Assembly: GCA_017849585.1 (NCBI GenBank)
Contig: JAFIGT010000031.1
Location: 1-64,000, forward strand
Source: Verrucomicrobium sp.
GTDB lineage: Bacteria > Verrucomicrobiota > Verrucomicrobiia > Methylacidiphilales > UBA1321
Direction of reading: 5' to 3'
DNA: 64,000 bases
The notes below the pieces were generated by a model that had not been told where the DNA came from, ran no database searches, and saw only the letters and a program-made list of their open reading frames with translations. Positions within the stretch are counted from its first letter, which is position 1, and the number at the start of each line of letters is the position of its first letter. Made by a program: the position numbers and the translations under genes. Below, in pieces: positions 1-64,000 of this stretch.

Positions 1-932
1 CGCGCATCCTGCGGCTGAGCCGTCGCGAGGGCTTTCGCTTCGATGGCGATATCCATCCCACCGCGACGTATCAATCCGAAACGCATCCCTTCCGGGGAGC
101 CCTGCACCATTTCGGCTACCAGTGGACCCCCGAGCGCCGCGAACGCAAGGCAAAGCATATCCTGGATCACCTCAAGCCCTACCTGCAAAAACCGCACCCG
201 TCCTTTGGCCGCTGGTGCCAGTATCTGACCGCGCTGAATTTAATCGGCGAGGAAAGCCACTTCCTCGAAACGTGGGAACAAGTGGCCCGCTATACGCCGG
301 AGGAACGGATTGCTTCCGAGTGCACCCCCTGCTGGCTGGAGAATAGTGTGAATTTTTTCCGACACTTCGCCTGCAAGGATGACTTCACCAGCGCGGCCTT
401 CTACGCCGATGAAATTCTCACCGCCTTCCCGCCCCATGCCGCCTCGCGCTTTTACCGGTTACAGGGCCGGGTGAAGGAACGGTGCTGGAAGGAAGTGCTG
501 ACCGAATCGAAACAACTACTCGAATTCCTAGCCCATGATCCGGGCGATAATAATCCCACGTGGGCCCCCCTTCAATGTCCCACGGCTCGCGCGTGGCAAT
601 GGCTGGCGGAGCAACAATTGGAGAATCCACGCGTGGCCAATCCCCCCGCCTGGCTGGTGGATCCAATCACCCTGCCCACGTTTCTCTTTGGCAATCGCGC
701 GCCCACCCTGCCGCCGGAGGCAAACGCCGAGGGAGCCGAGTTGCTGCAAGCGCTAATCGAGGCGGAGACGCTCGACCGCTGTCATTCCAGCGCCGCCACC
801 CTGCGCCAACTCAGCCGTTGCCTGCAACGCTGGCCGCACCTAAACTGGTTTCGCATGGGCCTCGATAAACTGGAGCACGGGGAATCCTTCCGACTGGAAA
901 CCCTGGCTCACCGTACCGTACACCTCGTCTAA
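1..932 (+). CDS. Family 2 glycosyltransferase with TPR-like C-terminus (5' truncated)
   Basis: Open from the window edge in the frame beginning at base 3 and ending with TAA at 930-932; about 309 residues are visible and the start lies outside. The first visible residues (RILRLSRREGFRFDGDIHPT) resemble the end of a GT-A catalytic domain in proteins that fuse a family 2 glycosyltransferase to TPR repeats. The remainder is helix-rich, with Trp/Leu/Ala-rich repeats typical of TPR tails. The catalytic DXD motif is not visible. The next gene starts 13 bases downstream, so the two are probably co-transcribed. The likely role is sugar transfer onto a surface glycan or protein, inferred from family resemblance and from the following genes. 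Confidence 0.6.
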   Translation, partial: RILRLSRREGFRFDGDIHPTATYQSETHPFRGALHHFGYQWTPERRERKAKHILDHLKPYLQKPHPSFGRWCQYLTALNLIGEESHFLETWEQVARYTPEERIASECTPCWLENSVNFFRHFACKDDFTSAAFYADEILTAFPPHAASRFYRLQGRVKERCWKEVLTESKQLLEFLAHDPGDNNPTWAPLQCPTARAWQWLAEQQLENPRVANPPAWLVDPITLPTFLFGNRAPTLPPEANAEGAELLQALIEAETLDRCHSSAATLRQLSRCLQRWPHLNWFRMGLDKLEHGESFRLETLAHRTVHLV

Positions 933-945
933 AATTGTCCTGATC

Positions 946-2262
946 ATGCCTGCCAAAAGCGTTCTCATTTTGTCCAACGACAGGTTTCTGCCCACTTCCA
1001 AAACCTCCGAAATGCTGGCCGCCGCCTGCCGACGTCTCGGCATTCCAGTCCTGGTACGCGACGGCGCGGACGCGCGCTATCTCGGCGCTCTGCTGGAGCA
1101 GGTGGATAACACCGCCTACACCGAGGAAGCGGCAGCGATTATCAAGACGAAGTTTCAGGGACTCATCCTAGCCTTTGAGGTGGATACGGTGTTGAGCCTC
1201 GACGTGCAGTGGCTCTTCGTGCCGGGCTTGTTCACGGAAAACCCGGAAATTCAAAACATCCACTCGCTCTGGTTCGATGACATGCGCAGTTGGGCGCGAG
1301 CCAATTACATGTTCGCCGGTTGCCGCGAGCAATTTCAGGATCATGTCCGCCATCCCAAGGTTTCCCACTACTTCTACGGCCGCGGACTCGCGGAAGAGGG
1401 AAAGCTGCTGGGCATGGAGTCGAGCCACCTCTCCTACCTCGCCGCGCCGCACGATTATCTGCAACTCAATCATCCCTGCGAGATTCGCGACAAAGTGGCC
1501 TTCATCGGCAATCCGGGCTTTCGCGAGCCACCACCCACCCTGCTGATGAACGCCATGCGCGATGGAGCGGAGATCGACGAATTGCGCAAGCTCAGCGGCG
1601 ACATTCTGGTTCACAGCCAGTTCACGAAAAAGGACGAGTGGCTGCGCGAAGAACCAACCGTGCAGGAATTTCTCCAGGTGGCAATCCAGGCGCGAGTGCA
1701 ATTCCCCTACCGCGCGGCGCTCGAAATCCTGCAACTCGCGGCGGAACATTACCCGAAGGCGTTCGACTATCTGAATCGTCGCGGAGAAATTCTCGATGCG
1801 ACGATGCTGGTGAAACTCGTGAACCGCTGCGATCGCCCGGCCGTGATTCTACGACTGTACCGACAGGGACTCGCCGACATCTACAGCAACGAACAGGAAT
1901 GGGTGCCGTACGAGGTGAAAGCGTTACCGTCAATCCTGATCCCGCAATTGCCGCGCTATTATCAAAAGTACGCGGTGCATCTCAACGCGGCGAATGCACT
2001 GCGCGATGCGACGGCCAATGAAAAACTTTTCGAGATTGCCGCGTGCGGTCGCGTCTCGCTCAATCTGCACTCCCCGGATGTCGCGGCCTGCTACGGACCG
2101 CAGGAAGTCGGACTAGCCAATTCCCTCGCAGAACTGGAGTCACAGGCGCGAGCACTCCTCTCCCACCCCGAACAGGCGATGGCCATGGGCAAACGCGCCC
2201 GGGTCCGCACCGCGCGAGAACATCTGTGGGAGCACCGACTGAAGGTGATTTTGGGCGCGTAG
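946..2262 (+). CDS. CgeB-like glycosyltransferase
   Basis: 438 residues. The C-terminal part has the pattern of the CgeB/glycosyltransferase family 1 group: LNAANALRDATANEKLFEIA followed by ACGRVSLNLHSPDV, then a stretch ending ALLSHPEQAMAMGKRARVRT and a terminal EHLWEHRLKVIL. Family members transfer sugars from nucleotide-sugar donors and are often found in spore-coat, flagellin-glycosylation or surface-polysaccharide loci. No signal peptide or membrane segment is apparent, so a cytoplasmic enzyme is expected. It lies 13 bases after a family 2 glycosyltransferase. Donor and acceptor cannot be read from the sequence. Confidence 0.65.
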   Translation: MPAKSVLILSNDRFLPTSKTSEMLAAACRRLGIPVLVRDGADARYLGALLEQVDNTAYTEEAAAIIKTKFQGLILAFEVDTVLSLDVQWLFVPGLFTENPEIQNIHSLWFDDMRSWARANYMFAGCREQFQDHVRHPKVSHYFYGRGLAEEGKLLGMESSHLSYLAAPHDYLQLNHPCEIRDKVAFIGNPGFREPPPTLLMNAMRDGAEIDELRKLSGDILVHSQFTKKDEWLREEPTVQEFLQVAIQARVQFPYRAALEILQLAAEHYPKAFDYLNRRGEILDATMLVKLVNRCDRPAVILRLYRQGLADIYSNEQEWVPYEVKALPSILIPQLPRYYQKYAVHLNAANALRDATANEKLFEIAACGRVSLNLHSPDVAACYGPQEVGLANSLAELESQARALLSHPEQAMAMGKRARVRTAREHLWEHRLKVILGA

Positions 2263-2511
2263 CCTGAATCATGTCGTCACCAAATTGAGTCGTGAACAAC
2301 TACTAGCGACCAACCACACTACGATCTTTTCACACAACCCGATGCAGCCATCACTTCATCGAGGCACGCGCCAGGGAAGGTCAGTGGAGAGACTGAATGG
2401 CCGAGGGTGATTTGACCTTAGCTCCTAACTCCCAACCAGATTAATCCGTCAATCCCTCGGCTGGAAGCTCCAGACTTGACCCCATCGGCATAATGCCAAA
2501 TCATGATGTGA
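2263..2511. other. Non-coding gap before the flippase gene
   Basis: 249 bases between the CgeB-like gene and the flippase gene. No convincing ORF is seen. A TTGACC hexamer is present but has no well-spaced -10 partner. The gap suggests the flippase starts a new transcription unit. Confidence 0.5.
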
Positions 2512-3918
2512 ATGTTGCGTCGATTAATCGCCCGAGCCAGTCAGACCGCTGTTGCTTGGAGCATTTTGGTCGCTGCATTACGCATCGCAGGCCTGATTGT
2601 TTGCATGCCTTTGACGGTTCGCTGCCTGTCCCCAGAGGAATTGGGACTATGGCAGCTCTTCATCGCCTACGCCGGGCTTTCCGCCTTTATTGACATTGGT
2701 TTTGGCCCCGCCTGCGAGCGGGCCGTCAGTTTCGCTTGGGGTGGCGCCAGTCAACTCAAAGCCTTGGGGCACGATCATTCCGAAAATGAACCAGCGAAGG
2801 AAAATCGCCCTCCTAATTATCAATTACTAGCCGACCTGATCCGCACCATCTCCGTTTATTATTGGATTTTAGCAGGAGGCACTTTGATTTTGGCCTGCTC
2901 CCTCTCTTTTCCAGAAATCTGGAAAAAAACCGAGGCTCTCAGCACGGCCAATCAACTACGCGCGGCGGGAGTTTTTTATATTGTCTCTCTCTCACTTGGC
3001 TGTGTCACCTATTATTGGAACCTCTGCCTCATGGGCATCAATGGCGTGCGACAAGCCCAAATAACGATGCTCTGGGGGCTCGTTTGGAACTACTTGCTGC
3101 TTGCGGGCGGACTACTCCTCGGCTGGGGACTCTGGGCACCCGTACTAGGCCAAGTATCGATGATGGTATGGAACCGTTTTCAATCGAAACGCTATTTCCT
3201 CGCTCTGGCGGGTTCCACGTACAAGCTGGCCCACCGCTCAGCCCTTGCTCGCATGGAGATCATGATCACTCTTTGGCCCATCGCATGGAGAACAGGACTC
3301 ACCACCTTCGGCAGCTATTTTATCAATCAGGGTGTATTGATTGAAGCGTCCATGCTTGGCCTTGGATTGGCCGCCCTCGGCTCCTATGGCATTACCCGAC
3401 AAGCCGTCAGTGTCATCGCGCAACTCAGCTCGGCATGGATCAATGTCAAGGCGCCGCTCATTTACCAACTGCGAACGCAAAACCGATGTGATGAGATTTG
3501 GAATATCTTCCTTCCACGGCTTAAGCTGATGTGGCTGACATGGATCATTATCAGCCTGATTCTCCTATTCGCTGGCCCTTGGGTATTCACACAGATCGGG
3601 TCCAAGACTCCTTTACTTCCCAGTTCGATGATCGTCTTTCTCTGCATAATGGGAATTCTGGAGCTCAACCATCAAGCTTTCGCGATCTTGATTTATTCGG
3701 AAAATCAAAATCCATTTGCATGGCTAACTCTCGCCACGGCCGGATCGGTACTTCTATTGGGATACTTCTTAATCCCTTCACATCACGTTTGGGGACTTCT
3801 GCTGGCACAGGGAATCAGCTTGGCAGGTATTGCCAACTGGTGGATACCATGGCGCGCCCTCAGAGGTCTGAAATCAGGAATTGTCCCTCGACAAGGCCAC
3901 ACTGAAATCGCACGATAA
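2512..3918 (+). CDS. Polysaccharide flippase (Wzx-like, MOP superfamily)
   Basis: 468 residues with about 12 hydrophobic segments spread over the length. The N-terminus (about residues 15-65) has the typical arrangement of lipid-linked oligosaccharide flippases: a first helix, then LTVRCLSPEELGLWQLFIAY and a second helix containing FIDIGFGPACERA. Such proteins move undecaprenyl-linked glycan units across the inner membrane. A hydrophilic insert at about residues 80-105 separates the second and third segments. It sits between glycosyltransferase and methyltransferase genes, which supports a polysaccharide or O-antigen role. The ATG at 2512 is used because it directly precedes the conserved N-terminus. 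The exact substrate is unknown. Confidence 0.75.
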   Translation: MLRRLIARASQTAVAWSILVAALRIAGLIVCMPLTVRCLSPEELGLWQLFIAYAGLSAFIDIGFGPACERAVSFAWGGASQLKALGHDHSENEPAKENRPPNYQLLADLIRTISVYYWILAGGTLILACSLSFPEIWKKTEALSTANQLRAAGVFYIVSLSLGCVTYYWNLCLMGINGVRQAQITMLWGLVWNYLLLAGGLLLGWGLWAPVLGQVSMMVWNRFQSKRYFLALAGSTYKLAHRSALARMEIMITLWPIAWRTGLTTFGSYFINQGVLIEASMLGLGLAALGSYGITRQAVSVIAQLSSAWINVKAPLIYQLRTQNRCDEIWNIFLPRLKLMWLTWIIISLILLFAGPWVFTQIGSKTPLLPSSMIVFLCIMGILELNHQAFAILIYSENQNPFAWLTLATAGSVLLLGYFLIPSHHVWGLLLAQGISLAGIANWWIPWRALRGLKSGIVPRQGHTEIAR

Positions 3919-3941
3919 AAGAAAATCGCCTCTATACTGAC

Positions 3942-4808
3942 ATGTTCAAGAACCTTTTATTTTTTTTCGTTGAGCGATTTCGCGCCATTAATCATTATCA
4001 CCTGCCCTCCATTTTTTTCCGTGTGCCCAATCGCTTTGGAAAACCTATGTCTTACCGGATGGTGGAAGTGTTACCCAAAATCCGTATGCGGCTTAATCTG
4101 GCGGATCAATTACAGTATACCGTCTTTGTTAACCCAGCCTTCTATGAGCCTGAAACGCAACGTGCGCTCATTGCCCAAGCCAAACTTTGTCCCACCCTCC
4201 TTCTGGATGTGGGCGCCAACGTTGGCTTCATGAGCATGGCTGTTGTCCATAGTGCACCCAATACCCATGTTTGGGCTTTTGAACCGAACCCCAATTTGGT
4301 ATCCCAGATCAACGACTCGATTCAAGCCAGCTATCTTCATCACTTCCAAGCTTTCGGAATGGGAGTGGGTGAACATCCCGGAGAATTGGAACTCTTGACT
4401 CACCCCGACAATGCTGGGTGGTCGTCTTTTAATCTCGCTCCTTCCGAGCGCGATTTGAGCATTTGGAAAAAGATCAAAGTTCCCGTCTGCGTCTTTGATG
4501 AAATCGCCCGCCAAGCGCAACTCGATACTCTCCCAGTCGAGCAGATTATCATGAAATTGGATGTGGAAGGTCACGAGGTACACGCCCTTCGAGGAATGTC
4601 GGAGCTCCTTCGCAATCCAAAGCTAAAATTCATTACCTCTGAAATTTACGAAGATCGTTTGCGGGCTGCCAACTCCAGCTCTCAAGAACTCTTCGATCTT
4701 TTCATCCATGCAGGATTCAAGGCTTTTCTCGATCCAGATCTGCAACAGGCCATTACTGCGCCACTGCTTCAGAACCATCCTTGGAATGTTTACCTTAAGA
4801 GAGCGTAA
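3942..4808 (+). CDS. FkbM family SAM-dependent methyltransferase
   Basis: 288 residues. The SAM-binding motif LLLDVGANVGFMSMA lies near residues 87-101, followed by VWAFEPNP. The FkbM signature IIMKLDVEGHEVHALRGM lies near residues 203-220. FkbM proteins O-methylate sugars or other small acceptors and are frequent in surface-glycan clusters. The gene begins 23 bases after the flippase and the next glycosyltransferase begins 19 bases after its stop, so an operon is likely. The methylated residue cannot be predicted. Confidence 0.85.
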   Translation: MFKNLLFFFVERFRAINHYHLPSIFFRVPNRFGKPMSYRMVEVLPKIRMRLNLADQLQYTVFVNPAFYEPETQRALIAQAKLCPTLLLDVGANVGFMSMAVVHSAPNTHVWAFEPNPNLVSQINDSIQASYLHHFQAFGMGVGEHPGELELLTHPDNAGWSSFNLAPSERDLSIWKKIKVPVCVFDEIARQAQLDTLPVEQIIMKLDVEGHEVHALRGMSELLRNPKLKFITSEIYEDRLRAANSSSQELFDLFIHAGFKAFLDPDLQQAITAPLLQNHPWNVYLKRA

Positions 4809-4827
4809 TCCAAAAAAGCCCAACAAG

Positions 4828-5856
4828 ATGCGACTGCTTGCCATTAAGCTGGATCATATTGGAGATTTCGCACTCGCACTTCCAGCATTGAAGGCAGCGC
4901 ACTCGGCAGGAGCCGAAATTGACGTGGTGGTCTCTCCTTGGAATTTAGGCTGGAAGGATCTGGTGCCATGGATTCGACAGTGGAGACTTGGCGGTTTCAC
5001 CGGCTACCTACAGTCTACCAAAACTTTCCAGTACCGCCTCGAAGGTCTCTTGGCTCTCTCAGAGCTGGCCATTTCCTTACCCCTTGCAGGCTATGACGCG
5101 GCATTGGATCTCCGGACTGAAATTGACGATTGGCGCGGCAAGTTTATCTCTTGGCTGTCCAAGGCACCGATAAGAGTGGGCAGCGTAGGCAAGGGGTCCC
5201 TCTTTTTGACAGCAGAGCATGTACCTCAAATGGTGAAGCAGGAGGATCGTATTTGGGAACGGGTAGCTTCGGTAATAAAAATCTCCACTGATTTACCGGA
5301 CTCCATTATATCGGTCACGCGTCCAGAGTCCTTGACTCGACCGCCTCGTCTTCTGTTCCACCCCGGAAGTAATGCGATTGCTAAAAATTGGCCCTTATCA
5401 CATTGGACACGACTGGCGCAACTCCTGCCTGACTATCTTGCTCGAGAAACAGAGATTATCGTCGCCGGAGGTAATCGAGAAAAGCAAGAGGTGGATGCGA
5501 TTGCCTCAGCATTAGATAGCATTCCACACGCTGGGATGTTCCCTTCGAGCTTGAAAACTTTTGTTGAGTTGATTGCAAGCAGTGACTTACTGGTCGCCCT
5601 GGACAGCTCTCCTCCGCATTTGGCACGGCTCGTGGGCACTCCTACCATTACACTATTTTCCGGCACCGTGTCCCCGAGTCAATGGGCTGCAAAAGGAAAT
5701 AATACCGTCCTGCAATGTCCCGTGGCATGTGCCCCCTGTGGCCTACCGCTTTGCAAGCAACCCGTACATGAATGCATGGACAATCTCATGCCTGAACAGG
5801 TTCTACAGACCATTATTGCACGACTGCAAATCGTACGACCTCAGGCTTTGCGTTAA
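4828..5856 (+). CDS. Glycosyltransferase family 9 (heptosyltransferase-like)
   Basis: 342 residues from the ATG at 4828. An upstream ATG in frame at 4708 would overlap the FkbM gene by about 100 bases and add 40 unconserved residues, so it is rejected. The N-terminus MRLLAIKLDHIGDFALALPA is the classic start of ADP-heptose:LPS heptosyltransferase relatives. The C-terminal half has LLFHPGSNAIAKNWPLSHWT and later LVALDSSPPHLARLVGTPTI, where GT9 donor-binding and catalytic residues lie. A Cys-rich segment (CPVACAPCGLPLC) precedes the end, as in many GT9 proteins. The likely role is transfer of a heptose or other sugar in LPS core or capsule assembly. Confidence 0.8.
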   Translation: MRLLAIKLDHIGDFALALPALKAAHSAGAEIDVVVSPWNLGWKDLVPWIRQWRLGGFTGYLQSTKTFQYRLEGLLALSELAISLPLAGYDAALDLRTEIDDWRGKFISWLSKAPIRVGSVGKGSLFLTAEHVPQMVKQEDRIWERVASVIKISTDLPDSIISVTRPESLTRPPRLLFHPGSNAIAKNWPLSHWTRLAQLLPDYLARETEIIVAGGNREKQEVDAIASALDSIPHAGMFPSSLKTFVELIASSDLLVALDSSPPHLARLVGTPTITLFSGTVSPSQWAAKGNNTVLQCPVACAPCGLPLCKQPVHECMDNLMPEQVLQTIIARLQIVRPQALR

Positions 5857-5886
5857 GTTCGCGTGTTCTCAACCTACGCCCGTTGC

Positions 5887-7392
5887 TCATCCCCTGTTTT
5901 CCCTTTTACAAGGGTTTTCCTGCTCCAATGCGATTGCTTCGCGCCTTTGATCATCATGCAGGGTCTTGGCAAAAAGGCCCATTATGATCTCGGTACTGGG
6001 GTAGTAGCCGACAAAGTTACCAAGGATGATAAACATAAAGATGCCAAAGGAAGTAATGAAGGCGAATGCCGTCTGGTAATCACAAATCCCTTGTTTCCAA
6101 AGAAGGGGTAGGCTATCCGCCAAAAGAAACCGAAAGACATTCAGATAAAGCAACATTCCGATCAAACCCAGGCTAGACAAAACCGTCCAAAGGGCCGACT
6201 CAAATCGACCCGTCGCAATGGCCGTTTTCAGTGAATCCTGCATATCAGTCGATTCGAATAATTCCTTGGAGAAAGGTCGGATTCCGTTGCCAAAGAAAAA
6301 GGTAGCCATGGATTTCGTCCATTGCTGGAAACCCGCTTTTTGGAGTTCTGCATGCCATTCATCGCTAGCCCCGGTGGTCTCATTGATCCGAACCATATTT
6401 TTCTTCAGGAGAAAGCCCGACAGGGATCGTTGCACGCCGTCTGGAAAGTAATTAACGATTTCGGGATTGCTGTTCAATAGTAAGAACCCAGCCCCGAAGC
6501 TGACGACTAGCAAAATAATCAGGAGATACTTACGGGTTAAACAGGCCCAATAAATCGGCATCAGATAGAGGCTAAGGGTACCGAGCCGTCCCCCGCTCAT
6601 AAATACGAGGACGAAACAGAGAAGCAGGACTATAAAGTTGACTGTCCTGATGAAAAAACCTTTCTGGATGCAGAGATAGCAGAGGGTAATGCCAGCCAAG
6701 GCCGGACAGGCAGCCCTTAAATCCGCGATACCCGATCCGTCCACCGAGGCTCCTGCGGGAACATAATTGATGCCGGGAATATAGACAAACCCCGGAAAGA
6801 AATATGATCCTAAAACAAACAAGACTCGAAAGCAAAGCGCGCAATACATCAGGAAAAAGGCCGTGCGAATGTATTTGCTGTTGCCGAAAAAATAGTAGGT
6901 AAAAAAGAGGATCATCGGCCAGAATGCATTCATGTAGCTACGGGTGACATTGCCCGCACCACCCAGGCCGTTCATCTGGTTGTACAGCAAACTTCCGATC
7001 CAATGCAGCACGAGATAAGAAGCTAAGAAAAATACACTGGGGGGAGGATGGCTGCGACCAGGAATGGCTCCTTGCCACCGCGTGGCCAGCGCGAGTATCA
7101 AAGGGAATAGGCAGATCAAGAGCGCTATTTCATGGACGGGAACCTTGAACCCGAAATAAAATGTTCCTCCCAAGGAAAGGGCGGCCGGAAAGGGAACCCA
7201 CCAACGGTCACGCGCCACAAAGGCCCACGTGGCCACAACTATCAGACCGGCGATGATAATATCCATCTGCCAGCCCAAGGTGCAGGTGAAGTAGCCCAGC
7301 ACGGGAGCCGATGCAATGCCGAGAAAGGTCACCAGCCAAATGAAAACCCGTTGGTGGGTAACGCGATTGTAAAGGGTAGCCACTTCCCCCAC
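5887..7392 (-). CDS. O-antigen polymerase/ligase-like membrane protein
   Basis: 501 residues, beginning with GTG at 7392. It is strongly hydrophobic, with about 10-12 membrane segments and a large hydrophilic loop around residues 320-400 (from NYFPDGVQRSLSGFLLKKNM onward), followed by further membrane helices. This is the layout of the Wzy/WaaL superfamily, which polymerises O-units or ligates them to lipid A core. The motif GGRLGTLSLYLMPIYWA falls just before the loop. It is encoded opposite to the neighbouring polysaccharide genes and converges with the GT9 gene. Polymerase and ligase cannot be told apart by sequence inspection; an exopolysaccharide polymerase is also possible. Confidence 0.65.
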   Translation of the reverse strand: MGEVATLYNRVTHQRVFIWLVTFLGIASAPVLGYFTCTLGWQMDIIIAGLIVVATWAFVARDRWWVPFPAALSLGGTFYFGFKVPVHEIALLICLFPLILALATRWQGAIPGRSHPPPSVFFLASYLVLHWIGSLLYNQMNGLGGAGNVTRSYMNAFWPMILFFTYYFFGNSKYIRTAFFLMYCALCFRVLFVLGSYFFPGFVYIPGINYVPAGASVDGSGIADLRAACPALAGITLCYLCIQKGFFIRTVNFIVLLLCFVLVFMSGGRLGTLSLYLMPIYWACLTRKYLLIILLVVSFGAGFLLLNSNPEIVNYFPDGVQRSLSGFLLKKNMVRINETTGASDEWHAELQKAGFQQWTKSMATFFFGNGIRPFSKELFESTDMQDSLKTAIATGRFESALWTVLSSLGLIGMLLYLNVFRFLLADSLPLLWKQGICDYQTAFAFITSFGIFMFIILGNFVGYYPSTEIIMGLFAKTLHDDQRREAIALEQENPCKRENRG

Positions 7393-7484
7393 ATTAGCGT
7401 TTTAGGCTCCGTGAAGCAACCAGAACTGCCTCCTCTTTGCTCGTCGCTGTTGACCTCACTGCACGGGAGCCGTTTAATAAGGGG

Positions 7485-8549
7485 GTGGATCATTTTTATG
7501 TTTGCATCATGGCGGGTGGCAGCGGGGTACGCTTCTGGCCGTTGAGCCGCAAGTCGACGCCCAAGCACTTGCTGCGTCTTTTTTCGGATCACACGTTGGT
7601 CGAGGAGACGGTACGTCGAGTCGAAGCGGTGGTGCCGCGCGAACGTATTTTTGTACTCACCAACCCAGAACAACTGGAGGCCACCCGTGCGGCGGTTCCT
7701 TTTTTGCCGTCGGAGCAAATCGTCGCGGAACCGATCAGTCGCGATACCGCACCCGCCTGCGCCTTGGGCACCGCCCTGGTACGGTCGCGGGATCCGCAAG
7801 CCGTGGCGGCGTTCCTGCCAGCCGATCACGTGATCCGCGATACGGCCACCTTTGCGCGCCAGTTGCGCGAGGCCGCCACACTGGCCCAAGAACGCGAGGA
7901 TATTGTCATCTTCGGTATTGATCCCAAGTACCCGGCCACGAGTTTTGGTTATCTCCAACTCGGCGCCCAACTCTCTTATCCCACCGCACGAAGCGTCTTC
8001 TGCGCCGTCGATCATTTCGTGGAAAAACCGGATCTCGCCACGGCGGAGTCGTACCTCGCCAAAGGGAATTACCTCTGGAACGCGGGGATGTTTTTCTGGA
8101 AAAGCGAAGTCTTCCGCCGCGAAGCGCAAACCCATTGCCCGGCGCTTGCGCTGTTCATTGATCATTTTCCCACCGATAGCGCTGCGACGACGGCCTATAT
8201 CGCAGAGCAATTCCCCAAGCTGCCGAAAATTTCCATCGACTACGCGATCATGGAGAAGGCGACGAGCGTGATCGCTGGTCGCTCCGAGTTCGACTGGGAT
8301 GATGTCGGGAGTTGGACCGCACTGCCGAACCATCTCCCGCCTGACGATGGCGGCAACACGATTCGCGGGCCGGTCCTGTTGCACGAATCGACCAACAATA
8401 TTGTCTATGCGCAAAAGCGATTGATCGCTCTCTGCGGCGTGAAAGATCTCGTCGTCGTGGAAACCGAGGACGCCCTGCTCGTCTGCCATCGCGATGAAGC
8501 GCAAAATCTGAAAGCATTACACCAAAAACTTCCCGAACAACTCCGCTAA
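7485..8549 (+). CDS. manC: Mannose-1-phosphate guanylyltransferase
   Basis: About 354 residues from GTG at 7485. The frame is open from a TTG at 7437, but the family begins about eight residues before the nucleotide-binding loop, which fits the GTG. The signature is MAGGSGVRFWPLSRKSTPKH, followed by pyrophosphorylase features: SRDTAPACALGTAL, FLPADHVI, FVEKPD, NYLWNAGMFFWKSE and FDWDDVGSW. It makes GDP-mannose from mannose-1-phosphate and GTP for polysaccharide synthesis. The C-terminal phosphomannose isomerase domain of long bifunctional homologues is absent. It is divergent from the polymerase/ligase gene and followed 12 bases later by nadC. Confidence 0.85.
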   Translation: MDHFYVCIMAGGSGVRFWPLSRKSTPKHLLRLFSDHTLVEETVRRVEAVVPRERIFVLTNPEQLEATRAAVPFLPSEQIVAEPISRDTAPACALGTALVRSRDPQAVAAFLPADHVIRDTATFARQLREAATLAQEREDIVIFGIDPKYPATSFGYLQLGAQLSYPTARSVFCAVDHFVEKPDLATAESYLAKGNYLWNAGMFFWKSEVFRREAQTHCPALALFIDHFPTDSAATTAYIAEQFPKLPKISIDYAIMEKATSVIAGRSEFDWDDVGSWTALPNHLPPDDGGNTIRGPVLLHESTNNIVYAQKRLIALCGVKDLVVVETEDALLVCHRDEAQNLKALHQKLPEQLR

Positions 8550-8561
8550 ATTTTGATCGTT

Positions 8562-9416
8562 ATGCCTGCCCCCACACCTCCCTCCTCTGCCGTGATTCGC
8601 GAAGCCGCCGCCCGCGCCCTGGGTGAAGATCGCGGCCCCGCCGATATCACCAGTCTCGCCGCCGTTCCGGCGGACGCGCAAAGCACCGCGCGCATTGTCA
8701 CGCGCCAAGCGTGCGTCCTCGCGGGACTCCCCGTGGCCCAAGCCGTTTTTTTGGAGGAAGACGCCTCGCTGAAAATCACGACGCACGCGCAGGATGGCGA
8801 TACACTGAAACCGGGCGATGTGGCGTTCGAAATTTCCGGTTCCGCCCGCAGCCTGCTCACGGCCGAACGCACCGCGCTCAATTTCCTGCAGCAACTTTCC
8901 GCCGTGGCCACGCGCACGCGGCAGTTCGTAGACGCCGTGGCCGGTACGAAAGCGAAGATTCTCGATACGCGCAAAACCATCCCCGGCCTGCGGGCGTTGC
9001 AGAAATACGCCGTGCTCTGCGGCGGCGGCCAGAATCACCGCATGGGTCTCTACGACATGTTCCTGCTGAAGGATAATCACCTCGCGCTCATGGGAGCTCC
9101 GGGCAATTGGGGCAAAGCCATCGCGGCAGCCCGCGCCTTGGAACCTTCCGCTAAAGTCGAGGTGGAAGCCGATACACTCGACCAAGTCCGCGCCATTGCG
9201 CCGCTCGGCGTCGACATCATCCTGCTGGATAACATGTCGCTCGATGAAATGCGCAGCGCCGTCGACATCATCGCCGGTCGCGCGTTGTCCGAGGCATCCG
9301 GCAACATGAGCCTCGAACGGGTTCGCGCCGTGGCCGAAACCGGCGTGGATTTCATCTCCGTCGGCGCGCTCACCCACACGATCACGTCCATCGACCTCTC
9401 ACTCGAAATCGTGTGA
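8562..9416 (+). CDS. nadC: Nicotinate-nucleotide pyrophosphorylase (carboxylating)
   Basis: 284 residues from the ATG at 8562. It converts quinolinate and PRPP to nicotinate mononucleotide, CO2 and PPi in NAD synthesis. Diagnostic segments are LGEDRGPADITS at the N-terminus, SLLTAERTALNFLQQLSAVA, TKAKILDTRKTIPGLRALQK (with the PRPP/quinolinate-binding Arg and Lys), GGGQNHRMGLYDMFLLKDNH and the C-terminal VDFISVGALTHT. Length is normal. It follows manC by 12 bases although the pathways differ. It converges with valS, leaving only 25 bases between the two stop codons. Confidence 0.95.
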   Translation: MPAPTPPSSAVIREAAARALGEDRGPADITSLAAVPADAQSTARIVTRQACVLAGLPVAQAVFLEEDASLKITTHAQDGDTLKPGDVAFEISGSARSLLTAERTALNFLQQLSAVATRTRQFVDAVAGTKAKILDTRKTIPGLRALQKYAVLCGGGQNHRMGLYDMFLLKDNHLALMGAPGNWGKAIAAARALEPSAKVEVEADTLDQVRAIAPLGVDIILLDNMSLDEMRSAVDIIAGRALSEASGNMSLERVRAVAETGVDFISVGALTHTITSIDLSLEIV

Positions 9417-9441
9417 GAGGCTCGACAGAACGCGACTCGTC

Positions 9442-12057
9442 TTAAGCCAACATTTTGATCTGCTCGAGCAAGCGTTGATGCTTCGCCGCGAGTTCGACTT
9501 GCAGCGCCTTCCACTCTTCCACTTTCGCGGCGGGAGCTTTGGCCAGCATATTGGTGTCGTTGAGCTTCTTGTTGGTGAGCTCAAGATCCTTGAGGGTCTT
9601 CGCCAGATCCTTGTCGAGACGCGCTTTTTCCGCAGCGGGATCGATGACCCCGGTCAGCGGCAAATAGAGCTCACCGATCGGCGTGAAGGCCACCGGCACA
9701 TTCTTCGGCGCGACCGAAACAATCTCCACCTCCTGCGCGTTGAGCAGCAACGCGAGCACTTCGATTTCCGCAGCGCTCAAGGCGTCCTTCGCGAGCAATT
9801 GGAATTTCAGTTTCTGATTCGAGGGAATGGCAAACTCGCCGCGTAGTGTGCGGCCATGATCGACCACGGAGTAGATCGCTTCCGCTTTTTCCGCGCCAGA
9901 GCGCGATTGTTTCGTCAATGTCGGCCACTCGGCGAATTGAATCGTCTCCGTGCCGAACCCGAGGCTGAGCCAAAGCTCCTCGGTGATGAACGGCGCATAC
10001 GGATGCAACAGGCGCAACACGCGCGAGAGCACAAAGTCGAACGTCGCCAAGGTGCCGTTGCGGGTCGGTGACTCGGGATTATTGAAGTCCGCCTTTGCAG
10101 TTTCGAGGAAGCGCGAGCAGAGGTCATTCCAGACGAAGTCGTAGAGACCGCTCGCCGCGTTGCTGAATTCGAATTTCGCAAATGCAACATTCACCGCTTC
10201 GTTCGTTTCGCCGAGGCGTTGCAGAATGTGCTGCGCGAAAGGCGTGAGCGCGTGCTGGTCCGGATTGGACTTCGCGTCGATCGGTCCCTGCATCGCACGG
10301 AAACGGCAGGCGTTCCAGAGCTTGTTGCAGAAGTTGCGACCTTCCTCGATCTGCTTTTCGTCGAAGCGAATATCCTGTCCCTGCGGCGCAATGCGCATGA
10401 GGCCGAAGCGGAGACCGTCCGCGCCGTACTTCGCAATCAGATCGAGCGGATCGGGCGAGTTGCCGAGCGATTTCGACATCTTGCGGCCCTTGCCGTCGCG
10501 AATGAGACCGGTGAAGTAGACATCCTTGAATGCGATGTTCTTCTTCAACGTCTCTTCCGGAGTCGCGCCTTCGCCACTCGGAAGGAATTCGAGGCCCGCG
10601 ATGATCATGCGCGCGACCCAGAGGAAAATAATATCCGGACCGGTGACGAGCACTGACGTGGGATAGAACTTGCGACGCGTCGCATCGTCCATCGTCTCGT
10701 ACGCCCACAACCACGAGGAGAACCACGTGTCGAGCGTGTCGGGATCCTGCTCCCAGCCTTCGCCGGGGGACGCGACCTGACACTTGATTTCCGTGCCCTT
10801 GTACCAGACGGGAATGCGATGACCCCACCAGACCTGGCGCGAGATGCACCAGTCCTGAATGTTCGTGAGCCAATGCTCGTACACCTTTTCCCAATGCGAG
10901 GGATAGAACTTGATGAGCTGTTCGCGCACGACCTTGAGCGCTTCCTCAGTCTTCGGATATTTGAGGAACCATTGTTCGCTCAAGCGCGGTTCGATCGGCA
11001 CATCGGCACGTTCGGAGAAGCCGACGTTATTCTCGTACGGTTCTTCCTTCACGAGCTGGTTCAGCTCTTTGAGCATCTCGACCGATTTCTTGCGCGCCTC
11101 GAAACGATCCAGCCCGTGCAACTCCGGCACTTCGGGGCAATTGATCTTTCCGTGGGGTGTGAGCACATCGATGATCGGCAGCTTGTGGCGCTGGCCGATT
11201 TCAAAATCCGCCTTGTCATGCGCGGGGGTCACCTTGAGCACGCCTGTACCGAACTTCGGATCAATGTGTTCGTCGGCGACGATGGGAATCTGCGCCTTCG
11301 GGAACGGACGCCACACGTGCTTGCCGAGGAGATCCTTGTAGCGTTCGTCGCCGGGATGCACCGCAATGGCCGTATCGCCCATGAGCGTTTCCGGTCGCGT
11401 GGTCGCGATCTCGAGGAAACGGCCCGGCTCTTCCGCCACTTCGTAGCGCATGTAGAAAAGATGACCCTTCTGCGCTTTCGGAATCACTTCCTCATCCGAG
11501 ATCGCCGTGAGCGAACCGGGGCACCAGTTCACCATGCGGTGACCTTTGTAAATATAGCCCTTGTGGAAAAGATCGACGAAGACCTGCTGCACGGCTTCGG
11601 CATAAGCGGTGTCGAGCGTGAATCGCTCGCGCTTCCAGTCGCACGAACAGCCGAGCTTCTTGAGCTGCTGAATAATAATGCCGCCGTGTTTTTCCTGCCA
11701 CGCCCAGACGCGGCGCAGGAATTCCTCGCGGCCGAGATCGTGTCGCGTCACCTGTTCGTTTTTGCGGAGATATTTCTCCACTGCCGTCTGCGTGGCGAGA
11801 CCCGCGTGATCGGTGCCGGGCAGCCAGAGCGCTTCCTTGCCTTCGAGCCGGGCCTTGCGGATGAGCACATCCTGAATTGTGTTGTTGAGCACATGGCCCA
11901 TGGTCAGCACGCCGGTGATGTTTGGCGGCGGGATGACGATGGAGTAGGCTTCCTTCGACGAGGATGCATCGGCTTCATAATAACCCTTCGCCAACCAGTC
12001 GGCGTAAAGGCGGTCTTCGACCTGTTGCGGTTCGTAAGCTTTGGCAAGTTCTTGCAT
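9442..12057 (-). CDS. valS: Valyl-tRNA synthetase
   Basis: 871 residues. This class I aminoacyl-tRNA synthetase charges tRNA-Val. The HIGH-type motif is in PPPNITGVLTMGHVLNN (about residues 43-59) and the KMSKS motif in KGRKMSKSLGNSPDPLDL, with a CP1 editing region between them. The C-terminus (about 805-871) is a Lys/Leu/Glu-rich coiled coil typical of the ValRS tRNA-binding arm. Length is within the bacterial range. It lies 146 bases downstream of cimA on the same strand. No T-box elements were seen upstream. Confidence 0.97.
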   Translation of the reverse strand: MQELAKAYEPQQVEDRLYADWLAKGYYEADASSSKEAYSIVIPPPNITGVLTMGHVLNNTIQDVLIRKARLEGKEALWLPGTDHAGLATQTAVEKYLRKNEQVTRHDLGREEFLRRVWAWQEKHGGIIIQQLKKLGCSCDWKRERFTLDTAYAEAVQQVFVDLFHKGYIYKGHRMVNWCPGSLTAISDEEVIPKAQKGHLFYMRYEVAEEPGRFLEIATTRPETLMGDTAIAVHPGDERYKDLLGKHVWRPFPKAQIPIVADEHIDPKFGTGVLKVTPAHDKADFEIGQRHKLPIIDVLTPHGKINCPEVPELHGLDRFEARKKSVEMLKELNQLVKEEPYENNVGFSERADVPIEPRLSEQWFLKYPKTEEALKVVREQLIKFYPSHWEKVYEHWLTNIQDWCISRQVWWGHRIPVWYKGTEIKCQVASPGEGWEQDPDTLDTWFSSWLWAYETMDDATRRKFYPTSVLVTGPDIIFLWVARMIIAGLEFLPSGEGATPEETLKKNIAFKDVYFTGLIRDGKGRKMSKSLGNSPDPLDLIAKYGADGLRFGLMRIAPQGQDIRFDEKQIEEGRNFCNKLWNACRFRAMQGPIDAKSNPDQHALTPFAQHILQRLGETNEAVNVAFAKFEFSNAASGLYDFVWNDLCSRFLETAKADFNNPESPTRNGTLATFDFVLSRVLRLLHPYAPFITEELWLSLGFGTETIQFAEWPTLTKQSRSGAEKAEAIYSVVDHGRTLRGEFAIPSNQKLKFQLLAKDALSAAEIEVLALLLNAQEVEIVSVAPKNVPVAFTPIGELYLPLTGVIDPAAEKARLDKDLAKTLKDLELTNKKLNDTNMLAKAPAAKVEEWKALQVELAAKHQRLLEQIKMLA

Positions 12058-12203
12058 AAAATGGGGTGGGAATTTTTTGACGAAATTAACGGGATGAATT
12101 CAAGCAGTTTTCCTCGGTGAAATGCGACTAATCATACAACCAAGAAAAACAATAAGGGGACATAAATCGGCATGGCCATATTCCGTCGAGACGATTCCCG
12201 CGT

Positions 12204-13853
12204 TTACTTCGAGAACTTTTCCATGCCGTCATGCGCTAAATGCGAAAAAAATCGCTTCAGCTTCACCGGCACGCCGTCATGCTCCTTGATGAGTTTGTAC
12301 TCGACGCTGTCCTGCAGCGCGCGCCACGAGGCTTCGATGATATCGAATGACACACCAACGGTGGTCCACGTTTCTACGCCGTCAGTGGACTCGATGAGCA
12401 CCCGTGTTTTGGCCGCTGTGCCGGTATCGGAATCAAGGATGCGGACTTTGTAGTCCGTCAACCGAATATGCTGGATCGAGTGGTAATGCTTGCTCAGCGC
12501 CTGACGCAAGGCGGCATCAAGCGCATTTACCGGGCCATCGCCCTCCGCCACGGTGTACACTTTTTCGCCGTCGATGATGAGCTTGATCGTGGCCTCGCAC
12601 GTGTCGTAGTTGTGCAACTGGCTCTTGCGGATGGAAACGTGATACTCCTGCAGCTCAAAAAAGGCTTTGCGCTTTTGAAGCTGGCGGCGAACGAGGAGTT
12701 CGAACGAGGCATCTGCCGCCTCGAATTCGTATCCTTCGTTCTCCAATTGCTTGATGGTATCGAGGATCTGCTTCGTCTCAGGAGATTTCTCGTCCAGCTC
12801 CAGATCGAGCTGCTTCGCCTTGAGCATGACGTTGGTGCGACCGGAGAGCTCTCCCACGAGAACGTGCTGCTTGTTGCCAACGAGCTCCGGCTTGATGTGT
12901 TCGTAGCTGTGCGCGACTTTGTTGATCGCGTTAACATGCAGACCGCCCTTGTGCGCAAACGCGGTGACACCGACAAACGGCGCCCGGATGTTGTACCGTT
13001 GATTGGCCACCCCATCGACAAAGAGCGAGAGTTCGCGCAATCGGCGCATGCTTTCCTCCGGCACAACGGGGATGTTCAACTTGAGCTGCAACGCCGCCAT
13101 GACGGTGATGAGATTACAGTTGCCGGTGCGTTCGCCGTAACCATTGATCGTACCTTGCACCTGCGTCGCACCTGCGGAGACGGCGGCGAGCGCATTGGCC
13201 ACGCCAAGCCCGCAGTCGTCGTGCGTATGGATGCCAACTTGCACGCCCGTATCGACCAGCGTTTCCTTGATTTTCGCGGTGATGCGCAGCACGTCGCTCG
13301 GCATTGTGCCACCATTGGTGTCGCATAAAACGATGTAACTTGCCCCGGCTTCGGCCGCCGTGCGCAGACAGGAGAGAGCGTAATCGGGCGCATCCTTGAA
13401 GCCATCAAAACAATGTTCCGCGTCGTAGATGACTTCGCGGCCGAGGGATCTCAAATAACGCACGGTGTCGCCGATCATCGCGAGATTTTCTTCCGCCGTG
13501 GTGTTTAACACCTCAGTCACATGTAGCAGCCACGTCTTGCCGACGAGCGTGATGACCGGCGCCACGGAGTCAACCAGGGCGGCGACTTGCGGATCTTCTT
13601 CCACTTTCGTTTTCGCACGTCGAGTGCTGCCGAATGCGGCCAGCTTGGCGTGGGCGAACTTGATTTCTTTGGCCCGCTGAAAAAACTCGATATCCTTTTG
13701 ATTGGAACCGGGCCAACCGCCCTCAATGTAGTGCACACCGAAACTATCGAGCCGATGGGCGATATGCAGCTTATCGGCCACGGAAAAGTTGATCCCTTCG
13801 GCTTGGGCGCCGTCGCGTAAAGTCGTGTCGTAGATGGTGACTGCTGTTTTCAT
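12204..13853 (-). CDS. cimA: (R)-citramalate synthase
   Basis: 549 residues. It condenses pyruvate and acetyl-CoA to citramalate, the first step of threonine-independent isoleucine synthesis. The N-terminal TIM barrel starts YDTTLRDGAQAEGINFSVAD, with the metal-binding motif HTHDDCGLGVANAL and GTINGYGERTGNCNL further on. A C-terminal regulatory domain, similar to the LeuA dimer domain, occupies the last ~150 residues. The start GGWPGSNQKD-type context and overall length match the long citramalate synthase type rather than 2-isopropylmalate synthase. A GAGGAC ribosome-binding site precedes the ATG. The transcript leader has features of branched-chain amino acid attenuation (13950-14097). Confidence 0.88.
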   Translation of the reverse strand: MKTAVTIYDTTLRDGAQAEGINFSVADKLHIAHRLDSFGVHYIEGGWPGSNQKDIEFFQRAKEIKFAHAKLAAFGSTRRAKTKVEEDPQVAALVDSVAPVITLVGKTWLLHVTEVLNTTAEENLAMIGDTVRYLRSLGREVIYDAEHCFDGFKDAPDYALSCLRTAAEAGASYIVLCDTNGGTMPSDVLRITAKIKETLVDTGVQVGIHTHDDCGLGVANALAAVSAGATQVQGTINGYGERTGNCNLITVMAALQLKLNIPVVPEESMRRLRELSLFVDGVANQRYNIRAPFVGVTAFAHKGGLHVNAINKVAHSYEHIKPELVGNKQHVLVGELSGRTNVMLKAKQLDLELDEKSPETKQILDTIKQLENEGYEFEAADASFELLVRRQLQKRKAFFELQEYHVSIRKSQLHNYDTCEATIKLIIDGEKVYTVAEGDGPVNALDAALRQALSKHYHSIQHIRLTDYKVRILDSDTGTAAKTRVLIESTDGVETWTTVGVSFDIIEASWRALQDSVEYKLIKEHDGVPVKLKRFFSHLAHDGMEKFSK

Positions 13854-13949
13854 GTGATGTCCTCGATACGTAAACTGCTAAAAGTACTGGGTTTTAACCG
13901 ATTTGGGAAGCCTGACGGACAAGTGGGTCCGCTGGCTGGAGAGAAAGGA

Positions 13950-13962
13950 GCGGCTCTGCCGC
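13950..13962 (-). terminator. Putative attenuator hairpin in the cimA leader
   Basis: On the minus strand GCGGC-AGA-GCCGC forms a 5-bp GC stem followed by the pyrimidine-rich TCCTTTCTCT. The U tract is interrupted, so intrinsic termination would be weak or need help. Its loop and right arm overlap AGAGCC (13952-13957), which can instead pair with GGCTCT at 13982-13987, overlapping the leader stop codon. The two structures exclude each other. Confidence 0.45.
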
Positions 13963-13986
13963 GGGTCGCAGGGACCGGCGGAGAGC

Positions 13987-14058
13987 CTAAATAATGACGA
14001 CCGGAACCGAGAGCACGAGCCCGACGGGTGCCAAGAGAGGGTTCCGATACCGTTGCAT
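13987..14058 (-). CDS. Branched-chain amino acid leader peptide upstream of cimA
   Basis: A 23-codon ORF (ATG at 14058, TAG at 13987-13989) lying 133 bases upstream of cimA. Its C-terminal part reads LLAPVGLVLSVPVVII; 11 of 23 residues are Leu, Val or Ile, and the last four codons are Val-Val-Ile-Ile. This is the composition expected of a peptide that senses charged branched-chain tRNAs. A TTGACA box with a 17-base spacer to TACTCT ends about ten bases before the ATG, so the peptide would be translated from a nearly leaderless start. That it is translated is an inference. Confidence 0.6.
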   Translation of the reverse strand: MQRYRNPLLAPVGLVLSVPVVII

Positions 14059-14068
14059 GATGGTTGAA

Positions 14069-14097
14069 AGAGTACCCGCAGCCCCCGCCTCTGTCAA
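14069..14097 (-). promoter_or_regulatory. Candidate promoter of the cimA leader
   Basis: Minus-strand TTGACA (14092-14097), exactly 17 bases, then TACTCT (14069-14074). The -35 is a perfect match and the -10 is weak (3 of 6). The position just before the leader peptide supports it. Confidence 0.5.
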
Positions 14098-14108
14098 GGC
14101 GGCCAGCG

Positions 14109-14954
14109 TCACGACGCGCGACCGGTGACCATGAACTCCACCGCCTCGCGCCACCAGGGCAACCCCGGATCGGAGGGCCAGTCATTATGCGTGGCCTCGG
14201 GGTGCACGATGAGCTTTTTCGGCTGCGGCAATGTATCGTACAGGTGCTGTTCGCATTCCGTGGGAATGACTTCGTCGCGCCCGAGCCGGATGACGACCAC
14301 CGGGCGCTTGAACCCGGCGAGATTCGCCACGCTGTCGAATTTGTCCCGCACCATCCAACGGGCCGGGAGGAATGGAAACCGCGACTGGGCCACGTTCGCC
14401 AACCGATCCCATGGCGCGAGCAGTATTACGCCCGCGACTGGCAGCGTCGGATCGGACACGGTTTGCGCGACGACGCCACAGCCGAGTGATTCGCCCCAGA
14501 GATAAACCGGGCCTTGCTGCGAATCGTTGAGCTGCCGGATCACGGCCCGCAAATCGGGCACAAAGCTGGCCGAGCCCCACTTCCCTTCCCGCGCGCCGAA
14601 GCCGGGATATTCGTAAAGCACCACGCGAAAGCCGAGCGGTTCCAGCGCCGCCACGTAGCCGATGCGATGGATCGCGCAGCCCGCGTTGCCATGCACGACG
14701 AGGATCGTGCCGCGCACCGGAGCGCCGGGCGGATGGGCGCTTTGGATCGGTACGTATCCGCGATAATTCGCATCGTCCGTCGGCCACAACTTAAGCCCCA
14801 TCCGCGCGGCGAGTTCGCGCGTTTGCTCCAGCGAATACGTTGACGGATGATAGAGCAGATAGTCCTGAAAGAGATAGACCACGGCGAGCAGCAACACATA
14901 GGCCCGCACCACGGCCCAGATCACTTGCTTCCAGTTTTTCGGAAAGATCGTCAT
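14109..14954 (-). CDS. Alpha/beta hydrolase, membrane-anchored
   Basis: 281 residues from the ATG at 14954; an in-frame start at 15041 would overlap the upstream gene and is rejected. A single hydrophobic segment near residues 11-28 (VIWAVVRAYVLLLAVVYLF) suggests an inner-membrane anchor. The hydrolase core has VVHGNAGCAIHR (oxyanion region), GESLGCG with the nucleophilic Ser, RLGRDEVIP with a probable catalytic Asp, and PEATHNDW with the His. This resembles BEM46/FrsA-like serine hydrolases, whose substrates vary. It is ten bases downstream of the membrane methyltransferase gene on the same strand, so they are probably co-transcribed. Confidence 0.8.
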   Translation of the reverse strand: MTIFPKNWKQVIWAVVRAYVLLLAVVYLFQDYLLYHPSTYSLEQTRELAARMGLKLWPTDDANYRGYVPIQSAHPPGAPVRGTILVVHGNAGCAIHRIGYVAALEPLGFRVVLYEYPGFGAREGKWGSASFVPDLRAVIRQLNDSQQGPVYLWGESLGCGVVAQTVSDPTLPVAGVILLAPWDRLANVAQSRFPFLPARWMVRDKFDSVANLAGFKRPVVVIRLGRDEVIPTECEQHLYDTLPQPKKLIVHPEATHNDWPSDPGLPWWREAVEFMVTGRAS

Positions 14955-14964
14955 TCGCCTACTC

Positions 14965-15420
14965 TTACAACCATCTCCGCACCCGCGCGCAATAATCCTC
15001 ATACGCCACGCCAAATTGCTCGCGCAGATTGGCTTCCTCACGGGGAATCACGCACCCGTTCATGACCCAAAGGAAGACAATCGGTCCCACGGCAAAATAC
15101 GGAAGCGCCGTCAGCACAAAAATCGCCAGCAGCAGAAGCACCCCGGCCACATAGAGGGGATTGCGGGAAAAACGATATGCCCCAGTCAAAATCAACGTGG
15201 TCGGTTTCCCCACCGGATTCAGCGTCGTCTGACGAACCCGAAACATCCGTAGCGTCCCGGCCCAAATCCCCACGCCCACGACGAAAAGAAGCCAGCCACA
15301 CACCGTTATCACCGGATGCTGCCACAACCGCTCCAAGGGCCAGAACTTTTGCAAAAGCGAAGCCACGACAACAGAGCCCGCCGCCAGCAAGGGAGGCACT
15401 GGAATATCCCTGAGGATCAT
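14965..15420 (-). CDS. Isoprenylcysteine carboxyl methyltransferase-family membrane protein
   Basis: 151 residues from ATG at 15420 (a GTG three codons earlier is possible). Four or five hydrophobic segments are followed by the family signature: GAYRFSRNPLYVAG, then a hydrophobic pair, REEANLREQFG and a terminal YEDYCARVRRWL. Bacterial members of this ICMT/phospholipid-methyltransferase group are small integral membrane SAM-dependent enzymes, mostly of unknown substrate. It lies directly upstream of a hydrolase gene. The methyl acceptor is not predictable. Confidence 0.8.
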   Translation of the reverse strand: MILRDIPVPPLLAAGSVVVASLLQKFWPLERLWQHPVITVCGWLLFVVGVGIWAGTLRMFRVRQTTLNPVGKPTTLILTGAYRFSRNPLYVAGVLLLLAIFVLTALPYFAVGPIVFLWVMNGCVIPREEANLREQFGVAYEDYCARVRRWL

Positions 15421-15515
15421 GCTTGCCACATTAGCGAACAGTTCACATGACGCAAGTATCTCGCAGCGAATCTTGTTGCGCTCGGAACTTCCCCCGGCTA
15501 GCTCTCACTACTATT

Positions 15516-16586
15516 ATGCAAAGATTGCTGCCCTTCGCAGCCCTTGGTTTTCTGCTCGCTGCGCCCCTCACCCTACCCGCGGCGGACCCGCTCGCGGAGA
15601 TCGCCACCTATAGCCAGATTCCCATCGACCTGAACGCCCTCTACACTGGTACCGTTCAGGTTGGTCGCGGTGCCGCGCTACGCTCCTCGCGTGGACTGTC
15701 CACCCAAGCCGTCTACCTGGCCAGGCATCCGCTTGCCTTCACTACGAAATTCCTAGCCAGTTGGGACCCGAGCGCGCACCCCGAAATGGACACCTACCAG
15801 TCCTTCAACTTCCGTGACGAGACCGACGCCAAGTTCGACCAATTCAAGTTCACCCGCACTGATCGCCCGACCAAGATGTTGATGGAGTACACCCTCAAGA
15901 TCCGCAATCACGCCGACGATCTGCACCTCACCCAGGCCGAAGTCGAAGCGCTCAAGGCCAGCATGGCCGCGCTGCCGGATAAATCCTTCGAAAGCCCCGC
16001 CTTCCAAAGTGCCGCCTCCGCTTTCTGGACGAACGTCCTCAAGACCCGCTTCGCCCTCTACAAGCAAGGCGGCGTCAGCGCCCTGCCTCCGATCGAAATG
16101 GATGGCCAGAAGTTCTCCGTCAGCGAGGAACTCCGCTCCATGTTCAGCGACTCCCCCGCCATTACAAAGCGATTCCACAACCTGCTCGACACCACTTGTC
16201 TGCGCGCCACGCCCGGCGAGCCGATTCCCCCGGCACTCTACTACTGGCAGCTCTTCAAGGCCGACTCCATTGCCACGGTTTGCCTCGGCGGCACCTACGT
16301 CGCCGAGACCCCGGAGAACAGCAAGATCCTCGATCTGCAATTCTATGTGAGCAACAGCTACTTCACCAGCGTGACGCTCTATGAATTGTTCCCCGTCACG
16401 GTGAACGGTCAGTCCTGCACCCTGATCTGGCGTTGCGATTACGTCTCAGCACCGGCCTTGATGTCGGTGCGCGGTGTCGAACAGATGGCCGCAGGCATGT
16501 TGATGTCGCAAAGCATCAAGCAAGCGGTGCAATTCTTCATTACGGATATTAACAAGGCTACCGCCACCCCGACCGCCCCGCAGTAG
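15516..16586 (+). CDS. Secreted protein of unknown function
   Basis: 356 residues from ATG at 15516; an earlier in-frame start at 15447 would place unconserved residues before the signal peptide. The N-terminus MQRLLPFAALGFLLAAPLTL, followed by PAADPLAEI, is a standard signal peptide with a likely cleavage after Ala. The mature protein has no motif I recognise; it is moderately charged, contains two Cys-bearing segments (DTTCLRATPG and QSCTLIWRCDYV) and has a C-terminal stretch rich in small residues. Expression as a single gene is suggested by divergence from the methyltransferase and a good terminator at 16612-16649. Confidence 0.7.
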   Translation: MQRLLPFAALGFLLAAPLTLPAADPLAEIATYSQIPIDLNALYTGTVQVGRGAALRSSRGLSTQAVYLARHPLAFTTKFLASWDPSAHPEMDTYQSFNFRDETDAKFDQFKFTRTDRPTKMLMEYTLKIRNHADDLHLTQAEVEALKASMAALPDKSFESPAFQSAASAFWTNVLKTRFALYKQGGVSALPPIEMDGQKFSVSEELRSMFSDSPAITKRFHNLLDTTCLRATPGEPIPPALYYWQLFKADSIATVCLGGTYVAETPENSKILDLQFYVSNSYFTSVTLYELFPVTVNGQSCTLIWRCDYVSAPALMSVRGVEQMAAGMLMSQSIKQAVQFFITDINKATATPTAPQ

Positions 16587-16611
16587 TCAACCCACGGACG
16601 GCATAGGACCG

Positions 16612-16649
16612 CCCGCTCTCTTTGGTGATGGGAGCGGGACTGCGTTTTT
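16612..16649 (+). terminator. Rho-independent terminator after the secreted protein gene
   Basis: CCCGCTC (16612-16618) pairs with GAGCGGG (16632-16638), followed a few bases later by TTTTT (16645-16649). It lies 26 bases after the stop codon. Confidence 0.7.
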
Positions 16650-16669
16650 GTAGGGCGCGATTGCATCGC
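16649..16669. repeat. Partial palindromic intergenic element
   Basis: TGTAGGGCG (16649-16657) followed by GCGAT-TGC-ATCGC (16657-16669). The first nine bases are the left arm of the complete palindrome at 60166-60217; the right arm is missing here. Confidence 0.4.
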
Positions 16670-16767
16670 TTCCGATAACAGGCTCCACGAGCTGCAACGT
16701 ATTTGTTGCGCAAAAAAGTTCTCAATTTCGGTTTTCTCAACCGATAGATTACTACAGAGAGTAAATT

Positions 16768-16932
16768 ATGGAGCACCCGAAGCATCCCGTGAACCGGCCT
16801 CATTCCAAGCCGCAGACGGTTCACCCCACCGTCAAACGCACAACCAAGTCGTTACGCCCCATCAACGAGCTTGCCTCCCTCACCGCCGTGGCCTCTCTGA
16901 GCCGCAAGTTTTTCAACGTCGCGCTTTTTTAG
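16768..16932 (+). CDS. Possible small basic protein
   Basis: A 54-codon ORF (ATG 16768, TAG 16930-16932) in the gap before flhA. It is preceded by a purine-rich AGAGAG seven bases before the start. The product is basic and His/Lys/Arg/Pro-rich in its first half (MEHPKHPVNRPHSKPQ) and more hydrophobic at the end (SLSRKFFNVALF). No family is recognised. It fills most of the 381-base gap between the secreted protein gene and flhA. It may be a real small protein or a chance ORF; codon use in a GC-rich region does not settle this. Confidence 0.35.
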   Translation: MEHPKHPVNRPHSKPQTVHPTVKRTTKSLRPINELASLTAVASLSRKFFNVALF

Positions 16933-16967
16933 GGGCAATTTTTTGACACACCCGGCGCTTCGCGCCT

Positions 16968-19070
16968 TCACGCTGCAGCCGCTATGCCGGTAAGCGGACG
17001 GATTGTGTATGCCGGTTCCAGTTGGACCGTAGGTGGTATTTCGTTGTACGCCATCACCTGCAGGGTCGGGAAGGTATCGCTAAAGAATCGCTTCAACCCC
17101 AAACGGATCAGCGGTGAGCACAACAACAGCACCGTAAAGCCCTCACGCGTCAGTTTCTCCACCCCATCCCCGATCTGCTTGTGGATATGGCGCGCCAGCG
17201 ATGGATCGATGACCAATGCGATTTCTTGCGCCGTCTGCCGCAATCCCTTGGAAAGCTGCTGCTCCAGCTCGGGATGCATCGTGATGGCATGAAGCTTGTT
17301 ATTGCGAATGTCACACTTGCGAGCCAGTTGCAAGACCAACACCTTGCGGCACGCTTCGCTCAACTCGTCCGGATTTTTCGTCAACACCACCTGGTCGCAC
17401 AATTTTTCCAGAATGAGCGGCAGATCGCGCACCGCCACATTCTCCCGTAGCAGATTCTGCATCACACGGTGCACCGTGCCGAGACCAAGCTGCAGCAGAT
17501 TCATCTCCTGCAACACGGCGGGATAAGATCCCTTCAGCTCATCCAGTAAGTTTTGCACATCCTGACGCGTCAGCAAATCCGCCGCATGTCCCTTCACCGT
17601 TTCGCTCAAATGCGTGGTCAGGACCGAGAGCGGATCGACCACGGTATAGCCCAGCCGTTGCGCATCGCGACGGTCAGAGTCTGCGATCCATGTCGCGGGC
17701 AATCCGAAAGCCGGCTCCGTCGTCACCCGTCCGCGCAAGGGCCGCTGCACGCTGCCAACGCCCATGGCCAAAAACTGTCCCGGCAAAATTTCGCCCGAGG
17801 CGATCTCCATTCCACGCAGTAAAATCCGGTATTGATGCACCGTCAGGCTCGCATTGTCCCGAATCGAAATGGCGGGAATGGTAATGCCGATATCCACGCT
17901 CAACGCACGGCGCAATGCCGCAATGCGCTCCAGCAAATTCTGGTTATTGCCCTGCACCAATGGCAACAGGCCCACACCGAGTTCAAGGGCGAGGATTTCC
18001 GACCGCCGCACGGCAGTCTCCTCTTTCGCCGTCGAATCGCCCGTCTTGCCTTTGCCCCCGTAACCTGTCGCTGCCTTGCCTCCTGCGCTCACACCGTCCT
18101 TGCCTTCCTTCTTCTTGGGCAACATTGCGCCCATCGCCAGGAATAACGCGCCGAGAAAGAAGAGTGCGACCATCGGAAAACCGGGGACGAGCATCATGAC
18201 CCAAAGCAATCCGCCGGTGACATACATGATCTTCGCATCGCTCAACATCTGGCGTGCCACATCTTCGCCAATACCAGAAGAGGAATTCGAACGGGTGACT
18301 AGGATACCCGCCGCCGTGGAGATCAACAGTGCGGGAATCTGCGAGACCAGACCATCCCCGACGCTCAGCAGGCTGAATTTGTGCATCGATTCTGCAGCAG
18401 AGAGATTCATCTGCAAAATACCCACGGCAAATCCGCCGACGAGATTAATGCCTGTGATCAGGATACCCGCAATGGCATCCCCACGGACGAACTTGCTCGC
18501 ACCATCCATCGCACCGAAGAAACTCGCCTCGCGCTCCAGGCCCTTGCGGCGCGCGCGCGCTTCCTGCTCCGAGATGACGCCGGAATTAAGATCGGCATCA
18601 ATGCTCATCTGCTTGCCGGGCATGGCGTCCAAGGTAAACCGCGCCGCCACTTCCGCGACGCGTCCGGCACCCTTGGTGATGACGACAAAGTTGATGATCG
18701 TGAGGATGACGAAAATGATGATTCCGACCGCCATGTTGCCCTGCACGACAAACTGCCCAAAACTGTTGATCAGATGGCCGCCATCGCCCGAAATGAGAAT
18801 CGAACGTGTCGTGGCAATATTCAATCCGAGCCGGTACAACGTCACAAACAACAGGACCGTCGGGAAGACAAAGAAATCCGTCGGCTCCTTCATATCGGCC
18901 ACCGTCAGGATGATCACCACCGACAGGGCAATGCTTGAGGCCAGAAGGACGTCGAGCAGGAAAGTGGGCAACGGCAGGACGAGAATGAAAACAATCCCGA
19001 GAATGCCGAAGCTGAAAAGCAGGTCGCCACTACGGGCCATATAGGAAGCGAAGGAGGATACTTTGCTCAT
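16968..19070 (-). CDS. flhA: Flagellar export gate protein FlhA
   Basis: 700 residues. An integral membrane component of the flagellar type III export gate; its cytoplasmic domain docks chaperone-substrate complexes. The N-terminal half has about eight membrane segments starting at about residue 15, with the family signature RFTLDAMPGKQMSIDADLNS in the cytoplasmic loop near residue 147. The C-terminal half is the soluble FlhA-C domain, after a charged linker around residues 310-350. Its ATG overlaps the flhB stop by four bases, showing translational coupling in the order fliO-P-Q-R-flhB-flhA. A GGCGC-TTC-GCGCC hairpin lies just after the stop but lacks a U tract. Confidence 0.97.
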   Translation of the reverse strand: MSKVSSFASYMARSGDLLFSFGILGIVFILVLPLPTFLLDVLLASSIALSVVIILTVADMKEPTDFFVFPTVLLFVTLYRLGLNIATTRSILISGDGGHLINSFGQFVVQGNMAVGIIIFVILTIINFVVITKGAGRVAEVAARFTLDAMPGKQMSIDADLNSGVISEQEARARRKGLEREASFFGAMDGASKFVRGDAIAGILITGINLVGGFAVGILQMNLSAAESMHKFSLLSVGDGLVSQIPALLISTAAGILVTRSNSSSGIGEDVARQMLSDAKIMYVTGGLLWVMMLVPGFPMVALFFLGALFLAMGAMLPKKKEGKDGVSAGGKAATGYGGKGKTGDSTAKEETAVRRSEILALELGVGLLPLVQGNNQNLLERIAALRRALSVDIGITIPAISIRDNASLTVHQYRILLRGMEIASGEILPGQFLAMGVGSVQRPLRGRVTTEPAFGLPATWIADSDRRDAQRLGYTVVDPLSVLTTHLSETVKGHAADLLTRQDVQNLLDELKGSYPAVLQEMNLLQLGLGTVHRVMQNLLRENVAVRDLPLILEKLCDQVVLTKNPDELSEACRKVLVLQLARKCDIRNNKLHAITMHPELEQQLSKGLRQTAQEIALVIDPSLARHIHKQIGDGVEKLTREGFTVLLLCSPLIRLGLKRFFSDTFPTLQVMAYNEIPPTVQLEPAYTIRPLTGIAAAA

Positions 19071-20188
19071 GATTCAAGTCCTCGTGGTTCGTCGCCGGTC
19101 GATTCCGGTGTCGACGGCGGTTGATAGAAGCCTTCCGGAGCTTCCGAAGCTCGGTAACCGCGACGGAAGAGTTGCGCCAGGATCGCCGCCACCGCCTGGT
19201 AGTACATTTCCGGGATGGGCTCGCCAATCTGCCCGTGCTTGTACAGTCCGCGGGCGAGAGGGGGATTTTCGATGATCGGCACATGCCAGCGCAACGCCTC
19301 CTCACGCAAACGCAGCGCAATGCGCCGCACACCCTTGCCCATCATCACCGGCACCGGCGTTTCGCCACGTTTATAGCGCAGCGCGATGGCGTAGTGTGTC
19401 GGATTGGTGATCACAATCGTATTATCCTTCATGTCCTCCAGCATGCGGCGCACGGAGCGGCGCTTCATCAACTGCTGCCGCTTACGCTTGACCTCGGGAG
19501 AGCCTTCCTGCTGCTTGTGCTCTTCCTTGTACTCGTCGATGCTCATGCGGTTGTCGCGCTCGAACTGCCAGATCTGGTAGAGGTAATCGACCACGGCGAT
19601 CACAAACGCCGCCATCAGCACCCGCCAACCAATCTGCCAGGCGATGGAAGTCAGGAAGCTGCCCAACTCAATCGTCGTCACCGGCCGCATGAAGACATCG
19701 GCGTTCACCAGGTCGCGCCCCGCCGCCACGGCAAAAAGCACCACGACCGTGAGCTTCACCAGCGCCTGCACGGAGGTCACCAACCGCCGAATGGAAAAGA
19801 GTTGCTTGAGCCCATTGAGCGGATTGAGCTTGCTCCATTTCGGTTCAAACGCCTGCTCGGCAAAAACCAGTCCAATCTGTGCCATCTGCGCGAAAATTGC
19901 CGTCCCCATCAACGCCAGTAAAAAGGCCCCGATGGCAAACACCCAGTTCCACGAGGCGCCCAACGGAGAAAGTCCTGAGATACCCGACTGCAATTGCACC
20001 TGCTTGAAACATCCCGACATCACCCCCGCCATGCCCATTGCCAGGATCGGACCGATCAGCATCACGCCAAAAAGCCCCACGCCAAACTGCGCCACCGTGC
20101 TCAGCTCCTGACTGCGCGGCATCTGCCCCTTGCGCTGCAGTTCGCTGCGGCGCTTGGAGGAAGCCGGTAGATTTTTGTCATCAGCCAT
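19067..20188 (-). CDS. flhB: Flagellar export switch protein FlhB
   Basis: 373 residues. A membrane component of the flagellar export gate that switches substrate specificity from rod/hook to filament. Four membrane segments lie in the first ~210 residues; the cytoplasmic domain contains the autocleavage motif NPTH (residues 262-265, in ITNPTHYAIALRYKRG), cut between Asn and Pro. Upstream of it is the conserved basic helix (MKRRSVRRMLED). Length is typical. It starts 4 bases before fliR ends and its stop overlaps flhA. Confidence 0.97.
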   Translation of the reverse strand: MADDKNLPASSKRRSELQRKGQMPRSQELSTVAQFGVGLFGVMLIGPILAMGMAGVMSGCFKQVQLQSGISGLSPLGASWNWVFAIGAFLLALMGTAIFAQMAQIGLVFAEQAFEPKWSKLNPLNGLKQLFSIRRLVTSVQALVKLTVVVLFAVAAGRDLVNADVFMRPVTTIELGSFLTSIAWQIGWRVLMAAFVIAVVDYLYQIWQFERDNRMSIDEYKEEHKQQEGSPEVKRKRQQLMKRRSVRRMLEDMKDNTIVITNPTHYAIALRYKRGETPVPVMMGKGVRRIALRLREEALRWHVPIIENPPLARGLYKHGQIGEPIPEMYYQAVAAILAQLFRRGYRASEAPEGFYQPPSTPESTGDEPRGLES

Positions 20189-20191
20189 GGG

Positions 20192-20959
20192 TTATCGGGC
20201 GGCCGTTTGGAAATAGGCGCTAAAAGTGGGGATCATTTTTGCCATCTCGTTGCGCACCGTCATCAGGATCAGCGGCAGGAAGAAAATCGCGCCGGTGCTG
20301 CCGACAATGATGCGCATGGTAAAGCTCTCGTAAAAAATGTTGATCCCCTGTACCAGCTTGGCGAGAAACGCGATGGCAACATTGAGGAAAAACATCATCG
20401 CAATGATCGGCGCGGCAATGATGAGCCCGCTGGCAAAGGCGTTCGCCCCCAACCGCACCAGCATGTCGTAATTCCCAAGCCCGATTTGCAACGCCCCGAG
20501 CGGCACCATCTGGAAACTCTTGTGCAGGCCAAGCAAAAGGAGCGAGGCATAATCCAGTGTCCAAAAATAGTAGAGTGCGGCGAGACCGAAAAAGCGGTTG
20601 AAGAGACCGCCTTGGATCGAGATCATCGGGTTGAATTGCTCCGCCGCAAGGAAACTCAATTCGCTATCGATCAGGGTGCCCCCGATGCGTACCGCCGAGA
20701 AAATGAGTCGCAAGGCCAGCGCCGCACCCAGCCCGAGCAAGAACTCGCACCCCACTGCCACCACCAGATCAGGCAAACCCGGAAAGCTCCCCGGCGGCAT
20801 GACAGCCGATGGCAGCATGGAGAGAGTCAACCAGCCGATCAACAGCGCGCGGAAAGTGCGCGGTGCGGGCATTTCATCGGAGCCGAAGCCCGGGCAAAAT
20901 AGAATAAAGCCGCTCAGGCGACTGCCCACCAACCAGAAGAGAAGCGGCTGCGTCATCAT
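20192..20959 (-). CDS. fliR: Flagellar export protein FliR
   Basis: 255 residues from ATG at 20959, which overlaps the fliQ stop as ATGA; longer starts in this frame lie inside fliQ and are rejected. It is hydrophobic, with about six membrane helices and the FliR/SpaR/YscT pattern: PAPRTFRALLIGWLTLSM near the N-terminus and later GGTLIDSELSFLAAEQFNP. FliR assembles with FliP and FliQ to form the helical export channel. It is part of the translationally coupled fliO-flhA operon. Confidence 0.93.
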   Translation of the reverse strand: MMTQPLLFWLVGSRLSGFILFCPGFGSDEMPAPRTFRALLIGWLTLSMLPSAVMPPGSFPGLPDLVVAVGCEFLLGLGAALALRLIFSAVRIGGTLIDSELSFLAAEQFNPMISIQGGLFNRFFGLAALYYFWTLDYASLLLLGLHKSFQMVPLGALQIGLGNYDMLVRLGANAFASGLIIAAPIIAMMFFLNVAIAFLAKLVQGINIFYESFTMRIIVGSTGAIFFLPLILMTVRNEMAKMIPTFSAYFQTAAR

Positions 20960-21225
20960 CGCGCGACATCTCCAATACGTTGAAAAAAAAGAATCGTGAG
21001 ATTCCCCATCTTTTGCAGAATCCACGGCGACAACAACCACAGTGCCCCCCCGACCGCAAACACCTTTGGCACAAACGTCAACGTCTGCTCCTGAATCGTC
21101 GTGATGGTCTGGAACAAACTGACGGTCACACCCACCACGAGACATAGACCGATGATCGGCGCGGCGACAATAAACGCCTCCGTCAGGCAAATCTTGATCA
21201 GCTCATAGGCAGCGTCGGAATTCAT
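20956..21225 (-). CDS. fliQ: Flagellar export protein FliQ
   Basis: 89 residues, the usual length. Two membrane helices with the typical FliQ pattern: APIIGLCLVVGVTVSLFQTI, then TTIQEQTLTFVPKVFAVGGA. It forms part of the FliPQR export channel. It begins four bases after fliP ends and overlaps fliR by four bases. Confidence 0.95.
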   Translation of the reverse strand: MNSDAAYELIKICLTEAFIVAAPIIGLCLVVGVTVSLFQTITTIQEQTLTFVPKVFAVGGALWLLSPWILQKMGNLTILFFQRIGDVAR

Positions 21226-21229
21226 GAAA

Positions 21230-22027
21230 TTATCCGTTAAAACTCATCACCAGCGAGCGCACCAATAACGACCATCCATCGATGAGCACAAAAATCATCA
21301 CCTTGAGCGGCAGCGAAATAATCGTCGGCGGCAACATCATCATACCCAGCGACATCAGAATGGAGGCCACCACCATGTCGATCACCACAAAGGGCAGCAG
21401 AATGAGCAATCCCATTTGGAAACCCGTCTTCAGCTCAGACAGCATGAAGGCCGGAATGACCACATTCAGCGGCAGATCCTCCGGCTTGTCCGCCTTGATC
21501 TCCGTGGTGGAGAGCTCCATGAAGAGCTGCAACTCTTTCTCGCGCGCATAGTGCAGCATGAACGTCTTGAGCGGCGACGTCGCCTTCGTCATCGCCTCTT
21601 CCGCCGTGATCTTTCCTTCCCGCATCGGCGCGAGCGCCTGCTTGTTAATCGTATCAAACGTCGGCGCCATGATGAACGCCGTCAAAAAAAGCGCGAGCGA
21701 CACCAGTACCTGGCTCGGCGGCTGTTGCACCGTCAAGGCTGACCGCAAAAACGAAAGCACGATAATGATGCGGACGAAGGAAGTCGTCATGATCAGAATC
21801 GCAGGAGCCAGGCTCAACACGGTGAAAAGCAGTAGTAACTGCAAATTCACACTCAGCCCGCCCGTCGCCCCACCCTTGGCCGTCGTGACATTCACCTGAA
21901 TGCTATCCAGTCCCGCCAGCGGTGAGGACGATGCCGCCGGCGCCGCCTGCGCGACCGCGCCTAGGAACAACCAACCGGCAAGAACCAGCGTCACGGGCCG
22001 CCACCACAATCTCAGAAAAGTCTTCAT
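21230..22027 (-). CDS. fliP: Flagellar export protein FliP
   Basis: 265 residues from ATG at 22027; longer frame starts lie in fliO and are rejected. It begins with a cleavable signal peptide (MKTFLRLWWRPVTLVLAGWL, then FLGAVAQA), as in many FliP proteins. The family motifs are FVRIIIVLSFLRSALTVQQP, PPSQVLVSLALFLTAF, and near the C-terminus FQMGLLILLPFVVIDMVVAS with MMMLPPTIISLPLKVMIFVL. FliP forms the core of the export channel. Its start overlaps the fliO stop (ATGA). Confidence 0.96.
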   Translation of the reverse strand: MKTFLRLWWRPVTLVLAGWLFLGAVAQAAPAASSSPLAGLDSIQVNVTTAKGGATGGLSVNLQLLLLFTVLSLAPAILIMTTSFVRIIIVLSFLRSALTVQQPPSQVLVSLALFLTAFIMAPTFDTINKQALAPMREGKITAEEAMTKATSPLKTFMLHYAREKELQLFMELSTTEIKADKPEDLPLNVVIPAFMLSELKTGFQMGLLILLPFVVIDMVVASILMSLGMMMLPPTIISLPLKVMIFVLIDGWSLLVRSLVMSFNG

Positions 22028-22308
22028 GATTTGACTGGAGCCTTCTGCTCGTTTTTTTCCAGCGGCTGCCAGGCCGCGGCTGCACCCGTTTGAGCGAGAA
22101 GAAAACTTTGTCCGTCCACCTCGACCAGCAGCAAGGACGCCTTGGGCCCGAGATAGCGGCGCTCGACGATCTTCAGCCGTGGATCGGACCGCTTGCCCGA
22201 CAGCATGAGTTTGAGCTCCCCCCGCTTGGCCCACCACCACGCCACTCCCAACGCCACAAAAAAGAGAGCAAGAATCAGCCAGCGCCACCATGGAAGTGTA
22301 TCAACCAT
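22024..22308 (-). CDS. fliO: FliO-like flagellar assembly protein
   Basis: 94 residues from ATG at 22308 (MVDTLPWWRWLILALFFVAL). A longer frame start at 22440 would run through the flagellin terminator and is rejected. One membrane helix near the N-terminus is followed by a short soluble domain with the FliO pattern: RRYLGPKASLLLVEVDGQSF and then LLAQTGAAAAW. FliO is a chaperone for FliP assembly and is poorly conserved; assignment rests on this pattern and on the position directly before fliP. Confidence 0.8.
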   Translation of the reverse strand: MVDTLPWWRWLILALFFVALGVAWWWAKRGELKLMLSGKRSDPRLKIVERRYLGPKASLLLVEVDGQSFLLAQTGAAAAWQPLEKNEQKAPVKS

Positions 22309-22398
22309 ACTCAGAGAAGAATCGGAACCTTCGTGGAGAAAAATGAACGGAAATAGGAAAAATCTACCGGGTGGCAGAAAAGGAGAAGAAACGCTCCA

Positions 22399-22426
22399 TA
22401 AAAAAAGAAAGGCGGTTGCCACCGCC
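22399..22426 (-). terminator. Terminator after flagellin gene 1
   Basis: On the minus strand GGCGGT-GGCA-ACCGCC (22410-22425), followed by TTTCTTTTTTT (22399-22409). A typical intrinsic terminator separating the flagellin transcript from fliO. Confidence 0.85.
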
Positions 22427-22471
22427 TCCACGCCCGTCATCGTTGCGACATCACGCCGCGGCTAAGTGTGC

Positions 22472-23305
22472 TTAACGCAGCAGCGTGAGAACCGCCTGTT
22501 GCGAAGTGTTGGCCTGGGCCAACATCGCCGTACTGGCCTGGAGGAGAATGTTGCTCTTGGATAATTGGGTGGATTCGTCCGCGATATCGAGATCCTTGAT
22601 GCGGCTGTTGGCCGATTCGACGTTGATCTTTTCCGTGCGGATGTTGGCCACATGGAAGTTGAATTTCGCAATGTCGGCATTGATCGAGGCGCGCTGGGTG
22701 GTGACCGCATTGATCGCACTATCCAGATTCGTAATGGCCGCCGCCGCGCTCGCCGTGCTCGTCACCTGAAGCGAGGAAATGTCGAGGAAGACCTGGGTCG
22801 CCGTGCTGGTGCCCGAGTTGGTGCTCAATGCCGCCAGCTTAAGGGAATCCGTCGTGCCGGCCGCGTCAATTGCCGTGGAAATCGAATTTGAAGTAAACAG
22901 GGCCGAGCCGTTAAACTTCGCGTTCAGTTGCAATTGATTGATCTGGCTCTTGAGATTGTCGAATTCGACCGCGTAGTTCGCGCGATCAGCCGTACCAAAG
23001 GCGCCATTGGTCGCACGCTCCGCCAATTCGCTCATGCGCGTCAATTGCTGCTGGATCGTATTGAGAAATCCATCGGCAGTCTGGCCAAAAGAGATGATAT
23101 TCTGGGCGCTTTCGGAAGCGGCAGCCAGACGGTTGATATTGGCGGTAAGTTTGCCGCTGACAGCCACACCGGCCGCATCGTCCACGGGATCGGCGAGTCG
23201 ACTGCCGGAGGCCAGGCGTCGGATGCTTTTATTGAGCGCATCGTTGTTTTGCGTGAGATAGAAGGAGGCGTTGAGCGCTCCAACATTCGTGCCAATCGTT
23301 GCCAT
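22472..23305 (-). CDS. Flagellin (paralogue 1)
   Basis: 277 residues. The N-terminal D0/D1 helices (MATIGTNVGALNASFYLTQN, then LNKSIRRLASGSRLADPVDD) and C-terminal D1/D0 helices (ending ASTAMLAQANTSQQAVLTLL) are conserved. The middle is short, with little or no D2/D3 surface domain, so the filament should be thin and smooth. It has its own sigma-28-like promoter at 23415-23441 and terminator at 22399-22426. A second flagellin of equal length lies 436 bases upstream. The C-terminal half differs more than the ends. Confidence 0.96.
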   Translation of the reverse strand: MATIGTNVGALNASFYLTQNNDALNKSIRRLASGSRLADPVDDAAGVAVSGKLTANINRLAAASESAQNIISFGQTADGFLNTIQQQLTRMSELAERATNGAFGTADRANYAVEFDNLKSQINQLQLNAKFNGSALFTSNSISTAIDAAGTTDSLKLAALSTNSGTSTATQVFLDISSLQVTSTASAAAAITNLDSAINAVTTQRASINADIAKFNFHVANIRTEKINVESANSRIKDLDIADESTQLSKSNILLQASTAMLAQANTSQQAVLTLLR

Positions 23306-23414
23306 AAGGGTAGTCCTTTTTTTCGAGCTTCCACCCTGGCATCCTTGCTACAGGCCGCTTTCGACGGCCTCGGGCTTGGTACTTCTGTCCGCTTCATGCG
23401 AACTCTATGGACGG

Positions 23415-23441
23415 CTATCGGGACACGGCGGCAAAAGATTA
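23415..23441 (-). promoter_or_regulatory. Sigma-28-like promoter of flagellin 1
   Basis: Minus strand TAATCTTT (23434-23441), 11 bases, CCCGATAG (23415-23422). Each box matches 6 of 8 positions of the FliA consensus TAAAGTTT / GCCGATAA. Confidence 0.65.
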
Positions 23442-23660
23442 GCCTTTTTTGCCGATCTCGAAGGAATTTTTGACCTACAGGGCAATTAATGCGCCCCACT
23501 TCATGCCGTTTTACAGAGAAAAATCCCCTTCGCGGGAAAATTATCCCCGTGTTGTTCACAACCGGGATGTGAAAAGAAAGTGACGGGCATGGAACTCCTA
23601 TCCATCGTCCCGTTCCTGTAAAAAATGAAGTCGCCACCCAACCGTCACCCGTCCGACTTC

Positions 23661-23702
23661 AAAAAGAAACCGCGGGTTCCCTCAAAATGGGGAACCCGCG
23701 GG
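23661..23702 (-). terminator. Terminator after flagellin gene 2
   Basis: A perfect 12-bp stem on the minus strand, with arms at 23690-23701 and 23670-23681 (CCGCGGGTTCCC / GGGAACCCGCGG) and a loop of eight bases, followed by TTTCTTTTT (23661-23669). Confidence 0.88.
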
Positions 23703-23741
23703 TGTTATTCGAGAGGCGGCGCCGTGCGCCGCTTTGGGTTA

Positions 23742-24575
23742 TTAACGCAGCAGCGAGAGGACCGCCTGTTGCGAAGAGTTGGCTTGAGCCAACATCGACG
23801 TACTGGCCTGCAGCAAGATGTTGTTCTTGGCGAGCAGGGTCGATTCGTTCGCGATGTCGAGGTCCTTGATGCGTCCGTTTGCCGCTTGGATGTTCACGTT
23901 CTCCGTGCGGATATTCTGCACGTGGAAGTTGAACTTCGCGATATCGGCATTGGTGTTCGCACGCTGAGTCGTCAGGTTCTGGATCGCAGTACTCAGGGCG
24001 GTCACCGCGGCACCGGCACTGGCTGTGCTGGTAACGGCGAGAGCCGAGATATTCAGATACACCTGAGTGGCCGTGGACGTGCCGGAGTTGGTGCTCAAGG
24101 CCGCCAAAGCCAACGTATCCGTGACACCATCCGCGTTAATGGCCGTGCTGATCGCCGTCGTGGTGAAGAGCGCTTGTCCATTGAACTTCGCGTTGGCTTG
24201 GATGTTGTTGATCTGGGTCTTGAGGTTGTTGAACTCCGCCGCGTAATTGGCCAAGTCCGACGTACCGAATGAACCGTTGGTGGCGCGTTCCGCCAACTCA
24301 CTCATACGGGTCAACTGCTGTTGAATCGTGCTCAGAAAACCGTCGGTCGTCTGGGCGAACGAAACAATGTTACTGGCGCCTTCCGCCGCCGCACCGAGGC
24401 GGGCTACCGTCGCGTCCAATTTACCGCTGACCGCAACACCGGCCGCATCATCCACGGCGTCAGCCAAGCGGCTGCCCGATGAGAGGCGTTTGATGTTTTT
24501 GCTCAGATTGTCATTATTGACGTTGAGGTAGAAGGAGGCGTTGAGCGCCCCTACGTTTGTACCGATTGATGCCAT
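23742..24575 (-). CDS. Flagellin (paralogue 2)
   Basis: 277 residues, the same length as paralogue 1 and strongly similar at both ends (MASIGTNVGALNASFYLNVN; SSQQAVLSLLR). Like its partner it has little central variable domain. It has its own sigma-28-like promoter (24695-24721) and a strong terminator (23661-23702), so the two genes can be expressed independently. A long inverted repeat (GAACACTTC at 24668-24676, GAAGTGTTT at 24690-24698) lies at the promoter/leader. Neither gene carries a clear glycosylation or chaperone signature. Confidence 0.96.
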   Translation of the reverse strand: MASIGTNVGALNASFYLNVNNDNLSKNIKRLSSGSRLADAVDDAAGVAVSGKLDATVARLGAAAEGASNIVSFAQTTDGFLSTIQQQLTRMSELAERATNGSFGTSDLANYAAEFNNLKTQINNIQANAKFNGQALFTTTAISTAINADGVTDTLALAALSTNSGTSTATQVYLNISALAVTSTASAGAAVTALSTAIQNLTTQRANTNADIAKFNFHVQNIRTENVNIQAANGRIKDLDIANESTLLAKNNILLQASTSMLAQANSSQQAVLSLLR

Positions 24576-24667
24576 AGATATGTCCTTTATCTGCTACAGA
24601 TGCTTCATGCATCCGGCTGGGGGATCCAGCATGCGGGCTTTTTTTGAGAGGAACCTGCCAACCTCGC

Positions 24668-24698
24668 GAACACTTCATTGCGTCCGTACGAAGTGTTT
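24668..24698 (-). repeat. Inverted repeat at the flagellin 2 promoter/leader
   Basis: Arms 24668-24676 and 24690-24698 (8 of 9 paired) with a 13-base loop, overlapping the -10 box and start of the transcript of flagellin 2. It could be an operator or a 5' RNA hairpin. Confidence 0.45.
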
Positions 24699-24721
24699 CG
24701 GCAGTGATCGGGGTGACTTAA
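24695..24721 (-). promoter_or_regulatory. Sigma-28-like promoter of flagellin 2
   Basis: Minus strand TTAAGTCA (24714-24721), 11 bases, GCCGAAAC (24695-24702). It lies 120 bases from the ATG, nearly the same distance as for paralogue 1. Confidence 0.6.
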
Positions 24722-24780
24722 GCTCCAAATGAAGTTTTTTTAAATCATCCCTTTTCCCGCCCACCCCTCAGGATGATTAC

Positions 24781-24807
24781 TAAACTTCATCCCATTTCTT
24801 CCGAAAA
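24781..24807 (+). promoter_or_regulatory. Sigma-28-like promoter of cheA
   Basis: TAAACTTC (24781-24788), 11 bases, TCCGAAAA (24800-24807); 53 bases before the cheA ATG. Each box matches 6 of 8 consensus positions. Confidence 0.6.
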
Positions 24808-24859
24808 GACCCCTTGAGGACCGCTCATGAAGAGCACCCGCACCCCTTGAGGCCCTATT

Positions 24860-27280
24860 ATGGATGACAAAGATATCTCAAAACTGGATCGCTGGCTCGA
24901 TAATCTCGCCACTGAGGTGGTCCTCGCCGAGCCCGGCTCCGACCAAGGCTTGCTCCCCATTCGCGAACTCTTCGCCAACCTGCGCGACAAGAGCGCCAAC
25001 GACGAGTCTCTCCAACACTTTCACGAAGCAGCCACTGACGCGGTCTCCTATATGGAGAATACCGTCATGGACGGCGATGCTCTTTTCACCGCCGCCTATC
25101 TCGAACACATCAAGAACCGCATCGCCCTGCTGAAGGAAATGCGCCGCGACCCATCAAAAACATTCACGTCGGAAGCTCCCACCACCGAGGCCGCTGCCCC
25201 GGAAAGCGAGAATGTCGCCACATCCGAAACCGTGGCCGAAACCCCAGTGGAAGTGGAATCGGAAGCGGAACCCGCGCCCGAGCCGGTGACCGAGCCCGCA
25301 GCCGCCGTCGAACCCGAAAGCGCTCCCATTGCCGAGCCAGTCCCAGCCCCCGCACCTGAGCCACCCCCTGCGCCCGTGACCGCTGCCGCGCCGGCCCCGG
25401 CTCCCGCTCCCACGCATTTCGAGGAAATGCCACTCGTGCTCGACGAAAATATCGAGGCCGATCTGCTCAAGGAATTCTTCAGCGAATCTCACGAGCATCT
25501 CGAGAACATCGAACAAGGCGCGCTCGTGCTGGAGGACAATCCCAAGCACAAGGAAACGCTCGACTCGATCTTCCGCGCGTTCCATAGCTTCAAGGGTGCC
25601 GCTGGCTTCCTCAATCTCAAACCCATGAACCGCCTCGCCCACGAGCTGGAATCGCTGCTCGATCTCGTGCGCGAAGGCAAACGCGATGTTTCCGCCGCCA
25701 TCATCGAGGTCGTGCTCAAAGGCGGCGACCTGCTGCGCGAATACGTTGTGGAGCTGCAGAGCCAGGTCAGCGGACAATCCGAACGCGCCGCGATCATCAA
25801 ACCCGTCGCACACCTCATCCACCAAGTCCGCGGCGTCATCGAAATGGGCAACGGCACCCCCGCGCCCGCACCCGCCGCTGCTGCGACTCCCACCCCGACG
25901 GCAGCTCCCGTCGCCACGCCCGAGACTCCCGCGCCGGCTGAGACCACCAACGTCATCGCCATGCCCGTCACCGCTGCCGCGCCGGAACCCATCCCCGTGG
26001 AAGCGCCCCGCCCGATCGCCCGTCCCACTCCCCCTTCATCGGAAAAGAGCACCAAGGGTGGCGACGCCGATCATGGCGCGGTCAAAAATAATAATACCGT
26101 AGTGAAGGTCGACACCGGCAAGCTCGACTCCCTCGTCGATCTCGTCGGCGAAATGGTGATCGCACAGTCCATGGTCGCGCAGGACCCCGACCTGCGCGCG
26201 CTGCAATGCCCGCGCCTGACCCGCAACATGACGCAGCTCAGCCACATCGTGAACGATCTGCAACGCACCGCCATGTCGATGCGCATGGTACCCATCCGCG
26301 CCACCTTCCAGAAGATGAACCGTCTCGTGCGCGACCTCGCCACCAAGGTGGAAAAGCAGGTAGAACTCAAACTCAGCGGTGAAGACACCGAACTCGACCG
26401 CACCATCATCGATGAAATCGGCGACCCGCTCATCCACATGGTGCGCAACTCGGTTGACCACGGCATCGAAAAGCCCGAGGTACGCCTCGCCCATGGCAAG
26501 CCCGCCGTCGGCACACTGCACATGAACGCCTTCCACCAGGGCGGCAACATCGTCATCCAAATTTCCGACGACGGCGCGGGCCTCAACGAGGAACGCATCC
26601 TCGCCAAGGCGATTGAAAAGGGAATCATCAATGAAAAACAGCAACTCAGCAAAAAGGAAATCTTCGGCCTCATCTTCGCGCCGGGATTTTCCACAGCGGA
26701 TAAAGTCAGCGATCTCTCCGGACGCGGCGTCGGCATGGATGTGGTTCGCAGTAACATTGAAAAACTGCGGGGCAAAGTTGACATCGATTCGACTCCCGGC
26801 AAGGGAGCTGTCTTTACCATCTATCTGCCGCTGACACTGGCCATCATCGACGGCCTCATCATCGCCGTCGGCGAGGAGCACTACATCCTCCCCACCCTCT
26901 CGGTAAAAGAATCGTTCCGCCCGCATGCGAACATGATCTCCACCGTCCACGAACGCGGGGAAATGGTCAACGTGCGCGGCCACCTCAGCCCACTGCTGCG
27001 CCTCTACGAACTCTTCGGCATCAAGCCCAAGAGCACCAACGCCAATGACGGCATCATCATCGTCATCGAATCCGGCAACCAGCAGCGCTGCCTGCTCGTC
27101 GACGACCTCGTCGGCAAACAGGAGGTCGTCATCAAGAGCCTCGGTGATGCCTTCAAGCGCAACCGCGCGCTCTCCGGCGCATCCATCCTGGGCGACGGCC
27201 GAGTCGGCCTGATCTTGGACGTCAGCACCTTGGTCAGCCTCAAGGACGAACGCAACGATCCCACCGCCATGGCCGCCTAA
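24860..27280 (+). CDS. cheA: Chemotaxis histidine kinase CheA
   Basis: 806 residues. It autophosphorylates and passes phosphate to CheY/CheB under control of chemoreceptors. In order: an unusual helical N-terminal region (1-95), a Pro/Ala/Glu-rich linker (about 105-185), an Hpt domain with phospho-His242 (FRAFHSFKGAAGFLNL), a second Pro/Ala linker (325-400), a P3 dimerisation helix (GKLDSLVDLVGEMVIAQSMV), an HATPase domain (HMVRNSVDHGIEKPE, then FAPGFSTADKVSDLSGRGVG) and a C-terminal CheW-like P5 domain. A P2 CheY-docking domain is not obvious. It has its own sigma-28-like promoter and is divergent from the flagellins. Confidence 0.95.
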   Translation: MDDKDISKLDRWLDNLATEVVLAEPGSDQGLLPIRELFANLRDKSANDESLQHFHEAATDAVSYMENTVMDGDALFTAAYLEHIKNRIALLKEMRRDPSKTFTSEAPTTEAAAPESENVATSETVAETPVEVESEAEPAPEPVTEPAAAVEPESAPIAEPVPAPAPEPPPAPVTAAAPAPAPAPTHFEEMPLVLDENIEADLLKEFFSESHEHLENIEQGALVLEDNPKHKETLDSIFRAFHSFKGAAGFLNLKPMNRLAHELESLLDLVREGKRDVSAAIIEVVLKGGDLLREYVVELQSQVSGQSERAAIIKPVAHLIHQVRGVIEMGNGTPAPAPAAAATPTPTAAPVATPETPAPAETTNVIAMPVTAAAPEPIPVEAPRPIARPTPPSSEKSTKGGDADHGAVKNNNTVVKVDTGKLDSLVDLVGEMVIAQSMVAQDPDLRALQCPRLTRNMTQLSHIVNDLQRTAMSMRMVPIRATFQKMNRLVRDLATKVEKQVELKLSGEDTELDRTIIDEIGDPLIHMVRNSVDHGIEKPEVRLAHGKPAVGTLHMNAFHQGGNIVIQISDDGAGLNEERILAKAIEKGIINEKQQLSKKEIFGLIFAPGFSTADKVSDLSGRGVGMDVVRSNIEKLRGKVDIDSTPGKGAVFTIYLPLTLAIIDGLIIAVGEEHYILPTLSVKESFRPHANMISTVHERGEMVNVRGHLSPLLRLYELFGIKPKSTNANDGIIIVIESGNQQRCLLVDDLVGKQEVVIKSLGDAFKRNRALSGASILGDGRVGLILDVSTLVSLKDERNDPTAMAA

Positions 27281-27299
27281 ACCCTTATCCGATTGTCAC

Positions 27300-27326
27300 T
27301 CATGTTTCCAACCCGCTTGCCGATAT
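27300..27326 (+). promoter_or_regulatory. Sigma-28-like promoter of cheW
   Basis: TCATGTTT (27300-27307), 11 bases, GCCGATAT (27319-27326). The -10 matches 7 of 8 and the -35 6 of 8; 45 bases before the cheW ATG. Confidence 0.65.
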
Positions 27327-27370
27327 AGAAAGCGACTTCACCCACACCGCCAACGAGAGGAAGATTTATT

Positions 27371-27883
27371 ATGAGCCAAGCCACCACCACTGACACCACC
27401 GATACCGCACTGCGCGCCGCCGCCGGTAAATACCTCACCTTCCGCCTCGGCAAGGAATCTTATGGCCTGGCCGTCCTGAAAGTCCGGGAAATCATCCGGA
27501 TGCAAAACATCACGGTGGTCCCGCAAATGCCCGAATACGTCAAAGGCGTCATCAACCTGCGCGGCAAGGTGATTCCCGTCATCGATCTGCGCCAGAAATT
27601 TGAGCTCGAGACACATGAGACCACCGAACTGACCTGTATTGTCGTGGTCCAGATCCATCTCTCCACCGGCGAAGACCGCCACATGGGTCTCATCGTCGAC
27701 GCCGTCGAGGAAGTCCTCAACATCGCCAAGAACGAGATCGAGGAAACGCCCGACTTCGGTAGCAAACTTTCCGTGGATTACATCTACGGCATGGCCAAAG
27801 TCAAAAATTCCGTCAAGACCCTGCTCGACATCGACAAGGTCGTCGCGGACTCCGCCTTGGAAGAAATCGTGCGCCAAGCCTAA
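27371..27883 (+). CDS. cheW: Chemotaxis coupling protein CheW
   Basis: 170 residues; couples chemoreceptors to CheA. A single CheW domain: YLTFRLGKESYGLAVLKVRE, then VPQMPEYVKGVINLRGKVIP and the terminal pattern NSVKTLLDIDKVV. The first ~18 residues are a Thr/Ala-rich extension. An AGAGGAAG ribosome-binding site precedes the ATG. Confidence 0.95.
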   Translation: MSQATTTDTTDTALRAAAGKYLTFRLGKESYGLAVLKVREIIRMQNITVVPQMPEYVKGVINLRGKVIPVIDLRQKFELETHETTELTCIVVVQIHLSTGEDRHMGLIVDAVEEVLNIAKNEIEETPDFGSKLSVDYIYGMAKVKNSVKTLLDIDKVVADSALEEIVRQA

Positions 27884-27963
27884 GCCGGCGCACCCTCTTT
27901 TTCCCATACGCGCCGTACTGTCGTTCCATCCTTTAAGATTCAATTCGTCGTTCTGTCGTGTCT

Positions 27964-29964
27964 ATGAATATTAAAAGTATGACCCTGGGCCAGAAGATCG
28001 CCGCGGGCTACACCCTTCTTCTTGGCATCACCATCGGACTCGGCCTCATGGCCCTCTGGAACATGTGGAGCGGAGCCAGCCGGGCCAACGCCCTCTCCGC
28101 ACAATACCTGCCCGAGGCGGAACTCGCCGCCACCCTGCAAGGCCTCACCCAGACAGCCTACCTCAACACTCGCAGCTATGCGTTGACGGGAGACAAGATT
28201 TATCTCGATCGCTTCAACGAGTGCGTTGAGAAAATGAAAGCTGAGCTAAACAGCGCCAGAAAACTTTCCGAGGAATACCCCTCGCTGACCAAGCTCAAGG
28301 AAGAAATCATCCAGCTCGAAAACAAACTCTCCCTCTACCGCAAGGGAGTCGATGCCACCGAAGCCAACATCAACGCCCGCGCCAGAGCGTGGGAAACCAT
28401 GACGGCCAATGCCACCAGCTTTCAGTCCAGCCTTGATGAGATGCTCAAAACGCAGAATCAAATCCTGCGCGACGAAATCGCCACCAATGCAGGGACACCC
28501 AAACTGCAGGAACAACTGCAGAAAGTCACACTCCTCAATGCCATCGCCGATGACATCAGCCAGGTCCGCATCGGCGCGCTGAAATCCCAATCGCAGCGCA
28601 ATCATAACCTGCTGCGGGATGCCCAAAAATATTTCGAAAACGCCTCGCAACGCTTTGCGCAACTCGAACCGCTCGTGCGCGATGCGGACACCCGCCAGCA
28701 ACTCGTCACCATCCGCAGCAATGTGGCGGCCTACAAGGAGGCCACCGCGATCCTTCAAAAAGCCTACCACGAAATCGAGGCCATAGACAAAGCCCGCGCC
28801 AGTGCCGCCGATGACCTGATGTCCGCCACGAATGCGATCATGAGCGCCGGGTTCCAACGCACCGCCACCACCGCCCGCTCCTCCTCGACCAATCTCAGCA
28901 CCGCCTCGGGCGCGCTCATGATCGGCCTCGTCGTCTCAATTCTCGCCGGAGCAATCCTCTCCTTCCTCATCACCCGCGGCATCACCGCCACCGTCCGCGC
29001 CATCATTCAATCGCTCTCTACCAGCTCGGAACAGACCGCTTCCGCCGCCGTGGAAATCTCCCACGCGAGCCAGTCGCTCGCAGAAAGCTCGAGCGAACAA
29101 GCCTCTTCGCTGGAGGAAACCAGCGCCTCGCTCGAAGAGATGGCGGGCATGACCAAACTCAACGCCGATAACGCCGCCAAAGCCAAGGATCTTGCCGATC
29201 AGACACGCGGTGCCGCCGATTCCGGAGCAGACGACATGCGCGCCATGAGCGTCGCCATGGACGAAATCAAAAGCGCCAGCGACGGCATCTCGAAAATCAT
29301 CAAGACCATCGACGAGATTGCTTTCCAGACGAACATCCTTGCGCTCAATGCCGCCGTCGAGGCCGCCCGCGCCGGGGAAGCCGGCATGGGCTTCGCCGTG
29401 GTCGCGGACGAAGTGCGCAACCTCGCCCAACGCAGCGCCCAGGCAGCCAAGGAAACCGCGCAACGCATCGAGGAATCGATCAACAAGAGCGAACGCGGCG
29501 TGGAGATCAGTTCCAAAGTAGCCGCCAGTCTGCAGCAAATCGTGAAGAAGGCCCGCGAAGTCGATGAACTCGTCGCAGAAATCGCCACCGCCTCGAAAGA
29601 ACAGAGCAAGGGCATCGACCAGGTCAACGTCGCCGTCAGCCAGATGGACAAGGTCACCCAATCCAACGCCGCCAATGCCGAACAAACGGCCAGCGCATCG
29701 GAGGAACTCAGCGCCCAGTCCATCGAACTGCAGTCCGCCGTGCACGAACTCCTCTCCATGGTCGGTGGCCACGCCGCCCCCGCGCGGGCGGCCCTTCCCG
29801 CCCCTGCAGGCTCTGCCCCGGTCTCCTCAATCTCCAGCCGGAAGCTCAACACCGATTTGTCCACGACCCGCACCAAGCATGCCCCCAGTCCAGATAAAAA
29901 AGCATCCCGGCGACTGGATCGGGAACATGCCATCCCGCTCGATCGCGATTTTAAGAATATTTAA
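27964..29964 (+). CDS. Methyl-accepting chemotaxis protein
   Basis: About 666 residues from ATG at 27964 (a GTG two codons earlier is also possible). A first membrane helix (about 12-32), then a roughly 280-residue all-helical periplasmic sensor that looks like a helical bimodular (HBM) or tandem four-helix bundle, a second membrane helix near residue 320, and a long cytoplasmic signalling domain. The hairpin tip is [20 protein letters not shown], followed by [20 protein letters not shown]. Methylation helices flank it with [18 protein letters not shown]. No typical C-terminal CheR-binding pentapeptide is present. The ligand is unknown. Confidence 0.95.
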
Positions 29965-30006
29965 TCGTGGCTATTAACGTCTGATCGTAATCGCCATACT
30001 TGTCAC

Positions 30007-30033
30007 TCCAGTTTAACGAAATTGTGCCGAAAT
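30007..30033 (+). promoter_or_regulatory. Sigma-28-like promoter of cheR
   Basis: TCCAGTTT (30007-30014), 11 bases, GCCGAAAT (30026-30033). The cheR ATG at 30042 would be about three bases from the transcription start, so the message would be nearly leaderless. Confidence 0.55.
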
Positions 30034-30041
30034 AGTTCTAT

Positions 30042-30893
30042 ATGGTAGGCGCGACGCAACACGACGGGATCTCCGACAAGGATTACGAATTCATCCGCAA
30101 ATTCGTTTACGAGCAAAGCCGGATTAATCTTGGGCCGGACAAAAAGGAACTCGTCTCGGCCCGGCTGGCAAAGCGTTTACGCGCCATCGGCCTGAACTCT
30201 TACACCGACTACTGCAAATACTTGCAGAGCCCTTCCGGCGAGGAAGAGGTCACCAACCTGGTCGATTCCATCTCGACCAACCACACCTATTTCTTCCGCG
30301 AGATCAAGCACTTCGAATTCCTCAACGACGTCGTTCTCCCCCACTGGCTGCAAAACAACTTTCGCAAGGGCGACACCAATTTCAACATCTGGAGCGCCGC
30401 CTCCTCCTCGGGCGAAGAACCCTACTCGCTAGGCATCCTCCTCCAGGAAGTGCTCCAGCATCACCCGAGTGCCAGCTGGACGCTTGATGGCACCGACATC
30501 TCCACGCGGATGCTGGACCTCGCCCGCCGGGGCATCTTCGAACAGGACCGCCTGCGCGATGTGAAACCGGAATGGATGCGCCGCTATTTCCAAAAAGGCG
30601 TCGGCCAATGGGAAGGTCACTTCCGCGCCAAGGAAGTCATCCGCAACCGACTGACCTTTCATCACGTCAACCTGCTGCAGGAACGCTATCCGTTCTCCAA
30701 GCACTTCCACGTGATCTTTTGCCGCAACGTCATGATTTACTTTGACCGCGCCACGCAGGAACAACTCGTGGCAAAACTCACCGAACAACTCCACCCGAAG
30801 GGATATTTGATCGTCGGCCACTCGGAAAGCCTCATGGGGATCAAACATTCCCTCGACAGTGTGCGCCCATCCATTTACCGGAGACGTGATTGA
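30042..30893 (+). CDS. cheR: Chemoreceptor methyltransferase CheR
   Basis: 283 residues; methylates Glu residues of chemoreceptors with SAM. The N-terminal helical domain contains FVYEQSRINLGPDKKELVSA; the catalytic domain has SISTNHTYFFRE, the SAM-binding IWSAASSSGEEPYSLGILLQ, then IFCRNVMIYFDRATQEQLVA and LIVGHSESL. Length is typical. Its TGA overlaps the TTG start of cheB. Confidence 0.96.
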   Translation: MVGATQHDGISDKDYEFIRKFVYEQSRINLGPDKKELVSARLAKRLRAIGLNSYTDYCKYLQSPSGEEEVTNLVDSISTNHTYFFREIKHFEFLNDVVLPHWLQNNFRKGDTNFNIWSAASSSGEEPYSLGILLQEVLQHHPSASWTLDGTDISTRMLDLARRGIFEQDRLRDVKPEWMRRYFQKGVGQWEGHFRAKEVIRNRLTFHHVNLLQERYPFSKHFHVIFCRNVMIYFDRATQEQLVAKLTEQLHPKGYLIVGHSESLMGIKHSLDSVRPSIYRRRD

Positions 30894-32011
30894 AAAACCC
30901 CGCCAAGATCCGGGTCCTCATTGTTGATGACTCAGCCATCGTTCGGAAACTCCTGACCGACCTGTTGCATCGCGACCCGGAAATCGAAGTCGTCGGCACG
31001 GCCATCGATCCCTACCTCGCCCGCGACAAAGTCCTCGAGCTCGAGCCAGACGTGATGACGCTCGACATCGAAATGCCGCGCATGGACGGCCTCACCTTTC
31101 TCAAGATCATGATGAAGCATCACCCGATGCCCATCATCATCATGAGCTCCCTCACCCAGAGCGGTTCCCAGCACGCCATGGAAGCCCTCCAGGCCGGCGC
31201 CGCCGCCGTACTCGCCAAGCCGGGCGGCAGCTTCTCCGTCGGTGATGTGGGCGAACGCCTCATCGGCGTGATCAAGGAAGCCGGCCGCAGCAAATTCCGT
31301 CAGGCCGTCTCCACCATGGTGCGGGCCAATGCCGCCAATAACGCCCACGCCGTGGCCAGCCGCCTCGCTCCAAAGCCAACCGTGCAGACACTCCCCGGCG
31401 GCAACCACGTTTTCGATCCACGCCAGGTCATCCTCCTCGGCGCCTCCACCGGTGGCACCGAGGCCTTGAAGGATGTGCTTGTCAAACTCCCCGCCAACAT
31501 GCCCGGCATCTGCATCGTGCAGCACATCCCGGCCTATTTCTCCAAAGCCTTCGCCGACCGCTTGAACAACCTCTGCGCCCTCGAAGTGCGGGAGGCGGTC
31601 GACGGCGACCGCGTGGAACAGGGGCTCGCCCTTGTCGCCCCCGGCGATTTCCACATGCTGCTGCGCTGGCAGGGAGATCACTACCGCGTTCAACTCAAGC
31701 AAGGTCCGCTCGTCTGGCATCAACGCCCCGCCGTCGACGTCCTGTTCAAAGCCGGGGCCGCCTGCGCCGGGCCCAACGCCGTCGCCGCGCTGCTGACCGG
31801 CATGGGCAAGGATGGTGCGGAAGGTCTCCTCGATCTGCGCAACAAGGGCGCGCGCACCTTCGCTCAAAGCGAGGAAACCTGCGTGGTATTCGGCATGCCA
31901 CGCGCCGCCATGGAAATGGGCGCGGCGGAAAAAATGATCCCTCTGGACAGCATGGCGGCGGTATTGCAGGAAGCCGCCATCCGCAGCCGCCCTCAACGTC
32001 AGGCAGCCTAA
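30890..32011 (+). CDS. cheB: Chemoreceptor methylesterase CheB
   Basis: 373 residues, starting with TTG at 30890, overlapping the cheR stop. A receiver domain (VLIVDDSAIVRK, phospho-Asp59 in VMTLDIEMPRMDG, SSL at the Thr/Ser position) is joined by a linker to the methylesterase/deamidase domain with catalytic Ser (LLGASTGGTEAL), His (CIVQHIPAYFSKAF) and Asp (MGKDGAEGLLDL). It removes methyl groups from chemoreceptors when phosphorylated by CheA. Confidence 0.96.
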   Translation: MKNPAKIRVLIVDDSAIVRKLLTDLLHRDPEIEVVGTAIDPYLARDKVLELEPDVMTLDIEMPRMDGLTFLKIMMKHHPMPIIIMSSLTQSGSQHAMEALQAGAAAVLAKPGGSFSVGDVGERLIGVIKEAGRSKFRQAVSTMVRANAANNAHAVASRLAPKPTVQTLPGGNHVFDPRQVILLGASTGGTEALKDVLVKLPANMPGICIVQHIPAYFSKAFADRLNNLCALEVREAVDGDRVEQGLALVAPGDFHMLLRWQGDHYRVQLKQGPLVWHQRPAVDVLFKAGAACAGPNAVAALLTGMGKDGAEGLLDLRNKGARTFAQSEETCVVFGMPRAAMEMGAAEKMIPLDSMAAVLQEAAIRSRPQRQAA

Positions 32012-32017
32012 CATTTT

Positions 32018-32515
32018 GTGACTCCCACCACCACACCCCAGGCCATTGTTGTCGGCGTTGCAGACTGCCAGGTCAGCAATGCCCCGGGCACGCAGATCAT
32101 CACATACGCCCTGGGATCATGCCTCGGCATCACCGTTTACGATCGTGTGAACCGCGTGGGAGGACTGCTCCATGTCATGCTCCCGGACTCCACCATCAAC
32201 CGCGCCAACGGCGAACGTCCCGCCATGTACGTCGACACGGGAATTCCGTTGCTCTTGAAAATGATGGAAAAACTCGGCGGCCTGCCGGGACGCCTGACCT
32301 GCAAGATTTTCGGCGGCGCCCAAGTGCTCAACGCCGACAGCTACTTTCGGATCGGCGAAAAGAACATCAGTGCTGCCGATCGTTGGGCCAAACAATGCGG
32401 GTTGCGCGTATCGGTCTGGGAAGTCGGGGGGCAAGTCAATCGCACCATCCGCCTTTCGCTGGATACCGGTGAAGTCAAAGTGCGCACCCCCAATCGGGAG
32501 GACTTCATCCTATGA
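32018..32515 (+). CDS. cheD: Chemoreceptor glutamine deamidase CheD
   Basis: 165 residues from GTG at 32018. The catalytic motif ITYALGSCLGITVYD contains Cys35, and GGLLHVMLPDS contains His52, as in CheD. Deamidates specific receptor Gln residues and in some species interacts with CheC/CheX-type phosphatases. It lies six bases after cheB; its TGA overlaps the next ATG. Confidence 0.95.
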   Translation: MTPTTTPQAIVVGVADCQVSNAPGTQIITYALGSCLGITVYDRVNRVGGLLHVMLPDSTINRANGERPAMYVDTGIPLLLKMMEKLGGLPGRLTCKIFGGAQVLNADSYFRIGEKNISAADRWAKQCGLRVSVWEVGGQVNRTIRLSLDTGEVKVRTPNREDFIL

Positions 32516-33387
32516 GCGCACCGCTTCCACTGCAGATGGTCTGCGAAATGGCACGCAACATTCCCTGCTCGCCAACCATCCTTCCCAACCTGATGAAGGT
32601 GTTGAACAATCCCGATGCAGGCATGGCCGATATCGAGAAGATCATCAACCGCGACCCCGGCCTCGCCAGCTCAACCCTGAGCCTGGCCAACAGCGCGTTC
32701 TTCATCGGCACGATGAAATGCGAGACCCTGCAGGACGCCCTCACCCGGCTCGGTCGCAAGGAAGTCTACCGCTTCACCATCAGCTCCGCCGCCGGACGCT
32801 GGCTCAATCAAGAAGTCGCCGGCTATGGCTGGCAACCGGGCGATCTGAGCCGTCACTCGGTATGTGTGGGCCTCGCGAGCGAAATTCTCGCCAAGCGCAT
32901 TGGCAAGGTCGACACCCAACTGGCCTTCACCGCCGGACTGCTCCACGACGTCGGCAAACTCGCGCTCGCCTATTCGTGCGCGGAACAATTCGAAGATATC
33001 CGCAAGCTGCAAGCCAGCGAGGGCATCTCGTGGCGGCAAGCGGAAAAGGATTACCTCGGCTATGACCACACCGACGTCGGCGGCACGCTGCTGATGAACT
33101 GGTCCTACCCCACCAGTCTCGTCGAAGTCGTCGTCTACTACCCGCGCCCCAGCGCGGCAGCGGTGGAATATCAACCGCTCGTGACCAATGTGCATGCAGC
33201 CAAACACATGGCCCTCGCCTTCGGCCTCGGCGTCGGCGAAGAAGGCTTCACCACCGAACTCGACGAACCCGCCCTGAAAGCCTACGGCTTCACTCCCGAA
33301 ATCGCGGAGGAATGCCTCCCCCTGGTGCTCGAACAGGCCGAGAAGATGCTCGGCTCCAACCTCACCATCGGCAAAATGAAGTTTTAA
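32512..33387 (+). CDS. HDOD domain protein
   Basis: 291 residues. The whole protein matches an HDOD domain: CSPTILPNLMKVLNNPDAGM, then DIEKIINRDPGLASSTLSLA, NSAFFIG, and further on TAGLLHDVGKLALAYSCAEQ. Unlike many HDOD proteins it retains an HD pair (HDVGK). HDOD proteins often sit in motility and signalling operons and are thought to act as regulatory adaptors; the molecular role is unclear. Overlap with cheD (ATGA) places it in the che operon. Confidence 0.85.
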   Translation: MSAPLPLQMVCEMARNIPCSPTILPNLMKVLNNPDAGMADIEKIINRDPGLASSTLSLANSAFFIGTMKCETLQDALTRLGRKEVYRFTISSAAGRWLNQEVAGYGWQPGDLSRHSVCVGLASEILAKRIGKVDTQLAFTAGLLHDVGKLALAYSCAEQFEDIRKLQASEGISWRQAEKDYLGYDHTDVGGTLLMNWSYPTSLVEVVVYYPRPSAAAVEYQPLVTNVHAAKHMALAFGLGVGEEGFTTELDEPALKAYGFTPEIAEECLPLVLEQAEKMLGSNLTIGKMKF

Positions 33388-33644
33388 ATCCACCTCGCCT
33401 GAGGGGTGTCTGCCTCGCGATTTGATAAGTGGCGCGAGTTGATTTTTTGGGAGGGTGCAGTCGTCTCGCGCCACTGCGCCACGCCCCTTCCGCGCCTCCG
33501 TCACCTCTCCTCCCGTTTTCGCCAAAATCGCGAGCGAGACAGTCCCCAGAAGTCAATGCAAAGCGCACTTTGCCTGCATCTTTTTTCCTGCAAATCCCTT
33601 TCCCATTGCTCGTTTTTCCGACACAATTTTTCACCTGACTTATT
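33388..33644. other. Non-coding gap between the che operon and tex
   Basis: 257 bases. No gene or clear promoter was recognised. There is an imperfect hairpin just after the HDOD stop (CACCTC/GAGGGGTG). Confidence 0.4.
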
Positions 33645-35939
33645 ATGAATCTGACAGAAACCTACATCCGTCGTGTGGCCGAAGAACTCAAGCTTCAGCC
33701 CAAGCAAGTCTACTCCACCGCCGCCCTGCTCAATGAAGGAGCCACCGTCCCCTTCATCGCCCGCTACCGCAAGGAAGCGACTGGTTCCATCGACGAAGTA
33801 GCGATCACCCAGATCCGCGATCGCATCACCCAATTGGCCGAACTCGATGCCCGCCGCGAGTCCATCGTGAAGTCGCTCGAAGAACGCAAGCTCCTCACCG
33901 AAGCGTTGAAGAAGGCCGTTGCGGCTGCCGAGACGATCACCAAACTCGAAGACATCTACGCGCCCTACCGCCCGAAACGCCGCACCCGCGCCACCATCGC
34001 GAAGGAAGCCGGACTCGATCCGCTCGCGGAAATTCTCTGGAAGCAGGACCCTGCCATCGATCCGCTCAAGGAAGCCGAGCCTTTCATCAATAAGGAAAAG
34101 GAAATCGAAACCGCCGACAAGGCCCTCGCCGGAGCCCGCGACATCCTCGCGGAACGCATCAGCGACGACGCCACCGCCCGCGAAAAAATCCGTCAATTCT
34201 TCCGCGACCGCGCCGAGATCAGCAGCAAGCTCGTGAAGTCGAAGGAAGCCGAAGCCGCCAAGTTCAAGGACTACTTCGAGTGGAAGGAAATGCTCTCCCA
34301 AGCCCCCTCCCATCGCGTCCTCGCCATGCGCCGCGGCGAAAAGGAAGGCTTCCTCATGGTCCGCATCCAACCGCCGGAAGACGAAGCCATTCGCCTCCTC
34401 AACAGCCTCTTCGTCCAAGGCTCCAGCGCCTCCTCCAAGCAAATCGCGCTCACGGTTACCGATTCCTACCAACGGCTTCTCGGCCCGGCCATCGAAGTGG
34501 AAATGCGCCTCGAGTCGAAGAAGAAAGCCGACGAGGAAGCGATCCGCGTGTTCAGCGAAAATCTGCGCGAACTTCTCCTCGCCCCCGCACTCGGCCAAAA
34601 AAACGTGCTCGCACTCGATCCCGGCTTCCGCACCGGTTGCAAAGTCACCGTGCTCGACGCACAGGGCAAGCTGCTGACCAATTGCGTGATCTATCCCGAC
34701 AAGTCGGATGGCGAACGCCGCGAAGCGGCAGAAGTGATTCGCAAGCTCTGCTCCCACTTCAAGATTGAAGCCATCGCCATCGGCAACGGCACCGCCGGCC
34801 GCGAAACGGATGCGTTTGTCCGCGCCCTCAAACTCCCCGCCTCCATCGCCATCGTGATGGTCAACGAAAGCGGCGCGTCGATCTATTCCGCCTCTGAAGT
34901 CGCGCGCGAGGAATTCCCCGATCACGACATCACCGTGCGCGGCTCGGTCTCCATCGGCCGCCGCCTCATGGACCCGCTCGCAGAATTGGTGAAGCTCGAT
35001 CCGAAATCGATCGGCGTCGGCCAGTATCAGCACGATGTCGACCAGAACGCGCTCAAGCGCAGCCTCGACGACGTCGTCATGAGCTGCGTGAACGGCGTCG
35101 GCGTGGAAGTGAACACCGCGAGCAAGCAATTGCTCACCTACGTATCCGGTCTCGGCCCCGCCCTCGCGGAAAGCATCATCAACTACCGCAATCAGAACGG
35201 CCCCTTCAAAAGCCGTCAGGAATTGCTCAAGGTGCCGCGCCTCGGCGCGAAAGCCTACGAGCAGGCCGCAGGCTTCCTGCGGATTCGCGGCGGGGAAAAT
35301 CCGCTCGATGCGAGCGCCGTTCACCCGGAACGCTACCCCATCGTCGAAAGCATGGCGAAGGATGTGGCGTGCAAACCGGGTGATTTCCTGAAGGATTCGA
35401 TTTTGCGCAGCAAGATCCAGATCAATCGCTACGTCAATGACAGCACCGGCGTCGGCTTGCCCACCTTGCAGGACATTCTGTCCGAATTAGCCAAACCCGG
35501 TCGCGATCCGCGCGCGAAATTCGAACTCTTCAGCTTCGCCGAGGGCATCTCGGAAATCAAACATCTGCAACCCGGCATGAAGCTCCCCGGCATCGTGACG
35601 AATGTCACCGCCTTCGGCGCATTCGTGGACATTGGCGTGCACCAGGACGGTCTGGTCCACATCAGCCAGCTCAGCGATAACTTCGTCAAGAATCCCGCCG
35701 AGGTGGTGAAGGTGCAGGACAAAGTCATGGTCACCGTTACCGAAGTCGATCCCGAACGCAAACGGATCGCCCTCTCGATGAAATCGCACCCGGAAATCGG
35801 CCCGCGCGGTCCCCGTGGCGAAGGTGGTCCCCGCAAGGGTGGTGGCACTCCGCAACGCTCCTTCAGCTCCAGTAGCTCAAGCAGCGGCGGCGGCTTCAAC
35901 GCCTTCGCTCAAGCCTTCGACAAAGCGCGCACGAACTAA
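33645..35939 (+). CDS. Tex-like S1 RNA-binding protein
   Basis: 764 residues. Domain order of Tex: N-terminal helical region (YIRRVAEELKLQPKQVYSTA), the core with ARYRKEATGSIDE, YqgF/RNase H-like domain (VLALDPGFRTGCKVTVLDAQ), helix-hairpin-helix region (FKSRQELLKVPRLGAKAYEQ) and a C-terminal S1 domain (GMKLPGIVTNVTAFGAFVDI), then a Gly/Arg/Ser-rich tail. Tex binds nucleic acids and affects transcription or RNA decay. The long frames on the opposite strand are GC-driven shadows. Confidence 0.93.
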   Translation: MNLTETYIRRVAEELKLQPKQVYSTAALLNEGATVPFIARYRKEATGSIDEVAITQIRDRITQLAELDARRESIVKSLEERKLLTEALKKAVAAAETITKLEDIYAPYRPKRRTRATIAKEAGLDPLAEILWKQDPAIDPLKEAEPFINKEKEIETADKALAGARDILAERISDDATAREKIRQFFRDRAEISSKLVKSKEAEAAKFKDYFEWKEMLSQAPSHRVLAMRRGEKEGFLMVRIQPPEDEAIRLLNSLFVQGSSASSKQIALTVTDSYQRLLGPAIEVEMRLESKKKADEEAIRVFSENLRELLLAPALGQKNVLALDPGFRTGCKVTVLDAQGKLLTNCVIYPDKSDGERREAAEVIRKLCSHFKIEAIAIGNGTAGRETDAFVRALKLPASIAIVMVNESGASIYSASEVAREEFPDHDITVRGSVSIGRRLMDPLAELVKLDPKSIGVGQYQHDVDQNALKRSLDDVVMSCVNGVGVEVNTASKQLLTYVSGLGPALAESIINYRNQNGPFKSRQELLKVPRLGAKAYEQAAGFLRIRGGENPLDASAVHPERYPIVESMAKDVACKPGDFLKDSILRSKIQINRYVNDSTGVGLPTLQDILSELAKPGRDPRAKFELFSFAEGISEIKHLQPGMKLPGIVTNVTAFGAFVDIGVHQDGLVHISQLSDNFVKNPAEVVKVQDKVMVTVTEVDPERKRIALSMKSHPEIGPRGPRGEGGPRKGGGTPQRSFSSSSSSSGGGFNAFAQAFDKARTN

Positions 35940-35944
35940 TGTAG

Positions 35945-36116
35945 TGCCGCGTAAATAACTTAACATAATTTACGCGGCAAAAAGGGGCAGACGAGGTGCG
36001 GCGACCGATTGGATTAAAACTAAATCTGTGAGGGAGACGCCACAAAGTCTGCCCTTAAACCCCGCCAAAGGGAATTATTCCCTTTGGCAGAAGGCGTGGA
36101 GGACAGCGTCCTCCAC
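35945..36116. repeat. Cluster of four inverted repeats between tex and purH
   Basis: Between convergent genes: a 12-bp perfect repeat TGCCGCGTAAAT / ATTTACGCGGCA (35945-35956, 35968-35979); GGGCAGAC / GTCTGCCC (35985-35992, 36047-36054); an 11-bp stem GCCAAAGGGAA / TTCCCTTTGGC (36064-36088) and a 9-bp stem GTGGAGGAC-AGC-GTCCTCCAC (36096-36116). None is followed by a U tract on either strand, so these are probably structured intergenic elements rather than classic terminators. Confidence 0.6.
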
Positions 36117-36121
36117 CATGC

Positions 36122-37672
36122 TTAGTGGCGGAAGTGACGTTTGCCGGTAAAGAGCATCGTCATATTCCGCTCATTCGCGGCGGCAATGACTTCCTCGTCA
36201 CGGACGCTGCCACCCGGTTCAATGGCGGCCGTCGCACCCGCTTCCGCGGCGGCGATCAAGCCATCCGCAAACGGGAAGAACGCATCCGAGGCCACGACGC
36301 TGCCCTTGAGGCTGAGCTTCGCCTCGCCGGCTTTCCAGACGGCGATCTTCGACGAATCCACGCGCGACATCTGGCCCGCGCCCACGCCGAGCGTCTGGTG
36401 CTGATTCGCGTACACGATCGCGTTCGACTTCACATGCTTTACCACGCGCCAACCGAAGAGCATCGCCTTCAGTTCCGCTTCGGTCGGTTGCCGCTTCGTG
36501 ACGACCTTCCACGTTTCCGGTTTCATCGGCTGCGAGTCGGAGGTCTGGACGAGGATCGAATCACCCACGATCGACTTGAACTCGATGTTCATGCCCGCCT
36601 CAGAAAGCGGGTTCGAGCTCCAACGATTCAGGATCAGGCGCAGATTCTTCTTCTTCTCGAGCAACGCCAGCGCGTCGGGTTCGAAGGCCGGGGCGATGAT
36701 CACCTCACTGAAGATCTCCGCGATTGCTTCCGCGACGGCGAGATCCAGTGGACGATTGACCACGATAATGCCGCCGAACGGCGCTTGCCGGTCGGTGGCG
36801 TAAGCGAGATCCCATGCTTCGCGCAAGGTCTTGCCCGCTCCCACGCCACACGGATTCGTGTGCTTGAGAATCGCGAGGGTCGGCTCCTCATGAAACTCGC
36901 CGATCAGGTTCACGGCAGCGCTGATGTCGATGAGGTTGTTGTAGGAAAGCTCCTTACCGTGGAGCTGCTTGAAATAATTCGGGAAATCGCCGTAGAGGGC
37001 CGCGTGCTGGTGCGGATTCTCACCGTAGCGCAGCGACTGGGCCTTGCGCATGGGGAGGATCAGATTTTCCGGCAACGTTTCGCCCTGCTTGCTGATGACG
37101 GTGGAGAGATACTCCGCGATCAGCGAATCGTAGTAGCTGGTGGTGTGGAAAACTTTCGCAGCCAGCTTCTCGCGCAAATCCAGAGTCGTCACCCCGTTTG
37201 CCTTCACCTGCTCGGCAACAATCGCGTAATCGTCCGGATCAACCACGACCGTGACGCTGCGATAATTCTTCGCCGCGCTACGCAGCATGGAAGGCCCACC
37301 GATGTCGATGTTCTCAATGGCGAGTTCCAGCGTGACGTCGGGACGCTGAATCGTCTCTTCGAAGGGATACAGATTCACGATGACATAATCGATCGGGATG
37401 ATGCCATGCTCCTTCGCCTGCTTCTGGTGCTCGGCATTGTCGCGCACGTAGAGCAAACCGCCGTGAACAATCGGGTGGAGTGTCTTGACGCGGCCATCCA
37501 TCATTTCCGGGAAGCCGGTGATTTGCGAGACGTCGAGGACCGTCAGACCCGCATCGCGCAGAGCCTTGGCGGTGCCGCCGGTGGAGACGAGTTCAATGCC
37601 CGCCTCGACAAGGACACGGGCGAGATCGACGAGTCCGGTTTTATCCGAGACGGAAAGAAGGGCGCGTTTCAT
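36122..37672 (-). CDS. purH: Bifunctional AICAR formyltransferase/IMP cyclohydrolase
   Basis: 516 residues from ATG at 37672 (TTG two codons earlier possible). Catalyses the last two steps of IMP synthesis. N-terminal IMP cyclohydrolase domain starts [20 protein letters not shown] and has [13 protein letters not shown] and [20 protein letters not shown]. The AICAR transformylase domain has [25 protein letters not shown] and the terminal [20 protein letters not shown] plus [13 protein letters not shown]. It follows purM with only six bases between, forming a purM-purH pair. Confidence 0.97.
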
Positions 37673-37678
37673 GGACAA

Positions 37679-38710
37679 TTATTTCTTCTTTGTGGAGGGT
37701 TGCAATTTCACGCCGCGAGGGCCCTTGACGATGGAACCGATGCGGTACGACTTGGTCAGCTTCAAAACTTTTTCCGCATCCGCAGGCGAGACAATCACCG
37801 TCATGCCGATGCCCATATTGTACACCTGGTACAACTCGTCGTCGCCCACGTGCGATTCCTCCGCGAGGAAACGGAAGAACGGCGAGATCGGCCATGAACC
37901 GAGCTGGATGACCGCCTGGGCATTCTCCGGCAACACGCGCGGCAGATTGTCAATGAGCCCGCCGCCCGTGATGTGGGCCAGCCCCTTGATCTTCACCTTG
38001 GCGTGGAGTTTGCGCAGCGTGGGCAGATAATTGACGTGCACCTTGAGCAAGGCCGAACCGACCGTCTCGCGCGAACCGGGAATCGTATCACCAACCTTGA
38101 AACCACATTTGTTGAAAAGAATTTCGCGGGCGAGTGAGAAACCGTTGGTGTGCAGTCCCGAAGCCGGCAATCCGATGATCACGTCGCCGGGTTTGATGGA
38201 GCGACCATCGAGCATCTTGGAGCGGTCAACGATACCGACAATACAGCCGACGAGATCGTAATCTTCACCGTGATAGACGCCCGGCATCTGCGCCGTTTCG
38301 CCACCGATCAACGCGCATCCACACGCCCCGCACGCTTTGGACAAGCCCTTGAGAATCTGCTTGAACACATCCGGGTCGAGTCGGCCAGTACCAATGTAAT
38401 CCAGAAAGAAAAGCGGTTCCGCGCCAATGACGGCGATGTCGTTCACGCAATGATTCACCAGATCCTGACCAATCGTATCGTGACGGTTCGTAAGGGTGGC
38501 CACCTTCAGCTTCGTACCGACGCCGTCGACACTGCTGACCAACACGGGATTCTTGTAGCCGGGGAACTTGGCGTTGTAGAGGCCGCCAAAACCACCGATC
38601 TTGCCGAGCACCGCGGGGGAGTGGGTACTTTGAACGAGGGCTTGAATTCCTTTTTTGACCTTGTTCCCCAAATCAACGTCAACTCCAGCACGGGCGTAAG
38701 CTTTTTTCAC
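37679..38710 (-). CDS. purM: Phosphoribosylformylglycinamidine cyclo-ligase
   Basis: 343 residues, starting with GTG at 38710. Makes AIR from FGAM and ATP in purine synthesis. Diagnostic: YARAGVDVDLGNKVKKGIQA, SSVDGVGTKLKVA, DLVNHCVNDIAVIGAEPLFF, GGETAQMPGVY and HITGGGLIDNLPRVLPENA. The upstream region is AT-rich; no purine riboswitch was recognised. Confidence 0.96.
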   Translation of the reverse strand: MKKAYARAGVDVDLGNKVKKGIQALVQSTHSPAVLGKIGGFGGLYNAKFPGYKNPVLVSSVDGVGTKLKVATLTNRHDTIGQDLVNHCVNDIAVIGAEPLFFLDYIGTGRLDPDVFKQILKGLSKACGACGCALIGGETAQMPGVYHGEDYDLVGCIVGIVDRSKMLDGRSIKPGDVIIGLPASGLHTNGFSLAREILFNKCGFKVGDTIPGSRETVGSALLKVHVNYLPTLRKLHAKVKIKGLAHITGGGLIDNLPRVLPENAQAVIQLGSWPISPFFRFLAEESHVGDDELYQVYNMGIGMTVIVSPADAEKVLKLTKSYRIGSIVKGPRGVKLQPSTKKK

Positions 38711-39237
38711 ACAAAAGGATTTAGCTTTTCCTCAGAATAGGTCAAGCCACCTCACGCAAAAGGAAGCCCAGATCCGAGAGAATAAATGGGCCACGTTCGT
38801 AGCTTGCTATCCAATATGGCGCGTGAATACCTCTCAAAATAGAAAAAATAATTTTGGATTATATTTCATCAAGCTTAATACACACATAGGTATTGTATCT
38901 TTCGCCTATATTCTTGCCGCTAACCGCATTACAAAGCTGAACAATCCTGCAATAAGATTAAGCTTGAACGCATCAACAACTCTAATACATATACTTCACT
39001 TGCAATGTGTTAGCGGCGTGCAAAATTAGGCGAGACAAGCCGACAGGCTGATCGCTAAGGGATTTTAAGGCGCGATGTTTGGCACTACTCTCCTCAGCAC
39101 AATTCTGCTACTTAGGAAGTCATTAAAAACAAAAAAATTGCAATTTGCCCGATCCTTAGCGTCAATTTTATAATAGTCTCATGATTATAATAGGATATTA
39201 ATTAAATATATTCATAGATAACGATACCTTCCACCTC
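38711..39237. other. AT-rich intergenic stretch with long-range inverted repeats
   Basis: 527 bases; from about 38823 the sequence is clearly AT-rich, unlike the rest of the window. A 68-codon frame at 38823-39029 has no recognisable family and atypical composition, so it is not called. Two long-range inverted repeat pairs are present: 38916-38934 with 39000-39017 (16 of 18 paired, one bulge), and CGCTAAGG 39053-39060 with CCTTAGCG 39154-39161. It may be a transferred remnant. Confidence 0.5.
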
Positions 39238-39936
39238 ATGAAATCCCTTTTAGTCTTGGAGCCTGACCGCGCAGAATTGGAGCAGCTTAAATCGATTTTC
39301 GGCCAACATTACCCCGGATTAACCATTGATTATCATGAGACCCCACAAAGGGCTCTGGAAGCCTTTGAGGGTCAGCATCATAACCTCGTCATCACCGAAT
39401 TGGTGCTTGATGGAGAAATAGATGGCTTGGAATTTATTGAGCGGATCCTAGCCTCCCAACCTCACACGGTCATTTACGTCATCTCCGATTTCCCCGCCTT
39501 GGACGACATCTCCCGCGTTCTGTCCGGACTGTCCAATGTGCGTTTTTTCCGCAAGCCCCTCTCCATTGAAGCTTTTTTCGAAGTTGTGGCGAAAACCCTC
39601 GCTCGTCTTCCCAATAGCATCGTCACAGGCATTAATCCGGTCAATTTCCTCCAAATGATGGAGATGGAACGATTCAACGGCTATCTGGAAGTGGCCACCG
39701 AATCCGGCGTGGGCTATCTCTGTTTCGACCAAGGTATGGTGCGCAATGCGTCGCATCGCAACAAATCCGGGACGCCAGCCCTGTATGATCTACTGGCCGA
39801 AACGGTTACAGAAATTCGCGTCTTCGAGGGACTCTACCGTTTTGAACGAAATATCAATACCCCTCTTTCCACACTCCTGATCGATTTTTGTCAGAAGACT
39901 GACGAAAGCGCCAACCGCTCAGCTCAAGCCGCCTAA
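39238..39936 (+). CDS. Degenerate receiver fused to PATAN/DUF4388-like domain
   Basis: 232 residues. Residues 1-115 have the fold pattern of a response-regulator receiver, but the acidic pocket is changed (LEP at 7-9 instead of a DD pair) and the phospho-acceptor Asp is Glu54 (NLVITELVLDG). Ser83 and Lys106 are retained at the Thr/Ser and Lys positions. Residues ~125-220 resemble a PATAN/DUF4388 domain: VNFLQMMEMERFNGYLEVAT and then GYLCFDQGMVRNASH. PATAN proteins occur as outputs in cyanobacterial and other chemosensory systems. It heads the second signalling cluster; a phosphate-independent or constitutively active state is inferred. Confidence 0.7.
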   Translation: MKSLLVLEPDRAELEQLKSIFGQHYPGLTIDYHETPQRALEAFEGQHHNLVITELVLDGEIDGLEFIERILASQPHTVIYVISDFPALDDISRVLSGLSNVRFFRKPLSIEAFFEVVAKTLARLPNSIVTGINPVNFLQMMEMERFNGYLEVATESGVGYLCFDQGMVRNASHRNKSGTPALYDLLAETVTEIRVFEGLYRFERNINTPLSTLLIDFCQKTDESANRSAQAA

Positions 39937-39974
39937 CCCGGCCGCCACGTCGTCCCCACCCCCTCAGCTTTTAT

Positions 39975-42182
39975 ATGAACAAGAAATCGTCCCTACTCAA
40001 CCTCCTCAAACCCATCGGCTGGGGCCTTCTGGCTGTCAGCTTCTTAGCCTCCCTCTACGGCATCTTTCATTACAGCAATATTCTTCGTCGGGAACTGGAG
40101 CAACACGGCGAAGTTCGTACCGGTGCGGTGCTGGTCCGAACCATGGATGCCCGGTGGATCGCCTTTTTGGGATCAATCGAAATCGCCCGCCGTGATGGCC
40201 AACCGGTTGGCGACATTCTCAAGGACCTGAAGGCATACTCCTCCCTTACGAACGATCTGTTCAAGGCCTACATTATCGCCGCACCGGTGAAGACCATCAC
40301 GGGTCGTATTCTCAATATCCGTCCAGTCAACACGCCCGTTGGCATGAGCGTGGCGCAGGAATTACAGTCCATCTGGTCTCCCCTCGAAGTCAAAATCCAG
40401 GCGATCATCCAGAATGGTGAAAACCAAAATCCGGAGCAGCTCGCCGAAGCCTTCGCCTACGCCCAAAAGCATTCCAAACGAGTCATTGAAATTTCCGACA
40501 TCCTCTCGGGTGAAGAAAACATCTATCGCGATCAACGCATGGCCGGGCCGATCATCTTGCGTTACATCCTCGTATCCTATCTTACCGCCGTGTCGGTGCT
40601 CCTGATTCCGATCATCTTGCTGATGGGCCGCATTCGCAAATCCAATACCGCCCTGGAAGAAAGCGCCGCCTTGCTGAGTCAAAAGAACGCTCAGCTCGCG
40701 GAAGACGCGCGCAAGATCGAAGAAGCCAAGCGCGAATCAGACGTGATCATGGAAACGGTGCAGGAAGGCCTGCTCCTCATCGACGTCAAGGGCGTGATCG
40801 GCGCCCAGTACTCCCGGGAACTGGAGCGCATCTTCCGCATGGAAAACCTCGCGGGCTTCAACTTCCTGAATATTCTCCAGCGCATCCTGACGGAGAAGAT
40901 GTACAACACCACCCGCGACTATCTGGGCCTTCTTTTCGACTCCAAGCGCAAGGAAAAGCAGATCCTCAAAGTCAATCCGCTCGACGTGGTGGAGGTGAAC
41001 TTCTCCAATCCCGAAGGAGGATTCATCACGAAATACCTCGGTTTTACCTTCCGCCGCGTGGTTGAGGCGGGCGTCGTCACCCGCGTATTCATCGGCGTCG
41101 GCGACATCACCTCGCGAGTCACCCTGGAGCGCGAACTGCGCCAATCGGAACTGAAAAAGGAAAAGCAATTCGACCTCCTGCTCGGCATCCTCCACATCGA
41201 ACCCAAGCAGGTGCAGGAATTCATCGAGACCGCCAAGAAGGATCTCCTGGAAATTACAACGACCTTGCGCGCCGAGGACTTTGCCGCCGCCAGCGCGGGA
41301 AAGATCGACGAACTGCGTGATCGCCTCAATGTCGTTTTCCGCTGCGTGCATAACATCAAGGGAAACGCCGCCTACCTGAAACTGGTCTACTTCCAAAAAA
41401 TGGCGGACGAATTTGAATCGAAAATCAACCAACTGCGCAATCGCCCCAGCCTGACGGGCGACGATTTCCTCTCCATTGTCATGGCCCAGTCAGACCTGCG
41501 CAACGACGTTGAAGAACTCGACGAAATCCGCAGCAAGCTCGGAGAACTCCGCATCGGCGGAGGCAACTCGACCGAGCTCTTCAAGAACAGCGACCGCAAC
41601 GGCAATGCCACCCAAACTCGCGAAGATGAATTGATCGTGGGACTGCGTGGCCTGGTCACCGACATTGCACAGAAAACCGGAAAGTCCGTCCGGCTCGAGG
41701 CCAAGGACTTTACCGCAGAAAGTTTCCGCTCGGATTACCGCCCCCTCGTACGCGATGTATTGATTCAGCTTACCCGCAACTCCATGGCCCATAGCTTTGA
41801 GCTACCGGCGGAACGGACTAAAGTCGGCAAAGGCCGCGAAGGTGTCATCGAAATCAGGCCCACCAAGCACGAAGAAAGCGGCCTGAACGGATTCCTCTTC
41901 CGTGATGATGGCAAGGGCATTGACATCATCAAGGTCCGCGAACGTGCCATCGCCCAAGGCTTGATTACCCCCGAAGACGCCCAACGGATGGCGGAAACCG
42001 AGCTGGCCATGCTGATCTTCACCCCCGGATTTTCCACGGCTGACGAAGTCACCACTGAGGCGGGCCGTGGCATGGGCATGGACATCATCAAAGAGAAAAT
42101 CATCGATGAGTGCGGCGGGGAAATCACCGTTTCGGTAGAACCGGGAAAGCACTGCACCTTCGGCATCTTTTTGCCGAATTGA
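39975..42182 (+). CDS. Membrane-anchored CheA-like histidine kinase without CheW domain
   Basis: 735 residues. Membrane helix 1 (about 12-32), a periplasmic sensor of ~160 residues, membrane helix 2 (about 200-220), a coiled coil (225-260), a PAS-like domain (VIMETVQEGLLLIDVKGVIG onward), an Hpt-like helical bundle with His459 (FRCVHNIKGNAAYLKL), and an HATPase domain (LTRNSMAHSFELPAE with Asn602; FRDDGKGIDIIK; FTPGFSTADEVTTEAGRGMG). The ATPase type is that of CheA, not ordinary sensor kinases. No P5/CheW-like domain follows: the protein ends with the ATPase, so it should sense through its own periplasmic domain. A CheY gene starts 27 bases downstream. Confidence 0.82.
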   Translation: MNKKSSLLNLLKPIGWGLLAVSFLASLYGIFHYSNILRRELEQHGEVRTGAVLVRTMDARWIAFLGSIEIARRDGQPVGDILKDLKAYSSLTNDLFKAYIIAAPVKTITGRILNIRPVNTPVGMSVAQELQSIWSPLEVKIQAIIQNGENQNPEQLAEAFAYAQKHSKRVIEISDILSGEENIYRDQRMAGPIILRYILVSYLTAVSVLLIPIILLMGRIRKSNTALEESAALLSQKNAQLAEDARKIEEAKRESDVIMETVQEGLLLIDVKGVIGAQYSRELERIFRMENLAGFNFLNILQRILTEKMYNTTRDYLGLLFDSKRKEKQILKVNPLDVVEVNFSNPEGGFITKYLGFTFRRVVEAGVVTRVFIGVGDITSRVTLERELRQSELKKEKQFDLLLGILHIEPKQVQEFIETAKKDLLEITTTLRAEDFAAASAGKIDELRDRLNVVFRCVHNIKGNAAYLKLVYFQKMADEFESKINQLRNRPSLTGDDFLSIVMAQSDLRNDVEELDEIRSKLGELRIGGGNSTELFKNSDRNGNATQTREDELIVGLRGLVTDIAQKTGKSVRLEAKDFTAESFRSDYRPLVRDVLIQLTRNSMAHSFELPAERTKVGKGREGVIEIRPTKHEESGLNGFLFRDDGKGIDIIKVRERAIAQGLITPEDAQRMAETELAMLIFTPGFSTADEVTTEAGRGMGMDIIKEKIIDECGGEITVSVEPGKHCTFGIFLPN

Positions 42183-42209
42183 TCCCAATTTTAATTCAAC
42201 AGGAGAAAC

Positions 42210-42569
42210 ATGAAGTTATTAATCGTAGACGACTCCACCTTGATTCGACGTGCCATTGAGCGCTTTGCCAATAAATTCCAATTCGATGAAATCCGGTCCG
42301 CCAATAACGGTGCCAATGCCCTGAAGGAATTCAAAAACTTCCTGCCCGACGTGGTCACCATGGACATCACCATGCCGGAGATGGATGGACTGACTTGTGT
42401 CGAGGCCATTTTGCGCGAGAAGCCCGAAGTGCAAATCCTCGTCATCTCCGCCCTCGCGGACAAGTCAACGGCGGTGGAGGCTATCAAGCGCGGGGCGAGC
42501 GGTTTCCTGCTGAAGCCGTTCACGGAAGAAACCCTCATCACCAGCTTGGAAGAACTTTTCGAAGAGTAA
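42210..42569 (+). CDS. CheY-like response regulator
   Basis: 119 residues, a single receiver domain. LLIVDDSTLIRR with the acidic pair, phospho-Asp52 in VVTMDITMPEMDG, SAL at the Thr/Ser position (about 81) and LLKPFTEE with the Lys. A strong AGGAGA ribosome-binding site precedes the ATG. Probable target of the upstream kinase, and possibly of CheA, since the first che cluster encodes no CheY. Its switch-binding ability cannot be judged from sequence alone. Confidence 0.9.
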   Translation: MKLLIVDDSTLIRRAIERFANKFQFDEIRSANNGANALKEFKNFLPDVVTMDITMPEMDGLTCVEAILREKPEVQILVISALADKSTAVEAIKRGASGFLLKPFTEETLITSLEELFEE

Positions 42570-42573
42570 TATT

Positions 42574-43035
42574 ATGGACGAAACACATCTGAAGATTTTC
42601 ATCAAGGGAACCACCAACTACTTCGGCCAGGTAGCCCGGGATGCGGCCGAAATCGGCACTCCCTACCTGAAGGAAGACAACGACAACGTCATTCTCGACT
42701 ACTCCGCCGTGATCGGCATCTCCGGCTCCTACCGCGGATGCGTCTATTACACCGCGCCGAAGGAGATGATCCGCAAGCTCATCATTCACATGGGCGAACA
42801 CAATGCGGATGACGCGCTATGCGCCGATTTTGTCGGAGAAATCGCCAACACCATCGCTGGCAACGCGCAGGAGGAGCTGGGAGCGGGCTTCATGATTTCC
42901 GTGCCGATCGTCCTCGCGGGCAATCCGGGATCGGTGCGTTTTCCCAAGGACGCCCCCACCTTCGTCATCCCCATCATCTGGCAGGGCAGCAAATCCTATT
43001 TACTGATCTGCGTGGGCGAATCGGTCACCGCTTAA
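42574..43035 (+). CDS. CheX-like CheY phosphatase (paralogue 1)
   Basis: 153 residues. Resembles CheX of the CheC/CheX/FliY family, which dephosphorylates CheY-P. The catalytic signature ExxN is present as Glu89-Ile-Ala-Asn92 in FVGEIANTIAGNAQEELG, followed by ISVPIVLAG. A single active-site copy and the length fit CheX. It begins four bases after the CheY gene. Confidence 0.8.
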   Translation: MDETHLKIFIKGTTNYFGQVARDAAEIGTPYLKEDNDNVILDYSAVIGISGSYRGCVYYTAPKEMIRKLIIHMGEHNADDALCADFVGEIANTIAGNAQEELGAGFMISVPIVLAGNPGSVRFPKDAPTFVIPIIWQGSKSYLLICVGESVTA

Positions 43036-43056
43036 CCCGCCTTGAGAGAATCCTCC

Positions 43057-43500
43057 ATGACTGAAAAAGATCTGAAAGTGTTCATCGATATCATCTGTCA
43101 TTATTTCGAGAAAACCACGAGCCATGCGCCCGAACTGAAGGAGCCCGTCATTGAATTGAATCAATTTCGGCTCCTCGACTACACCGGGTTCATCAAGATC
43201 AGCGGCAACAACCAGGGCTGGGTCTACATCAGCATGCCGAAGGGAATGCTCCTGGACGTCCTCAACTGTATGGGAGAGTCGCTCTCGGATCGCTCCATCC
43301 TGCTCGATAGCGTGGGAGAAATCGTCAGCATCATTACCAGTAACGCGCGGGAACATTTCGGGGCGCAATTTCAAATCTCCGTGCCGGTCACCAGCGCGGG
43401 AAAAGAAAATACCCCGATTTCCCACGAGATGCCGCGCTTCCTTCTACCCTTCACTTGGCGCGAACATCAGGCTTATGTCGGCATCGCCTTACTGGCTTGA
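43057..43500 (+). CDS. CheX-like protein lacking the catalytic Asn (paralogue 2)
   Basis: 147 residues from ATG at 43057 (TTG at 43042 is an in-frame alternative). Same fold pattern as the preceding gene (KVFIDIICHYFEKTT; GGSYRG replaced by GNNQGWVYISMP). The helix with the active site reads SVGEIVSIITSNAREHFG: Glu88 is kept but the Asn position is Ser91. The ISVPVTSAG segment is conserved. Phosphatase activity may be lost; the protein could bind CheY or heterodimerise. It starts 21 bases after paralogue 1. Confidence 0.7.
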   Translation: MTEKDLKVFIDIICHYFEKTTSHAPELKEPVIELNQFRLLDYTGFIKISGNNQGWVYISMPKGMLLDVLNCMGESLSDRSILLDSVGEIVSIITSNAREHFGAQFQISVPVTSAGKENTPISHEMPRFLLPFTWREHQAYVGIALLA

Positions 43501-43517
43501 TCTACTCCATTTTGACT

Positions 43518-44144
43518 ATGATTACACTTCATGACGGACTGGAACGGGCCAGTCAATTCGACGAACTGGCCGCCACCTTGCAATTACGCCGCTATGAATG
43601 GGCTTTCCTGCTGGCCCTGGATGGCCGCACCTCGGCGCGAGAGATCGGAAAATCCCTAGGTCTCGACGACACCACGGTCCTGACCATGGCAGACTTTTTC
43701 CTCGAACAACAATTGATCGTGGCACGCTCCTATACCCTCAGCGAATACACCCGCCTCTTCAATGTGAAAAATGAGATGGCCCCTGCATCCGCAGCGGTAA
43801 CGAGCAATGGATCGCTTGCGCCTGCTCGCACCGGTGCCAGCTCAATTTCATTTTCACTCAAGCGCAAGCCCACCACAGCTTCCACGCCTGCCCCGACGAC
43901 AGGACCCTCGCTGAAATTGAAACCGATCATGGACTTCGTCATCCGCCATTCCGGTGGTGGCACCACCGGTCAAATCGCCGCCTATCGCGTCCTGCTCAAG
44001 ATCCCGCGGCCGCTGTTGCAAGCGATGAAAATCGAATCGATCAACTTTATCGATGACAACTTCGAGCTCCCCAACCAAGAAGCATATCATGCCATTGTCG
44101 AGGGCATTAAGTCCGTCCTGAATGTCACCTATCAGCCCGCTTGA
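43518..44144 (+). CDS. Two-domain protein of unknown function (winged-helix-like N-terminus)
   Basis: 208 residues from ATG at 43518. N-terminal ~80 residues resemble the small winged-helix-like domain often joined to PATAN/DUF4388 proteins (WAFLLALDGRTSAREIGKSL, then a second helix LTMADFFLEQQLIVARSY). A Ser/Thr/Pro/Ala linker (about 90-135) leads to a C-terminal domain of about 70 residues (FVIRHSGGGTTGQIAAYRVL, then LLQAMKIESINFIDD) without recognised family. It is the last gene of the second signalling cluster, 17 bases after CheX paralogue 2. It may be an output or adaptor; function unknown. Confidence 0.6.
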   Translation: MITLHDGLERASQFDELAATLQLRRYEWAFLLALDGRTSAREIGKSLGLDDTTVLTMADFFLEQQLIVARSYTLSEYTRLFNVKNEMAPASAAVTSNGSLAPARTGASSISFSLKRKPTTASTPAPTTGPSLKLKPIMDFVIRHSGGGTTGQIAAYRVLLKIPRPLLQAMKIESINFIDDNFELPNQEAYHAIVEGIKSVLNVTYQPA

Positions 44145-44150
44145 AGCGAT

Positions 44151-44223
44151 GCTCCCGAGCGCGGGAGCCAGGCGATCCCGGATGGCATCACGCCCGCCCC
44201 GTTGACATGACGGGGTCGGGCGT
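44151..44223. terminator. Two strong hairpins between convergent genes
   Basis: GCTCCCG-AGCG-CGGGAGC (44151-44168) and a long stem ACGCCCGCCCCGT / ACGGGGTCGGGCGT (44190-44202, 44210-44223, one bulge). They lie between the convergent signalling cluster and porin gene and probably act as bidirectional transcript ends, although a U tract is absent. Confidence 0.45.
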
Positions 44224-44237
44224 TATACCGCCTCGCA

Positions 44238-45680
44238 TCAAAACGTGATGCTCGTGCGTAAACCGAGAACGACCGCATCCTTGACCGCGCGTTCGCCCGC
44301 GGGGTCTTCCGGATCCGCCACGTTGCCGCCGGGATGAATGATGTACTGGAAGTCGGGTTGCAACGTCCACCACGGGGCGAGCACGATCTGGTAGGTAACC
44401 TCGATCGTCATCTCGTAATTCTGCACCGGCAGGTTCGTGCCATTCACATCGTTGGCCGAGCGTTGCGCGTTGGACAGGTGATCGCTGACCTGGGCGTAGG
44501 CCACGCCAATGCCGAAGACGTCCTCATCCCGACCGGGAATCAGACCGGTGTAATTCACACCCCCATCAGTGTAGAACTGCACCAGGTTGCGATCCGCCGG
44601 AGTACCCCCAACCCGCCAGAAGAGTCCCAGCCCCTGATTGGAGGGTTCCTCGACCGACTCAGGTTGCGCGCTGCGCACCGTGGGGTCCACCTTGGCCGAG
44701 GGGCCATTCGATTCGCGCCAGACCATCTGGTCCGCGATGAAATAGACACCGTAATTGTTGGGATGCACGACGGTGGCCCCATTGCCATCGACAAGATTCA
44801 CATCATCCGTGCGGAACGTATTGAAATAGCCGCCCACCTTGTAGGTGCCGAGCAAGCCCTTCGCGTCCTTTTCCTGATTTAACTTATAGGCAGCCTCGAA
44901 AATACCGAGCACACCCTGGTTGAAGCTTACGCGCGTGCCGCTGCTGTTGATCTTCTGCGGATTCTCCGGGTTGCCAAAGCTGTCGCCGGGATCGCCATCG
45001 AACACCGCCGCCGTCAGCGAGAATTGCTCCACCGGCGAGAACCGGGTCATCACCGCTGGGGCTGCCAGCGGATAGCCGGGACCGCCACTCGGCAGATTTG
45101 CCGAAACCAACGCGGGCCAGCCGAACGTGCCGTTGAGGAAGAGACCACCGTATTCGCTGATGAGGAATTCATCGTCCGCCGCAATCTGTCCGAAACGCAA
45201 CGCCAGTTTGCCGTCAAAAAATTCCTGCTGATACCAGAGATTAAACAGGCGGAAGGTGTCATACGCCTCAATATTGCTCACGGTCATGATATTCTGGAGC
45301 GAGTATCCCGAAAGATCCTTGCCGTGGATTTCATACGCGCTGACGTAGAAAGACGATCCCTTCAGACCGGCGAGTTTTTCAAAGTCGAGCGTGAGCTCAA
45401 GCTGCAAGCGGCCCGAATAGACCGCATTCTGGTGAATGCCGCCGGAAACGACGCCCATCGTTTCGCCGATGTAGGTCGCGCCAAAGGTCACGCCCTTCTC
45501 TTCCAGCTTGGTGCGAGTGCCGCCCCAATCGCCGGTCATGTAATCCTGCTCAAAAAAGGAACGCGCCCGCTCGGTCTCCGCGATTTGCTTGCTGTCATGG
45601 GCTTCAATCCCCGTTCCGGCATAGGCCGTCACCAGCCATGCCCCCAGTAGTGCGACTCCCGCACAAAATGTCTTCTGCAT
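44238..45680 (-). CDS. OprB-family carbohydrate porin
   Basis: 480 residues. Signal peptide at 1-21 (MQKTFCAGVALLGAWLVTAY). The mature part starts with the OprB hallmark DYMTGDWGGTRTKLEEKGVT, followed by alternating amphipathic strands with many aromatic residues, and ends in SITF with terminal Phe, as outer-membrane beta barrels do. OprB porins let sugars cross the outer membrane. Ribosome-binding site AAGGAG lies six bases before the ATG. A phased repeat array lies upstream (45744-45848). Confidence 0.87.
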   Translation of the reverse strand: MQKTFCAGVALLGAWLVTAYAGTGIEAHDSKQIAETERARSFFEQDYMTGDWGGTRTKLEEKGVTFGATYIGETMGVVSGGIHQNAVYSGRLQLELTLDFEKLAGLKGSSFYVSAYEIHGKDLSGYSLQNIMTVSNIEAYDTFRLFNLWYQQEFFDGKLALRFGQIAADDEFLISEYGGLFLNGTFGWPALVSANLPSGGPGYPLAAPAVMTRFSPVEQFSLTAAVFDGDPGDSFGNPENPQKINSSGTRVSFNQGVLGIFEAAYKLNQEKDAKGLLGTYKVGGYFNTFRTDDVNLVDGNGATVVHPNNYGVYFIADQMVWRESNGPSAKVDPTVRSAQPESVEEPSNQGLGLFWRVGGTPADRNLVQFYTDGGVNYTGLIPGRDEDVFGIGVAYAQVSDHLSNAQRSANDVNGTNLPVQNYEMTIEVTYQIVLAPWWTLQPDFQYIIHPGGNVADPEDPAGERAVKDAVVLGLRTSITF

Positions 45681-45743
45681 AGATCTCCTTGGCTAAAATT
45701 ACGGGTCCCCCCGATTCTATCGGCATCAAGCGTGCTATTTCTT

Positions 45744-45848
45744 AATGCAAGCTACTTGCGTATAATGCAAGCTTTAACTCGATGAGACCATATTGAATCC
45801 CCCTAATCTTGGCTGCCGTTCGCTTGCGTTTTTCTAATGTTCGCTTGC
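45744..45848. promoter_or_regulatory. Phased repeat array upstream of the porin gene
   Basis: AATGCAAGCT at 45744-45753 and 45764-45773 (period 20) and GTTCGCTTGC at 45818-45827 and 45839-45848 (period 21). The two motifs share the core GCAAGC/GCTTGC in opposite orientations. Spacing of about two helical turns suggests binding sites for a regulator on one DNA face. Confidence 0.5.
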
Positions 45849-45959
45849 ACAACCCTGGAAAAAAGCGCAACTCACCGCCCGTCTCGCAGACTATCAGCCC
45901 TGAATCTCGCCTCTGATTTGACCATTGGAATTTCGACCCGCTTCCCCCTATCCTGAGTC

Positions 45960-46667
45960 ATGCCCACGTACCGCATCGACTTGCATAGTCATTGCCAGGG
46001 CGATCCCGTGGATGATCTGGAGCATACGATCCATGAGCACATCGATCATGCCCACGCATGTGGACTTCACGCCATCGCCTTGACCTGGCATCAGCGGATC
46101 TTTGACGATACGGCAGCAATCGCCTATGCCCGCGAACGCGGCATCCTGCTCATCCCCGGCGTGGAGACGGAACTGTATGGACGCCTGCACACGCTGGCGC
46201 TCAATGCCCACGCAGGGGACATTCCGGGCGCATGCACGCTCGAGGATTTGCGCACCTTCCGGCAAGATCCGAATCACTTTATCCTCGCGCCGCATCCGTA
46301 CTATCCGCATTGGTCCTGTCTGCGCACGGTAATCGACGAGCACCCGGATTGCTTTGATGGCATAGAATGGTGTCACTATCACACCGACTGGATTCCACGC
46401 GGACTGAATCCCAATGAACGCGCCCGCCGCTGGGCGGAACGCAATCACAAGCCGCTCATCGCCTGCTCCGATGCGCATGATCTGCACGGGCTCGGGCGCT
46501 TTTATTCCGAAGTGGAGGCGGAGGAACTCACCGCTCCAGCCATCTTCGCCGCGCTGCGCGCCAATCGCGTGCGCTTCACCCCGCACCCCATGACCGCCTC
46601 CTACTTTCTCCACAAATCGGGAAAAATCGCCGCAGCGATCATGCGGGGAATCCTGCCACCGCGTTAG
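45960..46667 (+). CDS. PHP-domain phosphoesterase
   Basis: 235 residues. PHP metal-site motifs: RIDLHSHCQGD near the N-terminus, ILLIPGVETELYGR, FILAPHPYYPHW and ACSDAHDLHGLGRFY. Related proteins are metal-dependent phosphoesterases of varied substrate, including histidinol-phosphatase-like and nucleotide phosphatases. The ATG at 45960 directly precedes the first motif. It stands alone, divergent from the porin and convergent with the HscB-like gene. Confidence 0.8.
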   Translation: MPTYRIDLHSHCQGDPVDDLEHTIHEHIDHAHACGLHAIALTWHQRIFDDTAAIAYARERGILLIPGVETELYGRLHTLALNAHAGDIPGACTLEDLRTFRQDPNHFILAPHPYYPHWSCLRTVIDEHPDCFDGIEWCHYHTDWIPRGLNPNERARRWAERNHKPLIACSDAHDLHGLGRFYSEVEAEELTAPAIFAALRANRVRFTPHPMTASYFLHKSGKIAAAIMRGILPPR

Positions 46668-46680
46668 GTGGCGACAGTAA

Positions 46681-47286
46681 TTAGTCCGTCAGCAGCACCA
46701 CCAACCGCTCCTCGAGCTGCTGCTGCCAGCGCCAGACATAGGAATACTTGCGGTAGAGCGTCTCCAGTGCATCGAGATTCTTCTCGCCCGCGACCCACGA
46801 CGCATCAAGCGCAGCCAATTCCTCGCCCAGTCTGTCCGTATACTCCGCGAGCTTCTGCTGCATCGCAGTCAGCGCTTCCTGCAAATCGAGACCGGCCACC
46901 ATCAGACCCGCTTTTTCCAGCGCGGTGGTCGCGGCACTTTTGGCTTTTTGATGCTCATCGATTTTCTGGCAAAGCTGGCCTACTTCGATGAAGAGATCCA
47001 TCGTGCCGGGCGGGATGCGCTGCACATCAGACGGCTTGCCGCCCTTCGTTTGCTCGTAGAGATAAAGCAGCCGCTCCTTCGGTTCGCGCAAGACCTGAAA
47101 CGCCTTGTTGATCGCCGCGTAGCGTTTTTCAATTTCCGCGAGCTCGGCGGTGGGTTTGCCTTGATGCTTGTCCGGGTGCAGCTCCGCACTCTGCCGGGCG
47201 AATGCCTCGCGCAAGGCTTCGAGGTCAACCCAGGGGCGCGGCGTCAGGCCAAAAGCGGCGAAGTGGTCGTCGGTCGTGAAACTCAT
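46681..47286 (-). CDS. HscB-like J-domain co-chaperone
   Basis: 201 residues. N-terminal J domain with the HPD motif (SAELHPDKHQGKP) and AAINKAFQVLREPKERLLYL, then a C-terminal helical bundle of ~100 residues (VGQLCQKIDEHQKAKSAATT and so on), the two-domain plan of HscB, which delivers IscU to HscA in Fe-S cluster assembly. Lies 57 bases downstream of an IscA-like gene on the same strand, which supports the role; homologues of HscA and IscU are not in the window. Confidence 0.7.
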   Translation of the reverse strand: MSFTTDDHFAAFGLTPRPWVDLEALREAFARQSAELHPDKHQGKPTAELAEIEKRYAAINKAFQVLREPKERLLYLYEQTKGGKPSDVQRIPPGTMDLFIEVGQLCQKIDEHQKAKSAATTALEKAGLMVAGLDLQEALTAMQQKLAEYTDRLGEELAALDASWVAGEKNLDALETLYRKYSYVWRWQQQLEERLVVLLTD

Positions 47287-47343
47287 GGAGAGAAGGGGCG
47301 TCCGCAGATTAACACAGATTTTCCGGATCCAGCGTCACGCTGG

Positions 47344-47727
47344 CTACGCCGCGAAACTTTCGCCGCAGGAACAATGCGCGGCGGCATTCGGATTGGTCAC
47401 CTTGAAGCCACCCTTTTGCAGATCGGTGCTGAAGTCCACCAGCGAGCCGCTGACAAAGAGCGCGCTCTTCGGGTCGATGACGATGTTGACGTTGTTGGAC
47501 ACGACGAGAATGTCGCGATTGGCGGGGCCATCGACCAGGTCCATCTTGTATTGCAGTCCGGAGCAACCGCCGCCCACGACAGCGATGCGCAACGCGCCAT
47601 TGGCGCGGCCCTGCTTGGTAAGCAGCTCCTTGAGCTTGTCGGCGGCGGCTTCGGTCGTCTTGCAAAGTTTCTCGTTGCCGACCTTGTAGTTCACGGTCGG
47701 AGCGGGAGTCGTGGCGGGTGCGTCCAT
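47344..47727 (-). CDS. IscA/ErpA-type Fe-S cluster carrier
   Basis: 127 residues. HesB/IscA domain: TEAAADKLKELLTKQGRANG, GGGCSGLQYKMDLVDG with the first Cys, and CSCGESF near the C-terminus with the other two. These three Cys bind iron or Fe-S clusters for delivery to apoproteins. The first ~15 residues are a Pro/Thr/Ala-rich extension. Probably in one unit with the HscB-like gene; nuo genes nearby encode a major Fe-S user (NuoI). Confidence 0.9.
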   Translation of the reverse strand: MDAPATTPAPTVNYKVGNEKLCKTTEAAADKLKELLTKQGRANGALRIAVVGGGCSGLQYKMDLVDGPANRDILVVSNNVNIVIDPKSALFVSGSLVDFSTDLQKGGFKVTNPNAAAHCSCGESFAA

Positions 47728-47762
47728 ATCTTTAACATAAGCACTCTTTATGCCGGGTCAAC

Positions 47763-47901
47763 CCAAGGCTGAGCCTTGGATGCAGTGATGCGGCTCGCGG
47801 TGCTCGCCGTCGAATGAACTTTGACTCCTAAAGCATTGAAAAATACACCCGTTAAAGCGAGTGGATAGGACGTCCATCCGGCGGCGGTACATGGTACCGC
47901 C
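47763..47901. repeat. Short hairpins downstream of nuoN
   Basis: The gap between nuoN and the IscA-like gene contains AAGGCT-G-AGCCTT (about 47763-47776) and a perfect 8-bp palindrome GGCGGTAC-ATG-GTACCGCC (47883-47901). No U tract follows, so they resemble the other intergenic palindromes of this window. Confidence 0.45.
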
Positions 47902-47933
47902 GATTGGTGAGACTGACGTTACAACGCTCAGCG

Positions 47934-49358
47934 TCAGGATTGAACGATCCGCACGAGGTGCTGCAAGCCTTGCGGCCAGAAGCCGAGGAGCAGTGTCAAG
48001 CCCGAGAGGACGAGCAGCAACGCCTTGGTGCAGAGGCAGGCCGGAATCGGGGTGTTATCGAGCGGTTCGGACCAGAACATGGCCTTCACCACGCCAAGAT
48101 AATAGTAGAGACCGGCCACCGCGGACACCACGCCGATCCAGAAGAGCGGATAGAGACCGCTCTGCCAGGCCGCGCCGAAGATCGAAAGTTTGCCGATGAA
48201 ACCGATGGTCGGCGGAATCCCCGCCAGCGAGACCAGCGCAATCGCAAGCGACGCCGCCAGCACCGGCGAGCGCTGCCAGAGTCCGGCGTACTGGTGAATT
48301 TGTTCGCCGCGAATCGTCTTCGAAGCGACCGCAATCACGAGGAACGCCGCGAGATTCGCCAGCAAATAGGTGATGAGATAGATGAACACCGAAATCGCCA
48401 GGCCCGGTGTCCGAATCTGCGCGATGATGCCGATCAGCATGAAGCCGGAGTGACCGATGCTCGAGTACGCCAGCAACCGCTTCAGGTTGCGTTGCGGGAT
48501 CGCCGCCAGATTACCGAGGAGCATCGACAGCGCCGCCAGCACGCTCAACATCGGAATCCAGGTGGCGAACGCCGCCGCCGAACCGAACGCCGTGTACAGC
48601 ACGCGCATCAGCAGGATGAAACCCGCCGCCTTGGAACCAACCGAAAGAAATGCCGTGATTGAAGTCGGCGCGCCCTGATAGACGTCCGGCGCCCAGAGAT
48701 GGAACGGCACCGCCGCGACTTTGAATCCGAGGCCAAAGATGATCAGGAGCAGGCCGAACTTCAGCCCGAGAGGCAACGGTCCGTGGCCGATGGCGCGGCC
48801 GATTTCCACAAATTGCGTGCTGCCGGTGATGCCAAACGTGTAGGCAATGCCCATCACGAGGAACGCCGAGGAAAGCGCGCCGAGAATCAGATACTTCACG
48901 CCCGCTTCAAGTGCGATCGCGTTCGTGCGCTGGTACGCCACGAGGATGTAGAAGGAGATCGTCACCAATTCCAGCGCAACGAACAGGACCATGAAATCCA
49001 TCGTCGATGCCAGCAGGCAGAGACCCGCGGCCGTCAGCAGCGGGAAGACAAAGAACTCGCCCCGGTTCGGAAGCGACTCTTCATCCGCAGCCAGGCTGAT
49101 CCATGTCACCAGAGCTGCCGTGACGAGAAAGAACACCTTGAAAAACTGGGCGGGTCGATCCAGGCAATAAAGACCGCCCCACGGGGCAACATAAAATTCG
49201 CTGGCAATCGGCGTGGCGATCGTGATCCCGATGGCGGCGAAGATTCCGGCAAGAGTGACGAACCCGATCAGGCGCGGGCACGGCTTGGCGAACGCTTCCA
49301 CCAGCAGCAGCACGCAGGCCAGCGCGGTCAGGAGAATTTCAGGGGCAATCCACGGCAT
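47934..49358 (-). CDS. nuoN: NADH-quinone oxidoreductase subunit N
   Basis: 474 residues, about 14 membrane helices. An antiporter-like proton-pumping subunit of complex I. Family features: EGFFVFPLLTAAGLCLL-type region (EFFVFPLLTAAGLCLLASTM), LEAGVKYLILGALSSAFLVM, and FKVAAVPFHLWAPDVYQGAP. Last gene of the nuoI-N operon, four bases after nuoM. Confidence 0.95.
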   Translation of the reverse strand: MPWIAPEILLTALACVLLLVEAFAKPCPRLIGFVTLAGIFAAIGITIATPIASEFYVAPWGGLYCLDRPAQFFKVFFLVTAALVTWISLAADEESLPNRGEFFVFPLLTAAGLCLLASTMDFMVLFVALELVTISFYILVAYQRTNAIALEAGVKYLILGALSSAFLVMGIAYTFGITGSTQFVEIGRAIGHGPLPLGLKFGLLLIIFGLGFKVAAVPFHLWAPDVYQGAPTSITAFLSVGSKAAGFILLMRVLYTAFGSAAAFATWIPMLSVLAALSMLLGNLAAIPQRNLKRLLAYSSIGHSGFMLIGIIAQIRTPGLAISVFIYLITYLLANLAAFLVIAVASKTIRGEQIHQYAGLWQRSPVLAASLAIALVSLAGIPPTIGFIGKLSIFGAAWQSGLYPLFWIGVVSAVAGLYYYLGVVKAMFWSEPLDNTPIPACLCTKALLLVLSGLTLLLGFWPQGLQHLVRIVQS

Positions 49359-49362
49359 AGGT

Positions 49363-50844
49363 CTAGTTCAGCAAAAGTTTCACCGCAGGCGTAATCACCT
49401 GCAGCAGGATGGAGGGGAAGAAGCCCAGGAACAACAGGGCCGCAATCAACAAAACGTAAGGGCCGCGCTGCGCCGTGCCGGTCACATCGGTGATCGACTC
49501 GAAGCGCGCCGGCAGATCGCCGAAGAACACCTTGCGCACCGCGCGCAGTTGGTATACCGCGCCAAGCACCACGCCCCAGAGCACCAGCGCCATGATCCCG
49601 AGACCGAAGCGATGCCAGCCGCCGAAGAAAATGAGCAACTCGCCGGGGAAATTCGCCAGACCCGGCAGACCGATCGACGCCATCGAGGCGATGACAAAGG
49701 CTGTCGCGAGGAATGGCGCGCGTTTCGCGAGACCGCCCAGTTCGGCGAAACGATTTTCGCCCGTGCGCTGCTGGATTTCTCCGGCCAGACCGAAGAGCAA
49801 CGCCGCGCTCAAACCGTGCGCCACCATCAGCAGGATTACACCGCTGAGGCTGGTTTCATTTGTCGCCGCGATGCCGAGAAAGAGATAGCCCATGTGCATC
49901 ACGCTGGAAAAGCCAAGCATCGTTTGCAGTTCTTTCTGCGCGAGCGTGACAAATCCGATGTAAAGGATATTGCCCAACAGGCACACCAGCAGGATCGGCA
50001 GCCACGCGTCGAACCCTTGCGGCAGCAACGGCACCGCGATCCGGATCAAACCGTACAGACCGAATTTCTTCAGCACGCCCGCGTGCATCATCGCTACCGA
50101 GGGAGGCGCGGCGGCATAACCGGGAGCAGCCCACGAATGCAGTGGGAAGAGCGAGACCAGCGTGCCGAAACCGACCAGCAGGAAACCAACAATCGTCTGC
50201 TGCGAAAAATCGTTCAATGGCATCTGCGAGAGGTGCCGCTGCAAGACCAGCAGATCAAAACTCCGCAACTGCACCGGCAAGGCCAGCACCAGCGCGAGCA
50301 CACCCGCCAGCAACACCAAGCTGCCGAGGGTCAGATACAGCGTCAGTTGCATGCTCGCGAACTGCCGGTTCTGCGTGCCCCAGATGCCGATCAGCAGGAA
50401 GGTCGGGATCAGCGCGAACTCATGGAAAATGTAGAGGAAGAACAGATCGAACGAGACAAACGCGCCGATCGCTCCAAGCGACATGAACAGCAGGTAGCTG
50501 AAGAACTCCCGCGGGCGCTTGATATCGTTCGGCACCACCGAGACCGCCGCGAGCGTCACCGTCGTCGTGAGCAGCAGGAGCGGCAGATTGATGCCATCCA
50601 GCCCGATGTGGAACCGGATTTCCGGCAGGCCGGGCAGATGCACCCACGGAATGTTCAGGCCGAGCTGCACTCCCGCGATCTGCGAGTTGAACTGCATCAG
50701 CGCCACGAGGCTGAAGGTGAAGTTCAGCAGCGCCGCCGCGATCGCCACGATCTTGGGCGGGCTCTTGAGCAGGATCAGCCCGATTCCCACCAGCGGAATG
50801 AGCAACATGAGAACCAGCAGGAACGATGAAGAGGAAGAAGCCAT
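49363..50844 (-). CDS. nuoM: NADH-quinone oxidoreductase subunit M
   Basis: 493 residues, about 14 membrane helices. Proton-pumping antiporter-like subunit of complex I. Motifs: HEFALIPTFLLIGIWGTQNR, GFGTLVSLFPLHSWAAPGYA (with key Lys/His region altered to the usual LHSW type), and FSSVMHMGYLFLGIA. One base after nuoL. The start ATG at 50844 follows immediately. Confidence 0.95.
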   Translation of the reverse strand: MASSSSSFLLVLMLLIPLVGIGLILLKSPPKIVAIAAALLNFTFSLVALMQFNSQIAGVQLGLNIPWVHLPGLPEIRFHIGLDGINLPLLLLTTTVTLAAVSVVPNDIKRPREFFSYLLFMSLGAIGAFVSFDLFFLYIFHEFALIPTFLLIGIWGTQNRQFASMQLTLYLTLGSLVLLAGVLALVLALPVQLRSFDLLVLQRHLSQMPLNDFSQQTIVGFLLVGFGTLVSLFPLHSWAAPGYAAAPPSVAMMHAGVLKKFGLYGLIRIAVPLLPQGFDAWLPILLVCLLGNILYIGFVTLAQKELQTMLGFSSVMHMGYLFLGIAATNETSLSGVILLMVAHGLSAALLFGLAGEIQQRTGENRFAELGGLAKRAPFLATAFVIASMASIGLPGLANFPGELLIFFGGWHRFGLGIMALVLWGVVLGAVYQLRAVRKVFFGDLPARFESITDVTGTAQRGPYVLLIAALLFLGFFPSILLQVITPAVKLLLN

Positions 50845-50845
50845 A

Positions 50846-52663
50846 TCAGCGGAGCAGGGTAAAGTAGAGGATCAGGATGGTGCCGAAACTGAACAGAAAC
50901 GCATAGGCCTGCAGGCTGCCGGTCTGGAAGAGGCGCAACGCCTCCCCGGTCAGATTGCTCACAAAGGCCGTGCCCCGCACGAGGCAGCCGCCGACGATCC
51001 AGTTATCCACCCACGCCAGAATGCGCGCGATGGCCTGTTGGAATTTCACCGGGCCGTTGAGATAAATCTCGTCGATGTAAAACTTGTTCGCGAAGAGCGA
51101 AATCCGGATCGGGTCCGACTTCTTGTTGAAGTAGAGGAAGTAGGCCGAGAGCGATCCCACTGCGAAAGCGAGGATCGACAGGCCGAGCGTCAGACTGTGA
51201 CCGGGCTGATGTCCTTCCGCCGCGTGACCGCCCGCGATGTACGAGTGAATGCCGAGGATCGACCAACCGCCGATCACCGAAAGAATCGCGAGGAGCACCA
51301 GAGGCGCGGTCATCACCGCGGGCGACTCATGCGGATGCTCCGCTTTTTCCGTGCGAGCCGGGCCGAAGAACGCCACGAACACCAACCGGAACATATAGAA
51401 CGCGGTCAGCGCGGCCGTGATCAGGCCGATGGCGTAGAGGCACGGGAATTTCTCGTAAGCGGCGAGGATGATCTCGTCCTTGCTGAAGAAACCGGCGAAA
51501 CCGGGGAAACCCGTGAGCGCCAGCGTACCGAGCGCAAAAGTTGCAAAGGTGATCGGGATTTTCTTCCACAGACCGCCCATGTTCCAGATGTCCTGCTCTT
51601 CGTGCAGCGCGTGAATCACCGAACCGGCGGCGAGGAAGAGGAGCGCCTTGAAGAAGGCGTGCGTCGTCAGGTGGAACATCGCGGCCCCCGGCGCGGCGAT
51701 ACCGACCGCCATCACCATGTAACCGAGCTGCGAGAGAGTCGAGTAAGCGAGGATGCGCTTGATGTCATTTTGCTGCGTCGCGATCAGCGCCGCGAAGAGC
51801 GCCGTGAAACCGCCCACCGTGGCGATCACTTCCTGCGCGCCGACCGAGGCCGAAAGCACCGGCGGGAAAATCCGCACCAGCATGTACACACCCGCCGCCA
51901 CCATCGTCGCGGCGTGGATCAGGGCCGAGACCGGAGTCGGGCCTTCCATCGCGTCCGGCAGCCAGACGTGGAGGGGAACCATGGCCGATTTACCGACGCA
52001 ACCGCAGAACAACAGGACTCCAAGCGTCGTCAGCGTCGCCGAGGTCTGCGTCGCCAGCGTAGAAGCCGAGGCCGCGTTCAACTGGAACATCACCGTGCCG
52101 GTGATCGACCAGTACATCAAGATACCCATCAGAAAACCAAAATCGCCCACCCGGTTGCAGAGGAACGCCTTGTTCGCCGCTTCCGCCGCCGCCGGTTTCT
52201 GGAACCAGAACCCGATCAGCAGGTAGGAGCTCACACCGACCAGCTCCCAGAAGATGAACATCATCACGAAATTATTCGCCACCACGATGCCCAGCATCGA
52301 GAACATGAACAGCGACAGCTCGCCGAAGAAACGGCCCCGGCCCTCGTCATGCGCCATGTAACCGATCGAGAAAATGTGCACCAGCAGGCCGACACCGGTC
52401 ACCACCAGCAACATCATCTTCGTCGTATTATCCACATACCAGCCGATCGGCACGGTGAGATTCGCCACGCCGCCCGTGATCGAAATCCAGTTCCACGGCT
52501 GCGGCACCGGGATGGCACCGACGAAAAGGGCGACCGCAATGGCGAAGGAAATCGCGCACGTGCCCACGGACAGGAACATGGCCAGGTCGTGCTTGCGCCG
52601 CAGCCAGACCAGGCAGGCCAGCGCGGAAATCAGCGGGGCGAAGAGTAACCATCCGGATGCCAT
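50846..52663 (-). CDS. nuoL: NADH-quinone oxidoreductase subunit L
   Basis: 605 residues, about 16 membrane helices including the C-terminal lateral helix region. Proton-pumping subunit of complex I. Motifs: FIFWELVGVSSYLLIGFWFQ, GKSAMVPLHVWLPDAMEGPT, PVSALIHAATMVAAGVYMLV and HALHEEQDIWNMGGLWKKIP. The long open frame on the other strand (50519-52648) is a GC-driven shadow. Confidence 0.96.
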   Translation of the reverse strand: MASGWLLFAPLISALACLVWLRRKHDLAMFLSVGTCAISFAIAVALFVGAIPVPQPWNWISITGGVANLTVPIGWYVDNTTKMMLLVVTGVGLLVHIFSIGYMAHDEGRGRFFGELSLFMFSMLGIVVANNFVMMFIFWELVGVSSYLLIGFWFQKPAAAEAANKAFLCNRVGDFGFLMGILMYWSITGTVMFQLNAASASTLATQTSATLTTLGVLLFCGCVGKSAMVPLHVWLPDAMEGPTPVSALIHAATMVAAGVYMLVRIFPPVLSASVGAQEVIATVGGFTALFAALIATQQNDIKRILAYSTLSQLGYMVMAVGIAAPGAAMFHLTTHAFFKALLFLAAGSVIHALHEEQDIWNMGGLWKKIPITFATFALGTLALTGFPGFAGFFSKDEIILAAYEKFPCLYAIGLITAALTAFYMFRLVFVAFFGPARTEKAEHPHESPAVMTAPLVLLAILSVIGGWSILGIHSYIAGGHAAEGHQPGHSLTLGLSILAFAVGSLSAYFLYFNKKSDPIRISLFANKFYIDEIYLNGPVKFQQAIARILAWVDNWIVGGCLVRGTAFVSNLTGEALRLFQTGSLQAYAFLFSFGTILILYFTLLR

Positions 52664-52684
52664 AAAATTCGTATCGTTCGTGGG

Positions 52685-52990
52685 TTAAAACTTGAGTGTG
52701 GTCAGATCGCCGACCTTCGTGGTTTGCCGCACGCGATAGAGCGCCACAATCAGCGCCAGACCGACGGCGACTTCCGCCGCGGCGACCGTAATCGTAAAAA
52801 ACACCATGATCTGGCCGTCCAGATGCTGGTTGAAACGGCTGAAGGCGACAAGCGTCAGGTTCGCCGCGTTAAGCATCATTTCCAGCGACATGTAGATCAC
52901 CAGCAAGTCCCGGCGCAGGATCACTCCCATCAGGCCGAGGGTGAAAAGAAGTCCGCTGACCGCGAGATAATGATTGAGCGTGATTTCCAT
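52685..52990 (-). CDS. nuoK: NADH-quinone oxidoreductase subunit K
   Basis: 101 residues, three membrane helices. Conserved Glu in YMSLEMMLNAANL and second Glu in TVAAAEVAVGLALIVALYR, both needed for proton transfer. Follows nuoJ by one base. Confidence 0.97.
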   Translation of the reverse strand: MEITLNHYLAVSGLLFTLGLMGVILRRDLLVIYMSLEMMLNAANLTLVAFSRFNQHLDGQIMVFFTITVAAAEVAVGLALIVALYRVRQTTKVGDLTTLKF

Positions 52991-52991
52991 G

Positions 52992-53507
52992 TTACTTCGC
53001 CTCCGGCTTGTTATCGCGCTTGCTCAGCAACACCACGCCGATCGTGGCCACCAGCAACAGGACGCCGACGACTTCAAAGGGAAGCAGATACTTGGTGAAA
53101 AGCAGGCGGCCAATCGTGGCGATGTCGCTCGGCGGCGGTGGCAGTTTCGCCAGCGGCACCGCGCCCATCGGCACGCCATCACGCAGCACGAGGGACAGCT
53201 CGTAGCTGAAGAAGATCGCCAGCACGAGACCCAGCACGAGGGAGATCCAGCGCATCCGCGTTTTCGCCTCCGCCTTCACATCCAGCAACATGATGATGAA
53301 CAGGAACAGCACCATCACCGCGCCCGCGTAGACGAGGATCTGGATCGCCGCGAGAAAGAAGGCATTCAGCAATGCGAAGAGCGCCGCCATGAAACACATC
53401 GTCACCACCAGCGAAAGCGCCGAGGCAACCGGGTTGCGATTTAAAATGACCGATGCTCCCGCCAGCAACATGCCAATGGCGAAAACCCAAAAAAACAGCG
53501 CTTCCAT
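52992..53507 (-). CDS. nuoJ: NADH-quinone oxidoreductase subunit J
   Basis: 171 residues, five membrane helices. Motifs NPVASALSLVVTMCFMAALF and QILVYAGAVMVLFLFIIMLL are characteristic of NuoJ in the membrane arm. Begins 39 bases after nuoI. Confidence 0.95.
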   Translation of the reverse strand: MEALFFWVFAIGMLLAGASVILNRNPVASALSLVVTMCFMAALFALLNAFFLAAIQILVYAGAVMVLFLFIIMLLDVKAEAKTRMRWISLVLGLVLAIFFSYELSLVLRDGVPMGAVPLAKLPPPPSDIATIGRLLFTKYLLPFEVVGVLLLVATIGVVLLSKRDNKPEAK

Positions 53508-53546
53508 TCCAAAGTCTCTTCCGTGAACGTACCCGGCCCGCCCACT

Positions 53547-54062
53547 CTATTTGTTCGCCCACTTTTTGATGGGCCGCGGCATCACTCCGCCCAGTTCGTA
53601 AAGTTTGTCCTTGTGATGCACCATCTCCTGCCGGTTTAAGCCGGTGATGGCGTAGTCCTTCCGCAAATAGATGGCCTCCTCGGGGCAAACTTCCTCGCAC
53701 AGACCGCAGTAGATGCAGCGGATCATGTCGATGTCGAATTCCTTGGGCGCTTTTTCGACCTTCGCATTCGGAGCGTTGAAGGGGATCTGGCCGGGGGTAA
53801 TGCGGATCGCGCGGGGCGGACAGATGAACTCGCACATCTGGCAGCTCACACACTTCTCGCGACCGTCCTCATCCTTCACCAGCGTCGGCGCGCCCCGGTA
53901 CCCCTCGGGCATCGTCCACTTTTCCTCCGGATACTGCATCGTCACCTTCGTCTGGCCGGTGAACCGCTTGATCAGATGCTTCAGGGTAATCCACATCCCG
54001 CCGAAAATGGCCGGGAAATACAGCCTCTCATACCAACTGAGCTGTGGACGCGTGACAATCAT
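53547..54062 (-). CDS. nuoI: NADH-quinone oxidoreductase subunit I (2x[4Fe-4S])
   Basis: 171 residues. Two four-Cys clusters, CVSCQMCEFICPP and CIYCGLCEEVCPEEA, bind the tandem 4Fe-4S centres that pass electrons toward quinone. The N-terminus is an amphipathic membrane-associated helix (GGMWITLKHLIKRFTG). First gene of the nuoI-N block; nuoA-H are not adjacent, since the upstream 480 bases are non-coding and the next gene is on the other strand. Confidence 0.96.
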   Translation of the reverse strand: MIVTRPQLSWYERLYFPAIFGGMWITLKHLIKRFTGQTKVTMQYPEEKWTMPEGYRGAPTLVKDEDGREKCVSCQMCEFICPPRAIRITPGQIPFNAPNAKVEKAPKEFDIDMIRCIYCGLCEEVCPEEAIYLRKDYAITGLNRQEMVHHKDKLYELGGVMPRPIKKWANK

Positions 54063-54546
54063 GCGTGCGACTGTAGCGAATTGATCCGACGACGCAACGA
54101 TTTATTAGGCAACATGACGCCCAACCCCGTAATGCCATCGCTATTAGCGAAGCTTAAGCTGGAGGGTGGCGGACGCCCGGTTCGGGAGAGATTCTTCCAC
54201 GTATCGACGGCTCCCCTCCGTCATTTCGAGCTTGTCGAGAAATCAGCCCGGAAGCCCCCGGATTCCCCTCTGATTTGTCGCCCGACGGCCTGCACCTTGT
54301 ACTTTTGCCGCCCCCAGCCGCAAAAATGTCGCACACGTAGCTCAAATAGCCAACCTAACGCAAACGTCTTTGCCGGATTTCTGCTTAAATACCCGCATGG
54401 ACTGGCCCCTTTGTCTGGAAATCGCATCGGCTCAACGCGCTGGCGGAGCCTCCGGCACCTCTACGGGGTGTAGACGTTGGGAGCGGTTCGCAGCGTGCTT
54501 CAATAATTTAGCTTCATCGTCGCAGCCAAATGGTTATGTTACCCCG
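54063..54546. other. Non-coding region with dispersed repeat between nuoI and the HAD gene
   Basis: 484 bases. Short frames extend across it (for example 54370 into the HAD gene, 54221-54427 minus) but none looks like a gene. It holds the repeat copy at 54321-54390 and, at about 54218-54244, a palindromic CATTTCGAGCTTGTCGAGAA-type element of the kind scattered in many genomes. Confidence 0.55.
54321..54390 (-). repeat. Dispersed repeat, copy A
   Basis: Read on the minus strand, 70 bases from AGCAG-AAATC through CGTTTGCGTTAGGT to TTTTTG align without gaps to 62582-62651 with 55 identities. The match fades at both ends. Confidence 0.6.
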
Positions 54547-55203
54547 ATGCAGACTGATATTCGCGCCGTCATTTGCGATATGGACGGCCTCCTTCTCGAT
54601 AGTGAAATTCTTTTCAAGAAAACATGGCAGGAAGCCTCCCGCTCCATCGGCTACGACATTACCGATGAGCTTTTCCTGCAACTGGTTGGACGCTCCGCGG
54701 TCGATTCCCGCAAGACCCTTTCCGATCACTTCAAATGCGAGTTTCCCTACGACCAGTTCAAGGAAGCCGCCTCGATCATCGCCGTGCGGGTGCTCAATTC
54801 CGGTCCCATTCCCCTGAAGCCGGGCGTGATCGAACTCCTCGACTGGTGCAAGGCGCAAAAACTGCCTCTCGCCGTGGCCACTTCGACCGCCGGTGAGGAA
54901 GCCCACCGCCGTCTCAAAGAGGCCGGACTGCTCCCTTACTTCGACGCCGTCATCAGCGGCGACATGGTCGCCTACGGCAAACCGGGACCGGAAATCTACG
55001 TCCGCGCGGCCGGGGCACTCGTCGTTTCTCCCTTCTACTGCCTCGCCCTCGAGGACTCCCACGCCGGGGTTCAGGCTGCCCACGCCGCCGACATGATGAC
55101 GTACATGATTCCCGATCTCATGCCCGTCACCCCTGAGATGGAAGAACTCGCCGACGGCATTTTCCCCAGCCTCCACGAGGTACTGGCTTCATTAAAGGAA
55201 TAA
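54547..55203 (+). CDS. HAD-superfamily hydrolase (phosphatase/phosphoglucomutase-like)
   Basis: 218 residues from ATG at 54547; the frame is open further upstream but the added residues are unconserved. HAD motif 1 is AVICDMDGLLLDSE, motif 2 VATSTAG, motif 3 Lys in YGKPGPEIYVRAA and motif 4 LEDSHAGVQAAHAA. A helical cap follows motif 1, placing it in the subfamily of beta-phosphoglucomutases and small-metabolite phosphatases. Substrate unknown. The next gene starts 11 bases on. Confidence 0.88.
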   Translation: MQTDIRAVICDMDGLLLDSEILFKKTWQEASRSIGYDITDELFLQLVGRSAVDSRKTLSDHFKCEFPYDQFKEAASIIAVRVLNSGPIPLKPGVIELLDWCKAQKLPLAVATSTAGEEAHRRLKEAGLLPYFDAVISGDMVAYGKPGPEIYVRAAGALVVSPFYCLALEDSHAGVQAAHAADMMTYMIPDLMPVTPEMEELADGIFPSLHEVLASLKE

Positions 55204-55214
55204 AGGAATTGACC

Positions 55215-55976
55215 ATGTGTGCGCGGCCCCGGCCCTTCGCTCGCCTCATTGCCTTCGCGATGCTGAGCGGAGCCTTGCTATCCGCCGCGCTGCCAGCGTC
55301 CGCAGCCGAACCCTGGCCCGATGGCGAGACGCTTGTTCTCTCGATCGATTGGGGCGTGATTCACGCCGCACAGGGAACCTTTACCGCCGTCGAAAAACCG
55401 GACCGCTGGGAGTTCCGGCTTCATCTCATCTCGCAGGGAACGGTCGATACTTTCTATCCGATCAACGACTGGTTCTGGTCCTACCAACAGAAATCACCCT
55501 GGCGCTCCGTCGAATACGGCGAGGACCGCAGCGAAGGCAAACGCCGCATCCGCGAGCGCACGCAGTTCCATTTCGAGAAGAAACTCGCCATTCGCGAGAA
55601 GTGGACCAAGGCCGAAGACGACCGCATTCCACTCACGCTCGAGCCGCTCGATGACATCGGTTCGATGCTCTACTCCTTGCGTCGCGGCACGTGGAAAGTG
55701 GGGGACAAACGCCCGATTCAGGTCGTGGAAAGCAGCGCGATCAAAACTGGAGAAGCCACCTGCGTATCGATCGGCAAGCGTACCTTCGCACCCTGGCCCG
55801 AGCGCGAGGTGATCCAGATTCACTGTCTTCCCACGGGCGAAACCGCCCAGAAACAAAAGGGCGAACTCACCGTCTGGCTTACCAACGATGCGCGCCGCCT
55901 CCCGCTCCGCGCCACACTTCAATTCAAGTACGGGACGTTCGATATCAGTCTTGTGAGTGCGGTCCCCGCGCCATAA
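55215..55976 (+). CDS. DUF3108 domain protein, secreted
   Basis: 253 residues from ATG at 55215, preceded by AAAGGAA. Signal peptide (ARLIAFAMLSGALLSAALPA, SAAEPW). The mature part resembles DUF3108: GETLVLSIDWGVIHAAQGTF, DRWEFRLHLISQGTVDTFYP, KRRIRERTQFHFEKKLAI, LRRGTWKVGDKRPIQVV, then TVWLTNDARRLPLRATLQFK. Such proteins are periplasmic or outer-membrane-associated with unknown function. Confidence 0.72.
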   Translation: MCARPRPFARLIAFAMLSGALLSAALPASAAEPWPDGETLVLSIDWGVIHAAQGTFTAVEKPDRWEFRLHLISQGTVDTFYPINDWFWSYQQKSPWRSVEYGEDRSEGKRRIRERTQFHFEKKLAIREKWTKAEDDRIPLTLEPLDDIGSMLYSLRRGTWKVGDKRPIQVVESSAIKTGEATCVSIGKRTFAPWPEREVIQIHCLPTGETAQKQKGELTVWLTNDARRLPLRATLQFKYGTFDISLVSAVPAP

Positions 55977-55997
55977 AGCGAAGTCAAAACGCGTGGC

Positions 55998-56417
55998 TTA
56001 CGCCGCCCGCTTCTCGTCCACTTCGTAGTAATGAAAGAATGTGTCGATGTCGGACCGATTCGCGAGACCGCTCGAGGCTTTGAATTCCTCCAGTCGGGCG
56101 GTGAATTCATCGCGCAAGCCGAGCTTTGTGATGAAGCCATTCCAGATCGCGATGTCGATATCGCCGAGGCGGCGGCCATGCTGGTAACACCAATCGAGAA
56201 TTTCCTCGTCGGTCTGGTTGCCATGCAGGACATGCTCCTTGAGTCTGGGGTAGCTAATCTGCAAGTGACTCGTCATCCGCATGTCGATGCCCTTGCCGAG
56301 ATAGTCGTGATAATCGGACGGCAATTCTCCCGCGGCGTGCAAGCGGATTTTGTCCAGCATGCGGGCAAAGTAAACGAGACCACCAACCTTGTCGTACGGA
56401 CTGCGCGGGAGTTTCAT
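55998..56417 (-). CDS. DUF5069 domain protein
   Basis: 139 residues. The whole protein matches the DUF5069 pattern: LPRSPYDKVGGLVYFARMLD, KIRLHAAGELPSDYHDYLGK, GIDMRMTSHLQISYPRLKE, and DEEILDWCYQHGRRLGDIDI. No function known; I associate the family mainly with Verrucomicrobiota. It lies six bases after pyrF on the same strand. Confidence 0.75.
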   Translation of the reverse strand: MKLPRSPYDKVGGLVYFARMLDKIRLHAAGELPSDYHDYLGKGIDMRMTSHLQISYPRLKEHVLHGNQTDEEILDWCYQHGRRLGDIDIAIWNGFITKLGLRDEFTARLEEFKASSGLANRSDIDTFFHYYEVDEKRAA

Positions 56418-56423
56418 AAGGGC

Positions 56424-57110
56424 TTAGGAGATTTCCGCGAGAAGCGCCCGCGCCGCGGCGGCGGGATCGGCGGCAGCGGTGATGGGGCGGCCCACCACGA
56501 GATGCGTTGCGCCAGCTTTGATCGCCTCAGCGGCGGAGAGGGTTCGCTTCTGGTCGCCGACCTGATCTTTCGCGCTGCGAATGCCGGGGGTGATCAGCTT
56601 CACCGGGAGTTTGATCTGGCGGCGAATCGTTTCGATTTCCTGCGCGGAGCAAACCAGACCGGACAATCCGCTCGTGATCGCGAGGCGCGCGAGGTGGACC
56701 ACCTGACCTTGCGCGGTGTGATCAAAACCGATCTCGCGCAACGCTTCGTCATCGAGACTGGTGAGGACGGTCACGCCGAGCAATTCCGAGCCGGTGCCCT
56801 TCACGGTATCCTGCGCCGCGATCATCATTTCCGAACCGCCGCTGGTGTGGATCGTGATGTAACGGACTTCCAGATCGACGGCCGACTTCACAGCTTTCAC
56901 CACGGTTTGGGGGATGTCGTGGAATTTCAGGTCGAGGAAAATATCGACGCCTTCGCGGCGCAATTCCCTGATGAATGCCGGGCCTTCGCGGGTGAAGAGC
57001 TGGCTGCCCACCTTGAACAAGCTCAGGTCGGATTTCAACTGACGCACGAGTCCGAGCGCTTGCTCGCCCGAGTCCATATCCAAAGCCACGATCAATTTAT
57101 CTGTCGCCAT
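56424..57110 (-). CDS. pyrF: Orotidine-5'-phosphate decarboxylase
   Basis: 228 residues from ATG at 57110; the frame is open further but the extra residues overlap ispE in the opposite direction. Makes UMP from OMP. Motifs: KLIVALDMDSGEQAL, FLDLKFHDIPQTVVKAVKSA with the catalytic D-K-D array, and GIRSAKDQVGDQKRTLSAAE, then THLVVGRPITAAADP. Divergent from ispE; only about 33 bases separate the two starts. Confidence 0.95.
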   Translation of the reverse strand: MATDKLIVALDMDSGEQALGLVRQLKSDLSLFKVGSQLFTREGPAFIRELRREGVDIFLDLKFHDIPQTVVKAVKSAVDLEVRYITIHTSGGSEMMIAAQDTVKGTGSELLGVTVLTSLDDEALREIGFDHTAQGQVVHLARLAITSGLSGLVCSAQEIETIRRQIKLPVKLITPGIRSAKDQVGDQKRTLSAAEAIKAGATHLVVGRPITAAADPAAAARALLAEIS

Positions 57111-57143
57111 AATAGGAAAGTTGGTTAAATGGGTCCTTACCCG

Positions 57144-57971
57144 ATGAAACAGTTTGCCCCCGCCAAGATCAATCTCTATCTGCACATCCTCGGAAAAAGA
57201 CCCGACGGATTTCACGAACTCGAAACCCTCATGGCTCCGATTTCCTTCGGCGACGATCTCGATATCGAGCGCGCGCCGAGCGGCATTCACCTGAGCTGCA
57301 CGAATCAAAACCTGCCGCTCAATGAGGATAACCTCGCTTACCGCGCCGCGGCAATCTTTCTGAAAGAATTCAAGATCGATTCCGGCGTCACCATTTCGCT
57401 CGAAAAGCGCATCCCCATCGGGGCCGGTCTCGGCGGTGGCAGCAGCAATGCGGCGGCGGTCCTGCTCGCCCTGCGGAAATTATTTGCCGTGGAAGCGACC
57501 GACGAACACCTCGCCCGCCTCGCCGCGCAACTCGGCAGCGACATCCCGTTCTTTATCTACGAAGGTAAAGCGGCCGTGTGCAAGGGCCGGGGAGAAATCA
57601 TCGAACCGCTCGAGCTTCGAGGGAAATACCAAGGGCTGCTCGTCCATCCCGGTTTCGGCGTCTCCACCCCGTGGGCGTACAAGACGTACGCGGCGAATCC
57701 GCTGCGCGGCGTCGCGGGCAAGCAGACGGTCGACAGTTTCATTTTGCGCAATGACCTCGAGACGGCAGCGTTTTCGAAGTACCTTTGGTTGCCTGCGGCG
57801 AAGATGTGGTTCCAGCAACAGCCGGAAGTTTACGATTCCCTCATGAGCGGCAGCGGCAGTTCCGTTTTTGCGCTGACGCATGATGAGGCCGGGATCGAGC
57901 CGTTGCGCCAACGTTTCCTCGCCGAACACGGCGCGGAATTGTTCGCGACTGGTTTCAAAGTGGCTGTTTAA
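57144..57971 (+). CDS. ispE: 4-diphosphocytidyl-2-C-methyl-D-erythritol kinase
   Basis: 275 residues from ATG at 57144 (another ATG five codons earlier at 57129). GHMP kinase of the MEP isoprenoid pathway. Motifs: FAPAKINLYLHILGKRPDGF, IPIGAGLGGGSSNAAAVLLA (ATP-binding Gly/Ser loop), DIPFFIYEGKAAVCKGRGE and LMSGSGSSVFALT. Length typical. Its presence indicates the MEP pathway. Confidence 0.95.
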   Translation: MKQFAPAKINLYLHILGKRPDGFHELETLMAPISFGDDLDIERAPSGIHLSCTNQNLPLNEDNLAYRAAAIFLKEFKIDSGVTISLEKRIPIGAGLGGGSSNAAAVLLALRKLFAVEATDEHLARLAAQLGSDIPFFIYEGKAAVCKGRGEIIEPLELRGKYQGLLVHPGFGVSTPWAYKTYAANPLRGVAGKQTVDSFILRNDLETAAFSKYLWLPAAKMWFQQQPEVYDSLMSGSGSSVFALTHDEAGIEPLRQRFLAEHGAELFATGFKVAV

Positions 57972-57979
57972 CCGTACGG

Positions 57980-58549
57980 TTATTTTTTGCGCGAAGCCTT
58001 TACGTTCGCGACGTAGAGGTCTTCGAAATTGGTGAGGTCCGCGCTGACGGTGAGCTGCGCGGGCCCGAAGCCGACGACGAGCGATTTCTCTCCGGCGACC
58101 TTGATGAAATCGACTTCCGACCCGGCAGGCGCGAGGACGGTGCCGATCTGTTTGCCGTCGAGCATGGCGGGGAAATTGGTATCTTCCTTGATCCGGATTT
58201 TACGCGGACACAGCTTCATGTTTTCCATGAGCTCGGTGTAAGAAATGACCACCGGCACATCGTACACTTCGGGATTGGCCGCCGCGGCGGGCGTGACTTG
58301 CTCGGGCGACGCCGGGTTGGCGGGAACCACCGCCGAAGCTTCCTGAACGGGAACGACCGGTTTGACTTCGCGAACGATGGGCGGCGCGGGCTTGAAGGCA
58401 TCGACCGCTTCGATGGGGGCGACCTCGGAGGGCGCGCTCACGTAGGTCGGCTGATTGAAGGGATGCTTGGTATGCCAGTAGCCGATCGCTCCCGCGATTG
58501 CCACCACACCTACCACCCAGTACCCCAGACCTAAACGTTCCCCGTGCAT
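57980..58549 (-). CDS. Membrane-anchored protein with possible SH3-like domain
   Basis: 189 residues. One N-terminal membrane helix (LGYWVVGVVAIAGAIGYW), a Pro/Ala/Val-rich linker (about 40-90), and a C-terminal domain (about 105-185) with short beta-strand pattern: RKIRIKEDTNFPAMLDGKQI, GTVLAPAGSEVDFIKVAGEK. This resembles small bacterial SH3-like domains. It may be a periplasmic envelope protein; function unknown. It converges with ispE, eight bases away. Confidence 0.55.
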   Translation of the reverse strand: MHGERLGLGYWVVGVVAIAGAIGYWHTKHPFNQPTYVSAPSEVAPIEAVDAFKPAPPIVREVKPVVPVQEASAVVPANPASPEQVTPAAAANPEVYDVPVVISYTELMENMKLCPRKIRIKEDTNFPAMLDGKQIGTVLAPAGSEVDFIKVAGEKSLVVGFGPAQLTVSADLTNFEDLYVANVKASRKK

Positions 58550-58610
58550 AATGTTATGAGGGCGATGCTAGACAGGCAATTGGCGGCTGGCAAGCTGTCG
58601 TCACGTTGTA

Positions 58611-60131
58611 TTACGGCTGGGTGGACAGCACTTCAATTTGCAGATTTTGCATCAGGTTCAACACGGGCATGGTCAATTCGGCCAGCGGGTTGACCTCCTG
58701 CAATGCGGTTTTGGCGAGGGCGATATGGCCCACATCGAAACTGCCAAGCGCGGCGTCCATCGCGAGCCATTGATCCGGGCCGATCCACGCTTCGGCCCAC
58801 ATGTGGAAACCAAACATGCCAGTCTGTTGTTTCTGATCGTAATTGGTGGGGAGATAACCGAAACCCACGACGAGCCGGGTGGGAAGTCCCACCGCGCGGC
58901 CGAGCGCGGCGCAAAGGACGGCGTGCTCGGTGCAATCGCCCGTGCGCGAAGCGGCGGTTTCATCGGCACTGGCAAAGCCGACGCTGAGATCTTTTTGCTG
59001 AATGTAACTACGGACGAAGGACTCGATCTTGCGTGCGGCGAGGACGGGATTTTTTTCGTCGCCGACCGCTTGTTGCGCGAGCGCTTTCAGGCGTGGCGTC
59101 TGCTCGACGTAGAAGGAGGAATCGAGATAGGGCTTCAGCGCGGGATCAGCAGCGTGGGGGAGTTGCCACGTGGGCGTTTTTTCAGTGATGTCCGGCACGG
59201 TGATGCGCACGGTGGCTTGACCGGGCTTCGTCTCAAGGACCACTTGCTCGCCCGAGTTCCAGAGGGTGAGCGGTTCGGTACCGCCCGTGGTGAGGCGCAG
59301 CGTCGTCGATTTCAACTTGCGGACGTTGGTGAGCGGTTGCTTGGGAGCGACGAGGGAACTGGCGAAGATTTCGATCGATTCGAGTTCCTTCATCGCTTCG
59401 GCCCGGCCGGTGGTGACGAATTGAAAATCGCCGAGTCCGGGGAATGGCAGGATCATGATTTCCGCGCGCGCCTGATCATTCGCGTAGACGACAGTCTCCA
59501 GCCCCGGCATGGCATCCATGATGAGGGTGGTTTTCCACAGGTCGCGCAACTGACCGCGCACGTCACGTTTCTCGCGACCGACCACGCGCACGGTGATGTT
59601 GACAGGACGCTGGGCGAAATCGGTGAGGAAAGCGGCAGCGGTGAAGCTGGCGCCGGGAGCGAGCTTCAACTCGCGTGTCTTGCGGTCGAGCGCCTCGGGT
59701 CCGAGCGCCTCCTTTGGCATCGGGACGCGGGCTTTTTGCGCGCCGTTGAGGATGACCATTTCATCGCCCACGCGATAGCCGCGCGTAGTCTGATCCGAAC
59801 CGGCGCCGCGCGTTTCCGCCTGAAAGCTGACCACGACACCCGCCTCGGTTTCCACGAGGGAGGAACGGCTGATGATGTGGATGACCTGTCCCTGCCGGGC
59901 GAGTTTGAATTCCTGATGGAGATCGGTGATGAATTGCTTGCCGGCGGGGGTTTCGCGTTCGCGCAGAATGGTGCTGCCGAAGCCGCAACGTTTGCCCTGG
60001 AGGAGGGCGATCATCCATTCCTCGCGGACGACCTTGCCGGTGTCGGCAGCGACGGCGGTTTCCTGCGCGACGAGGGGGGAGAAAAGACTCGACCACATGA
60101 GCAGGCCGATGAGGAGGCTGGAGCGATTCAT
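58611..60131 (-). CDS. Transglutaminase-like protease-fold protein, secreted
   Basis: 506 residues with a signal peptide (SSLLIGLLMWSSLFSPLVAQ). The C-terminal region holds the transglutaminase-like triad: Cys in SRTGDCTEHAVLCAALGRAV, His in GFHMWAEAWIG, and Asp in WLAMDAALGSF. The N-terminal ~350 residues are a poorly recognisable beta-rich part. Such proteins can be Cys proteases or peptidoglycan/peptide-processing enzymes. It lies 123 bases downstream of the large unknown membrane protein on the same strand; they may be co-expressed. Confidence 0.75.
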   Translation of the reverse strand: MNRSSLLIGLLMWSSLFSPLVAQETAVAADTGKVVREEWMIALLQGKRCGFGSTILRERETPAGKQFITDLHQEFKLARQGQVIHIISRSSLVETEAGVVVSFQAETRGAGSDQTTRGYRVGDEMVILNGAQKARVPMPKEALGPEALDRKTRELKLAPGASFTAAAFLTDFAQRPVNITVRVVGREKRDVRGQLRDLWKTTLIMDAMPGLETVVYANDQARAEIMILPFPGLGDFQFVTTGRAEAMKELESIEIFASSLVAPKQPLTNVRKLKSTTLRLTTGGTEPLTLWNSGEQVVLETKPGQATVRITVPDITEKTPTWQLPHAADPALKPYLDSSFYVEQTPRLKALAQQAVGDEKNPVLAARKIESFVRSYIQQKDLSVGFASADETAASRTGDCTEHAVLCAALGRAVGLPTRLVVGFGYLPTNYDQKQQTGMFGFHMWAEAWIGPDQWLAMDAALGSFDVGHIALAKTALQEVNPLAELTMPVLNLMQNLQIEVLSTQP

Positions 60132-60165
60132 GGGAGGAGTGTGGGGGGCGGGGTGATGGGGTTTT

Positions 60166-60217
60166 CTGTAGGGCGGGACGGTGTCCTGCCGCGGCGACTC
60201 ACCGAGTCGCCCTACAG
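60166..60217. repeat. Complete palindromic intergenic element
   Basis: Outer arms CTGTAGGGCG (60166-60175) and CGCCCTACAG (60208-60217), perfect 10 bp. Inside are two further stems, GGAC-GGT-GTCC and GGCGACTC-ACC-GAGTCGCC. A half copy lies at 16649. Confidence 0.6.
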
Positions 60218-60254
60218 TCGGAGTTCGAGTGTGAAATCATGCAACGGTTCTCAT

Positions 60255-62387
60255 TTACGGCCCCGCGGCGGTGGGCGGCTTCCAGAAATTTTCATCGTGG
60301 TCGGCGAATTTCGCTTTGGTTTCCGGGGCGACATCGGCCGGGGTTTGACCAATCACGCCGAGCAGGTAGTTGTGACCAAACACATCCTTACCGCCACGTT
60401 TTTGCAGCGGCGACTCGGGCACGAGATAGCTGGAGATGGCGGCCCAGGTGACGACGGTGCCCTTGGGGATATCCTGGGCGACGGCATAGGCTTCGATCAC
60501 GGCGCGGAGTTCCTCCAGTTCGGCTTTTACGCCATCAGCGGTCAAGTCGCTGGAGGTGGCCGGGGCGGCGTTCGGCGCGGAGGGCTTGAGTTTGCCCTGC
60601 TGCAGGGCCGCGACGGTGATGAGGGACGCACCGCCCACGACGAGCGGCAGGTTGCCGGTGTTGGAGAGCGAGCGGACGATGGCTCCGTCGTCATCGACGC
60701 TGGAGAGCGTGAGCCACGAACCGAGGTCGCCGGTGAAGCTGAGTTTGTCGGGCATCTTGCCGGAGCCGACCAGCTTTTGCAGCTCGGGCGACATCATGGC
60801 GGCGAGGCTCATGTAGGGTTTGGCTGTGACGTAGATGTGATCGACGAGGCCGCCGAAGTTGATGTAGGCGAGGCTGATCGTGCCGTCATGTTTGTCGCCG
60901 CCCACGGCTTTGAACGCTTCCTGTTTCGCGAGCGAATCGGCGTTGCCGGTGAGCATGCGTTTCGCGCCGGACTGGGTCAGGATGAAACCGAATTTATCGC
61001 CGCTGGTGATGAGCGTGGGCGAGATCATGGCCACCTTGGGCGAGCGATAGGTTTTGAGCGTGTAGTTGCCCACCTTGCCGTCCTCGAGCTTGCCACCGTT
61101 CGGGTCTATGGCGAGGAACGGGCTGAGGGTGTTCACGAGATAATCAATGGTTGGTTTTAAGTCGGCCTGATTCGCCACGTCAAAGATCAGGGCGAAGTCG
61201 GGCACGAGCGCATCGCCGGGCCAGTCGAGCAGCATGGCGCATTCCGGGCCGAGCGCGTCGAGCAGGTTCTTGTTGAAGTCGAGCCCCTGGGCTTTCGCCC
61301 ACTCGGGAGCCTGCTTCATCATGGCGGCGGCTTCCGGACTGGTTTCGTTGTAAAGGTTGAGCGTGTAGTCCCAGTACTTGCGGAGGTCGAAGTTCTGCGC
61401 CATGTAGATGTACGTCTGGCTGCTCGTCATGGGCAGCGTCTTGTACGCGCACGGCTCGTAGGCCTTGCCGAGATCGGGTCGCGTGGCCTTGGGCATGAGG
61501 CTCACGATGGTCTCGCGGATGCGTCCGTCCTCGAACTTGCCGCCCCAGCCAAAGCCTTGAATCTGGGCCCACGCTTTTTGCAGCAGGGCGCTGTCCTTCT
61601 TGAGCTGCGCTTGCGAGCCGAGCAGAGTGAGCAGCGTGGGCTTGATCGCGTCGAAGCTGAGGTAGGCCACGGCGTCCTGCCGACCGGGCAGGCGGGCGAG
61701 GACTTTCTTGTAGACCGCCGACTGTGAGAGCGAGCCCGGCGTTTTGCCCTTGGCCTGATAGCGGTCGATGAAGTCGAAGAAGGCCGGTTCGCCCACTGCC
61801 ACGATCTCCCACGGGCCGACCGCGCCGAAGTAGAGCTTGGCCTTGCCTTCGAGATCGATCCATTCGAAGTCAACGCCGCCGTGATTGCCCTTGCCCGTCG
61901 GAGCGCCCTTCATCGATTCGGCGGAGAGCTGTTTGATGCGCGCGACCAGCGGTGGGATGTCGCCGAGTCCCTGCTTAGGCCGGACGCCCGCGACGAAACG
62001 ATTGTTGCCGGGATTCTGGAAGTCGGCCTGTGTGATGGCGAGAAACGCCTCGCCGGTGAGGTTGCGCTCGAAGAGCTGCCAGAGGCCGGAGGCGTCCTTG
62101 GTTTTCGCCACATCCTCGGGTTTCGCCTTCTCGGTTGCTTCCTTCCAGATCATCGTGCCGAGACTGGAAATCTCGGAACTGTGGAGGAGTTTCTTGAGAT
62201 GGGAGGTGGCGTAGGCTTGGCGTGTCGCTTCGGCGTCGGGGATGTGGAAGAAAAGGAAGGTATTCTCCGGCAGATAATCCGCTGCGCTTGGCCCGGAGCG
62301 ATGCATCCACCACCACCAGCCCGCGCCCCCCGCGAGGAGCAAAAGAATCACCACGACCAGACCCAACGCGATGCGCTTGAGATTCAT
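60255..62387 (-). CDS. Large membrane-anchored protein of unknown function
   Basis: 710 residues from ATG at 62387 (an ATG four codons earlier is possible). N-terminal membrane helix (IALGLVVVILLLLAGGAGWW), then a large periplasmic region starting ADYLPENTFLFFHIPDAEAT, reminiscent of DUF3352-type proteins. The pattern is beta-rich with several FGFILTQSGAKRMLTGN-like segments. The last ~60 residues (DIPKGTVVTWAAISSYLVPE, then DVFGHNYLLGVIGQTPADVA) resemble the C-terminal motif of some pilin-like/secreted verrucomicrobial proteins. Function unknown. It precedes the transglutaminase-like gene. Confidence 0.6.
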   Translation of the reverse strand: MNLKRIALGLVVVILLLLAGGAGWWWWMHRSGPSAADYLPENTFLFFHIPDAEATRQAYATSHLKKLLHSSEISSLGTMIWKEATEKAKPEDVAKTKDASGLWQLFERNLTGEAFLAITQADFQNPGNNRFVAGVRPKQGLGDIPPLVARIKQLSAESMKGAPTGKGNHGGVDFEWIDLEGKAKLYFGAVGPWEIVAVGEPAFFDFIDRYQAKGKTPGSLSQSAVYKKVLARLPGRQDAVAYLSFDAIKPTLLTLLGSQAQLKKDSALLQKAWAQIQGFGWGGKFEDGRIRETIVSLMPKATRPDLGKAYEPCAYKTLPMTSSQTYIYMAQNFDLRKYWDYTLNLYNETSPEAAAMMKQAPEWAKAQGLDFNKNLLDALGPECAMLLDWPGDALVPDFALIFDVANQADLKPTIDYLVNTLSPFLAIDPNGGKLEDGKVGNYTLKTYRSPKVAMISPTLITSGDKFGFILTQSGAKRMLTGNADSLAKQEAFKAVGGDKHDGTISLAYINFGGLVDHIYVTAKPYMSLAAMMSPELQKLVGSGKMPDKLSFTGDLGSWLTLSSVDDDGAIVRSLSNTGNLPLVVGGASLITVAALQQGKLKPSAPNAAPATSSDLTADGVKAELEELRAVIEAYAVAQDIPKGTVVTWAAISSYLVPESPLQKRGGKDVFGHNYLLGVIGQTPADVAPETKAKFADHDENFWKPPTAAGP

Positions 62388-62694
62388 AGAGAGGAACACT
62401 AGGCAGAAGCCGGGGGGGAGGTAAACTCCTGTTTGCGGGGAATGGTGTCGTAGCAGAAAAAATCGTGGCGACGTTGCGCTACAAGCCGCAACCGACTCTG
62501 TTGGAGAGGCGGCCGGTGTCGACGAGATATTTCAACTCTCAAATGAGAGATCTCAGATAAAAGAAGGCCGTGCATGACTCCGTTCTAGCAGAAATCGCGC
62601 GGAACCGTTTGCGTTAGGTGAGCTATGTGTGCTGCGTGTGCGATATTTTTGCCGCGGGCCAGCTGGAGGAGGCGGTCCGACCGCGTCACGTGGA
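62388..62694. other. Non-coding region with dispersed repeat copy B
   Basis: 307 bases. Holds the repeat copy at 62582-62651 and a small hairpin CTCTC-AAAT-GAGAG (around 62536). No gene is seen. Confidence 0.5.
62582..62651 (+). repeat. Dispersed repeat, copy B
   Basis: Matches the complement of 54321-54390 at 55 of 70 positions without gaps, with the best block CGTTTGCGTTAGGTGAGCTA and the following 30 bases. Confidence 0.6.
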
Positions 62695-63342
62695 TTAAGC
62701 GAACAAATCGGGCAGGTTGACCCATTCGCCTTCGCGGGATAGGCGGGCGATCTTGTCGTCGAAATTGCGCCAGTCTTCCTCGGTGACGTTCTCGTAGCTG
62801 TGACCCCAGAAGTAGAAGGTGCCGTTGCCAGCTTTCACGTGGTCGAACTTTTCCCAGAAGTGGGGATCGAGGAAGTGGCAGTTGGCGTGGAACGCCTGCG
62901 GGTTTTCCACGGGGAAAATCTCGGCGACGGAGACGGTGGTGCGGCCATAGACGTGACCCGCTTCCCGCACGGCGTCGGCGACGGCTTCATTGTAGTCGCC
63001 GAAGGGATAGGCAAAGCCTTTGACGGCATAGCCGAAATGTTGCTCGAGCTGCTCACGGCCTTCGCGGATGTCGCGCTTGGCGTCTTCGATCGGCATTTGG
63101 GTGAGGTGGGGATGATAGAGCGTGTGGTTGGCGACGAGGAAGCCGTCGTAAACGTCCTTGAGCTCGGCCTTGCAAAGGGACCACACTTCCTTGGTGTCGC
63201 GGAATTTCCAGTGGGTGTGGCGCTCGGCGTGGTGTCGGCTCATGTTGAGATTGAAGGAAGCCTTGGCTCCGTATTTGCGGAGAATTTCAATGAGCCGGAT
63301 GTCGTCCAGTACGCCGTCGTCCCAACATTGCGCGAGTTTCAT
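62695..63342 (-). CDS. Polysaccharide deacetylase-family protein
   Basis: 215 residues from ATG at 63342; a frame start at 63507 would add unconserved residues. NodB-fold features: MKLAQCWDDGVLDDIRLIEI with the Asp-Asp pair, ANHTLYHPHLTQMP with the metal His residues, and FAYPFGDYNEAVADAVREAG. These metal-dependent enzymes remove acetyl groups from sugars or act on related substrates. No signal peptide is seen. Substrate unknown. Confidence 0.82.
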   Translation of the reverse strand: MKLAQCWDDGVLDDIRLIEILRKYGAKASFNLNMSRHHAERHTHWKFRDTKEVWSLCKAELKDVYDGFLVANHTLYHPHLTQMPIEDAKRDIREGREQLEQHFGYAVKGFAYPFGDYNEAVADAVREAGHVYGRTTVSVAEIFPVENPQAFHANCHFLDPHFWEKFDHVKAGNGTFYFWGHSYENVTEEDWRNFDDKIARLSREGEWVNLPDLFA

Positions 63343-63583
63343 GGTGTGGCGACCATCTATAACGTGAAACGAGCCAAAGACAAGGCCGCGCGCATGCGCT
63401 TTGGAGGGGGGCTCGCAGCAAAGGCTGCCGTCGGGCGAGAAACCAGAGGAAGATCGGTAAGTTTCCCAGCTGATTTCATTCGTCTCTTGATTTCTACCCG
63501 CAGGCACACCTACCAGTAGGTATAATCTTGGGAAATGTACTTCGCTTCACAAATTATACATCACGCAAAAACTTCAGCCCTGT

Positions 63584-63612
63584 TTGACAGGCGAAAAAAG
63601 CGTGCTAATTAT
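63584..63612 (+). promoter_or_regulatory. Promoter of the TetR gene
   Basis: TTGACA (63584-63589), 17 bases, AATTAT (63607-63612). The -35 is a perfect match. Confidence 0.5.
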
Positions 63613-63616
63613 GTAA

Positions 63617-63628
63617 GTAAGTACTTAC
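63617..63628. promoter_or_regulatory. Palindromic operator of the TetR gene
   Basis: GTAAGTACTTAC, a perfect 12-bp palindrome within ATGTAAGTAAGTACTTACAT, just downstream of the -10 and 10 bases before the ATG. Similar GTAAGTA-type operators are bound by TetR regulators of efflux genes. Confidence 0.6.
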
Positions 63629-63638
63629 ATTCTAGGCC

Positions 63639-64000
63639 ATGGCTAAAGACGATACCTCCCAACGAATCATTGATGCGGCCCGGAATTGCTTTGCCCAGCA
63701 TGGCTGGCTGGGGACTTCGACGCAGGAGATTGCCCGCAGCGCCGGCGTCAACGAAGTGACGGTGTTCCGGCATTTCGGCAACAAGAAGCGGCTCTTCGAG
63801 GCGATGTGCGCGGGCTATATCGACGCGCAACGCGCGGTGCTGAGTCAGACCGTGGAGCAAAATCTTTCGTTCGAGGAAATACTGACGCGCTTTGCCCAGA
63901 GCTATTTCCAGACCGTGGGCAGCAATCCCGATTACGTCCGACGCATGCTCGGGGAAATGTCGCAGCATCCGCAGGAGGTACGGCAAGTGATCATCGATTT
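63639..64000 (+). CDS. TetR-family transcriptional regulator (3' truncated by window)
   Basis: About 120 residues visible. The N-terminal TetR helix-turn-helix: RIIDAARNCFAQHGWLGTST, QEIARSAGVNEVTVFRHFGN, then KKRLFEAMCAGYIDAQ. The ligand-binding domain continues beyond the window. The operator upstream indicates autoregulation. Targets are probably downstream, outside the window. Confidence 0.88.
   Translation, partial: MAKDDTSQRIIDAARNCFAQHGWLGTSTQEIARSAGVNEVTVFRHFGNKKRLFEAMCAGYIDAQRAVLSQTVEQNLSFEEILTRFAQSYFQTVGSNPDYVRRMLGEMSQHPQEVRQVIID

Follow-up and report, generated by a model that had tools for sequence, protein, structure and literature searches.

The citramalate synthase gene cimA of a Verrucomicrobium sp. 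genome is very probably controlled by a valine/isoleucine leader peptide encoded upstream of it, in the 64,000-nucleotide stretch of DNA analyzed here (the window). Taken as a whole, the locus is best explained by a leader-peptide attenuator of the cimA-valS unit, a reading that we consider likely and for which we infer translation of the leader, its leaderless start, co-transcription of the two genes, attenuation and the polarity of the switch.

A leader ORF rich in branched-chain residues precedes cimA and valS

On the minus strand of the window, cimA (12204..13853) encodes a 549-residue protein assigned as (R)-citramalate synthase by homology within the 2-isopropylmalate/citramalate synthase family. 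It is followed after a gap of about 146 nt by valS (9442..12057, minus strand), which encodes valyl-tRNA synthetase and is probably co-transcribed with cimA. The same order, cimA and then valS, is kept across the family, widely in Verrucomicrobiota and in some Planctomycetota, and fits a leader that carries both Val and Ile codons. Because no gene of this genome (96% complete) passed the cut-off for threonine deaminase and a separate leuA is present, the CimA/citramalate reaction is likely the route to isoleucine. A TIGR00973 search for this leuA matched cimA itself and a NifV-like gene, and these candidates were set aside; the likely leuA encodes another, type-2-like enzyme. A NifV-like gene for a putative homocitrate synthase at L002/L155 (G000:C41:99613-100725) adjoins a NifB-like gene, a neighborhood suggesting that the organism may be able to fix nitrogen.

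Upstream of cimA, a 23-codon ORF closed by TAG can be read directly on the minus strand (13987..14058; ATG at 14058-14056, stop at 13989-13987). Its peptide, MQRYRNPLLAPVGLVLSVPVVII, carries Leu, Val or Ile at 11 of 23 positions and ends Pro-Val-Val-Ile-Ile-stop; the 11 residues and the Val-Val-Ile-Ile end had been described in a first-pass annotation of this DNA. The overlap which that annotation reported between the stop codon and GGCTCT is likewise there: GGCTCT occupies 13987-13982, its first G being the last base of TAG, and the proposed partner AGAGCC lies at 13957-13952. Ten nucleotides 5' of the ATG stands a -10-like box, TACTCT (14069..14074, minus strand), from which we infer the transcription start, separated by 17 nt from a -35-like box, TTGACA (14092..14097, minus strand).

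The Ile/Val/Leu score of the best ORF upstream of cimA is unusual when compared with dinucleotide shuffles (p = 0.003). ORFs with a score of at least 8 occur in 17 of 120 cimA upstream regions vs 5 of 487 control regions (Fisher p = 4e-9), the controls having been drawn from ahead of other long ORFs on the cimA-bearing contigs; the effective number of positives is below 17, since some are near-duplicates or probable chance matches (L001/L006, L021/L103, L106/L111), and the direction is still clear. Two leaders were not flagged by the first ORF filter, namely that of L010, which was recognized by eye, and that of L011, which lies 411 nt upstream. The Ile-rich ORFs of the Methylacidiphilum relatives L106/L111, with TTG starts and weak promoter-like boxes, were taken as chance.

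Reading frame and promoter spacing are kept within the family

Twelve family genomes were searched, ten of which have readable DNA upstream of cimA. A short in-frame ORF with an Ile/Val end precedes cimA in 10/10 of these testable genomes, L011 and L190 among them. Absence of a conserved leader ORF in relatives had been named beforehand as a refuting outcome; the ORF turned out to be conserved, frame included, and the earlier proposal of a Val/Ile leader peptide before cimA is thereby supported. Immediately before the stop codon, the leaders read VVII (G000, G010 and G011), IIVSIS (G009, GTG start), LIRII (G007, GTG start) or I/V-R-I-S, e.g. IVIRIS (G003, G004, G005, G006 and G008). N-terminal parts vary freely while the Ile/Val ends are kept, lengths differ by whole codons, and the stop is TAG, TAA or TGA in the same place, which together is the pattern expected of a translated control ORF.

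The box pair is kept as well: all ten family members with readable upstream DNA have a -35-like box, TTGACA or TTGACG, at a spacing of exactly 17 nt, and in all of them the start codon stands 6-10 nt behind the -10-like box. With so short a distance between the promoter-like box pair and the start codon, the leader ORF is probably leaderless, the 5' UTR of its transcript being predicted at ~0-4 nt. The distance between leader stop and cimA ranges from 76 to 411 nt across relatives; in G004 (L011), extra hairpin-rich sequence puts an intact leader 411 nt upstream of the gene.

Conservation at close range was assessed between the window (L001) and its congener L007, whose CimA proteins are 82% identical (77% at the nucleotide level). 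The leader frame of L007 has no indels and 8 changed codons, its last nine codons being identical to those of the window, and a stretch of 45 identical bases extends from these codons through the stop into the beginning of the hairpin described below. Within cimA, the longest identical run is 23 (across 1602 nt), and codons at identical CimA residues are the same in 55% of cases.

That a chance ORF and hairpin merely precede a constitutive gene might be read from the promoter-like boxes and the short stem treated below, each of which, taken alone, is near chance level. This explanation was already disfavored by the shuffle and control-upstream tests, and since 10 genomes conserve the ORF with its frame, the promoter spacing and a hairpin that covaries, we regard it as extremely improbable.

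A covarying hairpin begins inside the leader stop codon

GGCTCT pairs with AGAGCC at the base of a single 14-bp hairpin (13987-13952), a structure absent from the first-pass annotation. The hairpin, GGCUCU-CCGC-C-GGUC-CCUGC-GACC-C-GCGG-C-AGAGCC (13952..13987, minus strand; -24 kcal/mol), has its 5' arm starting inside the stop codon and continues inward through the pairings CCGC/GCGG and GGTC/GACC, with one bulged C and one C-C mismatch. The fold of the 221-nt leader RNA is more stable than those of shuffled sequences (z = -2.2).

Comparison with relatives revealed compensatory changes in this structure. In the inner stem, GGUC/GACC of the window is replaced by GGUU/AACC in L007, and in the more distant L008 the tenth pair is G-C in place of C-G, the bulged C being retained. 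Hairpin compensations were found in genera g1/g3 and in g2, the latter having a different hairpin in the same place that begins 0-3 nt after the leader stop and whose fifth pair is G-C, G-U or A-U, depending on the species. Of 384 genomes of the class, four contain the pattern GGCTCTCCG-N(8-38)-CGGCAGAGCC, each as a single copy directly upstream of cimA; in five g2 genomes the motif TYCGAATTAGCTRR likewise occurs just once, where the leader ends ahead of cimA. As judged from these alignments, the conserved and covarying element is the long post-stop hairpin (GGCTCT...AGAGCC), to which the name antiterminator had been given in the first-pass annotation. No family of Rfam 15, its T-box and published leader motifs included, matched the window above gathering threshold, and an Rfam search of the leader yielded nothing up to E = 5.

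Termination had instead been assigned to a shorter stem, GCGGC-AGA-GCCGC, followed by TCCTTTCTCT (13950..13962, minus strand). The stem is present and is the sole terminator-like site reported by a scan of the region; shuffles give 0.7 by chance, so that the stem alone is not significant. Its five base pairs, however, are not conserved: the counterpart in L007 is GGC-AGA-GCC with TTT after it, L008 likewise has 3 bp, and in no relative within the family does a good U tract follow it. The 5-bp stem was hence rejected as main terminator and is probably not the functional one. Behind the long hairpin, the window reads GCTCCTTTCTCTCC and has no canonical U tract, a break that the first-pass annotation had itself listed as a weak point, and most relatives are U-poor here. 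The post-stop hairpin is therefore not a standard intrinsic terminator. A classical, mutually exclusive pair of terminator and antiterminator, both conserved, was not seen either, and no second conserved alternative structure was found. An alternative duplex between GCUCU, in leader codons 15-17, and AGAGC was discarded, as it is missing in L008.

Ribosome position is predicted to govern hairpin folding

Masking folds were computed with the ribosome footprint removed up to the first base of the A site + 13. In the window, all pairs of the hairpin are retained while the A site holds Val20 or a preceding codon; with Val21 or Ile22 there the outer pairs open, and with Ile23 or the stop codon little of the hairpin is left. 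Placing the last Ile codon of the other tested leaders in the A site likewise disrupts or weakens the post-stop hairpin. By computation, masking folds and covariation together support an RNA structure that depends on ribosome position.

We propose that transcription from the promoter would begin on the leader ATG or no more than a few bases away from it, and that ribosomes would load directly on the leaderless message and translate the 23-codon peptide. As long as Val- and Ile-tRNA are charged, the ribosome would finish and leave, the hairpin would fold, and transcription would be attenuated before cimA. When Val or Ile is short, the ribosome would pause once its A site has reached Val21, Ile22 or Ile23; its leading edge would then rest on the 5' arm and keep the hairpin from closing, leading to expression of cimA-valS. 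In the simplest reading, attenuation is the work of the hairpin, which the waiting ribosome keeps open, a polarity to which we give even odds; the outcome depends on kinetics, because the hairpin can form during a stall at Val20 or any codon before it and is covered as well once a ribosome occupies the stop codon. The first-pass annotation had proposed that stalling lets the hairpin form and transcription read through. With Val21, Ile22 or Ile23 in the A site the hairpin is partly covered, so that this polarity may be reversed.

Classical antitermination would require that a stall favors the GGCUCU/AGAGCC antiterminator, and that GGCUCU is masked once a ribosome has reached the stop, whereupon GCGGC-AGA-GCCGC would terminate transcription. 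The geometry of the window allows this, since the 5-bp stem survives a mask at the stop and the long hairpin survives a stall at Val20 or before; moreover, L100 resembles the classical layout, its stop-codon hairpin overlapping a possible second stem, GCGTTTG/CAAACGC, that is followed by TTTTAT. We nevertheless consider this model unlikely: only 3 bp of its terminator stem are kept in L007 and L008, a U tract is lacking, and the last Ile codons are so near the hairpin that its formation is blocked by stalling on them; in L023-L025, a ribosome on the Ile codons must likewise obstruct the hairpin.

The missing U tract also speaks for Rho-dependent attenuation, by which Rho, once the ribosome is gone, would load on the sequence, rich in C and poor in G, that separates the hairpin from cimA, and a stalled ribosome or the hairpin would alter its access. 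A full Rho is encoded in the genome, and pyrimidine-rich sequence lies behind the hairpin in the window, L007 and L118. By itself, however, this mechanism does not explain a conserved hairpin that begins in the stop codon, and we hold it to be doubtful. Beside the full Rho, a second, shorter Rho-like protein is encoded at G000:C20:212829-213926 (L179).

Translational attenuation, as proposed for mycobacterial cys leaders, would have the leader RNA sequester the cimA start and a stalled ribosome free it. Actinobacteria provide a precedent in leaders without obvious terminators (PMC1262725), yet the variable distance between leader stop and cimA, with extra sequence in L011, is hard to reconcile with such a scheme, several relatives have no obvious Shine-Dalgarno sequence to sequester, and no conserved base pairing between leader and cimA start was seen, which makes this reading quite improbable. 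For the leader-peptide attenuator that we favor, the same range of distances suggests that the decision would fall within the leader and not where cimA begins.

Leaders elsewhere in the phylum and upstream of leuA

Similar leaders occur patchily elsewhere in Verrucomicrobiota. Outside the family, the same kind of leader precedes cimA in G026 (SIIIAIQTA), G021 (SISIIINA) and G016 (SIIITA), each sequence running to the stop codon, and further Verrucomicrobiota loci with a leader before cimA, not belonging to that set, are L023, L024 (SIIIAIIRD, then stop) and L025 (IIGAIALD, then stop). In L023-L025, the Ile codons themselves make the 5' arm of the hairpin, and a U-rich stretch lies downstream. 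These loci represent a different leader class (IIIAIIRD before the stop), with the stop codon placed in the loop of a 14-bp hairpin in L023 and L024; the 3' arm of the hairpin in this class can alternatively pair with downstream ATCACCCGC. In Methylacidiphilum-like and several other families of the order, cimA is present and no such leader was found upstream, a point that weighs against the attenuator reading.

The leuA genes of the family have a conserved Leu-rich leader of their own (MATHFHLALRLSLLPGLLA and MQITALSLRLTLLLPGLEGSAEAI, each read to the stop), near-leaderless and close behind a promoter-like box, which probably acts as a further attenuator in this lineage. At L171, this leader is followed by a GC stem and then CTTTTCTTTTT. 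Leaders of leuA were noted at L165 and L167-L172, and in the genome of the window at G000:C43, upstream of 73065 on the minus strand; their peptides include LRLSLLPGLLA (then stop) and LRLTLLLPGL..., and the sequence that follows them contains either U-rich stretches or a GC stem and CTTTTCTTTTT. No leader ORF was found in the ilvB upstream regions of the family. At the ilvB loci L137-L147, a conserved promoter-like stretch, GTTGCTAA...TAGTAT, lies directly before ilvB.

Discussion

The sensor described here very probably switches the citramalate pathway on when valine or isoleucine run short, and joint Val/Ile control of cimA and valS is indicated. Amino-acid attenuation by leader peptides would thereby extend to Verrucomicrobiota and to the citramalate pathway, in a lineage that appears to use leader peptides for leuA too. 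The repeated, probably leaderless layout, with a hairpin that starts from the stop codon and no U tract, offers a simple case for attenuation by a minimal switch. We tentatively raise the possibility, to which we give somewhat less than even weight, of a new attenuator class of Verrucomicrobiota, in which the ribosome on a leaderless message would act directly on one stop-codon-nested hairpin, without competing antiterminator or U-tract terminator, and would tie the citramalate route to valS via joint Val/Ile codons.

Attenuation of branched-chain amino acid (BCAA) genes by leader peptides is classical. The ilvGMEDA and leuABCD attenuators of Enterobacteria share with the cimA leader a ribosome-read BCAA leader peptide and differ in Shine-Dalgarno initiation, in a four-segment switch with a U-tract terminator, and in controlling ilv/leu genes instead of cimA-valS. 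The first-pass annotation had remarked that cimA is not a commonly described attenuator target; our search, which covered part of the literature, found no description of a leader-peptide attenuator for cimA or in Verrucomicrobiota.

Among known systems, ilvBNC of Corynebacterium glutamicum has the leader MTIIRLVVVTARRLP, and its transcript begins a single nucleotide away from the start codon of that leader (PMC11857589), and the uORFs of Corynebacterium ilvBNC have been described as the ilvB-II motif (PMC10272879). Common to this system and the cimA leader are a short BCAA-rich leader ORF, a near-leaderless start, which is predicted for the cimA leader, and hairpins downstream, about 150 nt before the BCAA gene (PMC11857589, PMC10272879). 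The C. glutamicum leader is set apart by its ilvB target, an intrinsic terminator with a U run, a mutationally supported antiterminator and its occurrence in Actinobacteria; no sequence relation between the two leaders was seen. For Actinobacteria, predicted leader ORFs with Ile/Val/Leu codons overlapping hairpins have been reported, as have leaders without obvious terminators (PMC1262725). In the ilvB leaders of Corynebacterium, Mycobacterium and Streptomyces, Ile/Val/Leu codons overlap or abut the hairpin as they do before cimA, whereas poly-U follows these hairpins and the controlled gene is ilvB (PMC1262725). The mycobacterial Cys-leader attenuators, as outlined where they are cited (Canestrari 2020, cited in PMC13236596), resemble the probably leaderless cimA leader in that a leaderless short ORF would sense an amino acid with no obvious terminator; in that outline the amino acid is cysteine, unlike in the cimA leader, and the control is reported as translation attenuation of cys genes. 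Collectively, the principle is known, and the target (cimA), the phylum (Verrucomicrobiota) and the compact layout appear to be new.
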